From the NCBI RefSeq assembly GCF_001189955.1, contig NZ_LFLT01000002.1:62001-126000 (forward strand): DNA of 64,000 bases, written 5' to 3'. Position numbers and translations under genes: made by a program. Positions 1-64,000 of the stretch are shown here, in pieces. The notes under the pieces are model-generated. The model made no database searches. It was not told the DNA's origin and saw only the letters and a program-made list of their open reading frames with translations. Source of the DNA: Herbaspirillum chlorophenolicum (lineage in GTDB: Bacteria > Pseudomonadota > Gammaproteobacteria > Burkholderiales > Burkholderiaceae_D). Every line of letters starts with the position of its first letter. Within the stretch, counting starts at the first letter, position 1.

Positions 1-2
1 GC

Positions 3-2429
3 TATGCCGAGGATCCTGCCTATATTCCCAAGGTTGCCGGCGCCGCCAGTACGGTGCGCCGCTTGGGTGACAAGCTCACGTCTTTCCTGTTTCCCTCGGC
101 ACAAGCCGGCGAATTGCCTGCCAACAGGTTCGATGACATTTTTGCGGATATGCCCAAGCCGGCGGCACAAGCACCTGCTGCGGAACCGGCACCAGCACCA
201 ACAGCACCTGGTGCGGCGCCGCGCCAGGCTGCTCCGGCTGGCGCTGATCCCTTTGCCGACATTTTTGCAGATGCGCCTGCAGCGAAGCCTGCCACACCAA
301 CTCCCGCCAAGCAACCCGTGCCGGCGGTAAAGCCCGAGCGCGCAGCCGTACAGCAGGTCGGTGATGCCCTGATGGACATCCCCCGCCAAGTTGGCCTGAC
401 GGCTCGATACGGAATGGAGGGACTTGGGCGGGCCGTGGGCCTCTTCACCGAGCCGTTACGGAGGGTTGTTGTCAATCCCGCGTTGCGCGCGTTGGGCCTG
501 CCTGAGGCCGTTCCTGCCGAGGAATTGGCATCTCGCGGTGCCTCGGGGCTGGGCTTGCCGCAACCGACGAACGCGAATGAGCGAGTGGTGGGTGATATTG
601 CCCGTTCGATGGCGGGTGCCGGCGGTCTGGCTGGCACTAGCAACGCCCTGGCGCGTGGCGCGACCGGCGTAACCAGGACGGTTCTGCAAACATTGGGGAG
701 CAACCCAGGCCAGCAGATTGCATCCGCGGCCGGCGCCGGTGGCGCTGGTGGTTCGGTGCGCGAAGCTGGCGGCGGAGAGGGTGCCCAGGCCATCGCGTCG
801 CTGATTGGCGGTCTTGCTGCGCCGCTGGCCACCCAGCAGGGCACGCGCGCCGTATCCTCGGTTGCAAACCGGTTGAGCCCGCCCAGCACACAAGAGGTCG
901 AGCAGCAGATTAGGCTGGTCATGGACAGGTCGGGGGTGGACTGGGGCGCGGTACCAGAGCGCGTGCGCCAGATGGTGCGGGAGGAAGCCGGTCAGGCGCT
1001 GCGAACCGGTGGCGACTTGAGCGGAGACGCGCTACGCCGGCTGGTGGACTTTGGCCGCGTGCAAGGCGCGACGCCGACGCGCGGCATGTTGACGCTCGAT
1101 CCTGTGCAGATCACACGGGAACGTAACTTGGCGAAAATCGGGGCCAACGCCAGCGACGAAGGGCTGCAAGGGCTAGCGCGCGTCCAGAACAGCAACAATT
1201 CGGCGCTGATTGGCGCGCTGAATAATGCCGGCGCGAACACGGCTGATGATGCCTATGCCGCCGGCCAGCGCGTCATCGATGCCTTGCAGCGGAACGTCGA
1301 CACCCAGCGCGGCAACATCAACAACTTGTATTCGGCGGCGCGCGACAGTGCCGGCCGGAGCTTTCCACTCGATGGTGCCGCCTTTACGCAACGTGCTTCG
1401 CAGGCACTGGATGACGCGCTACTGGGCGGCGCGCTGCCCGCCGACGTGCGCAATCACTTGAATCGCATTGCGCAGGGCGAGGTGCCATTCACGGTGGATT
1501 ATGCGGAGCAGTTGAAAACCCGTATCGGGAACCTGCAGCGCGCCAGCCAAGATGGGCAGACCCGCATGGCGCTCGGCGTGGTACGCCGAGCATTGGACGA
1601 TACGCCCGTCCTTGGCTTGGGCCAACAAACGGGGGCCGCCGGAGCGCGCGCAGTCAATCCTGGTAACCTGCCGGCGATTCCTCGCGTTCCAGACCTTGGC
1701 GAGCAGGCCGTGGAGGCCTTCAATCAGGCCCGCTCGGCAAACCGTTCGTTTATGCAGCAGGTGGAAAATACGCCGGCACTTCAGGCGGTCTACGATGGCA
1801 CGGCCACGCCTGACCAGTTCATGCAGCGGTACCTGATCGGCTCGGCAGCCAAGGCAAGGGACGTGGAGGCGATGCGTACAGCCATTGCCGCCGATCCGGC
1901 CGTAGGCGACACCATCCGGGCGCATATTGCATCCTGGCTCAAGGGCAGGGCGCTGAACGGCGCCGCGGACGAAGTGGGGAATTTCAGTGCATCGAACTAC
2001 AACAAGGCCCTACAGGCTATCGGTGGGCAGAAGCTGGCAGCGTTCTTTTCGCCCGATGAAATTGAGCAATTGAGGGCCATTGGCCGCGTCGGTAGCTATA
2101 TGGCTCATCAGCCCGTCGGCAGCGCCGTCAATAACTCGAACTCTGGCGCGCTGGTGCTGGGCCGCGGCATGGATTTCTTGAATGCCGTTGCCAGCAGGTC
2201 ATTGCCTTTAGGTATCGGCACCACGATTGTCGGAGCAATTCGCGGAGCGTACCAGAATGGGGCGGGGTCGGCTGCATCAGCGGCGGCGCAGCGCGTGCCG
2301 CCAGCGCTCGTACAGCCTACGGCGGTCAATCAGGCTGCCCGTGCATTGCGGTGGACTTCGCCGGTGGCATACAGCGCACTATTTCCCGCTGCGGGAATTC
2401 CACCAAGCCAGGATGATGGACGCCGCTAA
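3..2429 (+). CDS. Prophage virion-type protein (5' end cut by window edge)
   Basis: The reading frame is open to the window edge: codons in frame from base 3 precede a GTG at 54, so the true start lies outside. At least 808 residues are visible. The N-terminal part is Ala/Pro-rich and holds two similar short motifs, FDDIFADMP and FADIFADAP, which look like a duplicated linker. A long Ala/Gly-rich and helical body follows, with no catalytic motif I recognise. Size, composition and position just before holin, endolysin and spanin genes fit an internal virion or DNA-ejection protein of a podovirus-like phage. That role is inferred from context. The family is not identified. Confidence 0.6.
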   Translation, partial: YAEDPAYIPKVAGAASTVRRLGDKLTSFLFPSAQAGELPANRFDDIFADMPKPAAQAPAAEPAPAPTAPGAAPRQAAPAGADPFADIFADAPAAKPATPTPAKQPVPAVKPERAAVQQVGDALMDIPRQVGLTARYGMEGLGRAVGLFTEPLRRVVVNPALRALGLPEAVPAEELASRGASGLGLPQPTNANERVVGDIARSMAGAGGLAGTSNALARGATGVTRTVLQTLGSNPGQQIASAAGAGGAGGSVREAGGGEGAQAIASLIGGLAAPLATQQGTRAVSSVANRLSPPSTQEVEQQIRLVMDRSGVDWGAVPERVRQMVREEAGQALRTGGDLSGDALRRLVDFGRVQGATPTRGMLTLDPVQITRERNLAKIGANASDEGLQGLARVQNSNNSALIGALNNAGANTADDAYAAGQRVIDALQRNVDTQRGNINNLYSAARDSAGRSFPLDGAAFTQRASQALDDALLGGALPADVRNHLNRIAQGEVPFTVDYAEQLKTRIGNLQRASQDGQTRMALGVVRRALDDTPVLGLGQQTGAAGARAVNPGNLPAIPRVPDLGEQAVEAFNQARSANRSFMQQVENTPALQAVYDGTATPDQFMQRYLIGSAAKARDVEAMRTAIAADPAVGDTIRAHIASWLKGRALNGAADEVGNFSASNYNKALQAIGGQKLAAFFSPDEIEQLRAIGRVGSYMAHQPVGSAVNNSNSGALVLGRGMDFLNAVASRSLPLGIGTTIVGAIRGAYQNGAGSAASAAAQRVPPALVQPTAVNQAARALRWTSPVAYSALFPAAGIPPSQDDGRR

Positions 2430-2577
2430 ATAGCCCAGAAAAATGGGATTCATGCCGAAGAGGGTGCCACTGTTTTCCATGTTCTTTTGATGTGGTTTAG
2501 AAAAATCCTCCTGCGCCGGAGCAGGAAGCCATAGTGACGCAAATTATGGACTTCAATGCTGCCGGGAGGTGATAAAA

Positions 2578-2829
2578 ATGAAATTCCGCATCGGACTGGC
2601 CGAGGGCTGGCAAGAGCTGCACCGCAAGAGCAGCGTGCGCTTCTCGGCGGCCGTGGCCTTGCTGGCGTCGGTCGGGCCGCAGATTGCCCAGGCATGGGGG
2701 ATGGTGCCGGATGACCTGAAGGGCTACCTGCCCACCAGCGTCAAGCAGACCATCGGTTACCTGGTGCTGGCCTGCGCCTTTTTGGCGTTGCGCTATACCA
2801 GGATCGAGCGGAAGGGGCCGACGCCATGA
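2578..2829 (+). CDS. Putative phage holin
   Basis: This is a small protein of 83 residues with two hydrophobic stretches (about residues 20-40 and 58-72) joined by a short polar loop and ending in a basic tail. That is the usual topology of a class II holin, which permeabilises the inner membrane for the endolysin. An ATG at 2578 is preferred to the GTG at 2569 because GGGAGGTGA lies at the right distance upstream of it. The stop overlaps the next start (ATGA), so translation is probably coupled to the endolysin. The call rests on topology and position, since holins share little sequence. Confidence 0.6.
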   Translation: MKFRIGLAEGWQELHRKSSVRFSAAVALLASVGPQIAQAWGMVPDDLKGYLPTSVKQTIGYLVLACAFLALRYTRIERKGPTP

Positions 2830-3272
2830 ACCTGACTGACCACTTCAGCCTGGCCGAGCTCACCGCCAGCGAGACGGCCGCGCGCCGTGGTATCGACAAC
2901 ACGCCCTCGGCAGCCATCATCAAGAACCTGACGCGTATCGCTCAACTTCTGGAGCGTGTGCGCGTGCTGCTGGGGAGCAAGCCGATCCTGGTGTCTTCCG
3001 GCTATCGTGCACCGGCACTGAATGAAGCGGTCGGCGGTTCCAAGACTAGCGCCCACATGCAGGGCCTGGCCGCCGATTTCATTTGCCCCGGTTTCGGCAC
3101 ACCGCTGGCTATCTGCAAGCGCCTGGATTCACTGGGCCTGGAGTTCGATCAATTGATCCAGGAAGGCACATGGGTACATATCGGCCTGGCCGCCGAAGGT
3201 CAGAAGCCGCGGCGCCAAGTTCTGACCGCCAAATTCAGCGCAGGCGGCACAACCTATGGGAGCGGACTGTGA
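2826..3272 (+). CDS. Phage endolysin, peptidase M15A-like (D-Ala-D-Ala carboxypeptidase type)
   Basis: The 148-residue protein begins NLTDHFSLAELTAS, typical of the M15_3/VanY-like family. It carries the zinc-site pattern SAHMQGLAADF (His and Asp ligands) near residue 77 and WVHIGL (third His ligand) near residue 116. The predicted role is cleavage of peptidoglycan peptide cross-links during lysis. There is no signal peptide, so export would depend on the holin encoded just upstream, with which it overlaps by four bases. The next gene overlaps it in the same GTGA style. Length is normal for phage M15 endolysins. Confidence 0.85.
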   Translation: MNLTDHFSLAELTASETAARRGIDNTPSAAIIKNLTRIAQLLERVRVLLGSKPILVSSGYRAPALNEAVGGSKTSAHMQGLAADFICPGFGTPLAICKRLDSLGLEFDQLIQEGTWVHIGLAAEGQKPRRQVLTAKFSAGGTTYGSGL

Positions 3273-3538
3273 TCGACATCATCCTCAAGGCGTGGCCCTA
3301 TCTGCTGGCCGCCATCGGCGCCATCGCGGCCCTTTTCTTCAAGCAGGGCGCCGACAAGACCAAAGCCCAGGCTGCGCAAGAAGTTGCTGAAATTAAACAA
3401 AAAGTTGCAGAACAAAACGCCGCTGCCGCCCTATCGGGTGCCAATGCGGCAAAGGAGCGTACCGATGTGGAAAATACTATTGCCGGCCACCCTGGTGAGT
3501 CTGGTCAGCGGCTGCGCGACGAATGGTCCCGCGATTAA
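3269..3538 (+). CDS. Rz-like inner-membrane spanin (i-spanin)
   Basis: A GTG at 3269 with GGGAG seven bases upstream overlaps the endolysin stop (GTGA) and opens an 89-residue frame. It has one N-terminal membrane segment (about residues 8-25) followed by a charged, heptad-like helix rich in Lys, Gln, Glu and Ala. This is the i-spanin plan: an inner-membrane anchor with a periplasmic coiled coil that pairs with an outer-membrane lipoprotein. The second half overlaps the Rz1-like gene in another frame, as in classical Rz/Rz1 pairs. An in-frame codon upstream would give a longer product with no membrane start, so the GTG is preferred. Confidence 0.7.
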   Translation: MIDIILKAWPYLLAAIGAIAALFFKQGADKTKAQAAQEVAEIKQKVAEQNAAAALSGANAAKERTDVENTIAGHPGESGQRLRDEWSRD

Positions 3539-3698
3539 TCCGGCGCCGGTGATCGTGGACAACAGCTGCGCCTGGGCCAAACCGATCTACATCAGCAAGC
3601 AGGACAAGCTGACGGATGGGACGGCTGACCAGATCCTGGCGCACAATCTTGCCGGCGCTGGTCGGTGCGGATGGAAGCCGACCAGCCAGAAGAAATAG
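3465..3698 (+). CDS. Rz1-like outer-membrane lipoprotein spanin (o-spanin)
   Basis: The ATG at 3465 lies inside the i-spanin gene in the +1 frame, with AAGGAG seven bases upstream. The 77-residue product starts MWKILLPATLVSLVSGC, a lipoprotein signal peptide with the lipobox LVSGC. A mature part containing the Pro-rich segment NGPAINPAPV follows. Rz1 proteins are small Pro-containing outer-membrane lipoproteins that join the i-spanin to fuse inner and outer membranes at lysis. The mature part also contains Cys residues in contexts like NSCAW and GRCGW, a feature of several Rz1-like proteins. It is the last gene of the lysis cassette and of the prophage. Confidence 0.7.
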   Translation: MWKILLPATLVSLVSGCATNGPAINPAPVIVDNSCAWAKPIYISKQDKLTDGTADQILAHNLAGAGRCGWKPTSQKK

Positions 3699-3865
3699 CG
3701 CGTTGTATTGTTGCAACTTGCGCAACCCATTCCGACGCGTATAATCCGCCGCTTGCTTGTGGGGGAAATATTGCCCAACTGGGCGCAAACAGGGCCGTTT
3801 GCGCACTTGATGCAAAAGCAACAAATGCAGAGCCATGCGGCTTTGAGGGCTGCGCAGGATTCGCT

Positions 3866-3931
<66 letters not shown>

Positions 3932-3953
3932 TTAGCTTGTAGGTAAAAGTAAG

Positions 3954-3981
3954 GCCCTGACATTCTCAGGGCTTTATTTTT
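3954..3981 (+). terminator. Intrinsic terminator after the tRNA-Ser fragment
   Basis: GCCCTGA and TCAGGGC form a perfect 7-bp stem with a 5-base loop, followed by a T-rich tract. It is probably the original terminator of the chromosomal tRNA-Ser gene, now cut off from its promoter by the prophage. Confidence 0.8.
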
Positions 3982-4234
3982 ATGTGCGCGTGCGCTTCTG
4001 TTGCCGTCGGCGTGATGGCAATCAAATACACATCGGTATCGCTGCTCTCAAGGGGAGGGACTGCGATGCCGGCTGTCAGAATCATCTCCAGTCCGGAGAC
4101 GTCTCAAATCGGGTTTCATGCATCGGAACCCGTCCATGATTTATTTTCATCCCCGCTCACGATCTTCTATTTGTTGCTTGATCGGCCTTGTTGTATTCCT
4201 GAAAAATCGCAAGCCTTTGAAGCGGGCCAAAGAA

Positions 4235-5962
4235 ATGTCCTTGAATCGACTGTTCCGGCTAATTTCCATCGCATTGCTGATGTTGTTTTTGGCGTTGGCG
4301 GTGTCGCTGGTATGGATTGAGTGGAACATATACCAGAGCAGCACCAATACCGTTCCGGCCTTGAAGCGATTCCGCCTGGGCCTGGTCGCGATGGAGCAGG
4401 TGTCGGCCGAACGTGGGCCGGCCAACGCCTTCATGGGTGCACGGGATGATGAGCGCGCGGTCCTTTATCAGCGCTTGCAGGCGGCGCGGGCAGCCAGCGA
4501 TGCCGCACTGGCCGATCTGCGTGCCGCCTTGGAAAAGGATTCGGTGCAGCGTAATTCCGGCATTCTCGAAAAGGTCAGGATCGTGCAGCAGACCTTGGGT
4601 CCCGCCCGCGCGGCAGTCGATCATGTCGGCCAGCAGGCGCAGGGCCAGCGTAGCCATCTCTATATCGTTTCCGCGGTCAATGGCATGATGGATGTGATTC
4701 CGATGCTGGTGCGGATAACGGGGGAATTGGTCGGCACTGTCGACCTGGCCGATCCGGATTTGCGCGACGGCCTGGCCGGGGTGCGCGCGACAGCCAGCCT
4801 GCGCGAATATGCCGGGCAGGTGGGATCTCGCTTTACCGCTCCGCTGATCACCCATAACACGCTCAACCCGGATGAAGTCATCGAGATCGGCCGGCTTTAT
4901 GGGCGGATCGAGTTGCTGCGTTCGCTGCTGGGGGCGCAGCTTGCTGCGTATTCGTCGCAGCCGCAATTTGCGCAGGGACTGGCCAATCTGGACAAGCAAT
5001 ATTTCGACAACGGTTTCCAGTTCATCGACTACTTGCTGCAGGTAGGCCTGAAGTCCGGCGATTACGGTATTACGCCGGCCGAACTGGCGGCGCGTTATGT
5101 GCCGCAGATGAAGGCCATCCTCGATTTGCGCGACATTATTCTTGATGACTTGATGGCCCGGGCCGAGCGCCGCAACTTGCAGGCGCGTAATTTTCTGGTC
5201 CTGGTGATCGGGTTGACCATAGTTGCCTGCCTGTTCTTCCAATTATTGATGTACATGATCCGCAAGCGCGTAGTCAGTCCGCTGGTCACTGCGACCGATT
5301 TGGTGGTGGGATTGGCCGACGGCAAGCTGGGACAGGAGATTCCCGCGGCCAGGTACGACGACGAGATCGGCGGCATGATGCGGGCGTTGCGCGTGCTGAA
5401 AGAACGGATCCTTGAGCGCAATAGCCTGGCGCGCGAACGCGAGGCGCTGATCAGCCAATTGCAGACATCTTCCAATACCGATTTCCTGACCGGCTTGTTG
5501 AACCGGCGCGCTTTTTTCTCTTATGGCGAGCAGCAGATGGGCGTGGCACAGCGCTATCGGCGCAACCTGTCCGTGGTGCTGTTCGATATCGACCATTTCA
5601 AGCGCATCAACGACAGCCATGGGCATTTGTCTGGTGACGCTGTCTTGCGCGGCGTCGCGCAAATCGCAGCGCAATTGCTGCGCAAGGTGGATGTGCTGGC
5701 GCGTTATGGCGGAGAAGAGTTCATTGTGCTGTTGCAGGAGACGGATATCGGCAAGGCTGAAGCGGTGGCGCAGAAGTTGCGCGTGGCGCTGGAGCAAAAG
5801 GAGTTCGATGTCGATGGCGGCCAGCGCATCAAGATCAGCGCCAGTTTCGGTGTGGCGGCGTTGAGCGAGGGGCATAGCCTGGAGCAACTGATCAAGCTGG
5901 CCGATACCGCGCTGTATGTGGCTAAAGAACGCGGCCGCAACCGCGTAGAAGTCAGCGTTTGA
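4235..5962 (+). CDS. Membrane-bound diguanylate cyclase with periplasmic sensor and HAMP domain
   Basis: The product makes cyclic di-GMP from two GTP. From the ATG at 4235 (575 residues) the order is: TM helix (about 10-30), a mostly helical periplasmic domain (about 35-320), a second TM helix near 330-350, a HAMP linker, and a C-terminal GGDEF domain. The active-site motif is GGEEF at about residues 492-496. RKVD lies five residues upstream, matching the RxxD inhibitory site, so product inhibition is likely. The periplasmic domain has an ERGPANAFMG stretch reminiscent of nitrate/nitrite-sensing (NIT) domains, but the ligand is unknown. A start at 4118 is possible but adds an unlikely basic, Cys-containing extension. 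Confidence 0.9.
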   Translation: MSLNRLFRLISIALLMLFLALAVSLVWIEWNIYQSSTNTVPALKRFRLGLVAMEQVSAERGPANAFMGARDDERAVLYQRLQAARAASDAALADLRAALEKDSVQRNSGILEKVRIVQQTLGPARAAVDHVGQQAQGQRSHLYIVSAVNGMMDVIPMLVRITGELVGTVDLADPDLRDGLAGVRATASLREYAGQVGSRFTAPLITHNTLNPDEVIEIGRLYGRIELLRSLLGAQLAAYSSQPQFAQGLANLDKQYFDNGFQFIDYLLQVGLKSGDYGITPAELAARYVPQMKAILDLRDIILDDLMARAERRNLQARNFLVLVIGLTIVACLFFQLLMYMIRKRVVSPLVTATDLVVGLADGKLGQEIPAARYDDEIGGMMRALRVLKERILERNSLAREREALISQLQTSSNTDFLTGLLNRRAFFSYGEQQMGVAQRYRRNLSVVLFDIDHFKRINDSHGHLSGDAVLRGVAQIAAQLLRKVDVLARYGGEEFIVLLQETDIGKAEAVAQKLRVALEQKEFDVDGGQRIKISASFGVAALSEGHSLEQLIKLADTALYVAKERGRNRVEVSV

Positions 5963-6026
5963 TGGTGGGCCGGGGCGCCGGCAGTTGGATGCGGAAAGTC
6001 CACCGGGCGGAAAAATATTTGATGGG

Positions 6027-6049
6027 CCGGAGTTGACTCCGGTTTTTTT
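6027..6049 (+). terminator. Intrinsic terminator after the diguanylate cyclase
   Basis: CCGGAG, loop TTGA, CTCCGG and seven T residues make a standard terminator. Its right arm is shared with the -35 element of the following promoter. Confidence 0.8.
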
Positions 6050-6061
6050 GCGACATATTAT
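6033..6061 (+). promoter_or_regulatory. Sigma-70 promoter of the PhyH cluster
   Basis: TTGACT (6033-6038) and TATTAT (6056-6061) are separated by exactly 17 bases. The predicted transcription start falls near 6068, inside the palindrome that follows. This is the best match to a housekeeping promoter upstream of the phytanoyl-CoA dioxygenase-like gene. Confidence 0.65.
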
Positions 6062-6075
6062 GTTCGCGCGAACAT
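6060..6075. promoter_or_regulatory. Perfect 16-bp palindrome, probable repressor operator
   Basis: ATGTTCGCGCGAACAT is fully self-complementary with a central CG step, as in LacI-family operators. It begins on the last base of the -10 box and spans the predicted start site, the usual place for a repressor. The LacI-type regulator encoded at 9667-10704 at the other end of the cluster is the obvious candidate to bind it. Confidence 0.6.
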
Positions 6076-6157
6076 TGATTTTGGAAAGCAGGGCGCAAGT
6101 ATTCCCAGGTACCCCGCCGAGGCGGGCAGAACACCATTCCTATCAAAGGAGACAGCC

Positions 6158-7051
6158 ATGATCACGCAAGGGCAGGTTTCGCAATATCAGGACGAAGGTT
6201 GGCTGGTGGTGCCCGACCTTCTCAACGACATCATGCGGCAGCGGATGAAGGATGCGCTGGCGCAGTGGGTGGAGCAATCGCGCAAGGTCAGCGACCATAC
6301 CGATGTATTCGATCTCGAGCGAGGTCACACTGCCGCCGACCCGCGTTTGCGCCGCATCAAGCAGCCGCACAAGAACCATCCGGTGTTTGAGGAATTCATC
6401 CGTTCGAAGGCAGTGCTTGAGGTGCTGGATGCCTTGCTGGGGCCGGCTTTCCGGCTGCAAAACTCCAAGCTCAACCTGAAATCTCCGCGTTTTGGTTCAC
6501 CGGTGGAGTGGCATCAGGATTGGGCTTTCTATCCGGCCACCAACGACGACATCCTGGCAGTGGGCGTGATGCTGGACGATACCTCGCTGGAAAACGGCGC
6601 CATGCTGGTGGTGCCGGGCTCGCACACCGGGCCGACTTACGACCACCATGATGCCGATGGCCGTTTCTGCGGCGCGCTCGATCCCAGCCAGCCGGGTCTG
6701 CACCTGGACCGGGCGGTGCCTATCGTCGGCAAGGCAGGTTCGGTCTCCTTCCACCATGTGCGGGCGATACACGGTTCGGCACAGAACCGGTCGACCATGT
6801 CGCGCAACTTCCTGCTCTATGAGGTGTGCGCGGCCGATGCCTTCCCGCTGATGGGCGTTCCCGATCTCGACGACTTCAACAGCCGGCTGCTGCAGGGCGA
6901 GCCGACCATCGTGCCGCGTTTTCGCGATACGCCGGTGCGCATGCCGTTGCCGCCGGCATTGAACCAGGGGTCGATCTACGAGAACCAGTCGGCCAGCGGC
7001 AAGCGTTTCTTCGAACAGGTGGATGTGCCGCAGCAGGCGGCCAGTACCTGA
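6158..7051 (+). CDS. Phytanoyl-CoA dioxygenase (PhyH) family Fe(II)/2-oxoglutarate oxygenase
   Basis: The 297-residue protein has the facial triad of PhyH enzymes: WHQDW gives His119 and Asp121, and IHGSAQNRS gives distal His205, with Arg211 placed to bind 2-oxoglutarate. The length is usual for bacterial PhyH proteins. It probably hydroxylates a small organic substrate in the cytoplasm. The substrate is not predictable from sequence. AAAGGAG precedes the ATG. It is the first gene after a promoter with a perfect palindrome and is followed on the same strand by a sugar-isomerase-like protein and an organic-acid or metabolite transporter, so the cluster looks like an uptake-and-catabolism unit. 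Confidence 0.85.
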   Translation: MITQGQVSQYQDEGWLVVPDLLNDIMRQRMKDALAQWVEQSRKVSDHTDVFDLERGHTAADPRLRRIKQPHKNHPVFEEFIRSKAVLEVLDALLGPAFRLQNSKLNLKSPRFGSPVEWHQDWAFYPATNDDILAVGVMLDDTSLENGAMLVVPGSHTGPTYDHHDADGRFCGALDPSQPGLHLDRAVPIVGKAGSVSFHHVRAIHGSAQNRSTMSRNFLLYEVCAADAFPLMGVPDLDDFNSRLLQGEPTIVPRFRDTPVRMPLPPALNQGSIYENQSASGKRFFEQVDVPQQAAST

Positions 7052-7165
7052 ACCGGCGTTTCCGTTTCACTTCGGGGCGGCACACCGCCCTGGCACGAAC
7101 CTGGCGCCAGCTCATCCGCATGGGCCGCGCCGGAGGGACGAACATTTTTGCAGAGGCAAGCACCC

Positions 7166-8029
7166 ATGCAAACGTTTCGCGTGTACCAATCGCTATGGGC
7201 AATGGAGCGCCGCCGTCCGGATGGGCAGGAATGGACGCTGGAACAAAAGTTGTCCATGATCCGCGACGCCGGTTTCGACGGCGCCGGCGTGCGCTTTGCC
7301 GATGTCCAATACGCCCGTACCGTCACCGCGTTCCTGCGCGAACATGGCATGAGCTGGCAGGCCCAGTGCTATCCGCGCACGGTCGATGACTTGAAGCCCA
7401 TCATCGAACATGTGCAGGAGCTGGGCGCCGACCACATCAACCTGCAGGCCGACGTACGGCCTTACACGCTGCAGGAATGCATCCCCTACATCGAAGGCTG
7501 GCGCCGGCTTGCCGAGGACGCCGGCATCGCGCTGCATATCGAGACACACCGTGACCGCATGACCACCGACCTGCTGTTCACCCTGCATCTGCTGGACCGT
7601 TTCCCTGACCTGAGGCTGACGGCGGACCTTTCGCACTATGTGGTGGGGCGCGAATTCGCCTGGCCGATTTCCGCGGAAAACCATGCGCTGATGCACCGAA
7701 TCATCGATAACGCCTGGGGCTTCCATGGCCGCGTCGCCAGCCGTGAACAAATCCAGTTGCAACTGGCCTTCAAGCAGCACCGGCAATGGGTGGAATTGTT
7801 CATGGACTGGTGGGAATACGGTTTCAGGAGCTGGATGGCGCGCGCGGGCGACGGTGCGGTACTGACCTTCCTGTGCGAACTCGGCCCGCCCGAATACGCG
7901 ATGACCGGCGCCGATGGCTATGAGTTGTCGGACCGCTGGGAAGAGGCGCAATTGATGATGCGCATGGTGCGCGCGTTATGGGCCCGCTGCATTTCGGAGC
8001 AGGCCATCGCGCCGGCCAGGCGCGCCTGA
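7166..8029 (+). CDS. Sugar phosphate isomerase/epimerase-like TIM-barrel protein
   Basis: The 287-residue protein has features of the AP-endonuclease-2/xylose isomerase-like superfamily: an early LSMIRDAGFDGAGVRF strand-helix unit, DHINLQADV, IALHIETHRDRMTTD with conserved Glu and His, and LTADLSHYVVG, which would supply metal ligands. Such enzymes isomerise or epimerise sugars, inositols or hydroxy-acids. The exact substrate cannot be told. The ATG at 7166 is preferred over an upstream TTG at 7148. It lies 114 bases after the PhyH gene and probably shares its promoter. Its role as the second catabolic step is an inference from position. Confidence 0.75.
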   Translation: MQTFRVYQSLWAMERRRPDGQEWTLEQKLSMIRDAGFDGAGVRFADVQYARTVTAFLREHGMSWQAQCYPRTVDDLKPIIEHVQELGADHINLQADVRPYTLQECIPYIEGWRRLAEDAGIALHIETHRDRMTTDLLFTLHLLDRFPDLRLTADLSHYVVGREFAWPISAENHALMHRIIDNAWGFHGRVASREQIQLQLAFKQHRQWVELFMDWWEYGFRSWMARAGDGAVLTFLCELGPPEYAMTGADGYELSDRWEEAQLMMRMVRALWARCISEQAIAPARRA

Positions 8030-8199
8030 CGCGCCACGGAGCAGAAACGAATTTACTCAGGAAGCAGGCAGGAAGGAGCAACGACGACGGCAGTACATCC
8101 AATCGCAGGAAAGACGAGGCCAGTGCCGGACACATAACAAAACAGCCGGCCGGTGCGCAAAGCACCGCATGCGCCCGTCAACCAACAGGAGAGAGACAC

Positions 8200-9579
8200 A
8201 TGAACACAATCGCAGGTACCCGGGCGCACCCGGTGAACCACGGCCGTGCGCAGGCGCCCGGCCAAGCCTCGACATCGGCGGAGAACCTGAGCGAGGCAGA
8301 GATCCGGCAACGCAAGATGGCGCTGCGTTCGTCGGTGATCGGCACGGCGCTGGAGTGGTACGACTTTTTCCTTTACGGCACGGCGGCGGCGATCGTCTTC
8401 AACGTGCTGTTTTTCACCAAGCTGGATCCGATGATCGGCACGCTGGCCGCTTTCGGCTCTTACGCACTGGGGTTCGTGGTGCGCCCGCTGGGCGGATTCG
8501 TGTTTGGCCACATCGGCGACAAGATCGGGCGCAAGAATGTATTGGTGGTGACGCTCGTGATGATGGGCCTGTCCACCACGCTCATCGGTGTCTTGCCTAC
8601 TTATGCCAGCATCGGCATCGCTGCGCCGATTCTGCTGACCTTGTTGCGGCTGGTGCAGGGCTTCGCCGCAGGCGCCGAGTTCGGCGGTGCGGTGACCATG
8701 TCGGCCGAGTATGCTCCGCCCGACAAGCGCGGCTATTACGCCAGTTGGCCGGGTGTCGGCGTGGCGCTGGGGGTGGTGCTCTCGGCCGGCGCATTTGCGC
8801 TGGTGCGCATGATGCCGGAAGCCGACTTCATGAGTTACGGCTGGCGCATTCCGTTCCTGCTCTCTTCAGTTGGCCTGGCGGTGGGGATCTATATTCGCCT
8901 GTTTGTGCAAGAGTCGCCCACTTTCGAAAAGATGAAGCAGCGCAAGACGGTGGCGAAGGCCCCGATCAAGGCGGTCTGGCAAGAGCAGAAGCGTAGCCTG
9001 CTGATTGCCATTGGCGCGCGTTTTTCGGAGAACACGGCGGGCTACATCTTCCAGGTGTGGGCGTTGTCGTATCTCACCGCCCAGCTCAAGGTCGAAGCCA
9101 GCGTCGGCCTGATGGCGGTGCTGATCGGCGCGAGCATCGGGGCCTTGCTGAATCCGTTTTGGGGAGCGCTGTCGGACCGCGTTGGCCGGCGACCAGTGTA
9201 TATCCTCGGTATCCTCGTGATGATACTGGGCGCCTTCCCGTTTTTCTGGATGCTGGAGACGCGGGAAACTCCGATGATCATCGGCGCTTTCGTGATGATG
9301 ATCGTGTTCGGGCTGTATCCGATGTTTTCGGTGCAGGCGGCTTTCTTCGCTGAACTGTTCCCGCCGAGCATGCGCATGAGCGGCATCTGCTGCGCGCGTG
9401 AACTGTCGTCGGTCATCACCGGCGGCATGGCGCCGGTGATCGCCACGGGCCTCCTGGCTTATTACGGCGGCAGCTACTATCCCATCATCGGGTACATCAT
9501 GTTCATGGGCGGGGTGGCGCTGGTGGCTTTGCTGATCGCACCGGAGACGCGCGGCATCGTTTATGACGAGGAGCAATAG
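8200..9579 (+). CDS. MFS transporter, metabolite:H+ symporter (MHS) family
   Basis: The 459-residue, 12-TM protein has hallmark MHS motifs: GTALEWYDFFLYG at the first helix, FVVRPLGGFVFGHIGDKIGRK at the helix 2-3 loop, RLVQGFAAGAEFGG, and a second GALSDRVGRRP loop. Relatives import shikimate, alpha-ketoglutarate, citrate or similar organic acids with protons. The ATG at 8200 has AGGAGAGAG upstream. A longer frame into the preceding spacer would add a tail with no family match. Downstream of the PhyH and isomerase genes, it is the likely importer of the cluster substrate. Confidence 0.88.
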   Translation: MNTIAGTRAHPVNHGRAQAPGQASTSAENLSEAEIRQRKMALRSSVIGTALEWYDFFLYGTAAAIVFNVLFFTKLDPMIGTLAAFGSYALGFVVRPLGGFVFGHIGDKIGRKNVLVVTLVMMGLSTTLIGVLPTYASIGIAAPILLTLLRLVQGFAAGAEFGGAVTMSAEYAPPDKRGYYASWPGVGVALGVVLSAGAFALVRMMPEADFMSYGWRIPFLLSSVGLAVGIYIRLFVQESPTFEKMKQRKTVAKAPIKAVWQEQKRSLLIAIGARFSENTAGYIFQVWALSYLTAQLKVEASVGLMAVLIGASIGALLNPFWGALSDRVGRRPVYILGILVMILGAFPFFWMLETRETPMIIGAFVMMIVFGLYPMFSVQAAFFAELFPPSMRMSGICCARELSSVITGGMAPVIATGLLAYYGGSYYPIIGYIMFMGGVALVALLIAPETRGIVYDEEQ

Positions 9580-9666
9580 CGCACGGAAACAGGCAGGGCA
9601 ATGGAGACGGCCGGTGTGCGCTTCAGTGTTGGCCGCACCGGCCGTTTTTGCCTGGATGGCAGCGGG

Positions 9667-10704
9667 TCAGGTACTTTCGCGTTCGACGATGGAGTAGCCC
9701 AGGTCGCATATCGGCTGGGCCACGCCCAGGCCGTTGAAGCGCGCCAGCAGCATTTCCGCCGTGGTCAGGCCGATCTGGTGGCCGCTGATCTGCACCGTGG
9801 TCAGCGCCGGCGTGACTTCGGGGGCGATCTCAAGATTGGCGAAGCCGGCCAGCGCAATCTGCCTGGGCACCTGGATTCCGCGCCGGATGCATTCCATCGC
9901 GGCGCCAGCGGCGATGACGTCATTGCTGAAGAAGACGGCATCGACATCGGGATGCTCTCGCAGCAGCAAGCCGATTGCTTCGCGCCCCGCGTGGAGGAAG
10001 GAACCCAGCGGGATCTTGATGTGGATCGGCTCCTGCGCGCCATGCGCCAGCACGGCATCGCGCATTCCCGAAAAGCGCGCCATGCCGCGCGGATCTTCGC
10101 CGCCGATGAAGGCCATGCGGCGGTATCCCTTCTTGATGAGGTAGTCGCCCATGGCGCGTCCGGCTTCATGGTTGTTGAAGCCGACCAGCATGTCGATGGG
10201 GCGCTTGGTCAGGTCCCAGGTTTCCACCACCGGGATGCCGGCTGCCTTCAGGCGCTGGCGCGTGCGGGCGGTATGCTGGACACCGGTCAGCACCAGGCCG
10301 TCGACGCGGCGGCCGATGAAGGCTTCCACCAATGCCGTTTCCGCCGTTTCAGAATAATTGGTCTGCCCCAGCAGCAACTGGTAGCCCTGCTCGCTGAGCT
10401 TTTCCGACAGTCCGCGCACGGTTTCCGCGAAGATCGAATGGCTGATGGTGGGGACGATGGCAGCGACGATGCGAGTGCGGCGCGACGCCAGGCCGCCGGC
10501 CAGCATGTTGGGGATGTAGCCCATGCTGGCGATGAAGGATTCCACCTTGGCGCGGGTCTCGGGAGAAACCTTTTCCGGCGTATTGATCACGCGCGACACC
10601 GTGATGTGCGACACACCGGCGGCGCGGGCAACGTCTTCCTTGGTGATGGCGCGTACTGGAGCGGCGCTGGCGGGTGCTGGCTCGGTATTAGGTTTTCTTG
10701 TCAT
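9667..10704 (-). CDS. LacI-family transcriptional regulator
   Basis: The 345-residue protein has an N-terminal helix-turn-helix and hinge: ITKEDVARAAGVSHITVSRV, then SPETRAKVESFIASMGYIPN and the minor-groove hinge MLAGGLASRRT. A periplasmic-binding-protein-like effector domain follows (about residues 75-335). It resembles GntR/gluconate-type members in layout. It is encoded convergently with the transporter at the end of the PhyH cluster and probably represses that cluster through the palindrome at 6060-6075. The effector is unknown. Confidence 0.9.
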   Translation of the reverse strand: MTRKPNTEPAPASAAPVRAITKEDVARAAGVSHITVSRVINTPEKVSPETRAKVESFIASMGYIPNMLAGGLASRRTRIVAAIVPTISHSIFAETVRGLSEKLSEQGYQLLLGQTNYSETAETALVEAFIGRRVDGLVLTGVQHTARTRQRLKAAGIPVVETWDLTKRPIDMLVGFNNHEAGRAMGDYLIKKGYRRMAFIGGEDPRGMARFSGMRDAVLAHGAQEPIHIKIPLGSFLHAGREAIGLLLREHPDVDAVFFSNDVIAAGAAMECIRRGIQVPRQIALAGFANLEIAPEVTPALTTVQISGHQIGLTTAEMLLARFNGLGVAQPICDLGYSIVEREST

Positions 10705-10793
10705 TGGCAGGATTCATTTGCGGACCCGAGTGGTAAGCATAGCAGCATGGCTTGCCGGGATCAGTTGCGGAAAACCGCAGTTTGCCGCCGGTT

Positions 10794-11219
10794 TCAATCG
10801 CGGTCGTTGAAGGCCGAGATGTGCGAAACCTGGAACACGCCAGACAGGGATTGCAGTTCGTTGCGATGCAACTGCGCCAGCCGGTGCAGGTATTCCTCGC
10901 CGAGATCGGTCAAGCGTACCTGTACCAGGCGTTTATCGCGGTCATCGGGCGTGCGTGTGACCAGGCCGGCTTTCACGCAACGGGTAACCAGCGCCACAAC
11001 GCCGTGATGCTGGGCCTGCAGCCGCTCCGCCAACTCGCTGATGCTGGCCCATTCGCGGCCGGGAAACCCCTTGATATGCAGCAGCAGCAGGTATTGCAGC
11101 GGCGTCAGGCCTTCGCTCTGGGCGGCATCTTCGGAAAAGCGCAGGAAGCGGCGCAATTGGTAGCGGAAGTCGGAGAGCGCTTCGAAGTCTTCCTTCTGCA
11201 GGCGGGATGCGCTTTTCAT
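10794..11219 (-). CDS. MarR-family transcriptional regulator
   Basis: The 141-residue protein has the winged-helix layout of MarR proteins: LTPLQYLLLLHIKGFPG, ASISELAERLQAQHHGVVALV as recognition segment, and the wing DDRDKRLVQVRLTDLGEE with the family's DxR signature. Dimerisation helices lie at both ends. It is transcribed away from the HPP-CBS gene, and the 178-bp gap contains an ATCAT/ATGAT inverted repeat. It is likely to control itself and perhaps that neighbour in response to a small aromatic or phenolic ligand. The ligand is an inference from the family. Confidence 0.9.
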   Translation of the reverse strand: MKSASRLQKEDFEALSDFRYQLRRFLRFSEDAAQSEGLTPLQYLLLLHIKGFPGREWASISELAERLQAQHHGVVALVTRCVKAGLVTRTPDDRDKRLVQVRLTDLGEEYLHRLAQLHRNELQSLSGVFQVSHISAFNDRD

Positions 11220-11306
11220 CGGCGGCGCCCATGTCCGCCGGACATGGAGTCTGTTGTGCGCATGTGCGGCAAGCTTGCTGCGCAGCAGGTGGAGTCAGAC
11301 ATAAAT

Positions 11307-11319
11307 ATCATCTTATGAT
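11307..11319. promoter_or_regulatory. Candidate MarR operator
   Basis: ATCAT-CTT-ATGAT is a perfect 5-bp inverted repeat in the divergent gap between the MarR regulator and the HPP-CBS gene. Short A/T-rich inverted repeats of this kind are typical MarR sites. No binding evidence is available. Confidence 0.4.
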
Positions 11320-11397
11320 GTAATTGCGGTTTGGCTGCGCTTCGCCGGTGCGTAGCCGTTTAATGTATGAAAAGACAAAAGACGCCGAAAAACAGAT

Positions 11398-12603
11398 ATG
11401 CCCGATTCTATCTTGCTGTGGCTTAAAAGTTTCATTCCGCCCAGAAACAACGTTGACCGCTTCGAGCGCATGCGCTCCTGTGCCGGGAGCCTGTTCGGCA
11501 TCCTGCTGGTGGGTTTGGTGAGCTATGCCATCTTGCCGCATGAAGCCAGGACCATTTGGCTGATTGCGCCCATGGGCGCATCGGCGGTGCTGCTGTTTGC
11601 GGTGCCATCGAGCCCGTTGGCGCAACCGTGGTCCATCATCGGCGGCAATCTCAGTGCCGCATTGATTGGCATCAGTTGCGCCAAGCTGGTCCAGGAGCCG
11701 GCATTGGCTGCGGCGCTGGCCATTTCGCTGGCGATCGGAGCGATGTTCTTGTTGCGCTGCCTGCATCCACCCAGCGGGGCCGTTGCCTTGACTGCCGTGC
11801 TGGGCGGGCCGGTGGTGCACGACATGGGCTATCAGTTCGTATTGGTGCCGGTCGGCTTGAATTCGGTGCTGCTGTTGCTGGCGGCGTTGTTCTTCAATAA
11901 CGCCAGCGGCCGCCGCTATCCGCATGCCCAGCAGAGCGTTGCACCGCATCCGCACCAGACCAGGGACGAATTGCCGATCACGCGGCTGGGCTTTTCGCAT
12001 GAGGATCTGGACGAGGTGCTGAAGAGCTATAACCAGGTGATCGACATTGGCCGCGATGACCTGGAAGAGATTTTCATGCAAACCGAGATGCGCGCTTATC
12101 ACCGCCGTTTCGGCGAGACGCGCTGCGAGGCGGTGATGTCGCGCGATGTCGTGGCGGTGGAATTCGCCACCAGCCTGGACGATGCCTGGAGGCTGTTGCA
12201 GAGGCATCGCCTGCGCGCTTTGCCTGTGATCGACCGGGGACGGCATGTGATCGGCATCGTCAGCCGCAGCGATTTCCTTGAACATGCCGGTGCGGAAGTG
12301 CATACCGGCCTGGCTGCGCAATTGCGCAAGCTGTTGCATCGCGTGCCATTTTCCCATTCCGATAAGCCTGAAGTGGTCGGCCAGATCATGAGCCGGCCGG
12401 TGATTTCAGCGGAGGTGGATACGCCGCTGCTGGAGCTGGTGCCGCGCATGGCCGATGGCTTGCACCAGATCCCCGTGCTGGACGCCGATGGCAAGTTGGC
12501 GGGCATGCTGACCCAGTCCGACATGATCGCCGCGCTGTATGAGAAGAATCTGGCGGCGGCCCGTGCGGCATCTGCCGGTGCCGGCTTGCGCAGTGCGGCT
12601 TGA
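11398..12603 (+). CDS. HPP-family membrane protein with C-terminal CBS domain pair
   Basis: The N-terminal half (about residues 1-170) is an HPP domain with several TM helices and the family motif region CLHPPSGAVALTAVLGG. Some HPP proteins transport nitrite in plastids and cyanobacteria. The C-terminal half holds two CBS motifs, VMSRDVVAVEFATSLDDAWR and IMSRPVISAEVDTPLLELV, each followed by a LPVIDRGRHVIGIVSRSDF-type strand. They probably bind adenine nucleotides and gate or modulate the membrane domain. The substrate is unknown. The gene stands alone downstream of the divergent MarR gene and may be regulated by it. Confidence 0.85.
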   Translation: MPDSILLWLKSFIPPRNNVDRFERMRSCAGSLFGILLVGLVSYAILPHEARTIWLIAPMGASAVLLFAVPSSPLAQPWSIIGGNLSAALIGISCAKLVQEPALAAALAISLAIGAMFLLRCLHPPSGAVALTAVLGGPVVHDMGYQFVLVPVGLNSVLLLLAALFFNNASGRRYPHAQQSVAPHPHQTRDELPITRLGFSHEDLDEVLKSYNQVIDIGRDDLEEIFMQTEMRAYHRRFGETRCEAVMSRDVVAVEFATSLDDAWRLLQRHRLRALPVIDRGRHVIGIVSRSDFLEHAGAEVHTGLAAQLRKLLHRVPFSHSDKPEVVGQIMSRPVISAEVDTPLLELVPRMADGLHQIPVLDADGKLAGMLTQSDMIAALYEKNLAAARAASAGAGLRSAA

Positions 12604-12709
12604 CAGGGTGGGCGGGGAAGGCGATTCTGCGCGGAACGATTCCCGCGATGAGTGATTGATGCGATATGTTAAGGAGAAAGGGCGGGAGCAGGTGTAAAGG
12701 AGAGCTGTG

Positions 12710-12832
12710 ATGAGGATGAGTACGTTGGCTGTCGCTATTGCCATGATGCTGGCTCTGTCCGCCTGCGAGCGCAAGGGTGTGAATCCGCCCAAGCCGGTGA
12801 CATCGATGCAAGCCATGCCTGCCTCGGGGTGA
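12710..12832 (+). CDS. Very small lipoprotein (40 residues)
   Basis: An ATG at 12710 preceded by AAAGGAGAG opens a 40-codon frame. It encodes a signal peptide of about 20 residues ending in the lipobox LSAC and a short polar mature part (ERKGVNPPKPVTS and a few more residues). The size and plan resemble small entericidin-like lipoproteins, but I see no specific family match. It follows the HPP-CBS gene by 106 bases and precedes the candidate small RNA. Strong ribosome site and clean lipobox are the evidence; the function is unknown. Confidence 0.6.
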   Translation: MRMSTLAVAIAMMLALSACERKGVNPPKPVTSMQAMPASG

Positions 12833-12934
12833 AAAGGGCGGAAATGCCGGCCTGGCACGAGTTATTGGAAAGGTGAATATCTGCTATTGCCACAATAAAG
12901 CAGACTCGGCGTTGGCGGATCGCTATAGTTGCAC

Positions 12935-13008
12935 CTGTCTCCTCCAATCTCCTCCTTAAGAAATTGGATTCAAGCCCGCAGCCAACAGGTTCGCGGGCTT
13001 TTTTTTTG
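12935..13008 (+). ncRNA. Candidate small RNA with CUCCUCC anti-Shine-Dalgarno loops
   Basis: A TATAGT -10 box (12924-12929) is followed by CTCCTCC at 12939-12945. Next comes a 6-bp stem TCCAAT/ATTGGA (12943-12948 with 12963-12968) whose 14-base loop again exposes CTCCTCC, and then a strong terminator (12973-13007). This is the architecture of Hfq-type or CUCCUCC-loop sRNAs that pair with ribosome binding sites. No good -35 box is visible, so it could also be released from the upstream transcript. Existence and start are inferred. Confidence 0.5.
12973..13007 (+). terminator. Strong intrinsic terminator of the candidate sRNA
   Basis: AGCCCGC and GCGGGCT form a perfect 7-bp stem around a 13-base loop, followed by an unbroken run of about nine T residues. 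No T run exists on the opposite strand, so the orientation is plus. Confidence 0.85.
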
Positions 13009-13154
13009 CCCGTTTTCCCCGGCCGCAGGTGTGCAATTTGAGGGGGCCGGCGGGTGGTGGGCGCTTCTTGGTAAGATGGAGGCTGTTGCGCGGTTAGTCT
13101 GACGCGCTGCGCGCCGACCGGCAGCGCTCCATGTTTTTTGTTTCAGAACCGTCA

Positions 13155-13364
13155 ATGTCCCAAACGCCCCAAATACCTTCGCCTCCCCCTGAACGGCCCG
13201 ATACGCCTTGCGTGGCTGTCTGCTCCACTACTTTTGACGACGTTTGCCGCGGTTGCGGGCGGACGGTCGATGAGGTGGCGCAATGGGTATTCATGAATCC
13301 CGAGGAGCGCGAAGTGGTGTGGCAACGCATCCTGGCGCAGGGATATCCGCGCCGCAATTACTGA
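13155..13364 (+). CDS. DUF1289 domain protein
   Basis: The 69-residue protein has the Cys pattern of DUF1289: PCVAVCSTTFDDVCRGCGRT followed by VAQWVFMNPEER. The four Cys residues probably bind a metal. Function in the family is not established. The ATG at 13155 fits the family's usual short N-terminus. Another ATG eight codons upstream (13131) is possible, and neither has a good ribosome site. It is convergent with maf and only nine bases from it. Confidence 0.75.
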   Translation: MSQTPQIPSPPPERPDTPCVAVCSTTFDDVCRGCGRTVDEVAQWVFMNPEEREVVWQRILAQGYPRRNY

Positions 13365-13373
13365 GCCGTCTTT

Positions 13374-14015
13374 TCAGCGCGGCTGCGCAGCAGGCTGGCC
13401 GAAGAAAGCGACGCCGGCCTGGCGCAGCATATCGGTCAGTGCGATCAGCGGCAGTCCGGTGAGGGCGGTTGGGTCATCGCTTTGTATGCTTTGCAGAATG
13501 GCAATGCCCAGGCCTTCGTTTTTTGCGCTGCCGGCACAATCGTAAGGTTGCTCGATGCGCAGGTAGGCGTCGAGTTCGGCGTCTGGCAAGTCGCGAAATG
13601 TCACGAGGGTTTGTACGTTACGCATCTGTGCTGCGCGAGCCGCATCGGGCTTGCGGCCATCCCACAGGCACAGCGCAGTGTGGAAGATGACCTGGCGGCC
13701 GCGCATTTTCTGCAGTTGTTTCAGCGCATTGGCATGGTTGCCGGGCTTGCCGATCTGTTCGCCGTCCAGGGTCGCTACCTGGTCCGATCCGATCACCAGC
13801 GCGGCTCCCGCCTTGGCCGCTACCGCCGCCGCTTTTTCGCGCGCCAGGCGCAAGGCGGTGGCATCGGGCGTTTCGCCGGGATGCGGCGTTTCGTCGATGT
13901 CCGGCACCATGGTGTCGAAGGGCAGGCCGAGGCGGCTGAGCAATTCTTTGCGATAGACCGAGCTTGATCCGAGAATCAGGCGTGTCGGTACGGCGATAGT
14001 GTTGTCTTGCGGCAT
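13374..14015 (-). CDS. Maf/YceF-like nucleoside triphosphate pyrophosphatase
   Basis: It hydrolyses non-canonical or modified nucleoside triphosphates to the monophosphate. The 213 residues from the ATG at 14015 show the Maf signature LILGSSSVYRKELLSRLG, then VPDIDETPHPGETPDATALRLAREKA, VIGSDQVATLDG, and KPGNHANALKQLQKMRGR. The QPYDCAGSAKNEGLG segment is typical of the YceF (m7GTP pyrophosphatase) branch rather than the dTTP-specific one. A longer start at 14060 would add 15 poorly conserved residues. It lies divergent from yceD, next to rpmF, as in many beta- and gammaproteobacteria. Confidence 0.9.
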   Translation of the reverse strand: MPQDNTIAVPTRLILGSSSVYRKELLSRLGLPFDTMVPDIDETPHPGETPDATALRLAREKAAAVAAKAGAALVIGSDQVATLDGEQIGKPGNHANALKQLQKMRGRQVIFHTALCLWDGRKPDAARAAQMRNVQTLVTFRDLPDAELDAYLRIEQPYDCAGSAKNEGLGIAILQSIQSDDPTALTGLPLIALTDMLRQAGVAFFGQPAAQPR

Positions 14016-14198
14016 GGCGGCAGTCTTGTTGTGCGGATATTGATGTGGCTGGAAAGGCAAGATTGCCGCCCAAATCCGGCCGAAAAGACGTTGCGCGGCG
14101 ACAGCCAGGCGACAAATTCGCAGAAAGCGCGCTAACGCTTTGACTGGTAAGGAAATTTTCTGTTATTATCGCAGGTTTTCCGGATTGCAGCTTTGGAT

Positions 14199-14696
14199 AT
14201 GAATGCACTTGTGATCGACGCGTTCGAGTTTTGCCGGCTGAAACAGCAGGCCCAGGGCGAGATTCCGGTTGCTGAATTAGGTCGTCTGGCGCAAGAGACG
14301 GTTGACCGTTCCGGCACGATAAAGTGGGCTTTGGCCGGCGATATCGACAAGCTGGGGCAGGCTCAACTTAGTCTGGCAGTGTCGGGTGCCGTTAATCTGA
14401 TCTGTCAGCGTTGCCTGACGGCATTGCATTTCGAGATTGATTCGAAGTCGCTGCTGGTACTGGCAAAAGATGAGGCGCAGGCCGATGCGATCGAAGAGCT
14501 GATTGACGATGAAGGAATTGATGTCATCGTCGGTTCGGCAACTTTCGACGTAGCCAACCTGGTCGAGGATGAAGCGTTGCTTGCGTTGCCTGTGGCGCCC
14601 AAGCACGATGCCTGTCCAGAGAGTGGTGTGGCGGCTGAAGCCAAAGGTACTGAGCGGGCCTCCCCGTTTGCAGTGCTGAAGAAGTTGAAGCAGTAA
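14199..14696 (+). CDS. yceD: YceD family protein (DUF177), ribosome/23S rRNA-associated
   Basis: The 165-residue protein shows the DUF177 pattern: a central SGAVNLICQRCLTALHFEID with the Cys pair, and an acidic DEGIDVIV segment, then LVEDEALLALPVAPKHD. YceD homologues are linked to 23S rRNA accumulation and are almost always encoded upstream of rpmF, as here (102 bases). A TTG at 14193 is an alternative start two codons earlier; no strong ribosome site distinguishes them. It is probably co-transcribed with rpmF. Confidence 0.85.
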   Translation: MNALVIDAFEFCRLKQQAQGEIPVAELGRLAQETVDRSGTIKWALAGDIDKLGQAQLSLAVSGAVNLICQRCLTALHFEIDSKSLLVLAKDEAQADAIEELIDDEGIDVIVGSATFDVANLVEDEALLALPVAPKHDACPESGVAAEAKGTERASPFAVLKKLKQ

Positions 14697-14798
14697 TTGT
14701 TAGGGGATGTCTGGCAGGTGCCGGGCAGCAGCATCCGGGTTGATGGAAACCTGAATCCGGTGTGTTAAAATTTTCAATCTTAAGGTTTAGGAGTAATC

Positions 14799-14981
14799 AT
14801 GGCCGTTCAACAGAACAAAAAGACCCCGTCGAAGCGCGGTATGCACCGTGCACACGACTTTCTGACTGCACCTCCGCTGGCTGTCGAGCCGACGACTGGT
14901 GAGACCCACCTGCGTCACCACATCAGCCCGAACGGTTTCTACCGTGGTCGCAAAGTGCTGAAGACCAAGAACGACGAGTAA
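14799..14981 (+). CDS. rpmF: 50S ribosomal protein L32
   Basis: The 60-residue basic protein begins [19 protein letters not shown], the typical L32 start, and continues [24 protein letters not shown] lies a few bases upstream of the ATG. It assembles into the large ribosomal subunit near the exit tunnel. It follows yceD and precedes the fatty-acid genes as in other proteobacteria, but here a strong terminator separates it from plsX. Confidence 0.97.
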
Positions 14982-15011
14982 TCTCATTTATTGAGCTTGC
15001 TGTTTTTGGAG

Positions 15012-15065
15012 AAAAGCGGCGCAATGAGCTTCCATTCCAGGAGGTTCATTTTGCGCCGCTTTTTT
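15012..15065 (+). terminator. Long hairpin terminator between rpmF and plsX
   Basis: AAAGCGGCGCAA pairs with TTGCGCCGCTTT, and the arms extend with ATGA/TCAT around a loop of about 18 bases. Six T residues follow. It would stop most rpmF transcripts before plsX. Confidence 0.8.
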
Positions 15066-15202
15066 ATGCCTGCGGCATTCGTGTCTGCAGGTATGCCTGC
15101 CTGCTTGTCGGCGTATCAATTGCGCCCCGGCTTGTGCGTGCCATTTTGAATGGTGCCCAATCTGCCTCATAATATGGGCTGGCAAGGCTCTGAATCAAAT
15201 CG

Positions 15203-16306
15203 ATGACCATCAAAATTTCAATCGACTGCATGGGTGGCGATCACGGCCCGTCAGTTACTCTCCCAGCCGCTGCCTCTTTCATCCGTCGTCAATCCGATGC
15301 GGAACTGATCCTGGTCGGCCAGGAAAGCGTGTTGCAACCGCTATTGAAAAAGTACAAGCTGGCCGGCGAGCCGCGCGTACAAATCCGCAATGCCTCCGAA
15401 GTGGTCACGATGGAGGATCCGATCGAGGTGGCCTTGCGCCGCAAGAAAGATTCTTCCATGCGCGTGGCGGTGACCCTGGTCAAGGACGGCCAGGCACATG
15501 CCGCAGTATCGGCCGGCAATACCGGCGCACTGATGGCGGTATCCCGCTACGTGCTCAAGACCCTGCCGGGCGTGGACCGGCCCGCCATCTGCACCATCCT
15601 GCCGAACCAGAAGGATGGTCCCACCTACATGCTCGACCTTGGCGCCAATGTTGATTGCGAACCCCAGCATTTGCACCAATTCGCCTTGATGGGCTCGGCG
15701 CTGGTGTCGGTAATGGAAGGCAAGCCCAAGCCGACGATCGGCTTGCTCAATGTCGGCGAAGAAGACACCAAGGGCAATGAACTGGTCAAGGAGACGGCCG
15801 GCTTGCTGCGGGCGGACCATGAGAAGGGTATCCTCAACTTCTACGGCAACGTGGAAGGCAATGATATTTTCGAGGGCACGACCGACCTCGTCGTCTGCGA
15901 CGGTTTCGTCGGTAACGTGACGTTGAAGGCCTCCGAAGGGCTGGGGCGTTTCGTCAAGAGCGTGCTGACATCCGAATTCAAGAAGGGCTTGGTCAACAAG
16001 CTCGGCGCGCTCATTGCTTATGGCGCGATCAAGGCGCTGTCGCGCCGTCTCAATCCTTCCCGTTACAATGGCGCCAGCCTGCTGGGACTGAAGGGGCTTG
16101 TGTTCAAGAGCCATGGCGGCGCCGATGTATATGCCTTTGAATGGGCTATCCGCCGCGCGTATGATGCTGCCAAGTATGACGTGCTCGCGCGCATCGGCGC
16201 GACCATGGCAGAATTGATGCCCCAGGGACAGGGGCGCCCGGCCGAGGCGGCCGTCGCGGCTGAAGAGCCAGCGGTGGTGCAGGCTTCGCTGCAACAACCG
16301 AACTAA
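15203..16306 (+). CDS. plsX: Phosphate acyltransferase PlsX
   Basis: It converts acyl-ACP and phosphate to acyl-phosphate, the donor for PlsY in phospholipid synthesis. The 367 residues start [19 protein letters not shown] and include [11 protein letters not shown], a signature of PlsX, plus [11 protein letters not shown] and [17 protein letters not shown]. Length is slightly above the usual 340-350 because of an Ala/Pro-rich tail. It heads the plsX-fabH-fabD-fabG-acpP-fabF cluster and lies 16 bases before fabH. It is a peripheral inner-membrane enzyme. Confidence 0.96.
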
Positions 16307-16322
16307 CAGAGCAAAAAACGGT

Positions 16323-17309
16323 ATGACCATTTATAGCAAAATCGTCGGTACAGGAAGTTATCTGCCTGCCAAGCGCGTGACCAACAACGAACTGGCTGCA
16401 CAACTGGCAGAGCAGGGCATTGAAACCTCGGATGAATGGATCGTTACGCGCAGCGGCATTTCCGCGCGCCACTATGCGGAACCGACCCAGCTTTCCAGCG
16501 ACCTTGCGCTGGCGGCTGCGCAGCGTGCGCTGGAAGCGGCTGGCATGCAGGCCAACGATATCGACCTGATCATCCTGGCGACGTCGACACCGGATCACCT
16601 GGGCGGTTTCCCCAGCACGGCCTGCGTGGTGCAGCACAAGCTCGGCATCACCAATGGTTCGCCGGCGATGGACGTGCAGGCAGTGTGCAGCGGCTTCGTC
16701 TACGCGATGTCGGTGGCCGACAGCTTCATCAAGTCCGGTGCGCACAAGAACGTGCTGGTGATCGGTACGGAAGTGTTTTCGCGTATTCTCGACTTCAAGG
16801 ATCGCAGCACCTGTGTGCTGTTCGGCGATGGCGCCGGCGCGGTGGTGATGAGTGCATCAAGCGAGCCGGGCGTGCTGGCATCCAAGTTGCATGCCGATGG
16901 CAGCCATGGCCACATCCTGTGTGTGCCGGGCAACGTTGGCAATGGCGCCGTGGCTGGCAGCGCTTACTTGTACATGGACGGCCCGGCAGTGTTCAAGCTG
17001 GCTGTGTCGGTGCTGGACAAGGTTGCCCGCGAGGCGCTGGCGGCTGCCAAGGTCGACGCTTCCGAGATCGACTGGCTGATTCCGCACCAGGCCAATATCC
17101 GCATCATGCAAGGTACCGCCAAGAAACTGGGGCTGCCGCTGGAGAAGATGGTAGTCACCGTCGGTGAGCATGGCAACACGTCGGCTGCTTCGATCCCGCT
17201 GGCGCTGGATCAGGCGGTGCGCGATGGCCGCGTCAAGCCTGGCCATACCGTCATGATGGAAGGCGTGGGCGGCGGTTTCACCTGGGGCGCTGTGCTCGCC
17301 CGAATGTAA
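16323..17309 (+). CDS. fabH: 3-oxoacyl-ACP synthase III (KAS III)
   Basis: It condenses acetyl-CoA with malonyl-ACP to start type II fatty-acid synthesis. The 328-residue protein carries the catalytic Cys at residue 122 in VQAVCSGF, the His in [10 protein letters not shown] and the Asn in [12 protein letters not shown], in the order expected for FabH. Length matches the family (about 317-330). It sits between plsX and fabD in the usual order. Confidence 0.97.
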
Positions 17310-17399
17310 GGCTGGAGCGCCGCCGGGGCCGTTGCGGTATTGCGGCCTCATGGGCGGCGTTTCGTTTTCTGTTTCATCCAACCTCAATCAAATCCAAGC

Positions 17400-18332
17400 A
17401 TGACAAAATTTGCTTTTGTTTTCCCGGGCCAAGGCTCTCAGGCGATCGGGATGCTCAACGGTTTCGCCGATAATGAAGCGGTTCGCCAGACCGTGGCTGA
17501 AGCGTCCGACGCCTTGCAGTTCGATTTGGGCAAGCTGATTGCCGAAGGCCCGAAGGAAGACCTGGACCTGACTACCAATACGCAGCCGGTCATGCTGACC
17601 GCCGCCGTGGCGTTCTACCGCGCCTGGCTGGCGGCTGGCGGCCAGGCGCCGGCGCTGGTCGCCGGCCACAGCCTGGGTGAATACTCCGCATTGGTGGCGG
17701 CTGGCGTGATCCAGTTCAAGGATGCGGTGCCGCTGGTGCGCTTCCGTGCCCAGGCCATGCAAGAAGCCGTGCCGGTCGGGCAGGGCGGCATGGCAGCTAT
17801 TCTCGGCTTGTCCGACGACGATGTGCGCGCCGCGTGTGCGGAAGCGGCGCAATCGGAGGTGGTCGAGGCCGTCAATTTCAACGCGCCGGCGCAAGTCGTG
17901 ATCGCCGGCCACAAGGGCGCTGTCGAGCGGGCTTGCGAGATCGCCAAGGCCAAGGGTGCCAAGCGCGCGCTGTCGCTGCCTGTATCGGCGCCGTTCCACT
18001 CGTCGCTGCTCAGGCCTGCATCCGACCGGCTGCAGGCTTATCTGGCCAATGTGGCGTTCGTCGCGCCGCAGATTCCTGTCATCAACAACGTTGACGTGGC
18101 GATAGTTGGCGAACCTGCTGCCATCAAGGATGCGCTGGTGCGCCAGGCGGCCAGCGCGGTGCGCTGGGTCGAGACCGTCCAGAAGATGGGCGCCGACGGC
18201 ATCACCCATGTCATCGAATGCGGTCCGGGCAAGGTGCTGACCGGCCTGACCAAGCGTATCAACGGCGAACTGATCGGCGAGGCTATCGTCGACCAGGCGT
18301 CCCTGGAAAAAGTATTGGAGCTGCTCAAGTGA
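17400..18332 (+). CDS. fabD: Malonyl-CoA:ACP transacylase
   Basis: It loads malonyl groups onto ACP. The ATG at 17400 gives 310 residues beginning TKFAFVFPGQGSQAIGML. The nucleophile Ser91 lies in AGHSLGEYSALV, and the catalytic His in SAPFHSSLLRPA, both diagnostic. A frame extension upstream to 17340 lacks similarity. The stop overlaps the GTG of fabG (GTGA), implying translational coupling. Confidence 0.97.
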   Translation: MTKFAFVFPGQGSQAIGMLNGFADNEAVRQTVAEASDALQFDLGKLIAEGPKEDLDLTTNTQPVMLTAAVAFYRAWLAAGGQAPALVAGHSLGEYSALVAAGVIQFKDAVPLVRFRAQAMQEAVPVGQGGMAAILGLSDDDVRAACAEAAQSEVVEAVNFNAPAQVVIAGHKGAVERACEIAKAKGAKRALSLPVSAPFHSSLLRPASDRLQAYLANVAFVAPQIPVINNVDVAIVGEPAAIKDALVRQAASAVRWVETVQKMGADGITHVIECGPGKVLTGLTKRINGELIGEAIVDQASLEKVLELLK

Positions 18333-19084
18333 GTACACAGAATCTGCAAGGACAAGTCGCGCTGGTTACTGGCGCATCGCGCGGCATCGGCCGCGCCATC
18401 GCAGTGGAGTTGGCAAAGCAGGGCGCCAAGGTGGTGGGTACCGCCACTTCGGAGGCTGGTGCTGCCGCCATTAGCGAATATCTCAACGCCTTGCAGCCGG
18501 AGTGCGGCAAGGGGCTGGTGCTCAACGTCAACGATGCCGCAGCTTGTACCGCCATCGTCGAACAAGTGCAGAAGGAATACGGTTCGTTGTCGATCCTGAT
18601 CAATAACGCCGGTATTACGCAGGACCAGTTGGCCATGCGCATGAAAGACGAGGAGTGGGACAGCGTCATCGCTACCAACCTGACCGCCGTGGGCCGCCTG
18701 TCGCGCGCGGTGCTGCGCGGTATGATGAAGGCCAGGCACGGCCGCATCATCAGCATCACTTCGGTGGTGGGGGAGGCCGGCAATCCCGGCCAGATGAATT
18801 ACGCTGCCGCCAAGGCCGGCGTGGCAGGCATGAGCCGCGCATTGGCGCGCGAGATCGGCAGCCGCAACATCACCGTCAACTGCGTGGCACCCGGCTTTAT
18901 CGATACCGACATGACCAAGGCGCTCAACGAGCAGCAGTCCGCCGCGATCCTGCAGCAGATTCCGCTGGGCCGCCTGGGCGCCGCTGAAGAGGTGGCGGCG
19001 GCGGTGGCCTTCCTGGCTTCGGCGCAGGCGGGCTACATCACCGGCAGTACGCTGAATGTGAACGGCGGCATGTACATGGGTTAA
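18329..19084 (+). CDS. fabG: 3-oxoacyl-ACP reductase
   Basis: This is an NADPH-dependent reductase of beta-ketoacyl-ACP in chain elongation. It has 251 residues from a GTG that overlaps the fabD stop by four bases. It is a classical short-chain dehydrogenase: VTGASRGIGRAIA (cofactor site), NNAGIT, the catalytic Ser in ITSVVGEAG, YAAAKAG (Tyr and Lys), and VAPGFIDTDMT. An upstream in-frame start would run into fabD and is rejected. Confidence 0.96.
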   Translation: MSTQNLQGQVALVTGASRGIGRAIAVELAKQGAKVVGTATSEAGAAAISEYLNALQPECGKGLVLNVNDAAACTAIVEQVQKEYGSLSILINNAGITQDQLAMRMKDEEWDSVIATNLTAVGRLSRAVLRGMMKARHGRIISITSVVGEAGNPGQMNYAAAKAGVAGMSRALAREIGSRNITVNCVAPGFIDTDMTKALNEQQSAAILQQIPLGRLGAAEEVAAAVAFLASAQAGYITGSTLNVNGGMYMG

Positions 19085-19144
19085 GCATGTTCCAAGGGAT
19101 TGATTTAAATCCTTTTGGTGCATTTTGTTTGAAGTTAAGCTGGA

Positions 19145-19164
19145 CTTGGCGCAATCTTGCCAAG
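19145..19164. promoter_or_regulatory. Inverted repeat in the acpP leader
   Basis: CTTGGC and GCCAAG are perfect 6-bp arms separated by eight bases, about 100 bases before acpP and upstream of a TAAAAT sequence (about 19201). It could be an operator for a fatty-acid regulator or an RNA hairpin. There is no T run, so it is not a terminator. Confidence 0.35.
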
Positions 19165-19247
19165 AATAGTTAAAAGTAAATTTTCCCCGCGCAAACCTGC
19201 TAAAATGCGCGCACTTTTGTAACCTATCTATCCTCTGGAGGAACAAT

Positions 19248-19487
19248 ATGTCCGATATCGAACAACGCGTTAAGAAGATCGTCGCTGAGCAACTGGGCGT
19301 CGCCGAAGCCGACATCAAGAACGAATCGTCGTTCGTTGACGACCTGGGCGCTGACTCCCTCGACACCGTCGAGCTGGTCATGGCTCTGGAAGATGAGTTC
19401 GAAATGGAAATCCCTGACGAGCAGGCAGAGAAGATCACCACCGTGCAACAGGCGATCGACTACGCCAAGTCGCAAGTCAAGGCCTAA
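19248..19487 (+). CDS. acpP: Acyl carrier protein
   Basis: The 79-residue acidic protein has the phosphopantetheine site [12 protein letters not shown] with Ser37, followed by [18 protein letters not shown]. It carries growing acyl chains for all Fab enzymes and is activated by AcpS, which is encoded at 32835 in this window. CTGGAGGAAC gives a strong ribosome site, fitting its high expression. It lies in the standard place between fabG and fabF. Confidence 0.98.
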
Positions 19488-19521
19488 CAAGGGCTTTGGA
19501 CCAAGTTTGTAGGAGAATTGC

Positions 19522-20763
19522 TTGAGCCGCACTCGTGAACGTCGTGTAGTCATTACCGGCCTGGGGTGCATTTCACCTGTCGGCAACAATATCGCCGATA
19601 CGTGGAGTGCCATCAAGGAAGGCAAGTCCGGCATCGCCACCATCACCAAGTTTGACGCTTCGCCATTCACCACGCACTTTGCTGGTGAAGTGAAGGGCTT
19701 CAATATCGAGGATTACATCCCCGCCAAGGAAGCGCGTCACATGGATACCTTCATCCACTACGGGATGGCAGCCGGTATCCAGGCCATTGAAAATAGTGGT
19801 TTGACGGTAACGGACGAGAATGCCGAGCGTATCGGCGTCATGATCGGTTCCGGTATCGGTGGCCTGCCCCTGATCGAAGAAACTCATGCGGAGCTGACCA
19901 ACCGCGGCCCGCGTCGCATCAGCCCGTTCTTCATCCCGGCCTCGATCATCAATATGATCTCCGGCAACCTGTCGATCAAGTACGGCATGAAGGGCCCCAA
20001 CCTGGCCATCGTGACGGCTTGCACCACCGGTTTGCATTGCATCGGCGCATCTGCGCGCATGATCATGTACGGCGATGCCGACGTGATGATCGCCGGCGGC
20101 GCCGAGTCCAGCGTTTCGCCGCTGGGTATCGGCGGGTTCGCCTCGGCGCGCGCGCTGTCGACCCGCAACGACGATCCCGCCACCGCGTCCCGTCCGTGGG
20201 ACAAGGATCGTGACGGGTTCGTGCTGGGCGAAGGCGCCGGCGTGATGGTGCTTGAAGAATATGAGCACGCCAAGGCTCGCGGCGCGACGATCTATGCGGA
20301 GCTGCTGGGCTTCGGCATGAGCGGCGATGCCTACCATATGACCGCGCCGAACCTGGATGGTCCGCGCCGCTGCGTGCTCAATGCATTGCGCGACGCCGGC
20401 GTCAATCCGGATGAAGTGCAGTACCTGAATGCGCACGGTACCTCGACCCCGCTGGGCGACAAGAACGAAACCGAGGCGATCAAGGCCGCTTTCGGCGATC
20501 ACGCTTACAAGATGGTAGTCAATTCGACCAAGTCGATGACCGGCCACCTGTTGGGCGGAGCCGGTGGCCTGGAAACGGTGTTGACGGTCCTGGCCGTGCA
20601 TCACCAGATCTCCCCGCCGACGATGAACATCATCAATCAGGATCCGGAATGCGATCTCGATTATTGTGCGAATCAGGCGCGTGATCTGAAAATCGATATT
20701 GCCGTGAAGAACTCTTTCGGCTTCGGTGGCACCAACGGTACACTGGTCATCGGCAAGATGTAA
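19522..20763 (+). CDS. fabF: 3-oxoacyl-ACP synthase II (KAS II)
   Basis: It elongates acyl-ACP by condensation with malonyl-ACP. The 413 residues begin at a TTG with TAGGAGA upstream; no ATG or GTG fits the N-terminus [20 protein letters not shown]. The active site has the Cys at about residue 167 in [11 protein letters not shown], the first His in [12 protein letters not shown] and the second in [14 protein letters not shown]. The end has [10 protein letters not shown]. This is the last gene of the fab cluster. Confidence 0.97.
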
Positions 20764-20772
20764 AATGCGGTA

Positions 20773-20804
20773 CCCGGCTTTCAGGTGAAAGCCGGGTTTG
20801 TCAT
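20773..20804 (+). terminator. Hairpin terminator after fabF
   Basis: CCCGGCTTTC and GAAAGCCGGG form a perfect 10-bp stem with a 4-base loop, followed by a broken T tract. Confidence 0.7.
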
Positions 20805-20818
20805 TTTGATGGCGTCTT

Positions 20819-21325
20819 ATGTCGACGATAGCGGTTTCTGCGGATATCAAACCTTCCCGTCTGCTTTTGCTGGTCATGACCTTCGCCTGCTTGTGCGTGG
20901 TTTTGGTCGGCGTTGCGGTGTGCCTGTTGCTGTCGGGGCAACTTTCATGGCTGCTGCGTGGTATCTTGGCGGCAGCCAGCCTCATTGCTGCGGCCATTGC
21001 GCTGTTTCTCGTCTTGCGCGGACGCAAGACCATCTGGTTGCATATCTCCGCCACGGGCCAGATTCGTGTCGTGGAACATCTCATCAACAGCAGTAGTGCC
21101 CGGGCCAAGCCCCAGGTAATGAAGGCCGGCCTGGCCCAGCTGTTGGCTGGGACTACTGTTTGGCCTGGCATGCTGTTTTTGCGCCTGCGTCTTGAGAATG
21201 GCAAGACCCGCACCATCCCAATCCTTTCGGATTCTGTCTCCGAAGATACATTCAGGGCGCTTTCCGTGGCATGCCGCTGGTTGGTCAGCCACAATATGGC
21301 CAAAACCCAGATGCTGGAAAAATAG
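20819..21325 (+). CDS. Small membrane protein, YgfX/CptA-like
   Basis: The 168-residue protein has two adjacent TM helices (about residues 14-36 and 43-65) and then a cytoplasmic basic domain (GRKTIWLHISATGQIRVVE, LRLRLENGKTRTIPILSDSV). This layout matches the YgfX/CptA family. In betaproteobacteria a gene of this type often stands between fabF and rpoE, as here. Function in this group is not known. The toxin label attached to the enterobacterial member should not be carried over. Confidence in the exact family is moderate. Confidence 0.6.
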   Translation: MSTIAVSADIKPSRLLLLVMTFACLCVVLVGVAVCLLLSGQLSWLLRGILAAASLIAAAIALFLVLRGRKTIWLHISATGQIRVVEHLINSSSARAKPQVMKAGLAQLLAGTTVWPGMLFLRLRLENGKTRTIPILSDSVSEDTFRALSVACRWLVSHNMAKTQMLEK

Positions 21326-21418
21326 GTCGATAGAGCTTGAAAATTGCCAAATCGGAACCATCTGGTTGAGGGCAATAGCCATAGAAAAACAAGGCGATAA
21401 AAGAACAAGGAATCCGGT

Positions 21419-22021
21419 TTGACGACAGAACGCGAAATAGACCAGCTGCTTGTTGAACGCGTCCAGCGTGGCGACAAGAAGGCGTTCGAGCTATTGGTAG
21501 TCAAGTATCAACGTAAGCTGATGCGTCTGGTGTCGCGGCTCGTGCGCGACCAGGCGGAAGCCGAGGATGTGGTGCAGGAAGCTTTTATCAAGGCTTACCG
21601 CGCGCTGCCGCAATTTCGCGGCGATTCGGCTTTTTATACTTGGCTTTATCGCATCGGCATTAATACCGCAAAAAATTATCTCGTTACTTTGGGAAGGCGA
21701 GCTCCAACTTCTACGGAAGCAGACGCTGAAGAAGCTGAAACTTTTGACGATGGAGACCACCTAAGGGACATCAACACTCCTGAGTCGATGTTGGCCACCA
21801 AGCAGATTGCTCAGACGGTCAACGTGGCGATGGAGGCATTGCCGGAAGAATTACGTACTGCCATCACGTTGCGCGAGATCGAGGGGTTGAGCTACGACGA
21901 GATTGCAGATGCGATGAATTGTCCAATCGGTACCGTGCGCAGCCGCATTTTCCGTGCACGGGAAGCCATCGCCGAGAAGTTGCGTCCGTTGCTGGATACG
22001 GCAGCGGACAAGCGCTGGTGA
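21419..22021 (+). CDS. rpoE: RNA polymerase sigma factor, sigma-E/AlgU type
   Basis: This extracytoplasmic-function sigma factor directs the envelope-stress regulon. The 200 residues start at a TTG and include region 2 (YQRKLMRLVSRLVRDQAEAEDVVQEAF with FRGDSAFYTWLYRI) and region 4 (LPEELRTAITLREIEGLSYDEIA with GTVRSRIFRAREAI). Similarity to E. coli RpoE and Pseudomonas AlgU is clear in these motifs. It is followed by rseA, rseB and a DegP-type protease, the standard module that restrains and executes the response. Confidence 0.96.
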   Translation: MTTEREIDQLLVERVQRGDKKAFELLVVKYQRKLMRLVSRLVRDQAEAEDVVQEAFIKAYRALPQFRGDSAFYTWLYRIGINTAKNYLVTLGRRAPTSTEADAEEAETFDDGDHLRDINTPESMLATKQIAQTVNVAMEALPEELRTAITLREIEGLSYDEIADAMNCPIGTVRSRIFRAREAIAEKLRPLLDTAADKRW

Positions 22022-22099
22022 CGCCGCTGGTAATGTTGTTGATAAGAAACAAAATAATAAAGCGGGTATGGAACTAAGATTTTTGCCGGGTGACTGCTT

Positions 22100-22780
22100 A
22101 TGGATGCCAAAGTAACAACCAGAGAACAGATCTCTACGCTTGCCGATGGTGAGCTGAGTTCTGAAGAGATGACTATTGCCCTTGCCGCTTTGCGTTCGTC
22201 GCAAGATGGCCGTGAAGCCTGGGAGGTCTACCACCAGATTGGAGATGTCCTGCGCTCCGAGGAAATGGACATCTCATTGAGTGCCGGCTTTTCGGCCAAA
22301 ATGAGCGCTTTGCTGGATGCAGAGCCTGCGATCGTGGCGCCCCAAGCGTCTGCGGACGCATCGAGCGAGGCTGCGGTGGTGGTGCCCTCTGCCGCCAACG
22401 GCGATCACCAGGCGGTGCGCCCGCGTGGCCGGAGCCGCTTTTTCCTGCCGGGCGCCGCTGCGGCTGCAGCTGTCGTGGCTGCCGTATTCGTGGCGATGCC
22501 GCAGCAGGCTGTCGTGACTGCGGATTCGGGGACTTCCCCGGTACAGGTCGCTTCAGCGCCAGTCGTCGTGCCGTCGGCGATTTCCAATGTGTCGGCTAAC
22601 GGCGCTGCGGGGGACGGTTCGCAAAACGTCACTCAACTGAGCACGTTGGCGCAGCAAGGGGAAGTCAAACGCGATCCGCGCATCGACGATTACCTGTTTG
22701 CCCATCAGCGCTTCTCGCCGTCATACAGCTCGGCGCAATACGCGCGTTCTACCGCTTTCTCTGTTAACGCAGATAAATAA
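22100..22780 (+). CDS. rseA: Anti-sigma-E factor RseA
   Basis: This single-pass inner-membrane protein binds and silences RpoE until cleaved under stress. The 226 residues have a cytoplasmic N-terminus with REQISTLADGELSSEEM, AWEVYHQIGDVLRS and AGFSAKMSALLDAEP, which match the RseA N-domain. A TM helix follows at about 115-132 (Ala/Val-rich, PGAAAAAAVVAAVFVAM). The periplasmic part is Ser/Val-rich with a DPRIDDYLFAHQRFSPS segment. It lies between rpoE and rseB as expected. Confidence 0.92.
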   Translation: MDAKVTTREQISTLADGELSSEEMTIALAALRSSQDGREAWEVYHQIGDVLRSEEMDISLSAGFSAKMSALLDAEPAIVAPQASADASSEAAVVVPSAANGDHQAVRPRGRSRFFLPGAAAAAAVVAAVFVAMPQQAVVTADSGTSPVQVASAPVVVPSAISNVSANGAAGDGSQNVTQLSTLAQQGEVKRDPRIDDYLFAHQRFSPSYSSAQYARSTAFSVNADK

Positions 22781-22781
22781 T

Positions 22782-23822
22782 ATGTGGCAAAAAGGGCATT
22801 TGCTCAGGCTACTTCCATTCCTCTCCACTTTATTCGTACTGTCCGCCCAAGCGGTGGATGGTACGCCACCACCGGCTACGAGGCAGGCTCTATCTGCTTC
22901 TGCTGCCGCGGCTCAAGCCCAGCTGAAGAAGATTCAGTCTGCGGCACAGCGTCTCAGCTATTCGGGTACTTTCGTTTATCAGCAAGCCAACCAGATGCGC
23001 ACCTCGCGCATCACGCACATCCTGGCCGGCAAGAACGAACTGGAAAAGCTCGAAGTATTGGACGGCAAGCCGCGTGAATATCTCCGCAATAACGATGATG
23101 TCGCCTGTTATATTCCTGACGCCAAGACGGTATTGATCGAGAAGCGCGTTACGCGCGATGTTTTCCCCGCCATTTTGGGCGCCGATCCGGAGGATCTGGT
23201 GAACCATTACAATCTGAGCATGGGTGGAGATGAGCGGGTGGCCGGCAGGGATTGCCAGGCGATTGTGCTGGAACCCAAGGACAAGCTGCGTTATGGTTAC
23301 CGATTCTGGGCCGACAAGAATTCCGGCCTGTTGCTGCGGGCGCAGACGCTGGACAGCAAGGGGGAAATCGTCGAGCAGATTGCTTTCACCCAGATTGAAA
23401 TCGGCCCGATCGACCGCGCCCGGATACGTCCCAGCTATACCGATACGCGTGGCTGGCGCATCGAGAAGGCAGCGATGAGTTCGGTTGATCTGTCCGGTTG
23501 GAGCGTCACGCCGCCACCGGGGTTTCGCAAGGTCCAGGAAGTACGCAGGCTGATTTCCGATACGGCAGACGCCGGAGCATCGTCGGCCCAGAATCGGCCG
23601 GCCGAGCGTGAAGTGTCGCAGATCGTGTTTTCCGATGGACTGGCAGCCATTTCGGTGTTCATTGAAGCCGGTGGCCAGAATCATAATGAAGGTGCAATCC
23701 AGCAAGGGGCGCTGAATATCGTCGGCCGGCGCCAAGGAGATTACTGGCTGACTGTGGTGGGGGAAGTGCCTGCTGCCGCGATCCGCCAGGTGGCTAATTC
23801 GATCGAGCTAAAAACCAAATAA
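22782..23822 (+). CDS. rseB: Sigma-E regulatory protein RseB/MucB
   Basis: This periplasmic protein binds RseA and shields it from proteolysis, and it senses mislocalised lipoproteins or LPS. The ATG at 22782, one base after the rseA stop, gives 346 residues with a signal peptide (LLPFLSTLFVLSAQA). The mature protein shows the family pattern: AQRLSYSGTFVYQQANQMRTSRITH, PREYLRNNDDVACYIPD and GYRFWADKNSGLLLRAQTLD. An ORF start inside rseA at 22698 is rejected because it removes the signal peptide. Confidence 0.93.
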   Translation: MWQKGHLLRLLPFLSTLFVLSAQAVDGTPPPATRQALSASAAAAQAQLKKIQSAAQRLSYSGTFVYQQANQMRTSRITHILAGKNELEKLEVLDGKPREYLRNNDDVACYIPDAKTVLIEKRVTRDVFPAILGADPEDLVNHYNLSMGGDERVAGRDCQAIVLEPKDKLRYGYRFWADKNSGLLLRAQTLDSKGEIVEQIAFTQIEIGPIDRARIRPSYTDTRGWRIEKAAMSSVDLSGWSVTPPPGFRKVQEVRRLISDTADAGASSAQNRPAEREVSQIVFSDGLAAISVFIEAGGQNHNEGAIQQGALNIVGRRQGDYWLTVVGEVPAAAIRQVANSIELKTK

Positions 23823-23836
23823 AAGAGAACGTTGCA

Positions 23837-25318
23837 ATGACTTCACTGAAGAAAACTATCGTCGCTTGCTCACTGCTGGCAGCATCCGTTTTTGTGGCCG
23901 TTCCCGCAGCGTCTGCGGCACCGGCCGTGGTGGCGCCCAGCGTGGCGGGGTTGCCCGATTTTGCCGATATTGTCGACCGTACCGGCCCAGGCGTCGTCAA
24001 CATTCGCACCACTGAACGTGTGCGTAATGGCGGCCAGGTGCAAGGGGGCATCGACGATCCTGAAATGCAGGAATTTTTCCGCCGTTTCTTTGGCATTCCC
24101 ATTCCGCGCCAGCAGCAGCCGGGTACCCCCCGCGGCAATGGAAAGCAAGGCGGCCAAAGCCAGCAGGAAGAGGTGCCGCGTGGCGTAGGATCCGGTTTCA
24201 TCATTTCGGCGGACGGTTTTATCCTGACCAACGCCCACGTGGTGGATGGCGCCAGCGATGTCTATGTGACGCTGACCGATAAGCGTGAATTCAAGGCCAA
24301 GATCGTTGGCGCCGATACCCGCACCGACGTTGCCGTGCTGAAGATCGACGGCAGCAACCTGCCGCGCCTGGCCATGGGTGACTCGGACAAGATCCGGGCC
24401 GGCGAATGGGTATTGGCCATCGGTTCGCCGTTCGGCCTGGAGAACACCGTGACTGCCGGCATCGTTTCGGCCAAGGCACGCGACACCGGCGATTATCTGC
24501 CGCTGATCCAGACCGACGTGGCGGTCAATCCCGGCAATTCAGGCGGTCCGCTGATCAACCTCAAGGGCGAGGTGATCGGTATCAATTCGCAGATCTACAG
24601 CCGTTCGGGCGGCTTCATGGGCATCTCGTTCGCGGTACCCATTGATGAAGCGCTGCGTGTGGCCGACCAATTGAAAGCCAGCGGCCGCGTGACGCGCGGA
24701 CGCATCGGTGTGCAGATTGGCGAAGTTACCAAGGATGTGGCCGAGTCGCTGGGCCTGGCGCGTGCACAAGGTGCGCTGGTGCAGCGCGTCGAGCCGGATG
24801 GCCCGGCGGCGAAAGCCGGCCTGGAGGCTGGCGACATCATCCTGAAGTACAACGGTGCTCCAATCGAACGCCCGAGCGATCTGCCGCGCATGGTTGGCGC
24901 CACCAAGCCGGGCGCCAAGGCGACTGTGAATATCTGGCGCAAGGGCAGTGCGCGCGACGTCAGCGTGGCCGTGGTGGAGCTGGAGGCCGACAAGCCCAAG
25001 CAGGCCGAGGAAAAGAAGGCCAAGCCGGACAATACGCCCAACGCGCTGGGCCTGATCGTCAGCGATCTTTCCGACGCGCAGAAGAAGGAGCTCAAGGCGG
25101 ATAACGGCGTGCTGGTTGAGGCCGCGAGCGGAGCTGCTGCGGCGGCGGGTATTCGTCCCGGCGATGTCGTGCAACGCCTCAACGATGTCGATATCAGGGA
25201 TGCCAAGCAATTCAACCAGTTGGTGGCCAAGCTGGATGCCAAGAAGCGTGCGGCGGTATTGATCCGCCGTGGAGATTCTTCGCAATTCGTGCCGTTGCGT
25301 CCTAACGGCGGCAACTGA
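23837..25318 (+). CDS. degP: Periplasmic serine protease/chaperone, DegP/MucD type
   Basis: It degrades or refolds damaged envelope proteins. The 493 residues have a signal peptide (ACSLLAASVFVAVPAASA) and a trypsin-like domain with the triad His134 (TNAHVV), Asp164 (RTDVAVLKI) and Ser235 (NPGNSGGPL). Two PDZ domains follow (about 295-385 and 405-490). A Gln/Gly-rich linker (residues 93-115) corresponds to the flexible LA loop of HtrA proteins. Last in the rpoE-rseA-rseB set, it corresponds to mucD of Pseudomonas. Confidence 0.94.
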   Translation: MTSLKKTIVACSLLAASVFVAVPAASAAPAVVAPSVAGLPDFADIVDRTGPGVVNIRTTERVRNGGQVQGGIDDPEMQEFFRRFFGIPIPRQQQPGTPRGNGKQGGQSQQEEVPRGVGSGFIISADGFILTNAHVVDGASDVYVTLTDKREFKAKIVGADTRTDVAVLKIDGSNLPRLAMGDSDKIRAGEWVLAIGSPFGLENTVTAGIVSAKARDTGDYLPLIQTDVAVNPGNSGGPLINLKGEVIGINSQIYSRSGGFMGISFAVPIDEALRVADQLKASGRVTRGRIGVQIGEVTKDVAESLGLARAQGALVQRVEPDGPAAKAGLEAGDIILKYNGAPIERPSDLPRMVGATKPGAKATVNIWRKGSARDVSVAVVELEADKPKQAEEKKAKPDNTPNALGLIVSDLSDAQKKELKADNGVLVEAASGAAAAAGIRPGDVVQRLNDVDIRDAKQFNQLVAKLDAKKRAAVLIRRGDSSQFVPLRPNGGN

Positions 25319-25349
25319 GGCCGATAAAAACGCGCCGTCTCGGTGCGAG

Positions 25350-25381
25350 AGGCTGCAAACCGTGGTCTGCAGCCTTTTTTA
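25350..25381 (+). terminator. Intrinsic terminator after degP
   Basis: AGGCTGCA and TGCAGCCT are perfect 8-bp arms with a 10-base loop and a run of T residues, closing the sigma-E module. Confidence 0.85.
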
Positions 25382-25410
25382 TTGTCTGAGCCGGGTGGGC
25401 AAGAGGTGAG

Positions 25411-25698
25411 ATGGCCGATACGCTTCGTTTCGTGATTTACTCCCGCAGTTATTGCCATCTATGCGATGACTTGCGGCAAGCCTTGCTGACCAGGCTGGAT
25501 GGACGGGCGGCTGATATCGAGATGGTGGATGTCGATGCGGATCCTGCCTTGGTGGAACGCTATGACGAACTGGTGCCGGTGCTGATGGCGCAGCAGCGTG
25601 ATGGCGAATGGTTGCAACTCTGCCATTATTTTCTGGACGAATCTGGTCTTCAGGTCTTTATCGATGGTGTCGACGGCCAGGGCACCGGCGCGCGATAG
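25411..25698 (+). CDS. Glutaredoxin-family protein
   Basis: The 95-residue protein has the thioredoxin-fold start RFVIYSRSYCHLCDDL with a CxxC active site (CHLC) and a VDVDADPALVERYDELVPVL segment carrying the cis-Pro (VPVL). It belongs to the DUF836/glutaredoxin-like group often encoded beside lepA or lepB in betaproteobacteria. It is likely a cytoplasmic thiol-disulfide oxidoreductase with unknown partner. It starts 92 bases after degP, behind a terminator. Confidence 0.85.
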   Translation: MADTLRFVIYSRSYCHLCDDLRQALLTRLDGRAADIEMVDVDADPALVERYDELVPVLMAQQRDGEWLQLCHYFLDESGLQVFIDGVDGQGTGAR

Positions 25699-25841
25699 GA
25701 TATTTTGCCGAATTCCTCCGAGGAAATTTTTTCTTCCCGGAAGATCGTATGCATGCGTGACAGGAATGGTCTGGACTACAGGAAAGACGCGATTCTCCCT
25801 CTGAAATCCGGTAAAATGCCGGGTCGAACAAGCTGTTGCAA

Positions 25842-25890
25842 AGGCGCTCGGCTGGGACTGCTCCCGCTACAGAGCGCCTTTTTTTATCGT
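25842..25890 (+). terminator. Hairpin with T-tract in the lepA leader
   Basis: AGGCGCTC and GAGCGCCT are perfect 8-bp arms around a loop of about 20 bases, followed by seven T residues. It ends only about 15-20 bases before the lepA start codon. It may be an ordinary terminator of the glutaredoxin transcript or an attenuator in the lepA leader. Confidence 0.75.
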
Positions 25891-25903
25891 TACCCGTCTG
25901 TTA

Positions 25904-27697
25904 ATGAACAATATTCGTAATTTCTCGATCATCGCCCACATCGACCATGGCAAATCCACCTTGGCCGATCGCATCATCCAGTTGTGTGGAGGTCTCTCCA
26001 ACCGTGAAATGGAAGCCCAGGTGCTGGACTCGATGGATATCGAGCGCGAGCGCGGCATCACCATCAAGGCGCAGACCGCCGCCCTGTCGTACAAGGCGAA
26101 GGATGGTCAGGTCTACAACCTCAATCTGATCGATACCCCGGGACACGTCGACTTCAGCTACGAAGTCAGCCGCTCGCTGTCCGCCTGCGAGGGCGCATTG
26201 CTGGTGGTGGATGCCTCGCAAGGCGTGGAGGCGCAGACGGTGGCCAACTGCTACACCGCGCTGGAGCTCGGTGTGGAAGTGGTGCCGGTGCTGAACAAGA
26301 TCGACTTGCCCTCGGCCGATCCAGACAACGCCAAGAGCGAGATCGAAGAAGTCATCGGCATCGACGCCTCCGACGCCACACCGTGCTCGGCCAAGACCGG
26401 CCTGGGCGTGGAAGACGTGCTCGAAGCCATCATCGCCAAGGTGCCGGCACCGAAGGGCGACGCCGATGCGCCATTGCAGGCGCTGATCATCGACTCCTGG
26501 TTCGACAATTACGTCGGTGTGGTGATGCTGGTGCGTATCGTCAATGGCACCTTGCGTCCCAAAGACAAGATCCTGTTCATGGCCACCGGCGCCCAGCACC
26601 TGACCGAAAGCATCGGCGTGTTCACGCCCAAGTCGCAATCGCGCGAGGCGCTGACAGCAGGGCAGGTGGGCTTCGTCATTGCCGGTATCAAGGAACTCAA
26701 GTCCGCCAAGGTGGGCGATACCGTGACCCTGGCAGGCAAGCCGGCGCCGGCGCCGCTGCCCGGCTTCAAGGAAGTGCAGCCGCAAGTGTTTGCCGGCCTG
26801 TTTCCGGTCGAAGCCAACCAGTACGACGCGCTGCGCGACTCGCTCGAAAAGCTCAAGCTCAATGACGCTGCATTGATGTACGAACCGGAAGTATCGCAGG
26901 CGCTGGGCTTCGGCTTCCGCTGCGGCTTCTTGGGCCTGCTGCACATGGAAATCGTGCAGGAGCGCCTGGAGCGCGAGTTTGACATGGACCTGATCACCAC
27001 CGCGCCAACCGTGGTGTATGAGGTACAAATGCGCGACGGTACATTGCTGATGGTGGATAACCCGTCGAAGATGCCGGAAGTCTCCAAGATCGAGGAAGTC
27101 CGCGAACCCATCGTCACGGTCAACCTGTACATGCCGCAAGAATATGTCGGCTCGGTCATCACGCTGTGCACGCAAAAGCGCGGCATCCAGACCAACATGA
27201 GCTACCACGGCAAGCAGGTGCAACTGACTTACGAAATGCCGATGGCCGAGATCGTGCTCGACTTCTTCGACCGCCTCAAGTCGACTTCGCGCGGCTACGC
27301 CTCGATGGACTATGAGTTCAAGGAATATCGCGCGGCCGATGTGGTCAAGGTCGACATGCTGATCAATAGCGAGAAGGTCGATGCGCTGGCCATCATCGTG
27401 CACCGTGCGGCGGCGCAGTTCCGCGGGCGCGCAGTAGCGGCCAAGATGCGCGAGCTGATTCCGCGCCAGATGTTCGACGTGGCGATCCAGGCCGCCATCG
27501 GCGCCACCATCATCTCGCGCGAGAACGTCAAGGCGTTGCGCAAGAACGTGCTGGCCAAGTGCTACGGCGGCGACATCTCGCGTAAGCGCAAGCTGCTGGA
27601 AAAGCAGAAGGCCGGCAAGAAGCGCATGAAGCAGGTCGGCTCGGTGGAAATCCCGCAGGAAGCATTCCTGGCAATCTTACAAGTGGAAGAGAAATAA
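25904..27697 (+). CDS. lepA: Elongation factor 4 (LepA)
   Basis: This ribosome-associated GTPase is implicated in initiation and back-translocation. The 597 residues start [20 protein letters not shown] and contain DTPGHVDF and [10 protein letters not shown] (G3 and G4), domain II, EF-G-like domains III and V, and the LepA-specific C-terminal domain ([21 protein letters not shown] onward, ending in basic [19 protein letters not shown]). Length is normal. No clear Shine-Dalgarno precedes the ATG. It precedes lepB by one base, the usual operon. Confidence 0.97.
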
Positions 27698-27698
27698 C

Positions 27699-28613
27699 AT
27701 GCAGGCATTGTTGGGCAACTTCGCACTGATTCTGTTCGTCTTGATGGTGGTGACCGGCGTGGTCTGGTTTGCCGATGTGTTCTTCCTCTCCAAGCAGCGC
27801 AGCGCCCGTGCCGATGCGGCATTGGCCGAGTTCGACGCCCGCGTGGCGCGCGACAACGCCGAAGGCATCAAGCGCGAAGGCAATGTGGCCAGCGGCCGCG
27901 CCGATCTCAAGGCCAAGCTGCTCAAGCAGCCGGCATGGATTGAATATTCCGGCAGCTTCTTCCCGGTGATCGCGCTGGTGTTTTTCCTGCGCTCCTTCCT
28001 GTACGAACCGTTCAAGATCCCATCGAGTTCGATGGTGCCGACCTTGCTGGTGGGCGACCTGATCCTGGTGAACAAATACACCTATGGCATTCGCCTGCCG
28101 ATCATCAATAAGAAGATCATCGAGGTGAACGATCCCCAGCGCGGCGACGTCATGGTTTTCAAGTATCCGAAGGATACGACGGTCGATTACATCAAGCGTG
28201 TTGTAGGCGTGCCTGGCGACAAAATAGTCTATAAAAACAAGCGTTTAACGGTGAATGGTGAAGAAATCTCTTATAAACCGCTGCCGGATTATCTGGATGA
28301 AGAAAATCTGACGTACTATAAGCAGTGGCAGGAAAACCTGACCGGCGTGGAACACAAGATCCTGACTGACGAGCGCGCTCCGAATTTCGTACCGAACCCT
28401 GATGCCTTCCCGCATCACGAGCTGTGCACCTATAACGCCGAAGGCTTTGCCTGCACGGTGCCGCAGGGCGAATATTTCATGATGGGCGACAACCGGGACA
28501 ACAGCCTGGACAGCCGCTATTGGGGATTTGTCCCCAATCAGAACATTGTCGGAAAAGCATTCTTCGTCTGGATGAATCTGGGCGATTTAAAGCGGATCGG
28601 CAGCTTCAAGTAA
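27699..28613 (+). CDS. lepB: Signal peptidase I
   Basis: It cleaves signal peptides from exported proteins. The 304 residues have an N-terminal TM helix (about 5-25) and a second at about 85-105. The catalytic Ser111 lies in PSSSMVPTLL and the general base Lys166 in YIKRVVGVPGD, with GDNRDNSLDSRYWG near the end. The active domain faces the periplasm. It begins one base after lepA and is followed by a large inverted repeat before rnc. Confidence 0.97.
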   Translation: MQALLGNFALILFVLMVVTGVVWFADVFFLSKQRSARADAALAEFDARVARDNAEGIKREGNVASGRADLKAKLLKQPAWIEYSGSFFPVIALVFFLRSFLYEPFKIPSSSMVPTLLVGDLILVNKYTYGIRLPIINKKIIEVNDPQRGDVMVFKYPKDTTVDYIKRVVGVPGDKIVYKNKRLTVNGEEISYKPLPDYLDEENLTYYKQWQENLTGVEHKILTDERAPNFVPNPDAFPHHELCTYNAEGFACTVPQGEYFMMGDNRDNSLDSRYWGFVPNQNIVGKAFFVWMNLGDLKRIGSFK

Positions 28614-28631
28614 GGCGCCGCATCCTGGTAA

Positions 28632-28794
28632 GAACCTGCTCCCGCTCTCCCCGGGAGTTGGTCAATCGTCCTTTCGGGATGGGATGCAAGGCGCAAAACG
28701 CAGTCGGGCCGGTGGCCCGGCGAGGCTTTGCAACGCCGCAGACCGCCTGAAAGGGCGATTGGACAACCCCGGTGGAGAGCGGGAGCAGGTTCTA
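28632..28794. repeat. Very long inverted repeat between lepB and rnc
   Basis: The left arm begins AGAACCTGCTCCCGCTCTCC (28634 on) and the right arm ends with its exact reverse complement (to 28793). The arms stay largely complementary for about 48 bases, including CAATCG/CGATTG and CCTTTC/GAAAGG. A weaker inner palindrome around GGGCCGG/CCGGCG lies between. The whole element is about 160 bp. It could be a MITE/REP-type dispersed repeat. Transcribed, it would form one long double-stranded hairpin directly upstream of the RNase III gene. Confidence 0.75.
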
Positions 28795-28933
28795 AGTAGT
28801 TTCCATTGGGCATTTTTGCATTGTGGAGGCAGACCGGAGCAGTTTTCAGCTTTGCTTTGAACCGATCCCGCTGACTAATCAGGCTGGGCCGATGTGCGCA
28901 GCGCCTTGCGCGCCACACGGACAACTGGCCTGA

Positions 28934-30055
28934 ATGACGGATGAGAAAATGGATCCTCAACTCTTGCAACAACGGCTAGGCCACAACTTCAAGGACGCTT
29001 CTTTACTGCAGCAGGCCTTGACGCACCGTAGCCATAGCTCTTTGCATAATGAGCGGCTGGAATTCCTTGGCGATTCGGTGCTGAACTGCGTGGTGGCTTC
29101 GCTGCTGTTCGACCGTTACGACAAGATCGACGAAGGCGATTTGTCGCGCCTGCGCGCCAATCTGGTCAAGCAGCAATCCCTCTATGAAATCGCCCAGCGG
29201 CTTGAGCTGTCGCAGTTTCTGCGCCTGGGCGAGGGCGAGCTTAAATCGGGCGGTTTCCGCCGTCCGTCGATTTTGGCCGACACGCTTGAAGCGCTGTTTG
29301 GCGCGATCTTCCTTGATTCCGGCTTTGAAGCGGCACGCGCGGCGATCCGTGCGTTGTACCTGCCGGTGCTGGAACACGTCGACCCGCGAACCTTGGGTAA
29401 GGATGCCAAGACCCTGCTGCAGGAGTTTCTGCAAGGGAAGAAGATCCCGCTGCCGCAATACAACGTCATCGCCACCCACGGTGCGGCCCACAATCAGGAG
29501 TTCGAGATCGAATGCCTGGTGCCCAAGCTGGACATCCAGGTTTTCGGTACCGGCGGCAGCCGCCGTGCCGGCGAACAGGCAGCGGCCAAGCTGGCGCTGG
29601 AGGCCGTCCAGCTGGCGCTGGCCAAGACTCCCTCCGCCAGCCGCAAGCCGCGTGCACGCACGACCCAGCTCAAGCTGGCCGGCATCGCCACCATCCAGCC
29701 GGACGCTCCTGACGTGGCGGAACCGTCGGCCAAGGGCCATCGCCCGGATACCGCCGAGCGCAGCGCCAACGTCAAGCCCTTGAAGGGCGAAGTGCGCGCC
29801 GACAAGAGCGACCTGGTCGACAAGGCCGAGCGCGCGGAAAAGGTGGAGAAGATCGAGAAAGCCGAAAAGGCTGACAAGAGCGATAAAGGCGATAAAGCCG
29901 ACAAACAGGACAAAGCCGTGAAAGAGCCGAAAGACGCAAAGGAGGCCCGTCACCAGGCCGCCAGAGGCGACGGCAAGACCAGCGGCGACCGCAGCGAAGC
30001 GGTGGCAGAACCCATTTCGGCAGCCTCGGCTGCCACGCAATCCAAGACAGCATGA
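28934..30055 (+). CDS. rnc: Ribonuclease III with long charged C-terminal tail
   Basis: This is a double-strand-specific endoribonuclease for rRNA and mRNA processing. Residues about 6-150 are the catalytic domain with the signature [13 protein letters not shown] and [12 protein letters not shown]. The double-stranded RNA binding domain is at about 155-232. The family is usually near 230 residues, but this one has 373. The final 130 or so residues are a low-complexity Lys/Asp/Ala/Glu run (repeated [16 protein letters not shown]-like units). ATG codons at 28934 and 28949 are both possible starts. The stop overlaps the era start (ATGA). Confidence 0.95.
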
Positions 30056-30978
30056 CAGACTCTCCAATGACCGGCACTGAGCCGGCACCGGTGCCGGGCG
30101 ATTACCGCTGCGGCTATATCGCCATCGTGGGCCGTCCCAACGTCGGCAAATCGACCTTGATGAACGTCCTGGTCGGCGCCAAGGTCAGCATCACCTCGCG
30201 CAAGGCGCAGACCACGCGCCACCGCATTACCGGTATCCAGACCATCGGCGAGACGCAATACGTCTATGTCGATACGCCGGGTTTCCAGACCCGCCACAGC
30301 AATGCGCTGAACAAGACGCTCAACCGCACCGTCACCAATACGCTGACGGCCGCCGATGTGATCCTGTTCGTGATCGAGGCGGGGACGTTCGGCCCGGCCG
30401 ACAAGCAGGTGCTGGACCTGCTGCCATCCAACGTGCCGTGTATCCTGGTGCTGAACAAGTCGGACCGCAGCAAAGACAAGGCCACGCTGATGCCGTTCGC
30501 GCAGGAGGTCGCCTCCCACCGCGATTTCGCCGCTGTGGTGCCGGTGTCGGCCAAGCAGCGTTTCCAGCTGGATCGCCTGCAGGAAGAGATCCGCAAGCTG
30601 CTGCCGCACAATCCGCCGATGTTCGACGAAGACGACATCACCGACCGCAGCGAGAAATTCCTGGCGTCCGAGATCGTGCGCGAGAAGGTGTTCCGCTTCG
30701 TCGGGGAAGAGTTGCCGTATACCAGCACCGTGCTGGTTGAGAAGTTTGAACAAGAGGGCAACCTGCGCCGCGTGTTTGCCGCCATCCTGGTCGAGCGCGA
30801 CACCCACAAGGCCATGGTGATCGGCCAGAAGGGCGCGCGCCTGAAGGAAATTTCGACCCAGGCCCGGCTCGACATGGAGCGCCTGTTCGGCGGCCCGGTC
30901 TATCTGGAAATCTGGGTCAAGGTCAAATCCGGCTGGGCTGACAACGAAGCCGGTTTGCGCGCCTACGGTTACGAGTGA
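30052..30978 (+). CDS. era: GTPase Era
   Basis: It binds 16S rRNA and monitors 30S maturation. The 308 residues have the G1 loop [12 protein letters not shown], the G3 region [12 protein letters not shown]4 LNKSD, and a C-terminal KH domain ending in [19 protein letters not shown], which is diagnostic of Era. The start overlaps the rnc stop by four bases, the conserved rnc-era coupling. It acts in the cytoplasm and at the membrane. Confidence 0.97.
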
Positions 30979-31062
30979 CCTGGTCGGCAGGCGCTGCAGC
31001 ACATTTCATGGCATACCGCCGCCCAGCTTGACGCGGCACAACGCATTCAGGACGGATATTTG

Positions 31063-31902
31063 ATGACTACCGTGCTTTCCGAATCCCAGCTTGCCGGCCA
31101 GGTTGAAGGCGCCGTCACTGTCGTGCCGGCCAAGACTGACGCTAAAAAGCCCGCGCGCGCGCCAGCGCGCAGCCGCGCTGTCCCGGAGAAAGAGCATCGG
31201 GTACAGGCGCAGCCGGGCTTCATTCTGCACAGCTATCCCTATAAGGAAACCAGCCTGATCGTCGACGTGTTTTCACGTGACCATGGCCGTGTGGCGCTGG
31301 TGGCCAAGGGGGCCAAGCGTCCGCATTCCAAGCTGCGCGGTGCGCTGCAGACTTTCCAGCCGCTCTCGTTGTCATGGAGCGGCAAGTCCGAAGTGCGCAC
31401 GCTGACCGAGGCGGAATGGGTAGGCGGCCTGCTGCCGCTGGAGAAATCGGCGCTGCTGTGCGGTTTCTACCTCAATGAATTGCTGGTCAAGCTGCTGGCG
31501 CGCGAGGACGCGCACCCGGCGCTGTTCGACCATTACGTGGCTACCCTGAACAAGCTGGCCCACGGCGAGAATGCACCCATCGTGCTGCGCCAGTTCGAAC
31601 GCTTCCTCCTGAAGCAAACCGGCGTGGCCGGCAACTGGGGCCTGTGCACGGTCAGCGGCAAGACGGTGCAGCCGGATGGCGTGTACGTGGTTGATCCGGA
31701 GCAGGGTACGCGTCCCGAGCGCCTGTCCGACCGGGCGCCCAAGGTCTCCGGCAAGACCTTGCTGGACATGGAGCGCGAAGACTACAGCGATCCGACCACC
31801 CAACTGCAAAGCAAATTCCTGATGCGCTACCTGCTGGCCCACCATCTCGGCGGCGCCCAGCTCAATACGCGCCAAATCCTGATCGACCTGATGCAGCTTT
31901 GA
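31063..31902 (+). CDS. recO: DNA repair protein RecO
   Basis: It helps load RecA on SSB-coated DNA in the RecFOR pathway. After about 45 variable, Ala/Arg/Lys-rich residues, the OB-fold domain begins [21 protein letters not shown], with [17 protein letters not shown], both typical of RecO. The helical domain follows with [18 protein letters not shown]. The N-terminal extension is longer than in E. coli RecO (242 residues in total there, 279 here). A TTG one codon upstream is an alternative start. Confidence 0.93.
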
Positions 31903-32056
31903 TCCGGTTTGCATGGGCAAGCCGTTCGCATTCCTGGTTGACGCAAGGTTTGATATGGCGCCACCGGACATGCGCCGATATGGATAAAATCACCGGTTTC
32001 CCGGCGCCGTGCAGGCGCCACTTTGACAGAACCAAGCACATACGATTCCAGACGCC

Positions 32057-32827
32057 ATGAGTTTCCTGCAACCCGCCGGCCCGTCCATTGAACTGGGCAT
32101 CAATATCGACCACGTCGCCACCTTGCGCAATGCCCGCGGCACGGCCTATCCCGACCCGATCAAGGCTGCGCTGGAAGCGGAAGAGGCCGGCGCCGACGTC
32201 ATCACGCTGCACTTGCGCGAAGACCGCCGCCACATCCGCGACGCCGACGTCAAGGCGATCCGCCCGCTGCTCAAGACGCGCATGAACCTGGAAGCGGCAG
32301 TGACGCGCGAGATGATCGATTTCGCCTGCGCCATCAGGCCGCAGGATGTCTGCCTGGTGCCGGAAAAGCGCACTGAGGTCACTACCGAAGGCGGCCTCGA
32401 CGTGATCGGCCATTTTGCCGACGTACAGGCGGCGATCCGCCAACTGCAGCAGGAAGGCGTGCGCGTCTCGCTGTTCATCGATCCCGACCCGCAGCAGATC
32501 AAGGCCGCAGCCGAAGCGGGTGCGCCGGTCATTGAGCTGCATACCGGCCGCTACGCCGACGCTACCAGCCAGAAGGAGCAGCAGGACGAACTGGAGCGCA
32601 TCCAGGGCAGCGTGCTGGAAGGCGTCAAGCTCGGCCTCAAGGTCAATGCCGGCCACGGCTTGCACTACACCAACGTGCAGGCGATCGCCGCCATTCCGCA
32701 AATTGCGGAGCTCAATATCGGCCATGCGGTGGTGGCGCATGCGGTGTTCGCCGGTTGGCGCAATGCCGTTTCCGAGATGAAGGCGATCATGATCAAGGCG
32801 CGCCTGGCCGCTATCGGCAAGGTTTAA
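32057..32827 (+). CDS. pdxJ: Pyridoxine 5'-phosphate synthase
   Basis: It condenses 1-deoxyxylulose 5-phosphate with 3-amino-2-oxopropyl phosphate in vitamin B6 synthesis. The 256-residue TIM barrel shows [60 protein letters not shown] and [12 protein letters not shown], all PdxJ signatures including catalytic Glu and His positions. The recO-pdxJ-acpS order is widely conserved. It is seven bases before acpS. Confidence 0.96.
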
Positions 32828-32834
32828 CGCAAGC

Positions 32835-33227
32835 ATGATTTACGGCATCGGTACCGACATCCTCCAGATCTCGCGCGTGCAGGCCGCACTGGGCCGCCAC
32901 GGCGACCGCTTCGCCGAAAAGATCCTGGGGCCGGAGGAAATGCAGAAATACCTGCGACGCAAAGCCAAGGTCGAAGCGCGCGGCATCCGCTTCCTCGCCA
33001 CGCGCTTTGCCGCCAAAGAAGCCTTTTCCAAGGCGATTGGCATGGGCATGCGCATGCCCATGACCTGGCGCGCCATGCAGGTGTTGAACGCACCCAGCGG
33101 CAAACCGGTGGCGGTATGCAGCGGCGCCCTGAAGGAGTGGATGGAGCAGCAGGGCCTTTCCGCCCAGGTGTCGATTACCGACGAGGCGGAATACGCCGTC
33201 GCATTTGTCATTGTGGAGAAACCATGA
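32835..33227 (+). CDS. acpS: Holo-ACP synthase
   Basis: It transfers 4'-phosphopantetheine from CoA to Ser37 of the ACP encoded at 19248. The 130 residues begin [18 protein letters not shown] (metal-binding Asp) and contain [17 protein letters not shown], the second conserved motif. Length is normal. The stop overlaps the nagZ start (ATGA), so the two are probably coupled. Confidence 0.95.
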
Positions 33228-34252
33228 GTAAAGCAGGCAAGGCCCTGGGGCCGGTCATGCTGGATGTGGTCGGCACGCGCCTGGAGGCGGACGATATCAA
33301 GCGCATCCAGCACCCGTTGACCGGCGGCGTGATCCTGTTCACCCGCAATTATGAAAATCGCGCCCAATTGGTCGAATTGACCTCGGCCATTCGCAAGGCG
33401 CGCCCGGGCGTGCTGATCGCGGTCGACCATGAGGGCGGCCGCGTGCAGCGTTTCCGTACCGACGGTTTCACGCTGCTGCCCGCCATGGGCAAGCTGGGGG
33501 AGACCTGGGACAAGGATGTGCTGCATGCCGCCAAGCTGGCTACGGCAACCGGTTTCGTGCTGGCTTCCGAATTGCGTGCCTGCGGCATCGACCTGTCGTT
33601 CACGCCGGTGCTGGACCTTGACTATGGCGAGTCCACGGTCATCGGCGCGCGCGCTTTCCACCGCGACCCGCGTGTGGTCACATTGCTGGCCAAGAGCCTG
33701 AACCATGGCCTGGCGCTGGCGGGCATGGCCAATTGCGGCAAGCATTTCCCCGGCCACGGTTTCGTCGCAGCCGATTCGCATGTGGCCATCCCGGTCGACG
33801 AGCGCGAGCTCGACGCCATCCTCGGCGAAGACGCGACGCCTTACGACTGGCTGGGCATGAGCCTGGCCGCCGTGATGCCGGCGCATGTGATCTATCCCAA
33901 GGTGGACAAGCACCCGGCCGGCTTCTCGGTGAAGTGGCTGGGCATGCTGCGCCAGCGTTTCGCCTTCCAGGGCGTCATTTTCAGCGACGACCTCAGCATG
34001 CATGGCGCCAGCGTTGCCGGTGGCGCGCTCGATGCGGCGCAGGCTGCCATCGATGCCGGCTGCGATGTCGCGCTGATCTGCAATTCGCCGGACAAGGCCT
34101 GGCAGATATTGAACGGCCTCAAGGGCGGCACGGACGCCGCCTCGGCCGCGCGCCGCGCGGCGCTGGTGCCGACGTCTGCCGCATTGGACTGGGATGCATT
34201 GCAGGCCGACGCGCGCTATCTGGCCGCGCGCGCGCTGGTGTTGTCGCTGTAA
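33224..34252 (+). CDS. nagZ: Beta-N-acetylhexosaminidase NagZ
   Basis: It removes GlcNAc from 1,6-anhydromuropeptides during cell-wall recycling in the cytoplasm. The ATG at 33224 gives 342 residues of a family GH3 enzyme: [28 protein letters not shown] (with the catalytic His) and [12 protein letters not shown] (nucleophile Asp). An ORF start inside acpS at 33116 is a read-through artefact. Confidence 0.95.
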
Positions 34253-34285
34253 CGCTGGCGCGCGTTTCGCCATCCAGCCGCCGCC

Positions 34286-36151
34286 ATGTCAGAGCCCATC
34301 GTTACCCCGTTACCCGATCCGCGCGAACTCGTGCTGGAGACGGTCGCACGGCTGCCGCACCTGCCAGGCGTCTACCGCTATTTCGATGTGCAGGACAACG
34401 TGCTGTACGTCGGCAAGGCGCGCGACCTGAAGAAGCGCGTTTCCAGCTACTTCCAGAAGACCCTGACCAGCCCGCGCATCGCCATGATGGTGGAGCGCAT
34501 TGCGCGCCTTGAGACCACCGTCACGCGCAGCGAGGCCGAGGCGCTGCTGCTGGAAAACAACCTGATCAAGACCTTGCGTCCGCGTTTCAACATCCTGTTT
34601 CGCGACGACAAGTCCTATCCCTACCTGAAACTCACCGGCCATGCCTACCCGCGCATGGCCTACTACCGTGGCGCGGTCGACAAGCGCAGCCAGTACTTCG
34701 GGCCGTTCCCGAATGCCGGCGCGGTGAAGGAATCGATCCAGATCCTGCAGAAGGTGTTCCTGCTGCGTACCTGCGAAGACAGCGTCTTCACCAACCGCAC
34801 GCGGCCCTGCCTGTTGCACCAGATCCATCGCTGCAGCGGGCCGTGCGTGAAGCTGATCAGCACCGAGGATTACGCCATCGATGTCGAGAACGCATCGAAA
34901 TTCCTGCGCGGACGCCAGACCGAGGTGATGCAGGCGCTGGAGCAAAAGATGCATGCCTTTGCGGCCGACCTCAAGTTCGAGCAGGCGGCGGCGGTGCGCG
35001 ACCAGATATCGTCGCTGTCATCCGTGCTGCACCAGCAAAGCATGGAGACGGTGAGCGACGCCGACATCGACATCATCGCCGTGGTGGTGCAGGGCGGACG
35101 CGCCTGCGTCAACCTGGCGATGGTGCGTGGCGGCCGCCACCTGGGCGACCGCGCTTATTTCCCGACACAGGTGGACGACGCGCTGGCCACCGGCGAGGAG
35201 GCCATCGAGGTGGAGGTGCTCAAGGCTTTCCTGGCCCAGCATTACATCGACAAGTTCATTCCCTCGGCGCTGATCGTCAATACCGAGTTCGACGACCCGG
35301 CGCTGATGGTGGCGCTGATGGAGCAATGCGGCCACCGCATCGCGCTGACTTTCCAGCCGCAAGGCCAGCGCCGCCAGTGGCTGGAGATGGCAGCCAAGGG
35401 CGCCGGGCTGTCGCTGGCGCGGCTGCTGTCGGAGCAGGGCTCGCAGCAATCGCGCACGCGCGCGCTGGCCGAGGTGCTGGGGCTGGAGGGCGAGGACCTG
35501 GAAAACCTGCGCGCCGAATGCTTCGATATCAGCCACACCCAGGGCGAAGCGACCCAGGCCTCGTGCGTGGTGTTCCATCACCATGCGATGCAGAACGGCG
35601 AATACCGCCGCTACAACATCAACGACATCACACCCGGCGACGACTATGCGGCCATGCGCCAGGTATTGCTGCGGCGCTACGAGAAGGTCGCCAACGGCGA
35701 TGGCGTGATGCCGGATATCGTGCTCATCGATGGCGGCCGCGGACAGGTGGAAATGGCGCGCCAGGTGCTGACCGAACTCGGCCTGGATATCAGCCTGATC
35801 GTCGGCGTGGCGAAGGGGGAGGGGCGCAAGGTTGGACTGGAAACACTGGTGTTCGCCGATGGCCGCCCGTCCAGGGAGCTGGGCAAGGAATCGGCTGCGC
35901 TGATGCTGATCGCGCAGATCCGCGACGAAGCCCACCGTTTTGCCATCACCGGCATGCGCGCCAAGCGCGCCAAGGCGCGCCAGACCTCGCGCCTGGAAGA
36001 GATCGAAGGCATCGGCGCCAAGCGGCGGCAGCGTTTGCTGGCACGCTTTGGCGGCTTGCGCGGCGTAGCCGACGCCAGCGTGGATGAATTGGCCTCGGTG
36101 GATGGCATCTCGCGTCAGCTGGCCGAAGAGATCTACCGCCAGTTGCATTGA
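34286..36151 (+). CDS. uvrC: Excinuclease ABC subunit C
   Basis: It makes both incisions in nucleotide-excision repair. The 621 residues run: GIY-YIG domain ([20 protein letters not shown]), a UVR motif ([15 protein letters not shown]), a central RNase H-like endonuclease domain ([21 protein letters not shown]), and two helix-hairpin-helix motifs at the end ([13 protein letters not shown] and [13 protein letters not shown]). Length matches E. coli UvrC (610). It precedes pgsA, an arrangement conserved in proteobacteria. Confidence 0.97.
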
Positions 36152-36258
36152 GCCCTCAATCAATGGTTCTCATCGCCCGGTGAGCCGCGGGCAGGGCTAC
36201 TCTGCTACTATTCGGTAAAATTTTTTGTGTACGCCGCTTCCAAAGACCAACAAGACGT

Positions 36259-36843
36259 ATGCCTTTCAATATTCCCATTTTGCTGACCTGGCTGCGGGTC
36301 GCGCTGATCCCGCTGGTCGTCGGCGTGTTCTACCTGCCGGAAATCGGCCTGAACCGTTTCGAGCAGGGCATCGCATCCACCATCGTGTTCATCGTCGCCG
36401 CGCTGACCGACTGGTTCGATGGTTTCCTCGCGCGTCGCTGGAACCAGACTTCGGCGTTCGGCGCCTTCCTCGATCCGGTGGCCGACAAGCTGATGGTGAC
36501 CGGCGCCTTGCTGGTGCTGGTGCATCTGGGCCGGGTGCATCCGGTCATCGCTTTCATCATCATCGGCCGCGAGATCGCGATTTCGGCGCTGCGCGAGTGG
36601 ATGGCGCAAATCGGCGCCTCCAAGTCGGTGGCCGTGAGTTCGCTGGGCAAGATCAAGACGACCGCGCAGATGATCGCCATTCCCATGCTGCTTTACTACG
36701 ACACGCTGCTGGGCGTCGTCGACACGCGGCTGTGGGGTACTATCCTGCTGCTCGTCGCGGCGGTGCTGACGGTGTGGTCGATGCTCTACTATCTGCGGAA
36801 AGCGATGCCGCTCATCAAGAAGGTGCATGAAAACAGCAATTGA
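36259..36843 (+). CDS. pgsA: CDP-diacylglycerol-glycerol-3-phosphate 3-phosphatidyltransferase
   Basis: This is the first committed step to phosphatidylglycerol, at the inner membrane. The 194 residues have several TM helices. The CDP-alcohol phosphotransferase motif D-x2-DG-x2-AR-x8-G-x3-D-x3-D is seen as DWFDGFLARRW, then GAFLDPVADK. It starts NIPILLTWLRVALIPLVV, typical of PgsA. It follows uvrC by 107 bases and immediately precedes a tRNA-Gly promoter. Confidence 0.95.
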   Translation: MPFNIPILLTWLRVALIPLVVGVFYLPEIGLNRFEQGIASTIVFIVAALTDWFDGFLARRWNQTSAFGAFLDPVADKLMVTGALLVLVHLGRVHPVIAFIIIGREIAISALREWMAQIGASKSVAVSSLGKIKTTAQMIAIPMLLYYDTLLGVVDTRLWGTILLLVAAVLTVWSMLYYLRKAMPLIKKVHENSN

Positions 36844-36846
36844 TAG

Positions 36847-36874
36847 TTGACAATTTCTAAGCGCGTCCTATAAT
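36847..36874 (+). promoter_or_regulatory. Consensus promoter of the tRNA-Gly/Cys cluster
   Basis: TTGACA (36847-36852) and TATAAT (36869-36874) are both perfect consensus with 16-base spacing, 17 bases before the first tRNA-Gly. The -35 box begins just after the pgsA stop. Confidence 0.9.
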
Positions 36875-36891
36875 AGCGTTCTGTTGTCGAT

Positions 36892-36967
36892 GCGGGAGTA
36901 GCTCAGTTGGTAGAGCGATACCTTGCCAAGGTATAGGTCGAGAGTTCGAGACTCTTCTCCCGCTCCA
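36892..36967 (+). tRNA. tRNA-Gly(GCC), copy 1
   Basis: This is a 76-nt cloverleaf with acceptor GCGGGAG/CTCCCGC and encoded CCA. The anticodon loop TTGCCAA gives anticodon GCC. It is identical to the copies at 37215 and 37355. Confidence 0.97.
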
Positions 36968-36977
36968 GGTTACTTGG

Positions 36978-37012
36978 AAAAAAGGAAGCCTAAAAAAGCT
37001 TCCTTTTTTTAT
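36978..37012 (+). terminator. Hairpin terminator after tRNA-Gly copy 1
   Basis: AAAGGAAGC and GCTTCCTTT are arms around a short A-rich loop, followed by seven T residues. Related AGGAAGC hairpins follow the other two tRNA-Gly copies. Confidence 0.8.
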
Positions 37013-37091
37013 TGTACGAGGCGCGCACGCATCAGCGATGTGGTCGCAATGAAGGTTGGATCAATCGATAAGATGTTTGCAAAGAAGTCGT

Positions 37092-37120
37092 TTGCAAACA
37101 ACGCGCGTTTTAGGTAGTAT
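37092..37120 (+). promoter_or_regulatory. Probable own promoter of tRNA-Cys
   Basis: TTGCAA (37092-37097) and TAGTAT (37115-37120) lie 17 bases apart, ending 12 bases before tRNA-Cys. It follows a terminator, so the later tRNAs need a second promoter. Confidence 0.5.
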
Positions 37121-37132
37121 GCGTGTCCCCAA

Positions 37133-37206
37133 GGCGGGGTAGCAAAGTGGTTATGCAGCGGCCTGCAAAGCCGTGTACGCCGGTTCGATCCCGACCCCCG
37201 CCTCCA
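37133..37206 (+). tRNA. tRNA-Cys(GCA)
   Basis: This is a 74-nt cloverleaf with acceptor GGCGGGG/CCCCGCC and encoded TCCA end. The anticodon loop CTGCAAA gives anticodon GCA. It lies between tRNA-Gly copies 1 and 2, eight bases before copy 2. Confidence 0.95.
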
Positions 37207-37214
37207 AACTCCAT

Positions 37215-37290
37215 GCGGGAGTAGCTCAGTTGGTAGAGCGATACCTTGCCAAGGTATAGGTCGAGAGTTCGAGACTCTTCTCCCGCTCCA
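37215..37290 (+). tRNA. tRNA-Gly(GCC), copy 2
   Basis: This is a 76-nt gene identical to copy 1. It is followed within ten bases by GAGGAAGC-CAG-CTTCCTC, a short hairpin resembling the terminators of the other copies but without a T run, so transcription may read on to copy 3. Confidence 0.97.
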
Positions 37291-37354
37291 GATTTGAAAG
37301 AGGAAGCCAGCTTCCTCTCGTTGTTGAAGTCGGCGCAACACAGTACGGTCCCAT

Positions 37355-37430
37355 GCGGGAGTAGCTCAGTTGGTAGAGCGATACCTTGCCAAGGTATAGG
37401 TCGAGAGTTCGAGACTCTTCTCCCGCTCCA
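37355..37430 (+). tRNA. tRNA-Gly(GCC), copy 3
   Basis: This is a 76-nt gene identical to copies 1 and 2, and the leader CCAT just upstream is also shared with copy 2. It is followed by a terminator. Confidence 0.97.
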
Positions 37431-37439
37431 AATTGAAAA

Positions 37440-37469
37440 AGAGGAAGCCTGATGGCTTCCTCTTTTCAT
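37440..37469 (+). terminator. Terminator after tRNA-Gly copy 3
   Basis: GAGGAAGCC and GGCTTCCTC are perfect 9-bp arms with loop TGAT, followed by four T residues. Confidence 0.85.
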
Positions 37470-37825
37470 TTCTGCTTCCGGTTTCTTTCTGAAACCCGGT
37501 CTTTTCAGTTCAAGGCTTCCCATGCCACCACTTCTTGCGCGCTCATGCGGCAGCGCGCAAGAGATAGCCACGTCGCTTTGCATCGATGTTTAAACCGTTT
37601 TCCCTCAGGAGATCGGCATGCCCTTATTTGGGAATGAGGCCTGCACGCGGCAGGAAATTGTTTATTGGAAATGTCACGTCGCATAGCATCAATTTTTGAG
37701 GGCGGACAACGAAAAGCAACATAAGCCCTTTTTCGTGGATTCCCCTGATTGCCACCGCAGGATTTCCCATCTACATTGGGAAGTTCAGGCTTATTGCTTG
37801 TCTATCCATAAAATTCGGGGGAAAC
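37470..37825. other. Non-coding stretch before cheV
   Basis: About 355 bases without a convincing gene. It holds one strong hairpin, CTTGCGCGCT with AGCGCGCAAG (37534-37561, 10-bp stem, 8-base loop, no T run), and a smaller CCGGTTTC/GAAACCCGG element near 37479-37500. The 3' part must carry the cheV promoter, but no clear sigma-70 or sigma-28 boxes stand out. Confidence 0.5.
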
Positions 37826-38794
37826 ATGGACAGTTTTCAGAAAGAGATTGATGAAAGAACCAATCTCACTGCATCCAACAAGTTCGAGCTTCTGCTATTC
37901 CGCTTGGGGGCGGATGCCTATGGCGAGCGTTCCGAACTGTTCGGCATCAATGTATTCAAGATCCGCGAAATCGTCCCGATGCCGCCTGTCACCAAGGCGG
38001 CCGGTACGCAGTCGCCGATGCTGGGAATGGTCAACATTCGAGGCCAGATCATTTCCGTGATCGACTTGCCGGCCGTGGTCGGCTGTGTGCCCAAGACCGG
38101 CCTCAACATCCTGCTGGTGACCGAATACGCGCGCAGCACGCAAGCCTTCGCGGTGGAGTCTGTGGACGAGATCGTGCGTCTGGAATGGAGCCAGGTGTTA
38201 TCGGCGGAATCCAAAACCGGCGGCAACTTCGTCACCAGCATCGCACGCCTGGACAACGACCAAGACGCTGGCCGACTGGCCCAGGTGCTCGACGTCGAAC
38301 AGATCCTGCACGAAATCATGCCGACCGACCGCGACCTGAAGATGGAAAACCTGGGCAAGGGCAGCAAGCACGGCATGAAGGCCGGGGCCATCGCCATCGC
38401 CGCGGACGACTCCAAGGTCGCGCGCTCGCTGATCGAGCAGGGGCTGCGCGCCATGGAGATCCCTTTCGACATGCACATTACCGGAGCGGAGGCCTGGCTC
38501 AAGATACAGAAACTGGCACAGGAAGCGCGCAGCGAAGGGCGGCCGGTCTCGGACAAGATTTCGTTTGTGCTGACCGACCTGGAAATGCCGGAGATGGACG
38601 GCTTTACCTTGACCCGCAACATCAAGCGCGATGAGTTCCTGAAAAACCTTCCGGTGATCATCCATTCTTCGCTGTCGGGTTCGGCCAATGAAGATCACGT
38701 CAAGAGCGTGGGAGCGGACGCGTATGTTGGCAAGTTCGAAGCCAATGAGTTGGCCGCCACGATTTTCGGTGTGCTGGACCGTATGCCGAGTTGA
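37826..38794 (+). CDS. cheV: Chemotaxis protein CheV (CheW domain plus receiver)
   Basis: It couples chemoreceptors to CheA and adds phosphorylation-dependent adaptation. The 322 residues have an N-terminal CheW domain (about 18-165; NVFKIREIVPMPP, LGMVNIRGQIISVIDLP) and a C-terminal receiver (about 187-320) with the acidic pair AADDSK, phosphorylation site Asp251 in LTDLEMPEMDG, a Ser at the switch position in IHSSLSG, and Lys in YVGKFE. GGGGGAAAC precedes the ATG. It stands alone, away from a che operon, which is common for cheV. Confidence 0.94.
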   Translation: MDSFQKEIDERTNLTASNKFELLLFRLGADAYGERSELFGINVFKIREIVPMPPVTKAAGTQSPMLGMVNIRGQIISVIDLPAVVGCVPKTGLNILLVTEYARSTQAFAVESVDEIVRLEWSQVLSAESKTGGNFVTSIARLDNDQDAGRLAQVLDVEQILHEIMPTDRDLKMENLGKGSKHGMKAGAIAIAADDSKVARSLIEQGLRAMEIPFDMHITGAEAWLKIQKLAQEARSEGRPVSDKISFVLTDLEMPEMDGFTLTRNIKRDEFLKNLPVIIHSSLSGSANEDHVKSVGADAYVGKFEANELAATIFGVLDRMPS

Positions 38795-38820
38795 GTTGCA
38801 GGGTGCTTGGCAGGTCATGC

Positions 38821-38846
38821 AAAAGAGCCCAGATGGGCTCTTTTGC
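38821..38846 (+). terminator. Intrinsic terminator after cheV
   Basis: AAAAGAGCCC, loop AGAT and GGGCTCTTTT form a perfect 10-bp stem ending in four T residues. Confidence 0.85.
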
Positions 38847-39046
38847 ATAATGGGATGAGATATGTTGTCAGTGGCTACCATGCAGAACGATTGTCCTGCA
38901 TGCCCCGAAAAAGGGCATGAAGCGGTTGACTGAATACCGGCAAATACCCGCCGGCTGTTTCTCCCTCGAATTTTGTCGATCTCTTATACTGTCGCTCTTT
39001 CGACTACGCCATGCCGCGTCACAAGCGGCGCCAGGCCCAGTATCCC

Positions 39047-40081
39047 ATGCAGATTCCAGCCATTCCACCGATCCACGATCCCGAGCTGGCGGCGCGACTC
39101 GACCACCGTATCGACGACAAGACCAAGCCGCAAGGCAGCCTGGGCGTGCTCGAGCAGTTGGCGCGCCAGATCGGGCTGATCCAGCGTAGTGAGCATCCGG
39201 CGATCGCCAAGCCGGCCATCGTGGTTTGCGCCGGTGACCACGGCGTTACCTCAGAGGGAATTTCCGCCTATCCCCAAAGCGTGACCTGGCAGATGGTCGA
39301 GAATTTCCTGGCCGGCGGTGCCGCCATCAACGTTTTCGCCCGGCAGAATGGCTGCGCGCTGCATATCGTCGATGCCGGGGTGAACCATGAGTTCGGCAAG
39401 CGCGTTGACCTGGTTGACTGCAAGGTGGGGCCTGGCACCAGGAATTTCTGCGAACAAGCGGCAATGAGCGATGAAGATTGCGTACGCGCGCTGGAGGCCG
39501 GCATGCGTTTCGTCGATGGCCTGGACTGTGATGTGCTCGGCTTCGGTGAAATGGGCATCGGCAATACGACCTCGGCGGCGGCATTGATGTCCGCATTCAC
39601 GGGGATTGCGGCCGCCGACTGCGTGGGTGCCGGCACCGGACTGGATGCAGAGGGCATCGCGCACAAGCGTGACGTCATCGAACGCGCCTTGCGCCTGCAT
39701 GCCGATGCCAAGGCGCCATTGGACGTGCTGGCTGCTTTCGGCGGCTTCGAGATTGCGTTCATCGTCGGTGCCATGCTGCGTGGCGCACAAAGGCGCATGG
39801 TATTGCTGGTGGATGGCTTCATCGTCACCTCGGCCTTGCTGGCCGCAGCGGCCTTGCAGCCTGCGGTGCTGGACTACTGTGTGTTTTCGCATTGCTCCGA
39901 CGAGGCCGGTCACCGCCGCATGCTGGACTACCTCAAAGCCCGCCCGCTGATGCAACTCGACCTGCGCCTGGGCGAGGGGACCGGTAGCGCGCTGGCGTTG
40001 CCGCTGTTGCGCGCAGCAGTGAATTTTCTGGAACGCATGGCGACTTTTTCCTCCGCCAGCGTCAATGGAAAAAATGGCTGA
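39047..40081 (+). CDS. cobT: Nicotinate-nucleotide-dimethylbenzimidazole phosphoribosyltransferase
   Basis: It makes alpha-ribazole phosphate for the lower ligand of cobalamin. The 344 residues from the ATG at 39047 include KPQGSLGVLEQLARQ, VCAGDHGVTSEGISAYP, GEMGIGNTTSAAALM, and the catalytic Glu in LRLGEGTGSALALP near the end. An earlier start at 39011 adds a basic segment not expected in the family. It overlaps cobS, so the two are probably translated together. Confidence 0.95.
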   Translation: MQIPAIPPIHDPELAARLDHRIDDKTKPQGSLGVLEQLARQIGLIQRSEHPAIAKPAIVVCAGDHGVTSEGISAYPQSVTWQMVENFLAGGAAINVFARQNGCALHIVDAGVNHEFGKRVDLVDCKVGPGTRNFCEQAAMSDEDCVRALEAGMRFVDGLDCDVLGFGEMGIGNTTSAAALMSAFTGIAAADCVGAGTGLDAEGIAHKRDVIERALRLHADAKAPLDVLAAFGGFEIAFIVGAMLRGAQRRMVLLVDGFIVTSALLAAAALQPAVLDYCVFSHCSDEAGHRRMLDYLKARPLMQLDLRLGEGTGSALALPLLRAAVNFLERMATFSSASVNGKNG

Positions 40082-40910
40082 GCATCCATCAACCGGACAA
40101 GCGCAGCCTGCGCCCGCCAGCCGTGGCGTAGCCTATCAGTTGCGGCTGTTTTTCATCGCACTGCAATTTTTCACGCGGTTGCCGATTCCCCGCTGGGTCG
40201 GCTTTCATCCGGACTGGCTGCAGCGCTGCACGCGTTATTTCCCGCTGGTCGGCTGGATCGTCGCCTGGGTGACGGCGCTGGTCTATGTACTGGCGGCCCA
40301 GTTCTGGCCGCAAGCAGTGGCCGTACTTTTATCCATCGCGGCAGGCATCTGGCTGACCGGCGCTTTCCATGAGGACGGTTTTGCCGATATATGCGACGGC
40401 CTTGGCGGCAGCAGCAGCCGAGAGCGTGCGCTGGACATCATGCGCGATTCGCGCGTTGGCGCTTATGGCGCGATCGGCATCGCCATGCTGCTGGCGTTGA
40501 AGCTGGTAGCGCTCAACGCCATGCTGCCATTCCAGGTGCTGGCCGCGCTGGGGATCGCCCATCCGCTGTCGCGCTGGCTGGCAACCTGCCTGATCTGGCG
40601 TATGGATTACGTCCGCGAAGAGGGCAAGGCCAAGCCGCTGGCGCAGCACATGACTGGCGGCGAATTCCTGCTCGCGACTGTTTTTGCGGTGTTGCCGGTG
40701 ATCGGTACGGTTTATTGGGGGCTGATGTCGTGGCAGCGCATCGCAGCAGGCCTCGCACTGGCCGTGGTCGCCGCTGCATGGCTGGCGCGCAAGTTCAACA
40801 GGCGTCTGGGCGGTTATACCGGCGATTGCCTGGGCGCCGTCCAGCAATTCAGCGAGACCGCTTTCTATTTGGGTGCGCTGGCAGTGGCTCCCGGCTTTAT
40901 CGGAAACTGA
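40074..40910 (+). CDS. cobS: Adenosylcobinamide-GDP ribazoletransferase (cobalamin synthase)
   Basis: It joins adenosylcobinamide-GDP with alpha-ribazole (phosphate) at the inner membrane. The 278-residue polytopic protein shows FFIALQFFTRLPIPRWVGF, the metal-binding GAFHEDGFADICDGLGG and RDSRVGAYGAIGIAM, all diagnostic. ATG codons at 40065 and 40074 both overlap the cobT end; the second has GGA closer at hand. It is three bases before cobC. Confidence 0.94.
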   Translation: MAEHPSTGQAQPAPASRGVAYQLRLFFIALQFFTRLPIPRWVGFHPDWLQRCTRYFPLVGWIVAWVTALVYVLAAQFWPQAVAVLLSIAAGIWLTGAFHEDGFADICDGLGGSSSRERALDIMRDSRVGAYGAIGIAMLLALKLVALNAMLPFQVLAALGIAHPLSRWLATCLIWRMDYVREEGKAKPLAQHMTGGEFLLATVFAVLPVIGTVYWGLMSWQRIAAGLALAVVAAAWLARKFNRRLGGYTGDCLGAVQQFSETAFYLGALAVAPGFIGN

Positions 40911-40913
40911 GCC

Positions 40914-41528
40914 ATGCATCTCCATCTTGTCCGCCATCCTGCGCCCATCCTCGACAAAAGTTATTGCTACGGCAGCAGCGACGTCGCCGTGGCGCCCGGC
41001 ACACTTGAGTTGTGCTGCGAGCGCGTAAGCCTTTTGCTGCCCCGTGGCGCGCCGATCATTTCCAGCCCCTTGCAGCGTTGCGCCGATCTCGCGCTGGCCT
41101 TGGCACAGGCGCTGGACATTGAGAGCATCGCCCTTGATATCGGCCTGCAGGAAATGCACTTCGGCAGTTGGGAGCTGCGTGCCTGGGACGATATTGCCTG
41201 GGCCGAAGTCGAGGCCTGGAACCGCGATCTGCTGCACCACGCGCCAGGCGGAGGCGAGACGCTGTTAGAGGTGGCCCAGCGTGTATGGGATGTGTTCGAT
41301 GCGCTGCGTCGCGGTGACGATGCGCAAGCCATCGTGGTGTGTCATGGCGGTTCGATCCGCATGTTGCGCGCCTGCGCGGCATGGCATGCCGAACACGGCG
41401 CCGATACGGCCCCCGACTCCAGCGCGATGGAGGCGATCGCCTTGCGGGCAGCCGCCGATAAGCGAGATATTGGATTCGGCGAATTGATTACGCTTGAGAT
41501 CGACGCCTTGCCTCTCATACAGCGCTGA
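40914..41528 (+). CDS. cobC: Alpha-ribazole phosphatase-like histidine phosphatase
   Basis: The 204-residue protein belongs to the histidine phosphatase superfamily: HLVRHPAPILDKSYCYG with the catalytic His8 (RH motif), SSPLQRCADLA, the acidic LQEMHFGSWELRAWDD, and VVCHGGSIRML with the second His. In place after cobT and cobS it most likely dephosphorylates alpha-ribazole 5'-phosphate. A housekeeping phosphatase role cannot be excluded from sequence alone. Confidence 0.85.
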   Translation: MHLHLVRHPAPILDKSYCYGSSDVAVAPGTLELCCERVSLLLPRGAPIISSPLQRCADLALALAQALDIESIALDIGLQEMHFGSWELRAWDDIAWAEVEAWNRDLLHHAPGGGETLLEVAQRVWDVFDALRRGDDAQAIVVCHGGSIRMLRACAAWHAEHGADTAPDSSAMEAIALRAAADKRDIGFGELITLEIDALPLIQR

Positions 41529-41546
41529 TTCCGGCGTTCGCCGACA

Positions 41547-42200
41547 TCAGATTTTTCCTTCCAGCCGCAGCGACTCCACCGCGAACTTGATCAGTTCGGC
41601 CTGGCCGTCGATGTTCAGCTTGCGCTTGATGTTGAGCCGGTGGGTTTCCACGGTGCGTACGCTCAGGTCGAGTTCGCGCGCAATCTGTTTGTTGGATTCG
41701 CCATTGGCGATATGCTTGAGCACCTCCCGCTCGCGCAGCGTCAGCAGGTTGCGTTCCGGCAGCGGTTGCGTCAGCTGGCGTGCCAGTGCCGCGCTGTAAT
41801 AGATCCCGCCCGATTTCACGGTTTCGATGGCTTGCACGATATCCTGGCTGGGCGCATCTTTGAGCACGTAACCGCGGGCGCCGGCCTGGATCGACTGCAT
41901 GACGTATTCGCCCTTGTCATGCATGCTCAGGATGAGCACGGCGATCTCAGGATGGCGGGCATGGAACTGCGCCGTCAGCTCGATGCCGTTGGTGCCGCGC
42001 ATGTTGATATCCATCAGCGCGAGATCGATATTCTGGCGGGCCGCCGCTGCCAGCGCTTCTTCCGCATTGCCGGCTTCGGCCACTACCGCCAATCCCGGCA
42101 CTGCTTCCAGCCGGGCGCGCAAGCCGTCGCGTACCAGCGGATGGTCATCGATCAGCATCACGCGGGTGGTGCAAGGAGAGGACGCTTGGATGTCAGGCAT
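41547..42200 (-). CDS. NarL/LuxR-type response regulator
   Basis: The 217 residues begin at the ATG at 42200. The receiver has MLIDDHPLVRDGL, phosphorylation site Asp64 in LALMDINMRGTNG, and YVLKDAP with the conserved Lys. A C-terminal LuxR helix-turn-helix follows (LTLREREVLKHIANGESNKQ and SVRTVETHRLNIKRKL). It overlaps the upstream sensor gene by eight bases on the same strand, so they form one two-component unit. Divergence from cstA suggests that transporter as target. Confidence 0.93.
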   Translation of the reverse strand: MPDIQASSPCTTRVMLIDDHPLVRDGLRARLEAVPGLAVVAEAGNAEEALAAAARQNIDLALMDINMRGTNGIELTAQFHARHPEIAVLILSMHDKGEYVMQSIQAGARGYVLKDAPSQDIVQAIETVKSGGIYYSAALARQLTQPLPERNLLTLREREVLKHIANGESNKQIARELDLSVRTVETHRLNIKRKLNIDGQAELIKFAVESLRLEGKI

Positions 42201-43578
42201 GGGAATGGGCAAAGGAAGAGTGACGGGGAACCAATGCGGTGACCTGCGTGCCGGCGGGAGACGAGTCCAGCGCGAGCTCGCCGCCCACGGCTTCCATGCG
42301 TTCTTGCATGTTGCGCAGGCCAATGCCGCGCCGGGGGGGGTCATCCACCTGGTCGACATTGAAGCCGGAGCCATTGTCGCGTACCTGCAGCATCACGAAG
42401 TTCTTTCCGCCATGCAGGCGCACTGCGATCTCGGTCGCGCCGGCATGGCGCGCGATATTGGTCAGCGCCTCCTGCGCGACGCGAAACAGCACGGTATTGA
42501 CGGCATCCGGCAACGGGCCGGTTTCGCCATCGGTATCGAATTGGATCGTTGTGCCGGCATCGGCTGCTTCGCGCCATTCTCCGCACAGGTGCTCCAGCGC
42601 GGCCGCCAGCCCCAGGTCGTCCAGGATCGCCGGACGCAGGTCGTGCGAGATGCGCCGGACCTCGGCCAGCACGCCGTTGATTTGTCCGGCCGTCTTTTCA
42701 AATGCCCCGCGCGCCGCCTGCACTTGTTCCGGCGTGCCGTTGAGGCGGATCAGCGCGGCTTCGATCTGCAACTTGATCGATACCAGCCATTGGCTGATGC
42801 CGTCATGCAGGTCGCGCGAGAGCCGGGCGCGCTCATCTTCCTGGGAGCGCACCACCCGCTGCGCCAGCTGCCGCAGCTTGGCATCGGCGACGCGATGTTC
42901 GCTGATGTTGAGCAGCAGGCCCGACAAGGCCACCGCCAGTGCACTCGAAACCGCGATGATGGCGATCATCAGCATGGTCTGGTGGACGTGGCCGGAAATC
43001 TGGTTGTCGATTTCGGACAGCGCCGCATCGACATCGTCGAGATAGATGCCGGTACCGATCACCCAGCCCCAGCGCGGCAGGCCTGCCACGTAACCGAGCT
43101 TGGGCGCGACGTTCTTGCTCGAGGGTTTCTGCCACAGGTAGCGTTCGTAGCCGCCCCCCTTGTTGGCGCGTTCGATGAGGTGCTGGATGGTCAGGCTGCC
43201 TGAGGCATCGCGCCAGTCCCACATTTCAGTGCCGACCAATTCGGGCTGGCGTGGGTGCATCACGTTGCGGCCGTTCTGGTCGTAGACGAAGAAATAGCCG
43301 TCATCGCTGAATTCCAGGTCGGCCAGGATGCGTTTGGCTTCGTTGCGGACCGCTTCGTCGCTGCGGCCGCTGTTGTAAAGATGGCTGACCGCGTGAATGG
43401 CCAGATCCACATAGTGTTTGAGCTCCGCGTTCTTACTGGCGAGATAGGCCGCTTCGATCGAGGCGCGCTGTTGGCGTCCCAGCTCCACCGCCTGATGCCG
43501 CACCACCAGTGCGATGGCGGCAATGGCCAGGCAGAGCGGCACGATGGCGAGGAAGATGATTTTCTGGCGCAATTTCAT
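42193..43578 (-). CDS. Cache-domain sensor histidine kinase (HisKA_3 type)
   Basis: The 461 residues run: TM helix (7-26), a periplasmic single-Cache domain (about 35-195; FSDDGYFFVYDQNGRNVMHP, LGYVAGLPRWGWVIGTGIY), a second TM helix (about 201-222), a HisKA_3 dimerisation region with phospho-His258 in SRDLHDGISQWL, and an HATPase_c domain (NIARHAGATEIAV, VRDNGSGF, GIGLRNMQER). sCache_2 domains often bind short carboxylates. Next to cstA, a pyruvate/carbon-starvation transporter gene, such a ligand is plausible but unproven. Confidence 0.92.
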   Translation of the reverse strand: MKLRQKIIFLAIVPLCLAIAAIALVVRHQAVELGRQQRASIEAAYLASKNAELKHYVDLAIHAVSHLYNSGRSDEAVRNEAKRILADLEFSDDGYFFVYDQNGRNVMHPRQPELVGTEMWDWRDASGSLTIQHLIERANKGGGYERYLWQKPSSKNVAPKLGYVAGLPRWGWVIGTGIYLDDVDAALSEIDNQISGHVHQTMLMIAIIAVSSALAVALSGLLLNISEHRVADAKLRQLAQRVVRSQEDERARLSRDLHDGISQWLVSIKLQIEAALIRLNGTPEQVQAARGAFEKTAGQINGVLAEVRRISHDLRPAILDDLGLAAALEHLCGEWREAADAGTTIQFDTDGETGPLPDAVNTVLFRVAQEALTNIARHAGATEIAVRLHGGKNFVMLQVRDNGSGFNVDQVDDPPRRGIGLRNMQERMEAVGGELALDSSPAGTQVTALVPRHSSFAHSHA

Positions 43579-43700
43579 GACGCGATTCTACCGAATGCCT
43601 TTTCACATTCGTTGAAAAGAAGGCGCATTTGCAACGCCAAAACCGCCCAGGCGCCAAGTTTTCTTTGGAATTGAAAGAGGGGGGAGGCTGTTCTCGGTAA

Positions 43701-43723
43701 TTCTACGTAGAGGTTCTGCGTAG
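43701..43723. promoter_or_regulatory. Direct repeat in the cstA upstream region
   Basis: TTCTACGTAG (43701-43710) and TTCTGCGTAG (43714-43723) repeat with 13-base spacing about 220 bases before cstA and about 120 bases before the divergent sensor gene. It is a candidate site for the NarL-type regulator encoded there. Confidence 0.35.
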
Positions 43724-43940
43724 TCCTGCGCTTGTGGGCGAGGTCATCGATATCGAATACTACTGCCCGTTTCTCGAATATTTTTTGCGCCAGTCAGAGT
43801 GGGCAAAACGGTGGCATTCACCGCGCTCTGCCGGCATGAGAAATATGAGAAAGAAACGCCCGTTCGAGGACGGGCCGCGCCAAGGCAAACCGACAATAAA
43901 ACATTCTTATAACCAAGATTCCCATCGCGGGAGGAGAACA

Positions 43941-46010
43941 ATGAACCAGACTATTTCCAGGCTGGGCTGGCTTGCGCTAGCCCTGGCAGGCGCAAGCGCA
44001 TGCGCCTATGTCGCGTTGCAGCGCGGCGAATCGATCAACGCGGTGTGGCTGGTGGTCGCCTCGGTATGCGTCTACCTGATCGCCTATCGCTTCTACAGCA
44101 AGTTCATCGCCGAGCGGGTGCTCGGCCTGGACGGCAAACGCATGACGCCGGCCTATAAATTCAACGATGGGCTGGATTACGTGCCGACCAACAAGTACGT
44201 GCTGTTCGGCCACCATTTCGCCGCCATCGCCGGCGCCGGTCCGCTGGTGGGGCCGGTGCTGGCCGCGCAGATGGGCTACCTGCCGGGCATGTTGTGGATC
44301 CTGTCCGGCGTGGTGTTCGCCGGTGCCGTGCAGGATTTCATCGTGCTGTTCATCTCCAGCCGTCGCGACGGCCGTTCGCTGGGCGACCTGATCAAGTCCG
44401 AGCTGGGCCAGGTGCCTGGCGTGATCGCGCTGTTCGGCGCCTTCATGATCATGGTGATCATCCTGGCGGTGCTGGCGCTGATTGTGGTCAAGGCGCTGGC
44501 CGAGTCGCCCTGGGGGACGTTCACCGTGGCGGCGACGATTCCCATCGCGCTGTTCATGGGGGTGTACTCGCGCTATATCCGTCCGGGCCGCATCGGCGAG
44601 GTGTCGTGGATCGGCTTTGTGCTGCTGATGCTGGCCATCGTCGGCGGGCAGTATGTGCAGGAGCATCCGGCACTGGGCCACATGTTCACCTTCGACGGCA
44701 AGCAATTGACCTGGATGCTGATCGGCTATGGTTTCGTCGCCTCGGTGCTGCCGGTGTGGCTGTTGCTGGCGCCGCGCGACTATCTCTCGACCTTCCTCAA
44801 GATCGGCACCATCGTCGCGCTGGCGCTGGGCATCGTGTTCATCGCACCGCACCTGAAGATGCACGCAGTCACGCGCTTCATCGACGGCAGCGGCCCGGTG
44901 TGGTCGGGCTCGCTGTTCCCGTTCCTGTTCATCACCATCGCCTGTGGCGCCGTCTCCGGCTTCCATGCGCTGATCTCCTCGGGCACCACGCCCAAGCTGC
45001 TGGAGAATGAAAAGCATGCGCGCTTCATCGGTTATGGCGCGATGCTGATGGAATCCTTCGTCGCCATCATGGCGTTGATTGCGGCTTCCTGCATCGAGCC
45101 CGGCATCTACTTCGCGATGAACAGTCCGGCTGCGCTGATCGGCACCACGCCGGAGAATGTGGCCCAGGTGATTTCGCAATGGGGTTTCCACATTACCCCT
45201 GAGATGCTGGTGCATACCGCACAGGCGGTCGGCGAGCACACTATCATCTCGCGCGCCGGCGGCGCCCCGACACTGGCGGTGGGCATGGCGCAAATCCTTT
45301 CAGGCGTGACCGGCGAGGCGATGATGGCGTTCTGGTACCACTTCGCCATCCTGTTCGAAGCGCTGTTCATCCTGACTGCAGTGGATGCGGGCACGCGTGC
45401 CGGCCGTTTCATGCTGCAGGATTTGCTGGGCGCCTTCATCCCGCCGATGAAGCGTACCGACTCGTGGGCTGCCAGCCTGATTGCTACCGGCCTGTGCGTG
45501 GCCGGCTGGGGTTACTTCCTGTACCAGGGCGTGGTCGATCCGTTGGGCGGCATCAATACCCTGTGGCCGCTGTTTGGTATCTCGAACCAGATGCTGGCAG
45601 GTATCGCGCTGATCCTGGCAACCTGCGTGCTGTTCAAGATGAAGCGCGACCGCTTCGCCTGGGTGACGGTGGCGCCGACCGCGTGGCTGCTGGTGTGCAC
45701 CTTGACGGCAGGCTGGCAGAAGGTGTTCGATGCCAACCCGCGTGTCGGTTTCCTGGCGCATGCCGCCAAGTACCAGGCGGCGCTGGATGAAGGCAAGCTG
45801 CTGGCGCCGGCCAAGTCGATCGAGCAGATGCGGCAGGTGATCTTCAACGATTACATCGATGCCGGTTTGGCGGCAATGTTCATGATCGTGGTGGTGAGCG
45901 TGCTGGTGTTTGGCATCCGTACGGTGCTCAAGGCGCGCGCGGCCAACCAGCCCAGTGTGCGGGAAGCGCCGTATGAATCCCTGCCGGCAACGGCTGTCGC
46001 GCAACCATGA
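43941..46010 (+). CDS. cstA: Carbon starvation protein CstA / pyruvate transporter family
   Basis: This is a large inner-membrane transporter; E. coli relatives CstA and BtsT take up peptides or pyruvate. The ATG at 43941 with GGGAGGAG upstream gives 689 residues and about 16-18 TM helices. Family motifs are YKFNDGLDYVPTNKYVLFGHHFAAIAGAGPL (in two halves), QDFIVLFISSRRDGRSLG and GAVSGFHALISSGTTPKLL. The frame extends upstream to 43734, but no ribosome site supports that. It is followed by the small ybdD-type gene, the usual pair. Confidence 0.94.
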   Translation: MNQTISRLGWLALALAGASACAYVALQRGESINAVWLVVASVCVYLIAYRFYSKFIAERVLGLDGKRMTPAYKFNDGLDYVPTNKYVLFGHHFAAIAGAGPLVGPVLAAQMGYLPGMLWILSGVVFAGAVQDFIVLFISSRRDGRSLGDLIKSELGQVPGVIALFGAFMIMVIILAVLALIVVKALAESPWGTFTVAATIPIALFMGVYSRYIRPGRIGEVSWIGFVLLMLAIVGGQYVQEHPALGHMFTFDGKQLTWMLIGYGFVASVLPVWLLLAPRDYLSTFLKIGTIVALALGIVFIAPHLKMHAVTRFIDGSGPVWSGSLFPFLFITIACGAVSGFHALISSGTTPKLLENEKHARFIGYGAMLMESFVAIMALIAASCIEPGIYFAMNSPAALIGTTPENVAQVISQWGFHITPEMLVHTAQAVGEHTIISRAGGAPTLAVGMAQILSGVTGEAMMAFWYHFAILFEALFILTAVDAGTRAGRFMLQDLLGAFIPPMKRTDSWAASLIATGLCVAGWGYFLYQGVVDPLGGINTLWPLFGISNQMLAGIALILATCVLFKMKRDRFAWVTVAPTAWLLVCTLTAGWQKVFDANPRVGFLAHAAKYQAALDEGKLLAPAKSIEQMRQVIFNDYIDAGLAAMFMIVVVSVLVFGIRTVLKARAANQPSVREAPYESLPATAVAQP

Positions 46011-46023
46011 GAGGAGGCCGGCC

Positions 46024-46239
46024 ATGAAAATGTCGGGAGCATTCGCGCAACTGTTGGCCTGGCGCCGCCAGGCCGGCCGCACGCTGAACCTGATGGTCGG
46101 CATGCCGGAATACGACAATTACGTTGCCCACATGAAGCATACCCATCCCGACCAATGCGTGATGAGTTATGAAGAGTTCTTCCGCGAAAGGCAGGAAGCG
46201 CGTTACGGCGGGAAGGGGCGGGTGGGGCGCTGCTGCTGA
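46024..46239 (+). CDS. YbdD/YjiX family small protein
   Basis: The 71-residue protein carries the DUF466 signature MVGMPEYDNYVAHMKHTHPD and MSYEEFFRERQEARYGG, ending in RCC. Homologues are encoded directly after cstA or btsT in most proteobacteria and are thought to assist the transporter, though the mechanism is not established. GAGGAGGCC precedes the ATG. The longer frame from 45910 overlaps cstA and is rejected. Confidence 0.92.
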   Translation: MKMSGAFAQLLAWRRQAGRTLNLMVGMPEYDNYVAHMKHTHPDQCVMSYEEFFRERQEARYGGKGRVGRCC

Positions 46240-46260
46240 CAACTGCGCATGTCGCTGCAC

Positions 46261-46290
46261 AAAAAAGGAGGCCTTGGGCCTCCTTTTTTG
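46261..46290 (+). terminator. Intrinsic terminator after the cstA operon
   Basis: AAAAAAGGAGGCC and GGCCTCCTTTTTT are perfect 13-bp arms with loop TTG, an unusually tight and strong terminator. Confidence 0.9.
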
Positions 46291-46590
46291 CTGGCGACTA
46301 TCGCCGATGGCTGTGTAGTAGCGCGTTGAGCCGGCCAGGCATTACAAAGTGGCCTCGCCTGGCGGCGTAGTTGTCCAAATTGCGAGCAATTTATTGGAAA
46401 CCCTTGCCGTGAAAGGATGTCCGATACCCGATAACTGCTTGTCCACAGACTTGTTCACAGCTTCTGTGAGTAACTTTTTTGTCCAGGGGGCAAAGTGGGG
46501 CAGGTCGGGGGGCGTGCGCATTTGCGTATAATGCCGGTCTTTCGCTGGCCTGTTGATTGACAGACATTATTCTTCTCCAATAACACAACG
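46291..46590. promoter_or_regulatory. Upstream region of the small secreted protein gene
   Basis: This is 300 bases with no gene. It contains TATAAT at 46527-46532 as a likely -10 box. It also has two DnaA-box-like nonamers TTGTCCACA (46439-46447) and TTGTTCACA (46451-46459), and the palindrome TCACAG-CTT-CTGTGA (46456-46470) followed by TAACTTTTTT. Their roles are unknown. Confidence 0.4.
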
Positions 46591-47043
46591 ATGCGACGAC
46601 TGCTATTACTGCTGTTGACCTTCCTGCTCCCGCTGCAATTGCTGGCGGCGACGGTTGGCGACCTGCCGTCGCGCGCAGAGGTGGCGCAAAGTTTTGCTGG
46701 AGTCTTATCCGTGACGTGGGAGCCGGGGCCGGCGGCGTTGTCCGGCCCCGTTTTGCACGATATCGCCTTGGTTGCCGATGCGACTGAAAAAAAGCTTGCC
46801 GTCTCAATGAACGCCGTCTTTGATACGGAACTGCCGCAACCGCCCCTATATGCAGTCGACCAGCCGGTTGGCGACGACGACAGCGATTTCCCCACTTCTC
46901 AGGTGGAATGCGAAGACCATACAATGCCGGCGCGTATTGCTACGCCGGATGCGGTCTGGCAACCTTTCCCCCATCTTTTCACGGCCCCGTTGAGCTGGCC
47001 GTCCTTCGTTCGCGACCAGTTGCGTCCGCCCCCATTAGCCTGA
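46591..47043 (+). CDS. Small secreted protein of unknown function (CzcI-like plan)
   Basis: The 150 residues start RRLLLLLLTFLLPLQLLAA, a clear Sec signal peptide. The mature protein is acidic, with DDDSDFPTSQVECEDH, and ends in WPSFVRDQLRPPPLA. The signal region and the Pro-rich end recall CzcI-like small periplasmic proteins of metal-efflux loci, but no efflux gene is nearby and His content is low, so this is only a resemblance. It stands 123 bases before htpX on the same strand. Confidence 0.6.
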   Translation: MRRLLLLLLTFLLPLQLLAATVGDLPSRAEVAQSFAGVLSVTWEPGPAALSGPVLHDIALVADATEKKLAVSMNAVFDTELPQPPLYAVDQPVGDDDSDFPTSQVECEDHTMPARIATPDAVWQPFPHLFTAPLSWPSFVRDQLRPPPLA

Positions 47044-47166
47044 TTCCCTTTTCGTGCGCCGACAGTGCGTGAGGCGGCTGGTTCGCCTGCACCCCTGCGC
47101 ATGATTTCGCTTGCCGTCCATTCCTTGTAAGGGAGCGGACGTATCACTACTCAATCGGGAAAAACC

Positions 47167-48042
47167 ATGAAGCGCATCATCCTGTTCCTCGTTACCAACC
47201 TTGCCGTGATGCTGGTGCTGAGCTTTACCGCCAGCCTGCTCGGCATCAACCGCTACCTGACCGCCAATGGCATGAATTTCGGCATGCTGCTGGCGTTCTG
47301 TGCCCTGATCGGCTTCGGCGGCTCCTTTATCTCGCTGCTTATGTCCAAGACGATCGCCAAGTGGTCGACTGGCGCACGCGTGATCGAGCAGCCGCAAAAT
47401 TCTACCGAACTGTGGCTGGTCAATACCGTCCAAAGCCTGGCCACCCGCGCCCAGTTGCCAATGCCGGAAGTCGCAGTCTATGACGGCCCGCCGAATGCCT
47501 TCGCCACCGGCGCCAGCAAGAGCAATTCACTGGTGGCGGTGTCCAGCGGCTTGCTGCAGGGGATGACCAAGGAAGAGGTCGAGGCGGTGCTGGCGCACGA
47601 AGTGGCGCACATCGCCAATGGCGACATGGTGACGCTCACGCTGATCCAGGGCGTGGTCAATACTTTCGTCATGTTTATCGCCCGTGTGGTCGGGTATTTC
47701 GTCGACTCGGCCTTGCGCCGCAACAGCGAGCAATCCGGGCCGGGCATCGGTTACATGGTGACCGTGATCGTCTGCGAGATTGTGTTCGGCATCCTGGCCA
47801 GCGTCATCGTCATGTATTTCTCGCGCCAGCGCGAATTCCGCGCCGATGCCGGCGCCGCTTCGCTGATGGGATCCAATGCGCCGATGATCAATGCCTTGCG
47901 CCGCCTGGGCGGCATGCAGCCTGACGGCTTGCCGCAGAACCTGCAGGCATCCGGCATCTCCGGCCGCGAGTCGTGGATGGGCCTGTTTTCCAGCCACCCG
48001 CCGCTGGAGTCGCGCATTGCCGCGCTGCAGGCGCGCCGTTGA
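47167..48042 (+). CDS. htpX: Membrane metalloprotease HtpX
   Basis: This zinc protease of the inner membrane acts in quality control of membrane proteins. The 291 residues have two N-terminal TM helices, the zinc motif HEVAH (His144, Glu145, His148), two further hydrophobic segments (about 155-175 and 195-215), and the third ligand Glu in [17 protein letters not shown]. The end [14 protein letters not shown] is typical. Length equals E. coli HtpX (293). Confidence 0.96.
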
Positions 48043-48203
48043 TCTGGCTGTGCAGTCCGCGGTACGGCGTCACGCCATGCGCCGTGCGGACGATCGGCGG
48101 TGTCCGTGATAGTCTTTATGCCGCCGTTGGTGCAGTCTCTGCAGTCTTTTGTGCAGTCGTTCCAAAAAATTCAAATCATCCACCTCGAAAGGACCATTGA
48201 CTG

Positions 48204-49856
48204 ATGCCTCATCACACCCCACTTATCGCCACCATTGTCGGTGGCCTGGTGCTGGCGTTCATTTTCGGCACCCTGGCCAACCGTTTCAAGATGCCGCCGC
48301 TGATCGGCTACCTGGTCGCCGGTATCGCTATCGGCCCGTTCACACCGGGCTTCGTCGGTGACGCGGATCTGGCGCAGGAGTTGGCCGAGATCGGCGTCAT
48401 CCTGCTGATGTTCGGCGTCGGCCTGCATTTTTCGCTGAAGGATTTGCTTTCGGTAAAAAACATCGCCATTCCCGGCGCGGTGGCGCAGATCGCCATCGCC
48501 ACCTTGCTTGGCATGGGGTTGGGATGGACGTTGGGGTGGCCGATGGGAGAAGGTTTCCTGTTCGGTCTGGCCTTGTCGGTCGCCAGTACGGTGGTGCTGC
48601 TGACGGCGCTGCAGGAGCGGCGCCTGGTGGAAACCAAGCGCGGGCGCATTGCCGTGGGTTGGCTGATCGTTGAAGACATCGCGATGGTGCTGGCGCTGGT
48701 GCTGATTCCGGCGTTGAGTGGCATTCTCGGCGGCAAGGGCGAGGCGATGAGCGGCAACGCCTTGTTGCTGACGCTGGGCATGACGTTGGGCAAGGTAGTG
48801 GCCTTTGTGGCGGTGATGCTGATTGTCGGGCGGCGTGTGATTCCGTGGATCCTGGAGCGGATTGCCGATACCGGCTCGCGCGAGCTGTTTCGCCTGGCGG
48901 TGCTGGCGATCGCACTGGGGTTTGCGCTAGGGTCTGCTTATGTTTTCGGCGTATCGTTCGCACTGGGCGCTTTCTTCGCCGGCATGATCCTGTCGGAGTC
49001 CGAGCTCAGCCACCGTGCCGCGGAAGAGTCGCTGCCGCTGCGCGACGCCTTCTCGGTGCTGTTCTTTGTGTCGGTGGGCATGCTGTTCGACCCGTCGATA
49101 TTGCTGCGCGAGCCGCTGCTGGTGTTGGCCACCGTACTGATCATCGTGGTCGGCAAGTCGCTGGCGGCATTGCTGATCGTGCGCATTTTCGGCCATCCGA
49201 TGTCGACCGCGCTGACCATTTCCGCCAGCCTCGCGCAGATTGGCGAGTTCTCCTTCATTCTGGCTACGCTCGGCATTTCGCTGGATCTGCTGTCGCCGGT
49301 AGCGCGTGACCTGATCCTGGGCGGCGCGATTCTTTCCATCCTCATCAATCCCTTGTTGTTTTCGCTGCTGGACCGTCTCAAGCCGCGCATCGAAGCCCGC
49401 GAGGGGGCCGAGGCTCAGGCCGAAGTGGCGCAGCAGGAGGTCGACCTCGACGGCCACGTGGTGCTGGTCGGTTATGGCCGTGTGGGGCGTGGTATCGGTG
49501 AACAATTGCGCGCCCAGGGGACTCCCTTCGTCGTGATCGAGGCGCAGATCGAGAATGTCGAAGCCTTGCGCGCTGAAGGCATCCAGGTGCTGTATGGCAA
49601 TGGCGCCCAGTCGGACTTGCTGAAGGCTGCCGCCATCGAGCGTGCGCGCTGGCTGCTGGTGGCGATTCCCGAGGCATTCGAGGCTGGCCAGTTGATCGAG
49701 CATGCGCGTGCGGCCAATCCAAACCTGCAGGTGGTGGCGCGGGCGCATTCCGATGCCGAAATTGAACATCTTGAGAAGCACGGTGCTCATCAGGTGATCA
49801 TGGGTGAGCGCGAGATCGCCCGTGGCATGCTGGGTGCGCTGGGGCAGGGCGCCTGA
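48204..49856 (+). CDS. ybaL: CPA2-type cation:proton antiporter, YbaL-like
   Basis: The 550 residues comprise about 12 TM helices (PLIGYLVAGIAIGPFTPGF, SVASTVVLLTALQERR, GWLIVEDIAMVLALVLIP) and a C-terminal RCK/TrkA-N domain (about 415-540) with the nucleotide-binding loop VVLVGYGRVGRGIGEQL. The arrangement and motifs match YbaL of the KefB/KefC group. It probably exchanges K+ or Na+ for protons under nucleotide control. CGAAAGGA precedes the ATG. Confidence 0.92.
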   Translation: MPHHTPLIATIVGGLVLAFIFGTLANRFKMPPLIGYLVAGIAIGPFTPGFVGDADLAQELAEIGVILLMFGVGLHFSLKDLLSVKNIAIPGAVAQIAIATLLGMGLGWTLGWPMGEGFLFGLALSVASTVVLLTALQERRLVETKRGRIAVGWLIVEDIAMVLALVLIPALSGILGGKGEAMSGNALLLTLGMTLGKVVAFVAVMLIVGRRVIPWILERIADTGSRELFRLAVLAIALGFALGSAYVFGVSFALGAFFAGMILSESELSHRAAEESLPLRDAFSVLFFVSVGMLFDPSILLREPLLVLATVLIIVVGKSLAALLIVRIFGHPMSTALTISASLAQIGEFSFILATLGISLDLLSPVARDLILGGAILSILINPLLFSLLDRLKPRIEAREGAEAQAEVAQQEVDLDGHVVLVGYGRVGRGIGEQLRAQGTPFVVIEAQIENVEALRAEGIQVLYGNGAQSDLLKAAAIERARWLLVAIPEAFEAGQLIEHARAANPNLQVVARAHSDAEIEHLEKHGAHQVIMGEREIARGMLGALGQGA

Positions 49857-49988
49857 GCATATAGGGTTCGCAGCCTTGGGTGTTGACGGCGATTCGTCAA
49901 TATCCATGGCGCTCTGCAGCATTTTTTAAGCCATGATAAAGTCGTGTTTGCCGTGCTGATGGGTCTTGCGCCCGATGTACGGCAACAA

Positions 49989-50155
49989 GTTCTCGGGGCG
50001 GGGTGAAACTCCCCACCGGCGGTGATCATGTGGCGCCTTTAGTGGCGCCGGCATGTAGCCCGCGAGCGCCCGGCATGCCGATTCCTTTCGGCGCCGGGGT
50101 CAGCAGACCTGGTGAGATCCTGGGGCCGACGGTCATAGTCCGGATGAAAGAGAAC
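49989..50155 (+). promoter_or_regulatory. FMN riboswitch (RFN element)
   Basis: The closing stem GTTCTC/GAGAAC pairs 49989-49994 with 50150-50155. Between lie the conserved RFN blocks: GGGGCGGGGTGAAACTCCCC, ACCGGCGGT, AGCCCGCGAGC, CAGCAGACCTGGTGAGA, and GGGGCCGACGGTCATAGTCC, then GATGAAAGAGAAC. FMN binding shuts off downstream riboflavin genes. Further on, CCTGTT (50209-50214) can pair with AACAGG (50224-50229) and would cover the AGGAG ribosome site of the next gene, suggesting control of translation. Confidence 0.96.
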
Positions 50156-50240
50156 GGGATGCCGACACCGTGCACGCGTTGTGCGCGGATGGCCGTGCAT
50201 TCCCACGCCCTGTTTATTCATCGAACAGGAGTCCTGAACC

Positions 50241-50780
50241 GTGTCTCAAATCGCATCTCAAAGCATTTCCCATCCGCATCTTTCCGCAGTCAATTCCAAT
50301 CACGGCAAGCGCATCGCCTTTATCCAGGCCAGCTGGCACAAGGAGATCGTCGACCAGTGCCGCATTGCCTTCACCGAGGAAATCGCCAAGCTGGGCTGGC
50401 CTGCCGATAGCATCGATTTCTTCGAGCTGCCGGGGGCTTTTGAAATCCCGTTGCATGCAAAGGTTCTAGCCAAGACCGGCAAATATGCAGGCGTAGTTGC
50501 CAGCGCCCTGGTAGTCGACGGCGGTATCTATCGCCATGATTTCGTCGCGCAGTCGGTGGTCTCGGCGCTGATGCAAGTCCAGCTGGAAACCGAAGTGCCG
50601 GCCTTCTCTGCCGTGTTGACGCCGCATCATTTCCATTCGCATGGCGAGCACCAGGCCTTCTTCCATGAGCACTTCCTGGTCAAGGGCCGCGAAGCTGCCC
50701 GCGCTTGCGCGACGACCATCGCCAAACTGGCGGAAGTCAGGGCTGTCGAGGGTGCCAAGCCATCATTGAACGCTGCCTGA
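50241..50780 (+). CDS. ribH: 6,7-dimethyl-8-ribityllumazine synthase, type II (RibH2)
   Basis: It makes the riboflavin precursor lumazine. The 179 residues from a GTG (AGGAG nine bases upstream) carry RIAFIQASWHKEIVDQCR, LPGAFEIPLHAKVLAKTG, DGGIYRHDFVAQSVV, MQVQLETEVP and VLTPHHFHSHGEHQAFF. These match the decameric RibH2 type known from Brucella and Mesorhizobium rather than the icosahedral RibH1. It stands alone under its own FMN riboswitch, apart from other rib genes. Confidence 0.94.
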   Translation: MSQIASQSISHPHLSAVNSNHGKRIAFIQASWHKEIVDQCRIAFTEEIAKLGWPADSIDFFELPGAFEIPLHAKVLAKTGKYAGVVASALVVDGGIYRHDFVAQSVVSALMQVQLETEVPAFSAVLTPHHFHSHGEHQAFFHEHFLVKGREAARACATTIAKLAEVRAVEGAKPSLNAA

Positions 50781-50963
50781 TTGGTGGGGCGATAAAGCAT
50801 GAGGCGGTGAGAAGGCCGCTTCATGCGGACCGGATTGCCTGGCGTTAATTTTCTTGATGCCTGTGAAGCATTTGCTTACAAACATTACGCCTTTCCTCTA
50901 GCTGGGCGTCGCGCCGGAGCATATATTCTGGATACGTATTTCAGAATGAATAAAGGAGCTATC

Positions 50964-51269
50964 GTGAAAAAGTCGATTCCCATGATGGTCGGCATGTTTG
51001 CTATCGCGGCCATTGCCGGCTTGTCTGCCGCGCCGGCGATGGCCGGGCATGTCTCGATCGGTGTGAATATCGGCGTTCCGGGCGCTTATTACGCTGCTCC
51101 GCCGCCGGTATATGTCCAACCCGCACCGGTGTATGTTGCGCCGCCTCCGGTTTATATGCGTCCGGCTCCGGTCTACTACGTGAATCCGGCCCCGGTGTAT
51201 GTGGAGCGCGATTATTATCGCCGCCATCACTATTGGCACCGTCCGCCGCCTCCGTATTGGCGTCGTTGA
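50964..51269 (+). CDS. Exported Pro/Tyr/Val-repeat protein
   Basis: A GTG at 50964 with AAGGAG six bases upstream gives 101 residues. The signal peptide is KKSIPMMVGMFAIAAIAGLSAAPAMA. The mature part has VSIGVNIGVPG, five or six imperfect repeats of the type PAPVYV/PPPVYM, and a basic, aromatic end (DYYRRHHYWHRPPPPYWRR). Similar short proteins are common in Burkholderiales and have no established function. They may be envelope or extracellular. An ATG at 50946 is an alternative start. Confidence 0.8.
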   Translation: MKKSIPMMVGMFAIAAIAGLSAAPAMAGHVSIGVNIGVPGAYYAAPPPVYVQPAPVYVAPPPVYMRPAPVYYVNPAPVYVERDYYRRHHYWHRPPPPYWRR

Positions 51270-51310
51270 GGCGCAGCAGGGCGGTCGGGTCTGAATGGCC
51301 CGGAGTATGA

Positions 51311-51339
51311 AAAATGGCAGCCTGGGCTGCCATTTTTCA
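51311..51339. terminator. Bidirectional terminator between convergent genes
   Basis: AAAATGGCAGCC and GGCTGCCATTTT are perfect arms with a two-base centre, A-rich on the left and T-rich on the right, placed between the repeat protein and the DUF2242 gene. Confidence 0.8.
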
Positions 51340-51383
51340 TTTTCTCCACCCCCGAATTTCTTGAATCCCGGGCGTCCGATTGC

Positions 51384-51947
51384 TTATTTCTTCGGCGGCG
51401 CCGGATCGTCTTCGTCCGTATCGACCAGCAGATAGCGTTCGGCCGCACCGAAGAAGCGGTCATAGAAATCCGGTGAACGTATGGTTTCGCTGGAGACCCG
51501 CACCAGAGAGTCGTCGCTGGAGCCGAAAGGCATCGAAACCGAACCTAGGACGCCCACGCCAAGACTGGCGGAGGTGTTGCTCTTCTTCAGGGCGAACCCA
51601 TCCTGAGTGGCGCTGACGAACATGGTCGAGCTTTTGCCGTTGCCGTTGGATGCGCACACGACATGGAATGCGATCTCCATGTGTTTATCGCTGGCCGGCT
51701 GGAAACTCTTGTTGCCATCCATGGTGGTTTCGGTGGTCTTGCTGATGACATAGCCTTGGCCTAACAAGGCTCGGCGCGCCGCTTCGCAGACGGCCTTTTC
51801 AGTGCCGGGGAAACTGCGCGAGAAGGCGTTGGTGTCGCTGAATTCTTCCTGATGATAGAACGCCGCCTTATCGGTGGAACAGGCCGACAGTCCCAATGAG
51901 AGCGCGATGATAAGAGGCAGAGGATAAGAAAAACGCGGGCGGGGCAT
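51384..51947 (-). CDS. DUF2242 lipoprotein
   Basis: The 187-residue protein has a lipoprotein signal peptide (FSYPLPLIIALSLGLSAC, lipobox LSAC) and a mature domain with AAFYHQEEFSDTNAFSRSFPG, CEAARRALLGQGY, GNKSFQPASDKHMEIAFHVVC and SPDFYDRFFGAAERYL, the pattern of DUF2242. The function is unknown; an outer-membrane location is expected. The start at 51947 is chosen for the CGGAGAT before it. A start at 51968 would add seven residues. Confidence 0.85.
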   Translation of the reverse strand: MPRPRFSYPLPLIIALSLGLSACSTDKAAFYHQEEFSDTNAFSRSFPGTEKAVCEAARRALLGQGYVISKTTETTMDGNKSFQPASDKHMEIAFHVVCASNGNGKSSTMFVSATQDGFALKKSNTSASLGVGVLGSVSMPFGSSDDSLVRVSSETIRSPDFYDRFFGAAERYLLVDTDEDDPAPPKK

Positions 51948-52229
51948 GCAACAGATCTCCGACGACATGGTGGCCTGAATTGTAAGGGATTCGATGCGCG
52001 GAGGGCTCGAAGAGTTCGTAAATATCGGTAACAGTGCCGTAAGCGGTGGAAACGATGGCGATTTGCCGCGCATATGCGCACTTTTCAATTGTTTGCATTC
52101 CTTTGTCGCCGTGCGGAGTACAGTGATCTTGTTCGAGGCCTGCTATCCTATCCGGTATCACGTTTTTCGGTGCGCCTGGTAATAGCTTTTCTGAAGAAGG
52201 CTTGCCGAAACAATCTTCGGGCGAACTAT

Positions 52230-53288
52230 ATGAATTCACTGCAAACACTCTTTGGCATCGAACATCCATTGATCCAGGCGCCGATGGCCGGCGTTCAACT
52301 GCATGGACTGGCTGCGGCCGTATCCAACGCCGGCGCGCTCGGCTCCCTGCCTGGCGCCATGCTGGCGCCGGCGGCACTGGCGGAAGAGCTCGGCAAGCTG
52401 CGTGTGGCGACAGATAAGCCTTACAACGTCAATTTTTTCGCCCACACCAATCCCAAGCCCGATGCCGTTCGTGAAGATCGTTGGCACAGGGCCTTGTCCC
52501 CGTATTACGAAGAGTTCGGCGTCGATACCTCGTCCATTACGGCAGGCCCCGGTCGCCAGCCGTTCAGCCCGGCGGTGGCTGATTTGCTGGAAGAGTTCAA
52601 GCCCAAGGTGGTCAGTTTCCATTTTGGACTGCCGGCGCCGGAGCTGATGCAGCGGGTGCGTAGCTGGGGTTCGCGCATCATCGCTTCGGCCACCACGGTG
52701 GAGGAGGCAAAGTGGCTGGCCGAACGCGGCGTCGACGCCATCATTGCCCAAGGAGTGGAGGCAGGCGGCCATCGCGGTATTTTCCTTTCCGGCGACCTGA
52801 CAACCCAGGTTGGAACATTTTGCCTGGTGCCGCAGATCGTCCGCGCGGTGAAACTGCCGGTGATTGCCACCGGCGGCATTGTTGACGCCAACGGCGTGGC
52901 AGCGGCCATGGCGCTTGGCGCTGCCGGTGTGCAAGTCGGTACTGCTTATATGCTGTGCCCTGAGGCGATCACCAGCGCATTGCACCGCGCTGCGTTGAAG
53001 AGCGAACGCGCACGCCATACTGCATTGACCAACCTGTTTACCGGACGTCCTGCGCGCGGCATCGTCAACCGTGCGATGCGTGAGCTGGGGCCGATCAGTT
53101 CGGAAGCGCCGGAATTCCCGTTGGCGACGTCGGGTATCGCCCCTTTGCGCGCCAAGGCCGAGGCTGCCGGACGCGACGATTTCACTTCAATGTGGGCAGG
53201 ACAGAATCCGGACGGATGTAAGGAAATCCCTGCTGCAGATCTGACACGAGAGCTGGTGGCAGGATTGCGGATGTCTGGCAGCCGTTGA
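52230..53288 (+). CDS. Nitronate monooxygenase family flavoprotein
   Basis: This FMN enzyme oxidises alkyl nitronates (2-nitropropane dioxygenase class). The 352 residues show IEHPLIQAPMAGVQ at the start, FFAHTNPKP, KVVSFHFGLP, AQGVEAGGHRGIF with the conserved AGGH motif, and PVIATGGIVDANGVAAAMALGAAGVQVGTAYM in two blocks for FMN phosphate binding. The ATG at 52230 matches the family start; the frame upstream to 52074 has no support. The physiological substrate, possibly propionate-3-nitronate, is not known here. Confidence 0.9.
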   Translation: MNSLQTLFGIEHPLIQAPMAGVQLHGLAAAVSNAGALGSLPGAMLAPAALAEELGKLRVATDKPYNVNFFAHTNPKPDAVREDRWHRALSPYYEEFGVDTSSITAGPGRQPFSPAVADLLEEFKPKVVSFHFGLPAPELMQRVRSWGSRIIASATTVEEAKWLAERGVDAIIAQGVEAGGHRGIFLSGDLTTQVGTFCLVPQIVRAVKLPVIATGGIVDANGVAAAMALGAAGVQVGTAYMLCPEAITSALHRAALKSERARHTALTNLFTGRPARGIVNRAMRELGPISSEAPEFPLATSGIAPLRAKAEAAGRDDFTSMWAGQNPDGCKEIPAADLTRELVAGLRMSGSR

Positions 53289-53517
53289 TGTGTTTGACTA
53301 CCTGTATTTGGGTTACCGGAAGCCAAATGGGAGTTACCATTTGGCGGGAATGTTGAAATGCTTCGCCAAATTTGGACCTGCATGAGTAAAATTACTTGTG
53401 AAATTACCGCGCTGTAAGTAAGGTTTAATGATTCAATGGTATTGTTTTCCATCAGAACTATCGTGAATCTGCTCGAGATCCGGTCAGATTCGAACAACTT
53501 CCTTGTTAAAGATAGCA

Positions 53518-53739
53518 ATGGATAAAAATCAGAAAGTGGAATTGGAGCGCATCCAGAAGGAATTGATCGATGCGCACAACAAGGCGGCCTGGCAAATGGC
53601 CGCTACCATCATTAAGGCCTCCCTTGTCAAAAATGGCATGGACCAGCCGCCTACAGCCGCCGAGCTGGCTGCTCTCAATGCCACCATCACCAATTTGCGC
53701 AGCGTCGCCGAAGATGCGCTGGAATTGCTCAAGCGCTGA
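53518..53739 (+). CDS. Small helical protein of unknown function
   Basis: The 73-residue protein (KNQKVELERIQKELIDAHNK, then AAWQMAATIIKAS, and a C-terminal AELAALNATITNLRSVAEDA) is predicted to be almost wholly helical with coiled-coil character and no signal peptide. I do not recognise a family. Composition and codon use look like its neighbours. It lies between the nitronate monooxygenase gene and tRNA-Leu, and nothing in the context suggests a job. Confidence 0.6.
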   Translation: MDKNQKVELERIQKELIDAHNKAAWQMAATIIKASLVKNGMDQPPTAAELAALNATITNLRSVAEDALELLKR

Positions 53740-53958
53740 CGGGCGTGCCTTGATTCCGGGTAACCGGGGCCCTCATTTTTTATCTCTTTCCTGATTGTCC
53801 TGCTTGCTTCGCCTCCAATACGGTGGCGAATCCGCCGTCAGGCAGCCGTCTTGGCATGTATGCGGTTTTATTCGTGGTCCGGCAAAACAATCGGCGGAAC
53901 TACGGTAACTCGCTGCTATAATGCGATCCTTTTTCGGCGGCCAGCGCCGTTTCCACAC

Positions 53959-54051
53959 GCCTGAGTGGTGAAATTGGTAGACACAGCGGACTTAAAATCC
54001 GCCGCTTACCCGCGAGGGGGCGTACCGGTTCGATTCCGGTCTCAGGCACCA
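53959..54051 (+). tRNA. tRNA-Leu(TAA)
   Basis: This is a 93-nt class II tRNA with acceptor GCCTGAG/CTCAGGC, an encoded ACCA end, and a long variable arm (TTACCCGCGAGGGGGCGT). The anticodon loop CTTAAAA gives anticodon TAA. Confidence 0.96.
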
Positions 54052-54232
54052 ATGCGGTACCGTTCCGCAACCCGGTCTTCGGGGCTTCAAAATATCCATC
54101 TCTCCTTTGTTTGCCGGCACTCCTGAGTGCAGGGGCGCGAGCCGTTTCCGGTTTCATTCCGAGGGCCTGGCCCCCGGCAAGCGGTGGCGAAAGAGTAAAA
54201 TGGAGCCTTCATTCATCTTGAGAGCCACGACG

Positions 54233-55099
54233 ATGACAGAAGCTGTAGTGAAGACGGTACAGTGCATTTCTCCCGGCGGACTGCACACGATGGCCTATAA
54301 GGAGTGGGGAGACCCCCGCAATCCCGATGTGCTGGTGTGCGTGCACGGCGTCACGCGCGTCTCGGACGATTTCGACCGCATGGCGCGCGAGCTGTGCGAC
54401 ACCTATCGGGTGGTCTGCCCCGACGTGGTCGGGCGTGGCCGTTCCGGACGACTGAGGAATCCCCAGTATTACACGGTGCCGCAATACGTCAGCGACATGG
54501 TGACTTTGCTGGCGCGCCTGGACGCGGAGATTGTCGACTGGTTCGGCACTTCCATGGGCGGCCTGATCGGCATGGGCCTGGCTTCGTTGCCGGACAATCC
54601 TATCCGCCGCCTGGTGCTCAATGACATCGGCCCCTCCATCAATGGCTCCGCTCTGGCGCGCATCGGCGAGTACATCGGCCAGGACGTGCGCTTCGACAGC
54701 TTTGGCGAAGCCGCGCAATACATCCGCACCATCTCGGCCAGCTTCGGTACGCACAGCGAGGAGGAATGGCACAAGCTGGCCAGCGACGTGCTGCGCCAGA
54801 ATGATGACGGCAAGTGGGTTCGCCACTACGACTTGTCGCTGGCAGTGCCGTTCAAGCTGACCACGCCCGAGGCCGCTACCGTGGCCGAGCAGATGCTGTG
54901 GGCCGCATACGACGCTATCCGTTGCCCAACCTTGCTGGTGCGCGGAGCGAATTCCGACCTGCTGCTGCCTGAGGTGGCGCAGGCCATGACGCAGCGTGGG
55001 CCAAAGGCCCGGCTGGTTGAATTGCCTGATGTCGGCCATGCGCCGACCTTCATGCATGCGAACCAGATCGAAATCGCCAAACAGTTCCTGCTGGGCTGA
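54233..55099 (+). CDS. Alpha/beta hydrolase
   Basis: The 288-residue protein has an oxyanion-hole region VCVHGVTRVSDDFD, the nucleophile elbow DWFGTSMGGLIG with the catalytic Ser, PTLLVRGANSDLLLPEV (acid position) and LPDVGHAPTFM with the catalytic His. Substrate cannot be predicted; relatives include esterases and lactonases. ATG codons at 54200 and 54233 are both possible; the second begins closer to the conserved fold. It precedes a RidA-family gene by 66 bases. Confidence 0.85.
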   Translation: MTEAVVKTVQCISPGGLHTMAYKEWGDPRNPDVLVCVHGVTRVSDDFDRMARELCDTYRVVCPDVVGRGRSGRLRNPQYYTVPQYVSDMVTLLARLDAEIVDWFGTSMGGLIGMGLASLPDNPIRRLVLNDIGPSINGSALARIGEYIGQDVRFDSFGEAAQYIRTISASFGTHSEEEWHKLASDVLRQNDDGKWVRHYDLSLAVPFKLTTPEAATVAEQMLWAAYDAIRCPTLLVRGANSDLLLPEVAQAMTQRGPKARLVELPDVGHAPTFMHANQIEIAKQFLLG

Positions 55100-55165
55100 G
55101 CTTTCAATTCTCCCCGGCACGATTCATCTTCACCTGTAACAGCAATAACGCATAAAGGAAGTCAC

Positions 55166-55516
55166 ATGTCTGTACAACGTCTTCATGTCGGAAAGCGCCT
55201 TTCCGAAGTTGCCATCCATAACGGCACCGTTTATCTGGCCGGCCAGATCGCCGAAGACACCGCCCAGAATATCGAAGGGCAGACCCGCGAAGTGCTGGGC
55301 CACATCGATCGCCTGCTGGCTGAAGCCGGCAGCGACAAGAGCAAGATCCTGTCGTGCCAGATCTTCCTCGCCGATGTGAAGGACTTCGCCGGTATGAATG
55401 CGGTGTGGGATGAGTGGGTTGCGCAAGGCAATGCGCCGCCGCGCGCCACCGTTGAATCCAAACTGGCCCGTCCCGAACTGCTGGTGGAAATCATCATCGT
55501 CGCAGCCCAGAAGTAA
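55166..55516 (+). CDS. RidA family protein
   Basis: The 116 residues have the RidA/YjgF pattern: NGTVYLAGQIAED, a helical EGQTREVLGHIDRLLAEAGSD, and the substrate-binding Arg in PPRATVESKLARPELLVEI. Canonical RidA hydrolyses reactive enamine/imine intermediates. This member lacks the usual N-terminal RidA signature and is closer to the YoaB-like subgroup, so the activity is less certain. It lies directly before relA (six bases). Confidence 0.88.
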   Translation: MSVQRLHVGKRLSEVAIHNGTVYLAGQIAEDTAQNIEGQTREVLGHIDRLLAEAGSDKSKILSCQIFLADVKDFAGMNAVWDEWVAQGNAPPRATVESKLARPELLVEIIIVAAQK

Positions 55517-55522
55517 GCAGCC

Positions 55523-57775
55523 ATGGTTTCAGTTGCAACCATACAGGGCGAAGGCCTGGCGGCGATCACCGCCGGTTTGGGGGCGGACGATGCTGCGCGC
55601 GTGGAAAAGGCGCTGGCCGAGGTCGAGCCCTTGTATGCAGACAGGCAGATCCTGTCAGGCCAAAACGCGCTGCAGTTCGTGTTCTCGGTCGCCTCGGTGC
55701 TGACCGCCCTGAACGCGGACGCGCAGACGCGCATTGCCGGACTGCTGTTTGAGGCGCAGATGCTGCATCCAGAACTGGATGAAAAGTGGGAAGATCGCTT
55801 CGGCAAGGAAATTACCGACCTGGTCGGCGGCGTGCGCCAACTGATGCGCTTCCACAGCCTGACTTTCCAGCCGCCGCAGCAGGAAGTCCTGCGCGGGAAG
55901 AATGCAGCACAGCAGGCGGCCGCCCAAGTCGAGACGCTGCGCAAGATGCTGCTGGCGATGGCTTCCGACATGCGTGCCGTGCTGGTGCGGCTGGCCTCCC
56001 GCGTGGCAACTTTGCGCTATTTTGCCGAGATCAAGCAGGAAAACGAAGTCAGCCGCCAATATGCGCGCGAAACCTTCGATCTTTATGCGCCATTGGCCAA
56101 CCGTCTTGGCATCTGGCAGCTCAAGTGGGAGCTGGAAGACTTGTCTTTCCGCTTTCTAGAACCGGCCACCTACAAGCGCATCGCCAAGATGCTGGAAGAG
56201 AAGCGGCTTGAGCGCGAACAGTTTGTGGCCAATGCGATTACCCGTTTGCGCTCGGAGCTCGCCTCGCTGGATATCAAGGCCGAAGTCAGCGGCAGGCCCA
56301 AGCACATCTACAGTATCTGGAACAAGATGCGCGGCAAAGCGATCGACTTTTCCGAGCTTTACGATGTGCGCGCATTCCGGGTGATCGTCGACGATGTCAA
56401 GACTTGCTATACGGTGCTGGGCATCGTGCACGATATCTGGACGCCGATTCCCGAGGAGTTCGACGACTATATTTCCCGCCCCAAGCAGAACGGCTACCAG
56501 TCTTTGCACACGGTTGTGGTAGCCGAAGACGGCCGGGCGCTGGAAGTGCAGATCCGTACGCATGAGATGCACCATTTCGCCGAATACGGCGTGGCGGCGC
56601 ATTGGCGTTACAAGGAAAGCGGCGGTTCAAATTTCGCCGCGCAAAAGTACGATGAAAAAATTGCGTGGCTGCGCCAGTTGCTGGCCTGGAAATCGGAGGT
56701 TACCGACGCCGTCGTGGATCAGGATGAAGTGCGCCGCGACTGGGTGGAGAAGCTCAAGGCGACCACCCTGGACGAGCGCATCTATGTGCTGACGCCGCAG
56801 GCGCGGGTGATCGAGTTGCCCAACGGCGCCACCCCGATTGATTTCGCTTACCACTTGCATAGCGATGTCGGCCATCGTTGCCGCGGCGCGCGGGTGGATG
56901 GCGTGATGGTGCCGCTGAATACGCCCTTGAAGAATGGGCAGACGGTGGAAATCATTACCGTCAAGAGCGGCCCGGGCGTCGGGCCGTCGCGCGATTGGCT
57001 GAGTTCAGGGTATGCGGCGAGCTCGCGCACCCGCTCCAAGGTGCGTGCCTGGTTCAATGCGATCGAGCAGCAAGAGACCTTGTCGGTGGGGCGTGGCCTG
57101 CTGGAAAAGACCTTGCAGCGAGAGGGCAAGACGGCGGTCAACTTGGAAGAGCTGGCCCAGAAGCTGGGCTTCGCCAAGGTGGATGACCTGTGCCTGTCGC
57201 TGGGCAAGGATGAGTTCAGTCTGCGCCACGTCGAGCAGGCGCTGCACGATGCCGAGGCCAAGAAGCCGGAGATCGACGACGAGGCCGCGATCACGCGCAA
57301 GAGTCGTGCATCGAGCATCGTGCAGGGCGCCAAGTCCGGCGTGCTGGTAGTCGGTACCGATGGCTTGCTGACCCAGCTGGCGCGCTGCTGCAAGCCGGCG
57401 CCGCCGGATCCGATCGCCGGTTTCGTCACGCGCGGCAAAGGCGTGTCGATCCATCGCGTGAGCTGCAAGAACTTCGCCGAGATGAGTTCCCATGCGCCTG
57501 AGCGTGTGATCCAGACGACCTGGGGGGCGCCGGCCAAGGATACGGTCTATCCGGTCGATATCTTTGTACTGGCCAATGACAGGCAGGGTTTGCTGCGCGA
57601 TATCTCCGATATCTTCTTGCGCGACAAAATCAATGTGATCGGTGTGAGCACGCAGAGCGCGCGAGGCCATGCACGCATGGCCTTTACCGCTGAAATCGCT
57701 TCGACCGAGCAGTTGCAGAAGGCCCTGACGGTGATTCGCGAGGTAAAGGGCGTCATTGAGGTGAAGCGGCAATAG
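55523..57775 (+). CDS. relA: GTP pyrophosphokinase RelA
   Basis: It makes (p)ppGpp on stalled ribosomes. The 750 residues have a degenerate N-terminal HD region (GLLFEAQMLHPELDEKW lacks the HD hydrolase motif), a synthetase domain with RPKHIYSIWNKM and EFDDYISRPKQNGYQSLHTVV with EFDD at 312-315 (the RelA rather than SpoT type of this motif), a TGS domain (RIYVLTPQARVIELPNGAT), and a C-terminal ACT domain. Missing HD residues and the EFDD motif argue for RelA over bifunctional SpoT. Confidence 0.94.
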   Translation: MVSVATIQGEGLAAITAGLGADDAARVEKALAEVEPLYADRQILSGQNALQFVFSVASVLTALNADAQTRIAGLLFEAQMLHPELDEKWEDRFGKEITDLVGGVRQLMRFHSLTFQPPQQEVLRGKNAAQQAAAQVETLRKMLLAMASDMRAVLVRLASRVATLRYFAEIKQENEVSRQYARETFDLYAPLANRLGIWQLKWELEDLSFRFLEPATYKRIAKMLEEKRLEREQFVANAITRLRSELASLDIKAEVSGRPKHIYSIWNKMRGKAIDFSELYDVRAFRVIVDDVKTCYTVLGIVHDIWTPIPEEFDDYISRPKQNGYQSLHTVVVAEDGRALEVQIRTHEMHHFAEYGVAAHWRYKESGGSNFAAQKYDEKIAWLRQLLAWKSEVTDAVVDQDEVRRDWVEKLKATTLDERIYVLTPQARVIELPNGATPIDFAYHLHSDVGHRCRGARVDGVMVPLNTPLKNGQTVEIITVKSGPGVGPSRDWLSSGYAASSRTRSKVRAWFNAIEQQETLSVGRGLLEKTLQREGKTAVNLEELAQKLGFAKVDDLCLSLGKDEFSLRHVEQALHDAEAKKPEIDDEAAITRKSRASSIVQGAKSGVLVVGTDGLLTQLARCCKPAPPDPIAGFVTRGKGVSIHRVSCKNFAEMSSHAPERVIQTTWGAPAKDTVYPVDIFVLANDRQGLLRDISDIFLRDKINVIGVSTQSARGHARMAFTAEIASTEQLQKALTVIREVKGVIEVKRQ

Positions 57776-57796
57776 ATGGTGCAGGGAAGTGACTGT

Positions 57797-57829
57797 GGAA
57801 CTGCCGGCGGCATGAGCGCCGGCAGTTCC
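57797..57829 (+). terminator. Strong hairpin after relA
   Basis: GGAACTGCCGGCG and CGCCGGCAGTTCC are perfect 13-bp arms around a 7-base loop. There is no T run, so termination is likely but not certain. Confidence 0.55.
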
Positions 57830-57894
57830 AGTGTTGTGATGCGGGAGGCATTGGCCGTATGAGAAAAATATTTCAGGTTTTTTCTTTTACCCCT

Positions 57895-57922
57895 TTGCAA
57901 AATTTAAAAAGCCCCCTATAAT
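57895..57922 (+). promoter_or_regulatory. Promoter of tRNA-Val
   Basis: TTGCAA (57895-57900) and the perfect TATAAT (57917-57922) are 16 bases apart, with the tRNA starting 14 bases later. Confidence 0.8.
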
Positions 57923-57936
57923 CTCGCTTCTTCGTT

Positions 57937-58013
57937 AGGCGCGTAGCTCAGCTGGTTAGAGCACTACCTTGACATGGTAGGGGTCGTTGGTTCGAGTCCA
58001 ATCGTGCCTACCA
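57937..58013 (+). tRNA. tRNA-Val(GAC)
   Basis: This is a 77-nt cloverleaf with acceptor AGGCGCG/CGTGCCT (one G-U pair) and encoded ACCA. The anticodon loop TTGACAT gives anticodon GAC. Confidence 0.96.
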
Positions 58014-58057
58014 ATTCTTCTGATGGTTCGGTTGAGTTGGGTAGCGAAGTCAAACTG

Positions 58058-58088
58058 AAATGGAAGCGCATTCGCAGCTTCCATTTTT
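58058..58088 (+). terminator. Terminator after tRNA-Val
   Basis: AAATGGAAGC and GCTTCCATTT form a perfect 10-bp stem with a 9-base loop, followed by further T residues. Confidence 0.8.
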
Positions 58089-58379
58089 GTTTTCTGCCCT
58101 TCGTTTTTTACTTTCCCTTGATTTTTAATTCAGTGCGTATTTTTTCGTTACGTTAGGCACGATGTCGGGCGTGGAAAAAATGTACGAACGGGCTTGGTAT
58201 TGGCCCGCACATGAAATTTATTTTCGTTTAGGGTGCTCGCAGTCAATGGTCGCGTAATTATTCGTGATTAAAATTTTGCTGTGTTGCGGAAACTTTTTTA
58301 AAATGTTTTAAACTGAGAGTCGAATTTTTTCTATTTCCCTCTCTCCAAGCTCTATCTTTATACAGGCGTTCGATTACCT
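58089..58379. promoter_or_regulatory. A/T-rich upstream region of cheY
   Basis: This is 290 bases with no gene and clearly higher A/T content than the surroundings. It contains the perfect palindrome TTTAAAA-TG-TTTTAAA (58297-58312) about 70 bases before cheY. No convincing sigma-28 flagellar promoter was found, and no clean sigma-70 pair. Confidence 0.4.
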
Positions 58380-58787
58380 ATGGCAGCAGATGACCAGTAT
58401 TTCCTCGTGGTTGATGACTTTTCGACAATGCGGCGTATCGTTAGCGGCTTGCTGAAGGAGTTGGAGTACAACAAGATTGTCGAGGCGGATGACGGCTCTT
58501 CGGCCATGAAGGTGCTGGAGGCGGGCGCCTTGCCGGTGACTTTTGTGCTTACCGACTGGAACATGCCGGTAATGGATGGCCTGACGTTGCTCAAGAAGAT
58601 TCGTTCGACGCCATCCCTGAGCCATTTGCCGGTGCTGATGATTACGGCGGAGGCCAAGAAGGAAAATATCGTCGAGGCTGCGCAGTCGGGGGCGGACGGT
58701 TATATCGTCAAGCCTTTTAATGCCGCGACCTTGAAAGAAAAGATCGAAAAGATCCTGGCGCGGCGCGCCAATCTGGAAAAGGCGTAA
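58380..58787 (+). CDS. cheY: Chemotaxis response regulator CheY
   Basis: The 135-residue single receiver domain has [12 protein letters not shown], phosphorylation site Asp59 in [11 protein letters not shown], Thr89 in LMITAEA, and Lys111 in [24 protein letters not shown] and ENI-type segments match CheY, which binds FliM of the flagellar switch, rather than generic receivers. It is monocistronic, with a terminator just after it, and away from any che or fli operon in the window. Confidence 0.92.
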
Positions 58788-58806
58788 GCGCTCTTCCGCG
58801 GAATAT

Positions 58807-58838
58807 AAAACGGCATCCTGGTGGATGCCGTTTTCATT
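58807..58838 (+). terminator. Intrinsic terminator after cheY
   Basis: AAAACGGCATCC, loop TGGT and GGATGCCGTTTT form a perfect 12-bp stem. Confidence 0.85.
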
Positions 58839-58873
58839 TGTGCGCTTGTCCGGTATGCGATGCGGGAAGGGCG

Positions 58874-59065
58874 TTAATCCTGCTTGAGCCCGAAATAGGG
58901 CAGGATGTCGCCGCGTGTCCATGATTTGATTTCATCGCCGTTCAGCAGTACCCGGTATTCCAGGTGGCGCACTCCATCGCCCAGTTCCACCGTGCGGCTC
59001 TGTAACGTGTATTCGACGTTATTGATGACGGTCAGGTGTTCGATGCAATTGTGTTCGTCTGGCAT
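58874..59065 (-). CDS. Small conserved-looking protein of unknown function
   Basis: The 63-residue protein (PDEHNCIEHLTVINNVEYTL, then SRTVELGDGVRHLEYRVLL, ending GDILPYFGLKQD) has beta-strand-like alternation, no signal peptide and no recognised domain. The ATG at 59065 has GGAGA eight bases upstream; an ATG at 59080 has no ribosome site. It is convergent with cheY, sharing the terminator region. I do not recognise the family. Confidence 0.6.
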   Translation of the reverse strand: MPDEHNCIEHLTVINNVEYTLQSRTVELGDGVRHLEYRVLLNGDEIKSWTRGDILPYFGLKQD

Positions 59066-59080
59066 GATGCGATTCTCCAT

Positions 59081-59420
59081 AATCTATCTAAATCCTAGCA
59101 TGGGAGTGGGGATAAATTGATGACCGTTGTGTGTTAAAAAACGCATTTGCAACTGTAAGCGGCGAAGATTCTTGCGTGATCGTCCTGTTGAGCTGGTTGT
59201 AATCGATAGTTGATATTTGTCGTTACTCTACGTACTTATGAGTGAAGTTGTTTTTATATCATTAATATTGCCTGGTGGTGAAAAGAAGATCCAGTAAAGC
59301 CGATAAATTAATTTGTTATAATTTCGGCTTGCGCACGCTTGATGTTGTTTTCAAAAGATGACAATGCGGCATTGCAATGGATTCACCACATTCTGTAAGA
59401 GCGAGAAAGGCAAACCGGTT
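59081..59420. promoter_or_regulatory. thrS upstream region with extended -10 promoter
   Basis: This is 340 bases with no gene other than the small leader that follows. It is unusually A/T-rich. TGTTATAAT (59314-59322) is an extended -10 element with no clear -35 box, which predicts a transcript start near 59329 and a leader of about 250 bases before thrS. Confidence 0.55.
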
Positions 59421-59462
59421 ATGACACCGCGAACTACCACCGAGTTTTTTGCGCGACGCTAG
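59421..59462 (+). CDS. Putative Thr-rich leader peptide of thrS
   Basis: The 13-codon frame reads [13 protein letters not shown], with four Thr codons (ACA, ACT, ACC, ACC), three of them consecutive, and stops at 59460-59462. AGAAAGG lies about ten bases upstream. It ends just before a terminator hairpin and 118 bases before thrS, threonyl-tRNA synthetase. That is the arrangement of an attenuation leader, where ribosomes stall for lack of charged tRNA-Thr. Translation is not proven. Confidence 0.6.
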
Positions 59463-59484
59463 TCGGGTTCTTTTTCGTTTTCTG

Positions 59485-59513
59485 AAAAAGCGCGGCTGGT
59501 CCGCGTTTTTTTT
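59485..59513 (+). terminator. Attenuator terminator upstream of thrS
   Basis: AAAAAGCGCGG, loop CTGGT and CCGCGTTTTTT form an 11-bp stem including a G-U pair, followed by a T run (eight in all after the GC core). A competing hairpin CTTTTTC/GAAAAAG (59470-59476 with 59484-59490) uses the left base of the stem. Confidence 0.8.
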
Positions 59514-59580
59514 CGTCCGTCATTTCGACATCAATACCCAAATCAGGCAAGGCAGCATGGCTGCCGACATGGAGTGCAAA

Positions 59581-61488
59581 ATGGTTTCAGTTCGTCTTCC
59601 CGATGGTTCACAACGCCAATTCGACGGTCCGGTAACAGTGGCGCAGGTCGCCGCCAATATCGGCGCCGGCTTGGCCAAGGCCGCGCTGGCCGGCCGTATC
59701 GACGGCAAGCTGGTCGACACCTCGTACCTGATCGACAAGGATTCCGACCTGGCTATCGTGACCGACAAGGATGCGGATGGCCTGGAGGTGATCCGCCATT
59801 CAACCGCCCACTTGCTGGCCTACGCGGTCAAGGAACTGTTTCCCGATGCGCAGGTGACCATCGGCCCGGTGATCGACAATGGTTTCTACTACGACTTTTC
59901 GTACAAGCGCCCCTTTACTCCGGACGACCTTGAGGCGATCGAAAAGAAGATGGCCGAACTGGCCAAGAAGGATGAGCCGGTGACCCGCAAGGTGTTGCCG
60001 CGCGACGAGGCGGTGGCTTACTTCAAGTCGATCGGCGAAGACTACAAGGCCGAAATCATTGCTTCGATTCCACAAAATGAGGATGTGTCGCTGTACACCG
60101 AGGGCGGCTTCACTGACTTGTGCCGCGGACCGCACGTGCCCTCTACCGGCAAGCTCAAGGTATTCAAGCTGATGAAGCTGGCTGGCGCCTACTGGCGCGG
60201 CGACTCCAACAACGAGATGCTGCAGCGTGTCTACGGCACTGCCTGGGCCAAGAAGGAAGACCAGGAGGCCTACCTGCACATGCTGGAAGAGGCTGAAAAG
60301 CGCGACCACCGCAAACTCGGCCGCGCGCTGGACCTGTTCCACTTCCAGGACGAAGCGCCTGGCCTGATCTTCTGGCATCCCAAGGGATGGTCGATCTGGC
60401 AGCAAGTCGAGCAATACATGCGCCGGGTCTACCAGGATAGCGGCTATCAAGAGGTGAAGGCGCCGCAGATCCTGGACCGTTCGCTGTGGGAAAAGACCGG
60501 CCACTGGGATAACTACCGCGAAAACATGTTTACGACCGAGTCGGAAAACCGCGCTTACGCGTTGAAGCCGATGAATTGCCCGGGCCATATCCAGATCTTC
60601 AACTCCGGCCTGCACAGCTACCGCGACCTGCCGCTGCGCTACGGCGAATTCGGGCAATGCCACCGCAACGAGCCTTCCGGTGCGTTGCACGGCATGATGC
60701 GCGTGCGCGGTTTTACCCAGGATGACGGCCACATCTTCTGTACCGAAGACCAGGTGCAGGAAGAGGTTGCGGCCTTCAACAAGGTGGTGCGCGAGGTTTA
60801 TGACAACTTCGGCTTCAAGGATGTGGCGGTCAAGCTGGCCCTGCGCCCGGAAAAGCGCATCGGCGCGGAAGAGGTCTGGGACAAGGCTGAGAACGCGCTG
60901 CGCGAAGCCATCCGTGCATCCGGCTCGGAATGGGAAGAGCTGCCGGGCGAGGGGGCTTTCTACGGCCCCAAGATCGAATACCACTTGAAGGATTCGATCG
61001 GCCGTTCCTGGCAGTGCGGCACCATGCAGGTCGATTTCTCGATGCCGGCGCGCCTGGGCGCGGAATATGTCACGGAAGACAACGGCCGCAAGGTGCCGGT
61101 CATGCTGCACCGGGCGATCGTCGGTTCGCTGGAGCGTTTCATCGCGATCCTGATTGAAAACCACGCCGGCGCCATGCCGCTGTGGCTTGCTCCTGTGCAA
61201 GTTGTCATCCTGAATATTTCCGACGCGCAAGCCGATTACGTGAAGAACGTTGCACAAACGCTGAAAAAACAAGGGTTTAGGGTTGAGACCGATTTGCGTA
61301 ACGAAAAGATTACCTATAAAATACGGCAGCATTCTATTCAGAAGCCGCCCTATATCTTGGTTGTCGGCGATAAAGAACGGGATGCAAACACAGTGGCCGT
61401 GCGTGCGCGGGGCAATGTCGATCTGGGCGTAATGTCCATCGACACCTTGGTGGAGCGCCTCAAGACTGAGGTGGAAGCCAAAGCCTGA
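59581..61488 (+). CDS. thrS: Threonyl-tRNA synthetase
   Basis: The ATG at 59581 gives 635 residues beginning [19 protein letters not shown], aligned with E. coli ThrRS (642). Domains in order: TGS (1-60), editing domain with [11 protein letters not shown] and [10 protein letters not shown], class II catalytic core with motif 2 [15 protein letters not shown], zinc ligand Cys in [10 protein letters not shown], and motif 3 [11 protein letters not shown], then the anticodon-binding domain ([18 protein letters not shown]). In-frame starts back to 59449 lie inside the leader and terminator and are rejected. It is the first gene of the thrS-infC-rpmI-rplT-pheS row. Confidence 0.97.
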
Positions 61489-61569
61489 TCAGTCGATCGG
61501 AGGAAGCGAATGCTTCCTTCTCAGCGCAAGAGCACGGCTTAATTTATTGGTTTTTAAAAGGAAACTGCA

Positions 61570-62091
61570 ATAGCTACTGACAAGTCGCATCGCCTGAATC
61601 GCGAAATCACTGCGCCGGAAGTGCGCTTATCGGGTGTCAATAACGAGCCGCTGGGCATCGTCAGTCTGGCCGAAGCCATTCGGCTGTCTGAAGAGGCGGA
61701 AGTGGACCTGGTTGAGATTGCGCCAACTGCACAGCCCCCGGTTTGCCGCCTGATGGATTATGGCAAGTTCAAGTACCAGGAGCAGAAGAAGGCCCACGAA
61801 GCCAAGCTCAAGCAGAAGGTCATCCAGGTCAAGGAAGTCAAGTTCCGCCCGGGTACCGATGATGGCGATTACAACATCAAGCTGCGCAACTTGACCAAGT
61901 TCCTGGATGAAGGCGATAAAACCAAGATCACGCTGCGTTTCCGCGGTCGTGAGATGGCGCACCAGGAAATCGGTATGCGTATGCTGGAGCGCTTGAAGGC
62001 AGACCTGGAGCCCTACGGCCAGGTCGAGCAGTTTCCCAAGATGGAAGGCCGCCAGATGATCATGGTGCTGGCGCCCAAGAAAAAGAAGTAA
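61570..62091 (+). CDS. infC: Translation initiation factor IF-3, AUA start codon
   Basis: It binds the 30S subunit and checks the start codon. The conserved N-terminus [19 protein letters not shown] is encoded upstream of the first ATG/GTG candidate. It begins at ATA (61570) with AAGGAAA at the proper distance, giving 173 residues. The rest includes [22 protein letters not shown] and [19 protein letters not shown], both IF-3 signatures. AUU is the start codon in E. coli infC and allows autoregulation. AUA would serve the same purpose. A later start at 61621 would delete the conserved N-terminal helix. Confidence 0.93.
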
Positions 62092-62206
62092 GTCGAAGTT
62101 TGCCGTATCCGGATGGCGTCTCCCGATGCCGTCTGCGCTGTGAAAGCAGTGAAGTGTAGGGCCGACAAAGGATTTGCCGGCCGCAGTCAAATGCGGTGGG
62201 CAAAAG

Positions 62207-62319
62207 CAGCGGAGGGTGAAATACCCGCCGCTGTCAAATAAGTGAGAGCAGGCATCAAAGAGCAGCGAGCATTGCTGCCACCTGCAATCATCAAAAAATG
62301 GAGCTGTCCGGAAGGACAG
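62207..62319 (+). promoter_or_regulatory. Structured leader of rpmI-rplT, possible L20 operator
   Basis: The 235-base gap between infC and rpmI contains the hairpin AGCGG-AGGGT/ACCC-CCGCT (about 62207-62232). Directly before rpmI there is CTGTCC, loop GGAA, GGACAG (62304-62319). The second hairpin includes the AAGGA ribosome site of rpmI. In E. coli and Bacillus L20 represses this operon by binding its leader RNA. The same is inferred here. Confidence 0.45.
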
Positions 62320-62326
62320 AGTTGCT

Positions 62327-62524
62327 ATGCCTAAGATGAAAACGAAGAGCAGCGCGAAGAAGCGTTTTCGCGTGCGCCCAGGCGGCACCGTCAAGCGCGG
62401 TCAAGCCTTCAAGCGTCACATTCTGACCAAGAAGACCACCAAGAACAAACGCCAATTGCGCGGTGCAGTGGGAGTCCATGAGACTAACCTGACATCGGTT
62501 CGCGCAATGCTGCCGTTCGCTTAA
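62327..62524 (+). CDS. rpmI: 50S ribosomal protein L35
   Basis: The 65-residue basic protein begins [19 protein letters not shown] and contains [20 protein letters not shown], the L35 signature. It lies between infC and rplT in the universal order. The ribosome site AAGGA lies in a small hairpin just upstream. Confidence 0.97.
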
Positions 62525-62549
62525 CCTCACACTCAATTAAGGAGCTACT

Positions 62550-62912
62550 ATGCCTAGAGTCAAACGTGGGGTAACAGCGCGTGCCCGTCACAAGAAAGTC
62601 CTCGCCCTCGCCAAGGGTTACCGCGGTCGCCGCAAAAACGTCTACCGTATCGCCAAGCAAGCAGTCATGCGCGCTGGTCAATACGCGTACCGTGACCGCC
62701 GTAACAAGAAGCGCGTGTTCCGTGCCCTGTGGATCGCCCGTATCAACGCCGCTGCCCGTCAGCATGGCGTGACCTACAGCGTGTTCATGAACGGCCTGAA
62801 GCGCGCTTCGATCGAGCTGGACCGCAAGGTTCTGGCCGACATGGCTGTCACCGACAAGGCTGCTTTTGCTGCCATCGTCAACCAGGTGAAGGCCAACATC
62901 GCTGCCGCCTGA
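62550..62912 (+). CDS. rplT: 50S ribosomal protein L20
   Basis: The 120 residues begin [20 protein letters not shown] and contain [20 protein letters not shown] and [14 protein letters not shown], all L20 signatures. It binds 23S rRNA early in assembly and in several bacteria represses its own operon. TTAAGGAGCT precedes the ATG. Confidence 0.98.
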
Positions 62913-63032
62913 TCGTCAGCGTGTTGATGCGGTTGCCGACCGCTGAATGGTTCAACGCCTAAAGTAGTACAGCAGTCGGCGCTGCAAAATCCTGCGGGGC
63001 AAAGGTGTAATACCGATGCCCCGTATGTTTTT

Positions 63033-63062
63033 GATCCACCGATTTGTGGATCTTCTTCTTTT
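63033..63062 (+). terminator. Intrinsic terminator/attenuator before pheS
   Basis: GATCCAC, loop CGATTT and GTGGATC form a perfect 7-bp stem followed by TTCTTCTTTT. A second hairpin, CGGGGCA/TGCCCCG (62996-63023), lies directly upstream. In E. coli pheST is attenuated at this place. Confidence 0.7.
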
Positions 63063-63104
63063 CGACTTCGTCGTCGGATTTTCGATTGGAGCGAGACTTA
63101 CCGC

Positions 63105-64000
63105 ATGAATCCCCTAGACCAACTCGTGGCGCAGGCGCAGAGCGATTTCACCGCCGCGACCGATGCTGCCGCACTGGAAAACGCCAAGGCAAAATATCTG
63201 GGCAAGACCGGCCAGATCACCGAGCAGATGAAGGGGCTGGGCAAGCTGGCCCCTGAAGAGCGCAAGGCGCAGGGGGCGATCATCAACGTCGCCAAGGAAC
63301 AGATCGAAAACGCGCTGACCGCACGCCGTGACGAACTGTCGAATGCGCAGATGCAGGCGCGCCTGAATGCGGAAGCGATCGATGTCACGCTGCCCGGCCG
63401 CGGCCGCGGCGTTGGCGGCATCCACCCGGTGATGCGCTCGTGGCAGCGCGTCGAGGAAATCTTCCGTTCGATCGGCTTCGACGTGGCCGACGGCCCCGAG
63501 ATCGAAACCGACTGGACCAATTTCACCGCATTGAACAGCCCGGAAAACCACCCGGCCCGTTCGATGCAGGACACCTTCTACATCGAAGGCAACGATACGC
63601 AGGGCAAGCCCTTGCTGCTGCGTACCCACACCAGCCCGATGCAGGTGCGTTACGCGCGCATGAACAAGCCGCCGATCAAGGTGATCGCGCCCGGCCGTAC
63701 CTACCGCGTCGACAGCGATGCTACCCACTCGCCAATGTTCCACCAGGTCGAAGGCCTGTGGATCGCCGAGGACATCAGCTTCGCCGACTTGAAGGGCGTC
63801 TACCTCAATTTCGTCAAGGCCTTCTTCGAGACCGACGACCTGCAGGTGCGTTTCCGCCCATCCTATTTCCCGTTCACCGAACCCTCGGCCGAAATCGACA
63901 TCGCCTTCGGCAGCGGCCCGCTGAAGGGGCGCTGGCTGGAAGTCTCCGGCGCCGGCCAGGTGCATCCGACCGTGGTGCGCAACATGGGGCTGGATCCCGA
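63105..64000 (+). CDS. pheS: Phenylalanyl-tRNA synthetase alpha subunit (3' end cut by window)
   Basis: About 298 residues are visible from the ATG at 63105. The coiled-coil N-terminus ([37 protein letters not shown]) leads to the class II catalytic core with [26 protein letters not shown]-type segment [20 protein letters not shown], motif 2 [19 protein letters not shown] and [17 protein letters not shown]. The frame continues past the window end. An adjacent pheT is expected downstream. Confidence 0.96.

Follow-up and report, generated by a model that had tools for sequence, protein, structure and literature searches.

A predicted threonine leader-peptide attenuator upstream of thrS in Herbaspirillum chlorophenolicum and other Burkholderiales

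Leader-peptide attenuation of an aminoacyl-tRNA synthetase operon has long been known from pheM-pheST of Escherichia coli. Like the thrS leader described here, that system combines a leader peptide rich in the cognate amino acid with a terminator and controls a synthetase operon; it differs in its amino acid (Phe), its target (pheST) and its gammaproteobacterial host. A preliminary description of the DNA analyzed in this work had called leader-peptide control of thrS possibly undescribed, which is too strong in the light of pheM-pheST and of the proposal for Streptomyces lividans considered below. In thrL of the E. coli thrABC operon (RF00506) the Thr codons of a leader peptide also control a terminator, but the genes regulated are biosynthetic and the response extends to Ile. 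The T-box of Gram-positive thrS genes resembles the thrS leader in raising the synthetase gene when the tRNA is uncharged, and differs in binding the tRNA directly, without a leader peptide. A threonine leader peptide, thrL, has been predicted directly upstream of thrS in S. lividans (PMC8079986); it differs from the present leader in its sequence, MKRVRPFLETTPGFVPAR, with two Thr, in its leaderless transcript and actinobacterial host, and in having one hairpin without a U-rich stretch and so no clear terminator. The leuA attenuator of Shewanella (PMC2659441) shares with the thrS leader a terminator, an antiterminator and an anti-antiterminator stem built from leader sequence. It serves leucine, however, and its anti-antiterminator is part of the leader-coding sequence, whereas that of the thrS leader is mainly the ribosome-binding site (RBS) and start codon. 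In searches of an open-access library we found no report of a betaproteobacterial thrS leader peptide.

The window is the whole stretch of 64,000 nucleotides of H. chlorophenolicum (contig NZ_LFLT01000002.1) analyzed in this work. A gene at 59581..61488 on the plus strand (ATG at 59581, 635 amino acids) is taken, from sequence likeness, to be thrS, encoding threonyl-tRNA synthetase. Of the 116 genomes in the family set, 112 contain a match to its product with an E no higher than 8.3e-129; the remaining four (G007, G009, G051 and G105) gave only a weak best match, probably to another synthetase. An Rfam covariance-model scan of 57000-64000 gave 8 matches up to E=5, among which neither Thr_leader (RF00506) nor the T-box occurs, and by these models the thrS leader is neither of the two. 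A sub-threshold hit to HPnc0260 (57975-58112, minus strand), antisense to a tRNA-Val gene, looks spurious.

Several elements precede thrS on the plus strand. The extended -10 promoter element TGTTATAAT (59314-59322) is conserved in the genus, since TTTGYTATAAT occurs 93-114 nt upstream of the leader ATG in 9/9 loci (four named Herbaspirillum, five assigned by genus label) with differing flanks; transcription would start downstream of it at about 59328-59330. The leader ribosome-binding region, AGCGAGAAAGGCAAACCGGTTA (59400..59421, segment 0), precedes an open reading frame of 13 codons and TAG (59421-59462), which reads ATG ACA CCG CGA ACT ACC ACC GAG TTT TTT GCG CGA CGC TAG and has its four Thr codons at 59424-59426 and 59433-59441. 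The codons of the representative loci mark CGAACT (59430..59435) as its near-invariant Arg-Thr core. Segment 2, GCTAGTCGGGTTCTTTTTCG (59458..59477), overlaps the leader stop codon and is predicted to pair either with segment 3, forming the antiterminator, or with segment 0, which would then act as the anti-antiterminator. Segment 3, GAAAAAGCGCGGCTGGT (59484..59500), is the 5' arm and loop of an intrinsic terminator (59485..59513) placed between the leader frame and the structural gene. This terminator consists of the 5' arm AAAAAGCGCGG (59485-59495), the loop CTGGT and the 3' arm CCGCGTTTTTTTT (59501-59513), with an 11-bp stem, a 5-nt loop, a run of 8 T and a folding energy of -14.3 kcal/mol. 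A simple terminator scan reported the hairpin on the minus strand only, presumably because, on the plus strand, the T run is taken up into an extension of the stem. Together with the short complementary pair CTTTTTC (59470-59476) and GAAAAAG (59484-59490), the promoter element, the frame with its four Thr codons and the terminator before thrS had been set out in the preliminary description, and all were confirmed from the sequence. The 22-base core of the leader occurs once in its own genome, where a search allowing up to 3 mismatches gave no second copy.

For comparison 300 regions upstream of thrS have been gathered. One locus (L063) was left out as its upstream sequence is too short, and the remaining 299 were reduced to 152 representatives sharing less than 75% identity over 250 nt: 53 from the near set (loci L001-L174, i.e. 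the best 80 named contigs and the loci of family f1), 63 from other families of the order (L175-L260) and 36 from the rest of the class (L261-L300). By contig titles the near set includes Burkholderia, Pandoraea, Derxia and Rubrivivax and hence more than one family, and the sampled order is Burkholderiales, which we take to stand for Betaproteobacteria here. Loci L185 and L197 belong to f1 but were numbered into the order set; neither is a representative, so the counts are unchanged. The pairing tests used the 58 of the 116 near and order representatives (38 near, 20 order) in which both leader and terminator were called; in ten further loci (L050, L076, L080, L106, L160, L168, L177, L181, L183 and L256) a leader is seen by eye but the calling criteria fail. 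Codons were counted in 102 distinct near leaders, collected with a pattern that constrains codons 2-5 and leaves codons 6-8 free, 13 loci without a terminator call having been passed over. The alignments A1 and A2 contain 74 of these 102 sequences, the other 28, many of them diverged, being omitted by choice.

The leader is conserved well beyond the genus. A short frame with in-frame CGAAC[TG] has been found in 40/53 near representatives (1.9 expected), 19/63 of the order set (2.2 expected) and 0/36 of the class set (1.1 expected), as compared with 4/53, 3/63 and 0/36 on the antisense strand. With duplicates counted, it is present in 156/176 f1-or-near loci. Among the 44 other sampled families, 19 contain at least one case; the leader was not found by the CGAAC[TG] criterion in 25, some of which (e.g. 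f19 and f22) do have Thr-rich leaders. A criterion independent of the core, at least three Thr within five codons of a short frame, gave 28/53, 14/63 and 1/36 for the near, order and class sets, against 1.0, 1.2 and 1.0 expected from dinucleotide shuffles. The antisense counts of 7, 13 and 5 leave the sense strand of the order set no better than its antisense strand (14 vs 13) as long as tRNA genes are unmasked; after masking them, sense counts were 28, 14 and 0 and antisense counts 3, 1 and 0. No comparable excess of short frames rich in any other amino acid was found in the near set. Val-rich short frames are numerous in near, order and class sets alike, which is ascribed to the tRNA-Val gene. 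Leader peptides of other families include MFRTSTTTQS, MSFRTTTTGTLNLG, MFKRTTTTRISR and MPRTHTTTGHFSRRG. Locus L254 (family f34 of the order) has before thrS a different Thr-rich frame, MTTETDTFTGMSLRAHRLVVWQAP, without the Arg-Thr core. A leader frame with codons for the cognate amino acid is thus conserved, its translation being a prediction from that conservation.

Within the frame, Thr appears to be kept as an amino acid. Codon 6 specifies Thr in 77 of the 102 distinct near leaders, distributed over ACC (27), ACG (21), ACA (15) and ACT (14), and codon 7 in 78; the 74 aligned rows agree, with 63 and 62 respectively. Synonyms that vary while Thr stays are a mark of selection on decoding, and the conservation of Thr codons in relatives, a check named beforehand, has been borne out in this way. 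Codons 2-5 (ACA CCG CGA ACT) are almost frozen at the nucleotide level, a result that the pattern used to pick the rows favors. Among the 58 representatives the core reads CGA in 56 and ACT or ACG in 57, although the selection criteria favored CG/CT and AC at these places. The near-invariance of Thr-Pro-Arg in near leaders, and of an Arg before the core Thr (57/58, CGA in 56), would also fit a nascent chain that arrests the ribosome through an M-T-P-R-T or R-T-x-T motif and responds to a signal other than Thr-tRNA. Because core nucleotides were among the criteria by which the leaders were chosen, the Arg and CGA figures are inflated; the invariance lies at the nucleotide level, while elsewhere the peptide differs between loci in its sequence, its length and how many Thr it has, and this suits codon-dependent stalling better, so that an arrest peptide seems to us the least probable of the readings considered. 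In the near set no pairing partner was found for the CGA Arg codon (59430-59435 and relatives), and the frozen CCG CGA is there not accounted for by RNA pairing; codon speed or the peptide itself may therefore matter at this place.

The pairings predicted for the leader RNA go beyond CTTTTTC/GAAAAAG. In addition GCTAGTCG (59458-59465) pairs with CGGCTGGT (59493-59500), so that the antiterminator takes the entire 5' arm and the loop of the terminator; the earlier caveat that the competing stem covers only the A/U base of the terminator was therefore wrong. In the whole-leader minimum-energy fold of the window the RBS region is paired with segment 2: GGTTA (59417-59421) pairs with TAGTC (59460-59464), and AGCGAGAAAGG with the CTTTTTCGT region. 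This second pairing bears on a further reading, in which threonyl-tRNA synthetase would bind the leader and autoregulate its gene as at the translational thrS operator of E. coli, where it recognizes tRNA-like domains beside the thrS RBS, the small frame being incidental. In favor of this reading, the sequence at the leader start (GGTTATGACACCGCGAAC) hardly varies among the 74 aligned near leaders, a constancy beyond coding need. The conserved block is, however, the RBS and start of a small frame about 160 nt upstream of thrS rather than the RBS of thrS itself; pairing with segment 2 accounts for the RBS and GGTTA within the block and so explains the frozen leader start in part, and the free exchange of Thr synonyms at codon 6 points to decoding. 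We consider binding by the synthetase very improbable.

Both pairings with segment 2 are stronger than chance would give. The antiterminator duplex of the window (segments 2 and 3) has an energy of -19.0 kcal/mol and a z of -2.2 relative to shuffled segment 2, the mean z being -1.89 in the near set (n=38) and -0.96 in the order set (n=20). For the RBS and segment 2 the mean z is -1.47 (near) and -0.79 (order), and for the window alone only -0.6. Since such scores ignore covariation, an own-versus-foreign test was made, in which each locus's own partner was compared with the partners from other loci after removal of row and column effects. The own partner proved better by 2.03 kcal (p=0.0002, n=58) for segments 2 and 3, and by 3.27 kcal (p=0.0002, n=58) for the RBS and segment 2. 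No comparable own-partner effect was found, again with n=58, in nine control pairings, between the RBS and the terminator arm or between the RBS and the leader codons; the strongest control, reversed segment 2 with the arm, gave -0.57 kcal (p=0.016). Two other candidates were rejected. The classical 1:2 pairing, here between segment 2 and the Thr codons, is weak (-0.73 kcal; p=0.022 overall, 0.17 near, 0.009 order), and that of the leader codons with the terminator arm has an even smaller effect (-0.31 kcal; p=0.043 overall, 0.0016 near, 0.82 order). Examined column by column in A2, 96.8% of cells are paired for segments 2 and 3, 98.0% for the terminator stem and 91.0% for the RBS and segment 2; column covariation in A2 showed no excess over shuffles for either pairing with segment 2, as the sequences are too alike. 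An antiterminator that uses the 5' arm of the terminator, and excludes it, is thus present by predicted pairing and by the own-versus-foreign test.

The position of segment 2 suits control by a ribosome. Relative to the stop codon its start lies at a median of -3 nt in the near set and +0.5 nt in the order set; counted from the first base of the core Thr codon, it lies 26 nt (near) or 29 nt (order) downstream. Because the search for segment 2 started 15 nt after that base, the search itself partly ensures that segment 2 lies past a stalled ribosome, but not that it falls at the stop codon. With the footprint sizes usual for ribosomes, which are general knowledge, segment 2 would be free during a stall at the Thr codons and masked by a ribosome standing at the stop. 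The two ribosome states proposed earlier are in this respect geometrically sound, as segment 2 overlaps the stop codon and the antiterminator is backed by the covariation test. Equilibrium folding of the window gave a terminator probability of 0.00 with a stalled ribosome, 1.00 with the ribosome at the stop and 1.00 without a ribosome. The full three-state switch was obtained in 13/58 representatives (12/38 near, 1/20 order), so that kinetics must be invoked elsewhere. The mean probability of the terminator in the stalled state was 0.70 in the near set vs 0.92 with shuffled segment 2, and 0.91 vs 0.98 in the order set. Co-transcriptional occupancy of the arm before the 3' arm emerges hardly differed from shuffles (near 0.74 vs 0.67, order 0.79 vs 0.66, window 0.84 vs 0.82). 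The model accordingly rests more on conservation and covariation than on folding energies.

Most likely, the thrS leader operates by classical ribosome-mediated attenuation and turns thrS up when charged threonine tRNA runs short. We put the probability that it is a transcription attenuator of this kind, with thrS responding to charged tRNA-Thr, at roughly 85%. The leader peptide would be translated while the RNA is being transcribed. With sufficient Thr-tRNA the ribosome would reach the stop codon and cover segment 2, the terminator would form and transcription would end near 59513. When Thr-tRNA is scarce, the ribosome would stall at one of the Thr codons (2, 5, 6 or 7); these lie so near the beginning of the frame that a ribosome halted there would still be on or next to the leader's own RBS. 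Such a ribosome would block the pairing of the RBS with segment 2 and leave segment 2 free for the 5' arm and loop of the terminator; once the antiterminator had formed, RNA polymerase would read through into thrS. Were the leader not translated, the RBS would pair with segment 2 and termination would again be the default. Comparative support for this model comes from the conservation of the leader, codon selection specific to Thr, the competition between two pairings and the location of segment 2 on the stop codon; what we infer are stalling, termination, read-through, the footprint sizes and the block of RBS pairing by a stalled ribosome. Judged from sequence, the leader has the structural features of leader-peptide attenuation, and its response to tRNA charging is a prediction. 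The threonine attenuation outlined in the preliminary description thus holds in outline and has gained comparative support; its antiterminator was drawn too small, and it did not include the third state, that of the RBS paired with segment 2. If the model is right, the leader would be unusual in that its own start region provides most of the anti-antiterminator.

The surroundings of thrS offer a simpler explanation, in which the hairpin is the plain terminator of an upstream tRNA-Val gene, the short frame is non-regulatory and thrS is expressed by constitutive read-through. A tRNA-Val gene often lies within 500 nt upstream of thrS (32/53 near, 45/63 order and 22/36 class representatives), and in leaderless loci such as L199, L216, L233 and L259 the same kind of stem directly follows the tRNA. 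In the window, however, tRNA-Val (57937-58013) lies 1.4 kb upstream, with another frame (58380-58787, presumably a CheY-type response regulator) between it and thrS, yet leader and terminator are kept. Thr-specific codon conservation and covarying pairings would also be unexpected for a plain terminator, and we regard this explanation as highly unlikely. In locus L016 some eight or nine TTTTTGTTTGTCC-like repeats stand between the terminator and thrS. In loci such as L005, L199 and L233 tRNA-Val stands shortly before thrS, and in some leaderless ones a terminator of the GTGCGGC type follows it directly; this suggests a tRNA terminator as the origin of the attenuator, and with it a possible route from the terminator of a tRNA gene to a regulated attenuator. 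The attenuation model may be extended to a self-closing attenuator: a hub segment at the stop codon would pick either the leader start region (RBS and start codon) or the 5' arm of the terminator, a stall within the first seven codons would act by sitting on the start region, and many betaproteobacterial families would use the device to control thrS. It would have been built on the terminator which, in relatives lacking the leader, just comes after a tRNA-Val gene. We would give this extended form about even odds.

Downstream of thrS the open reading frames read as infC, rplT and pheS, names which we assign from sequence likeness, and the switch may therefore also touch the supply of initiation factor 3. 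The frame read as infC seems, from its sequence, to start with the non-AUG codon ATA (61570-61572; ATAGCTACTGACAAG). For the bacteria concerned, the thrS leader would represent a specific and testable control of threonyl-tRNA synthetase in a large bacterial group.
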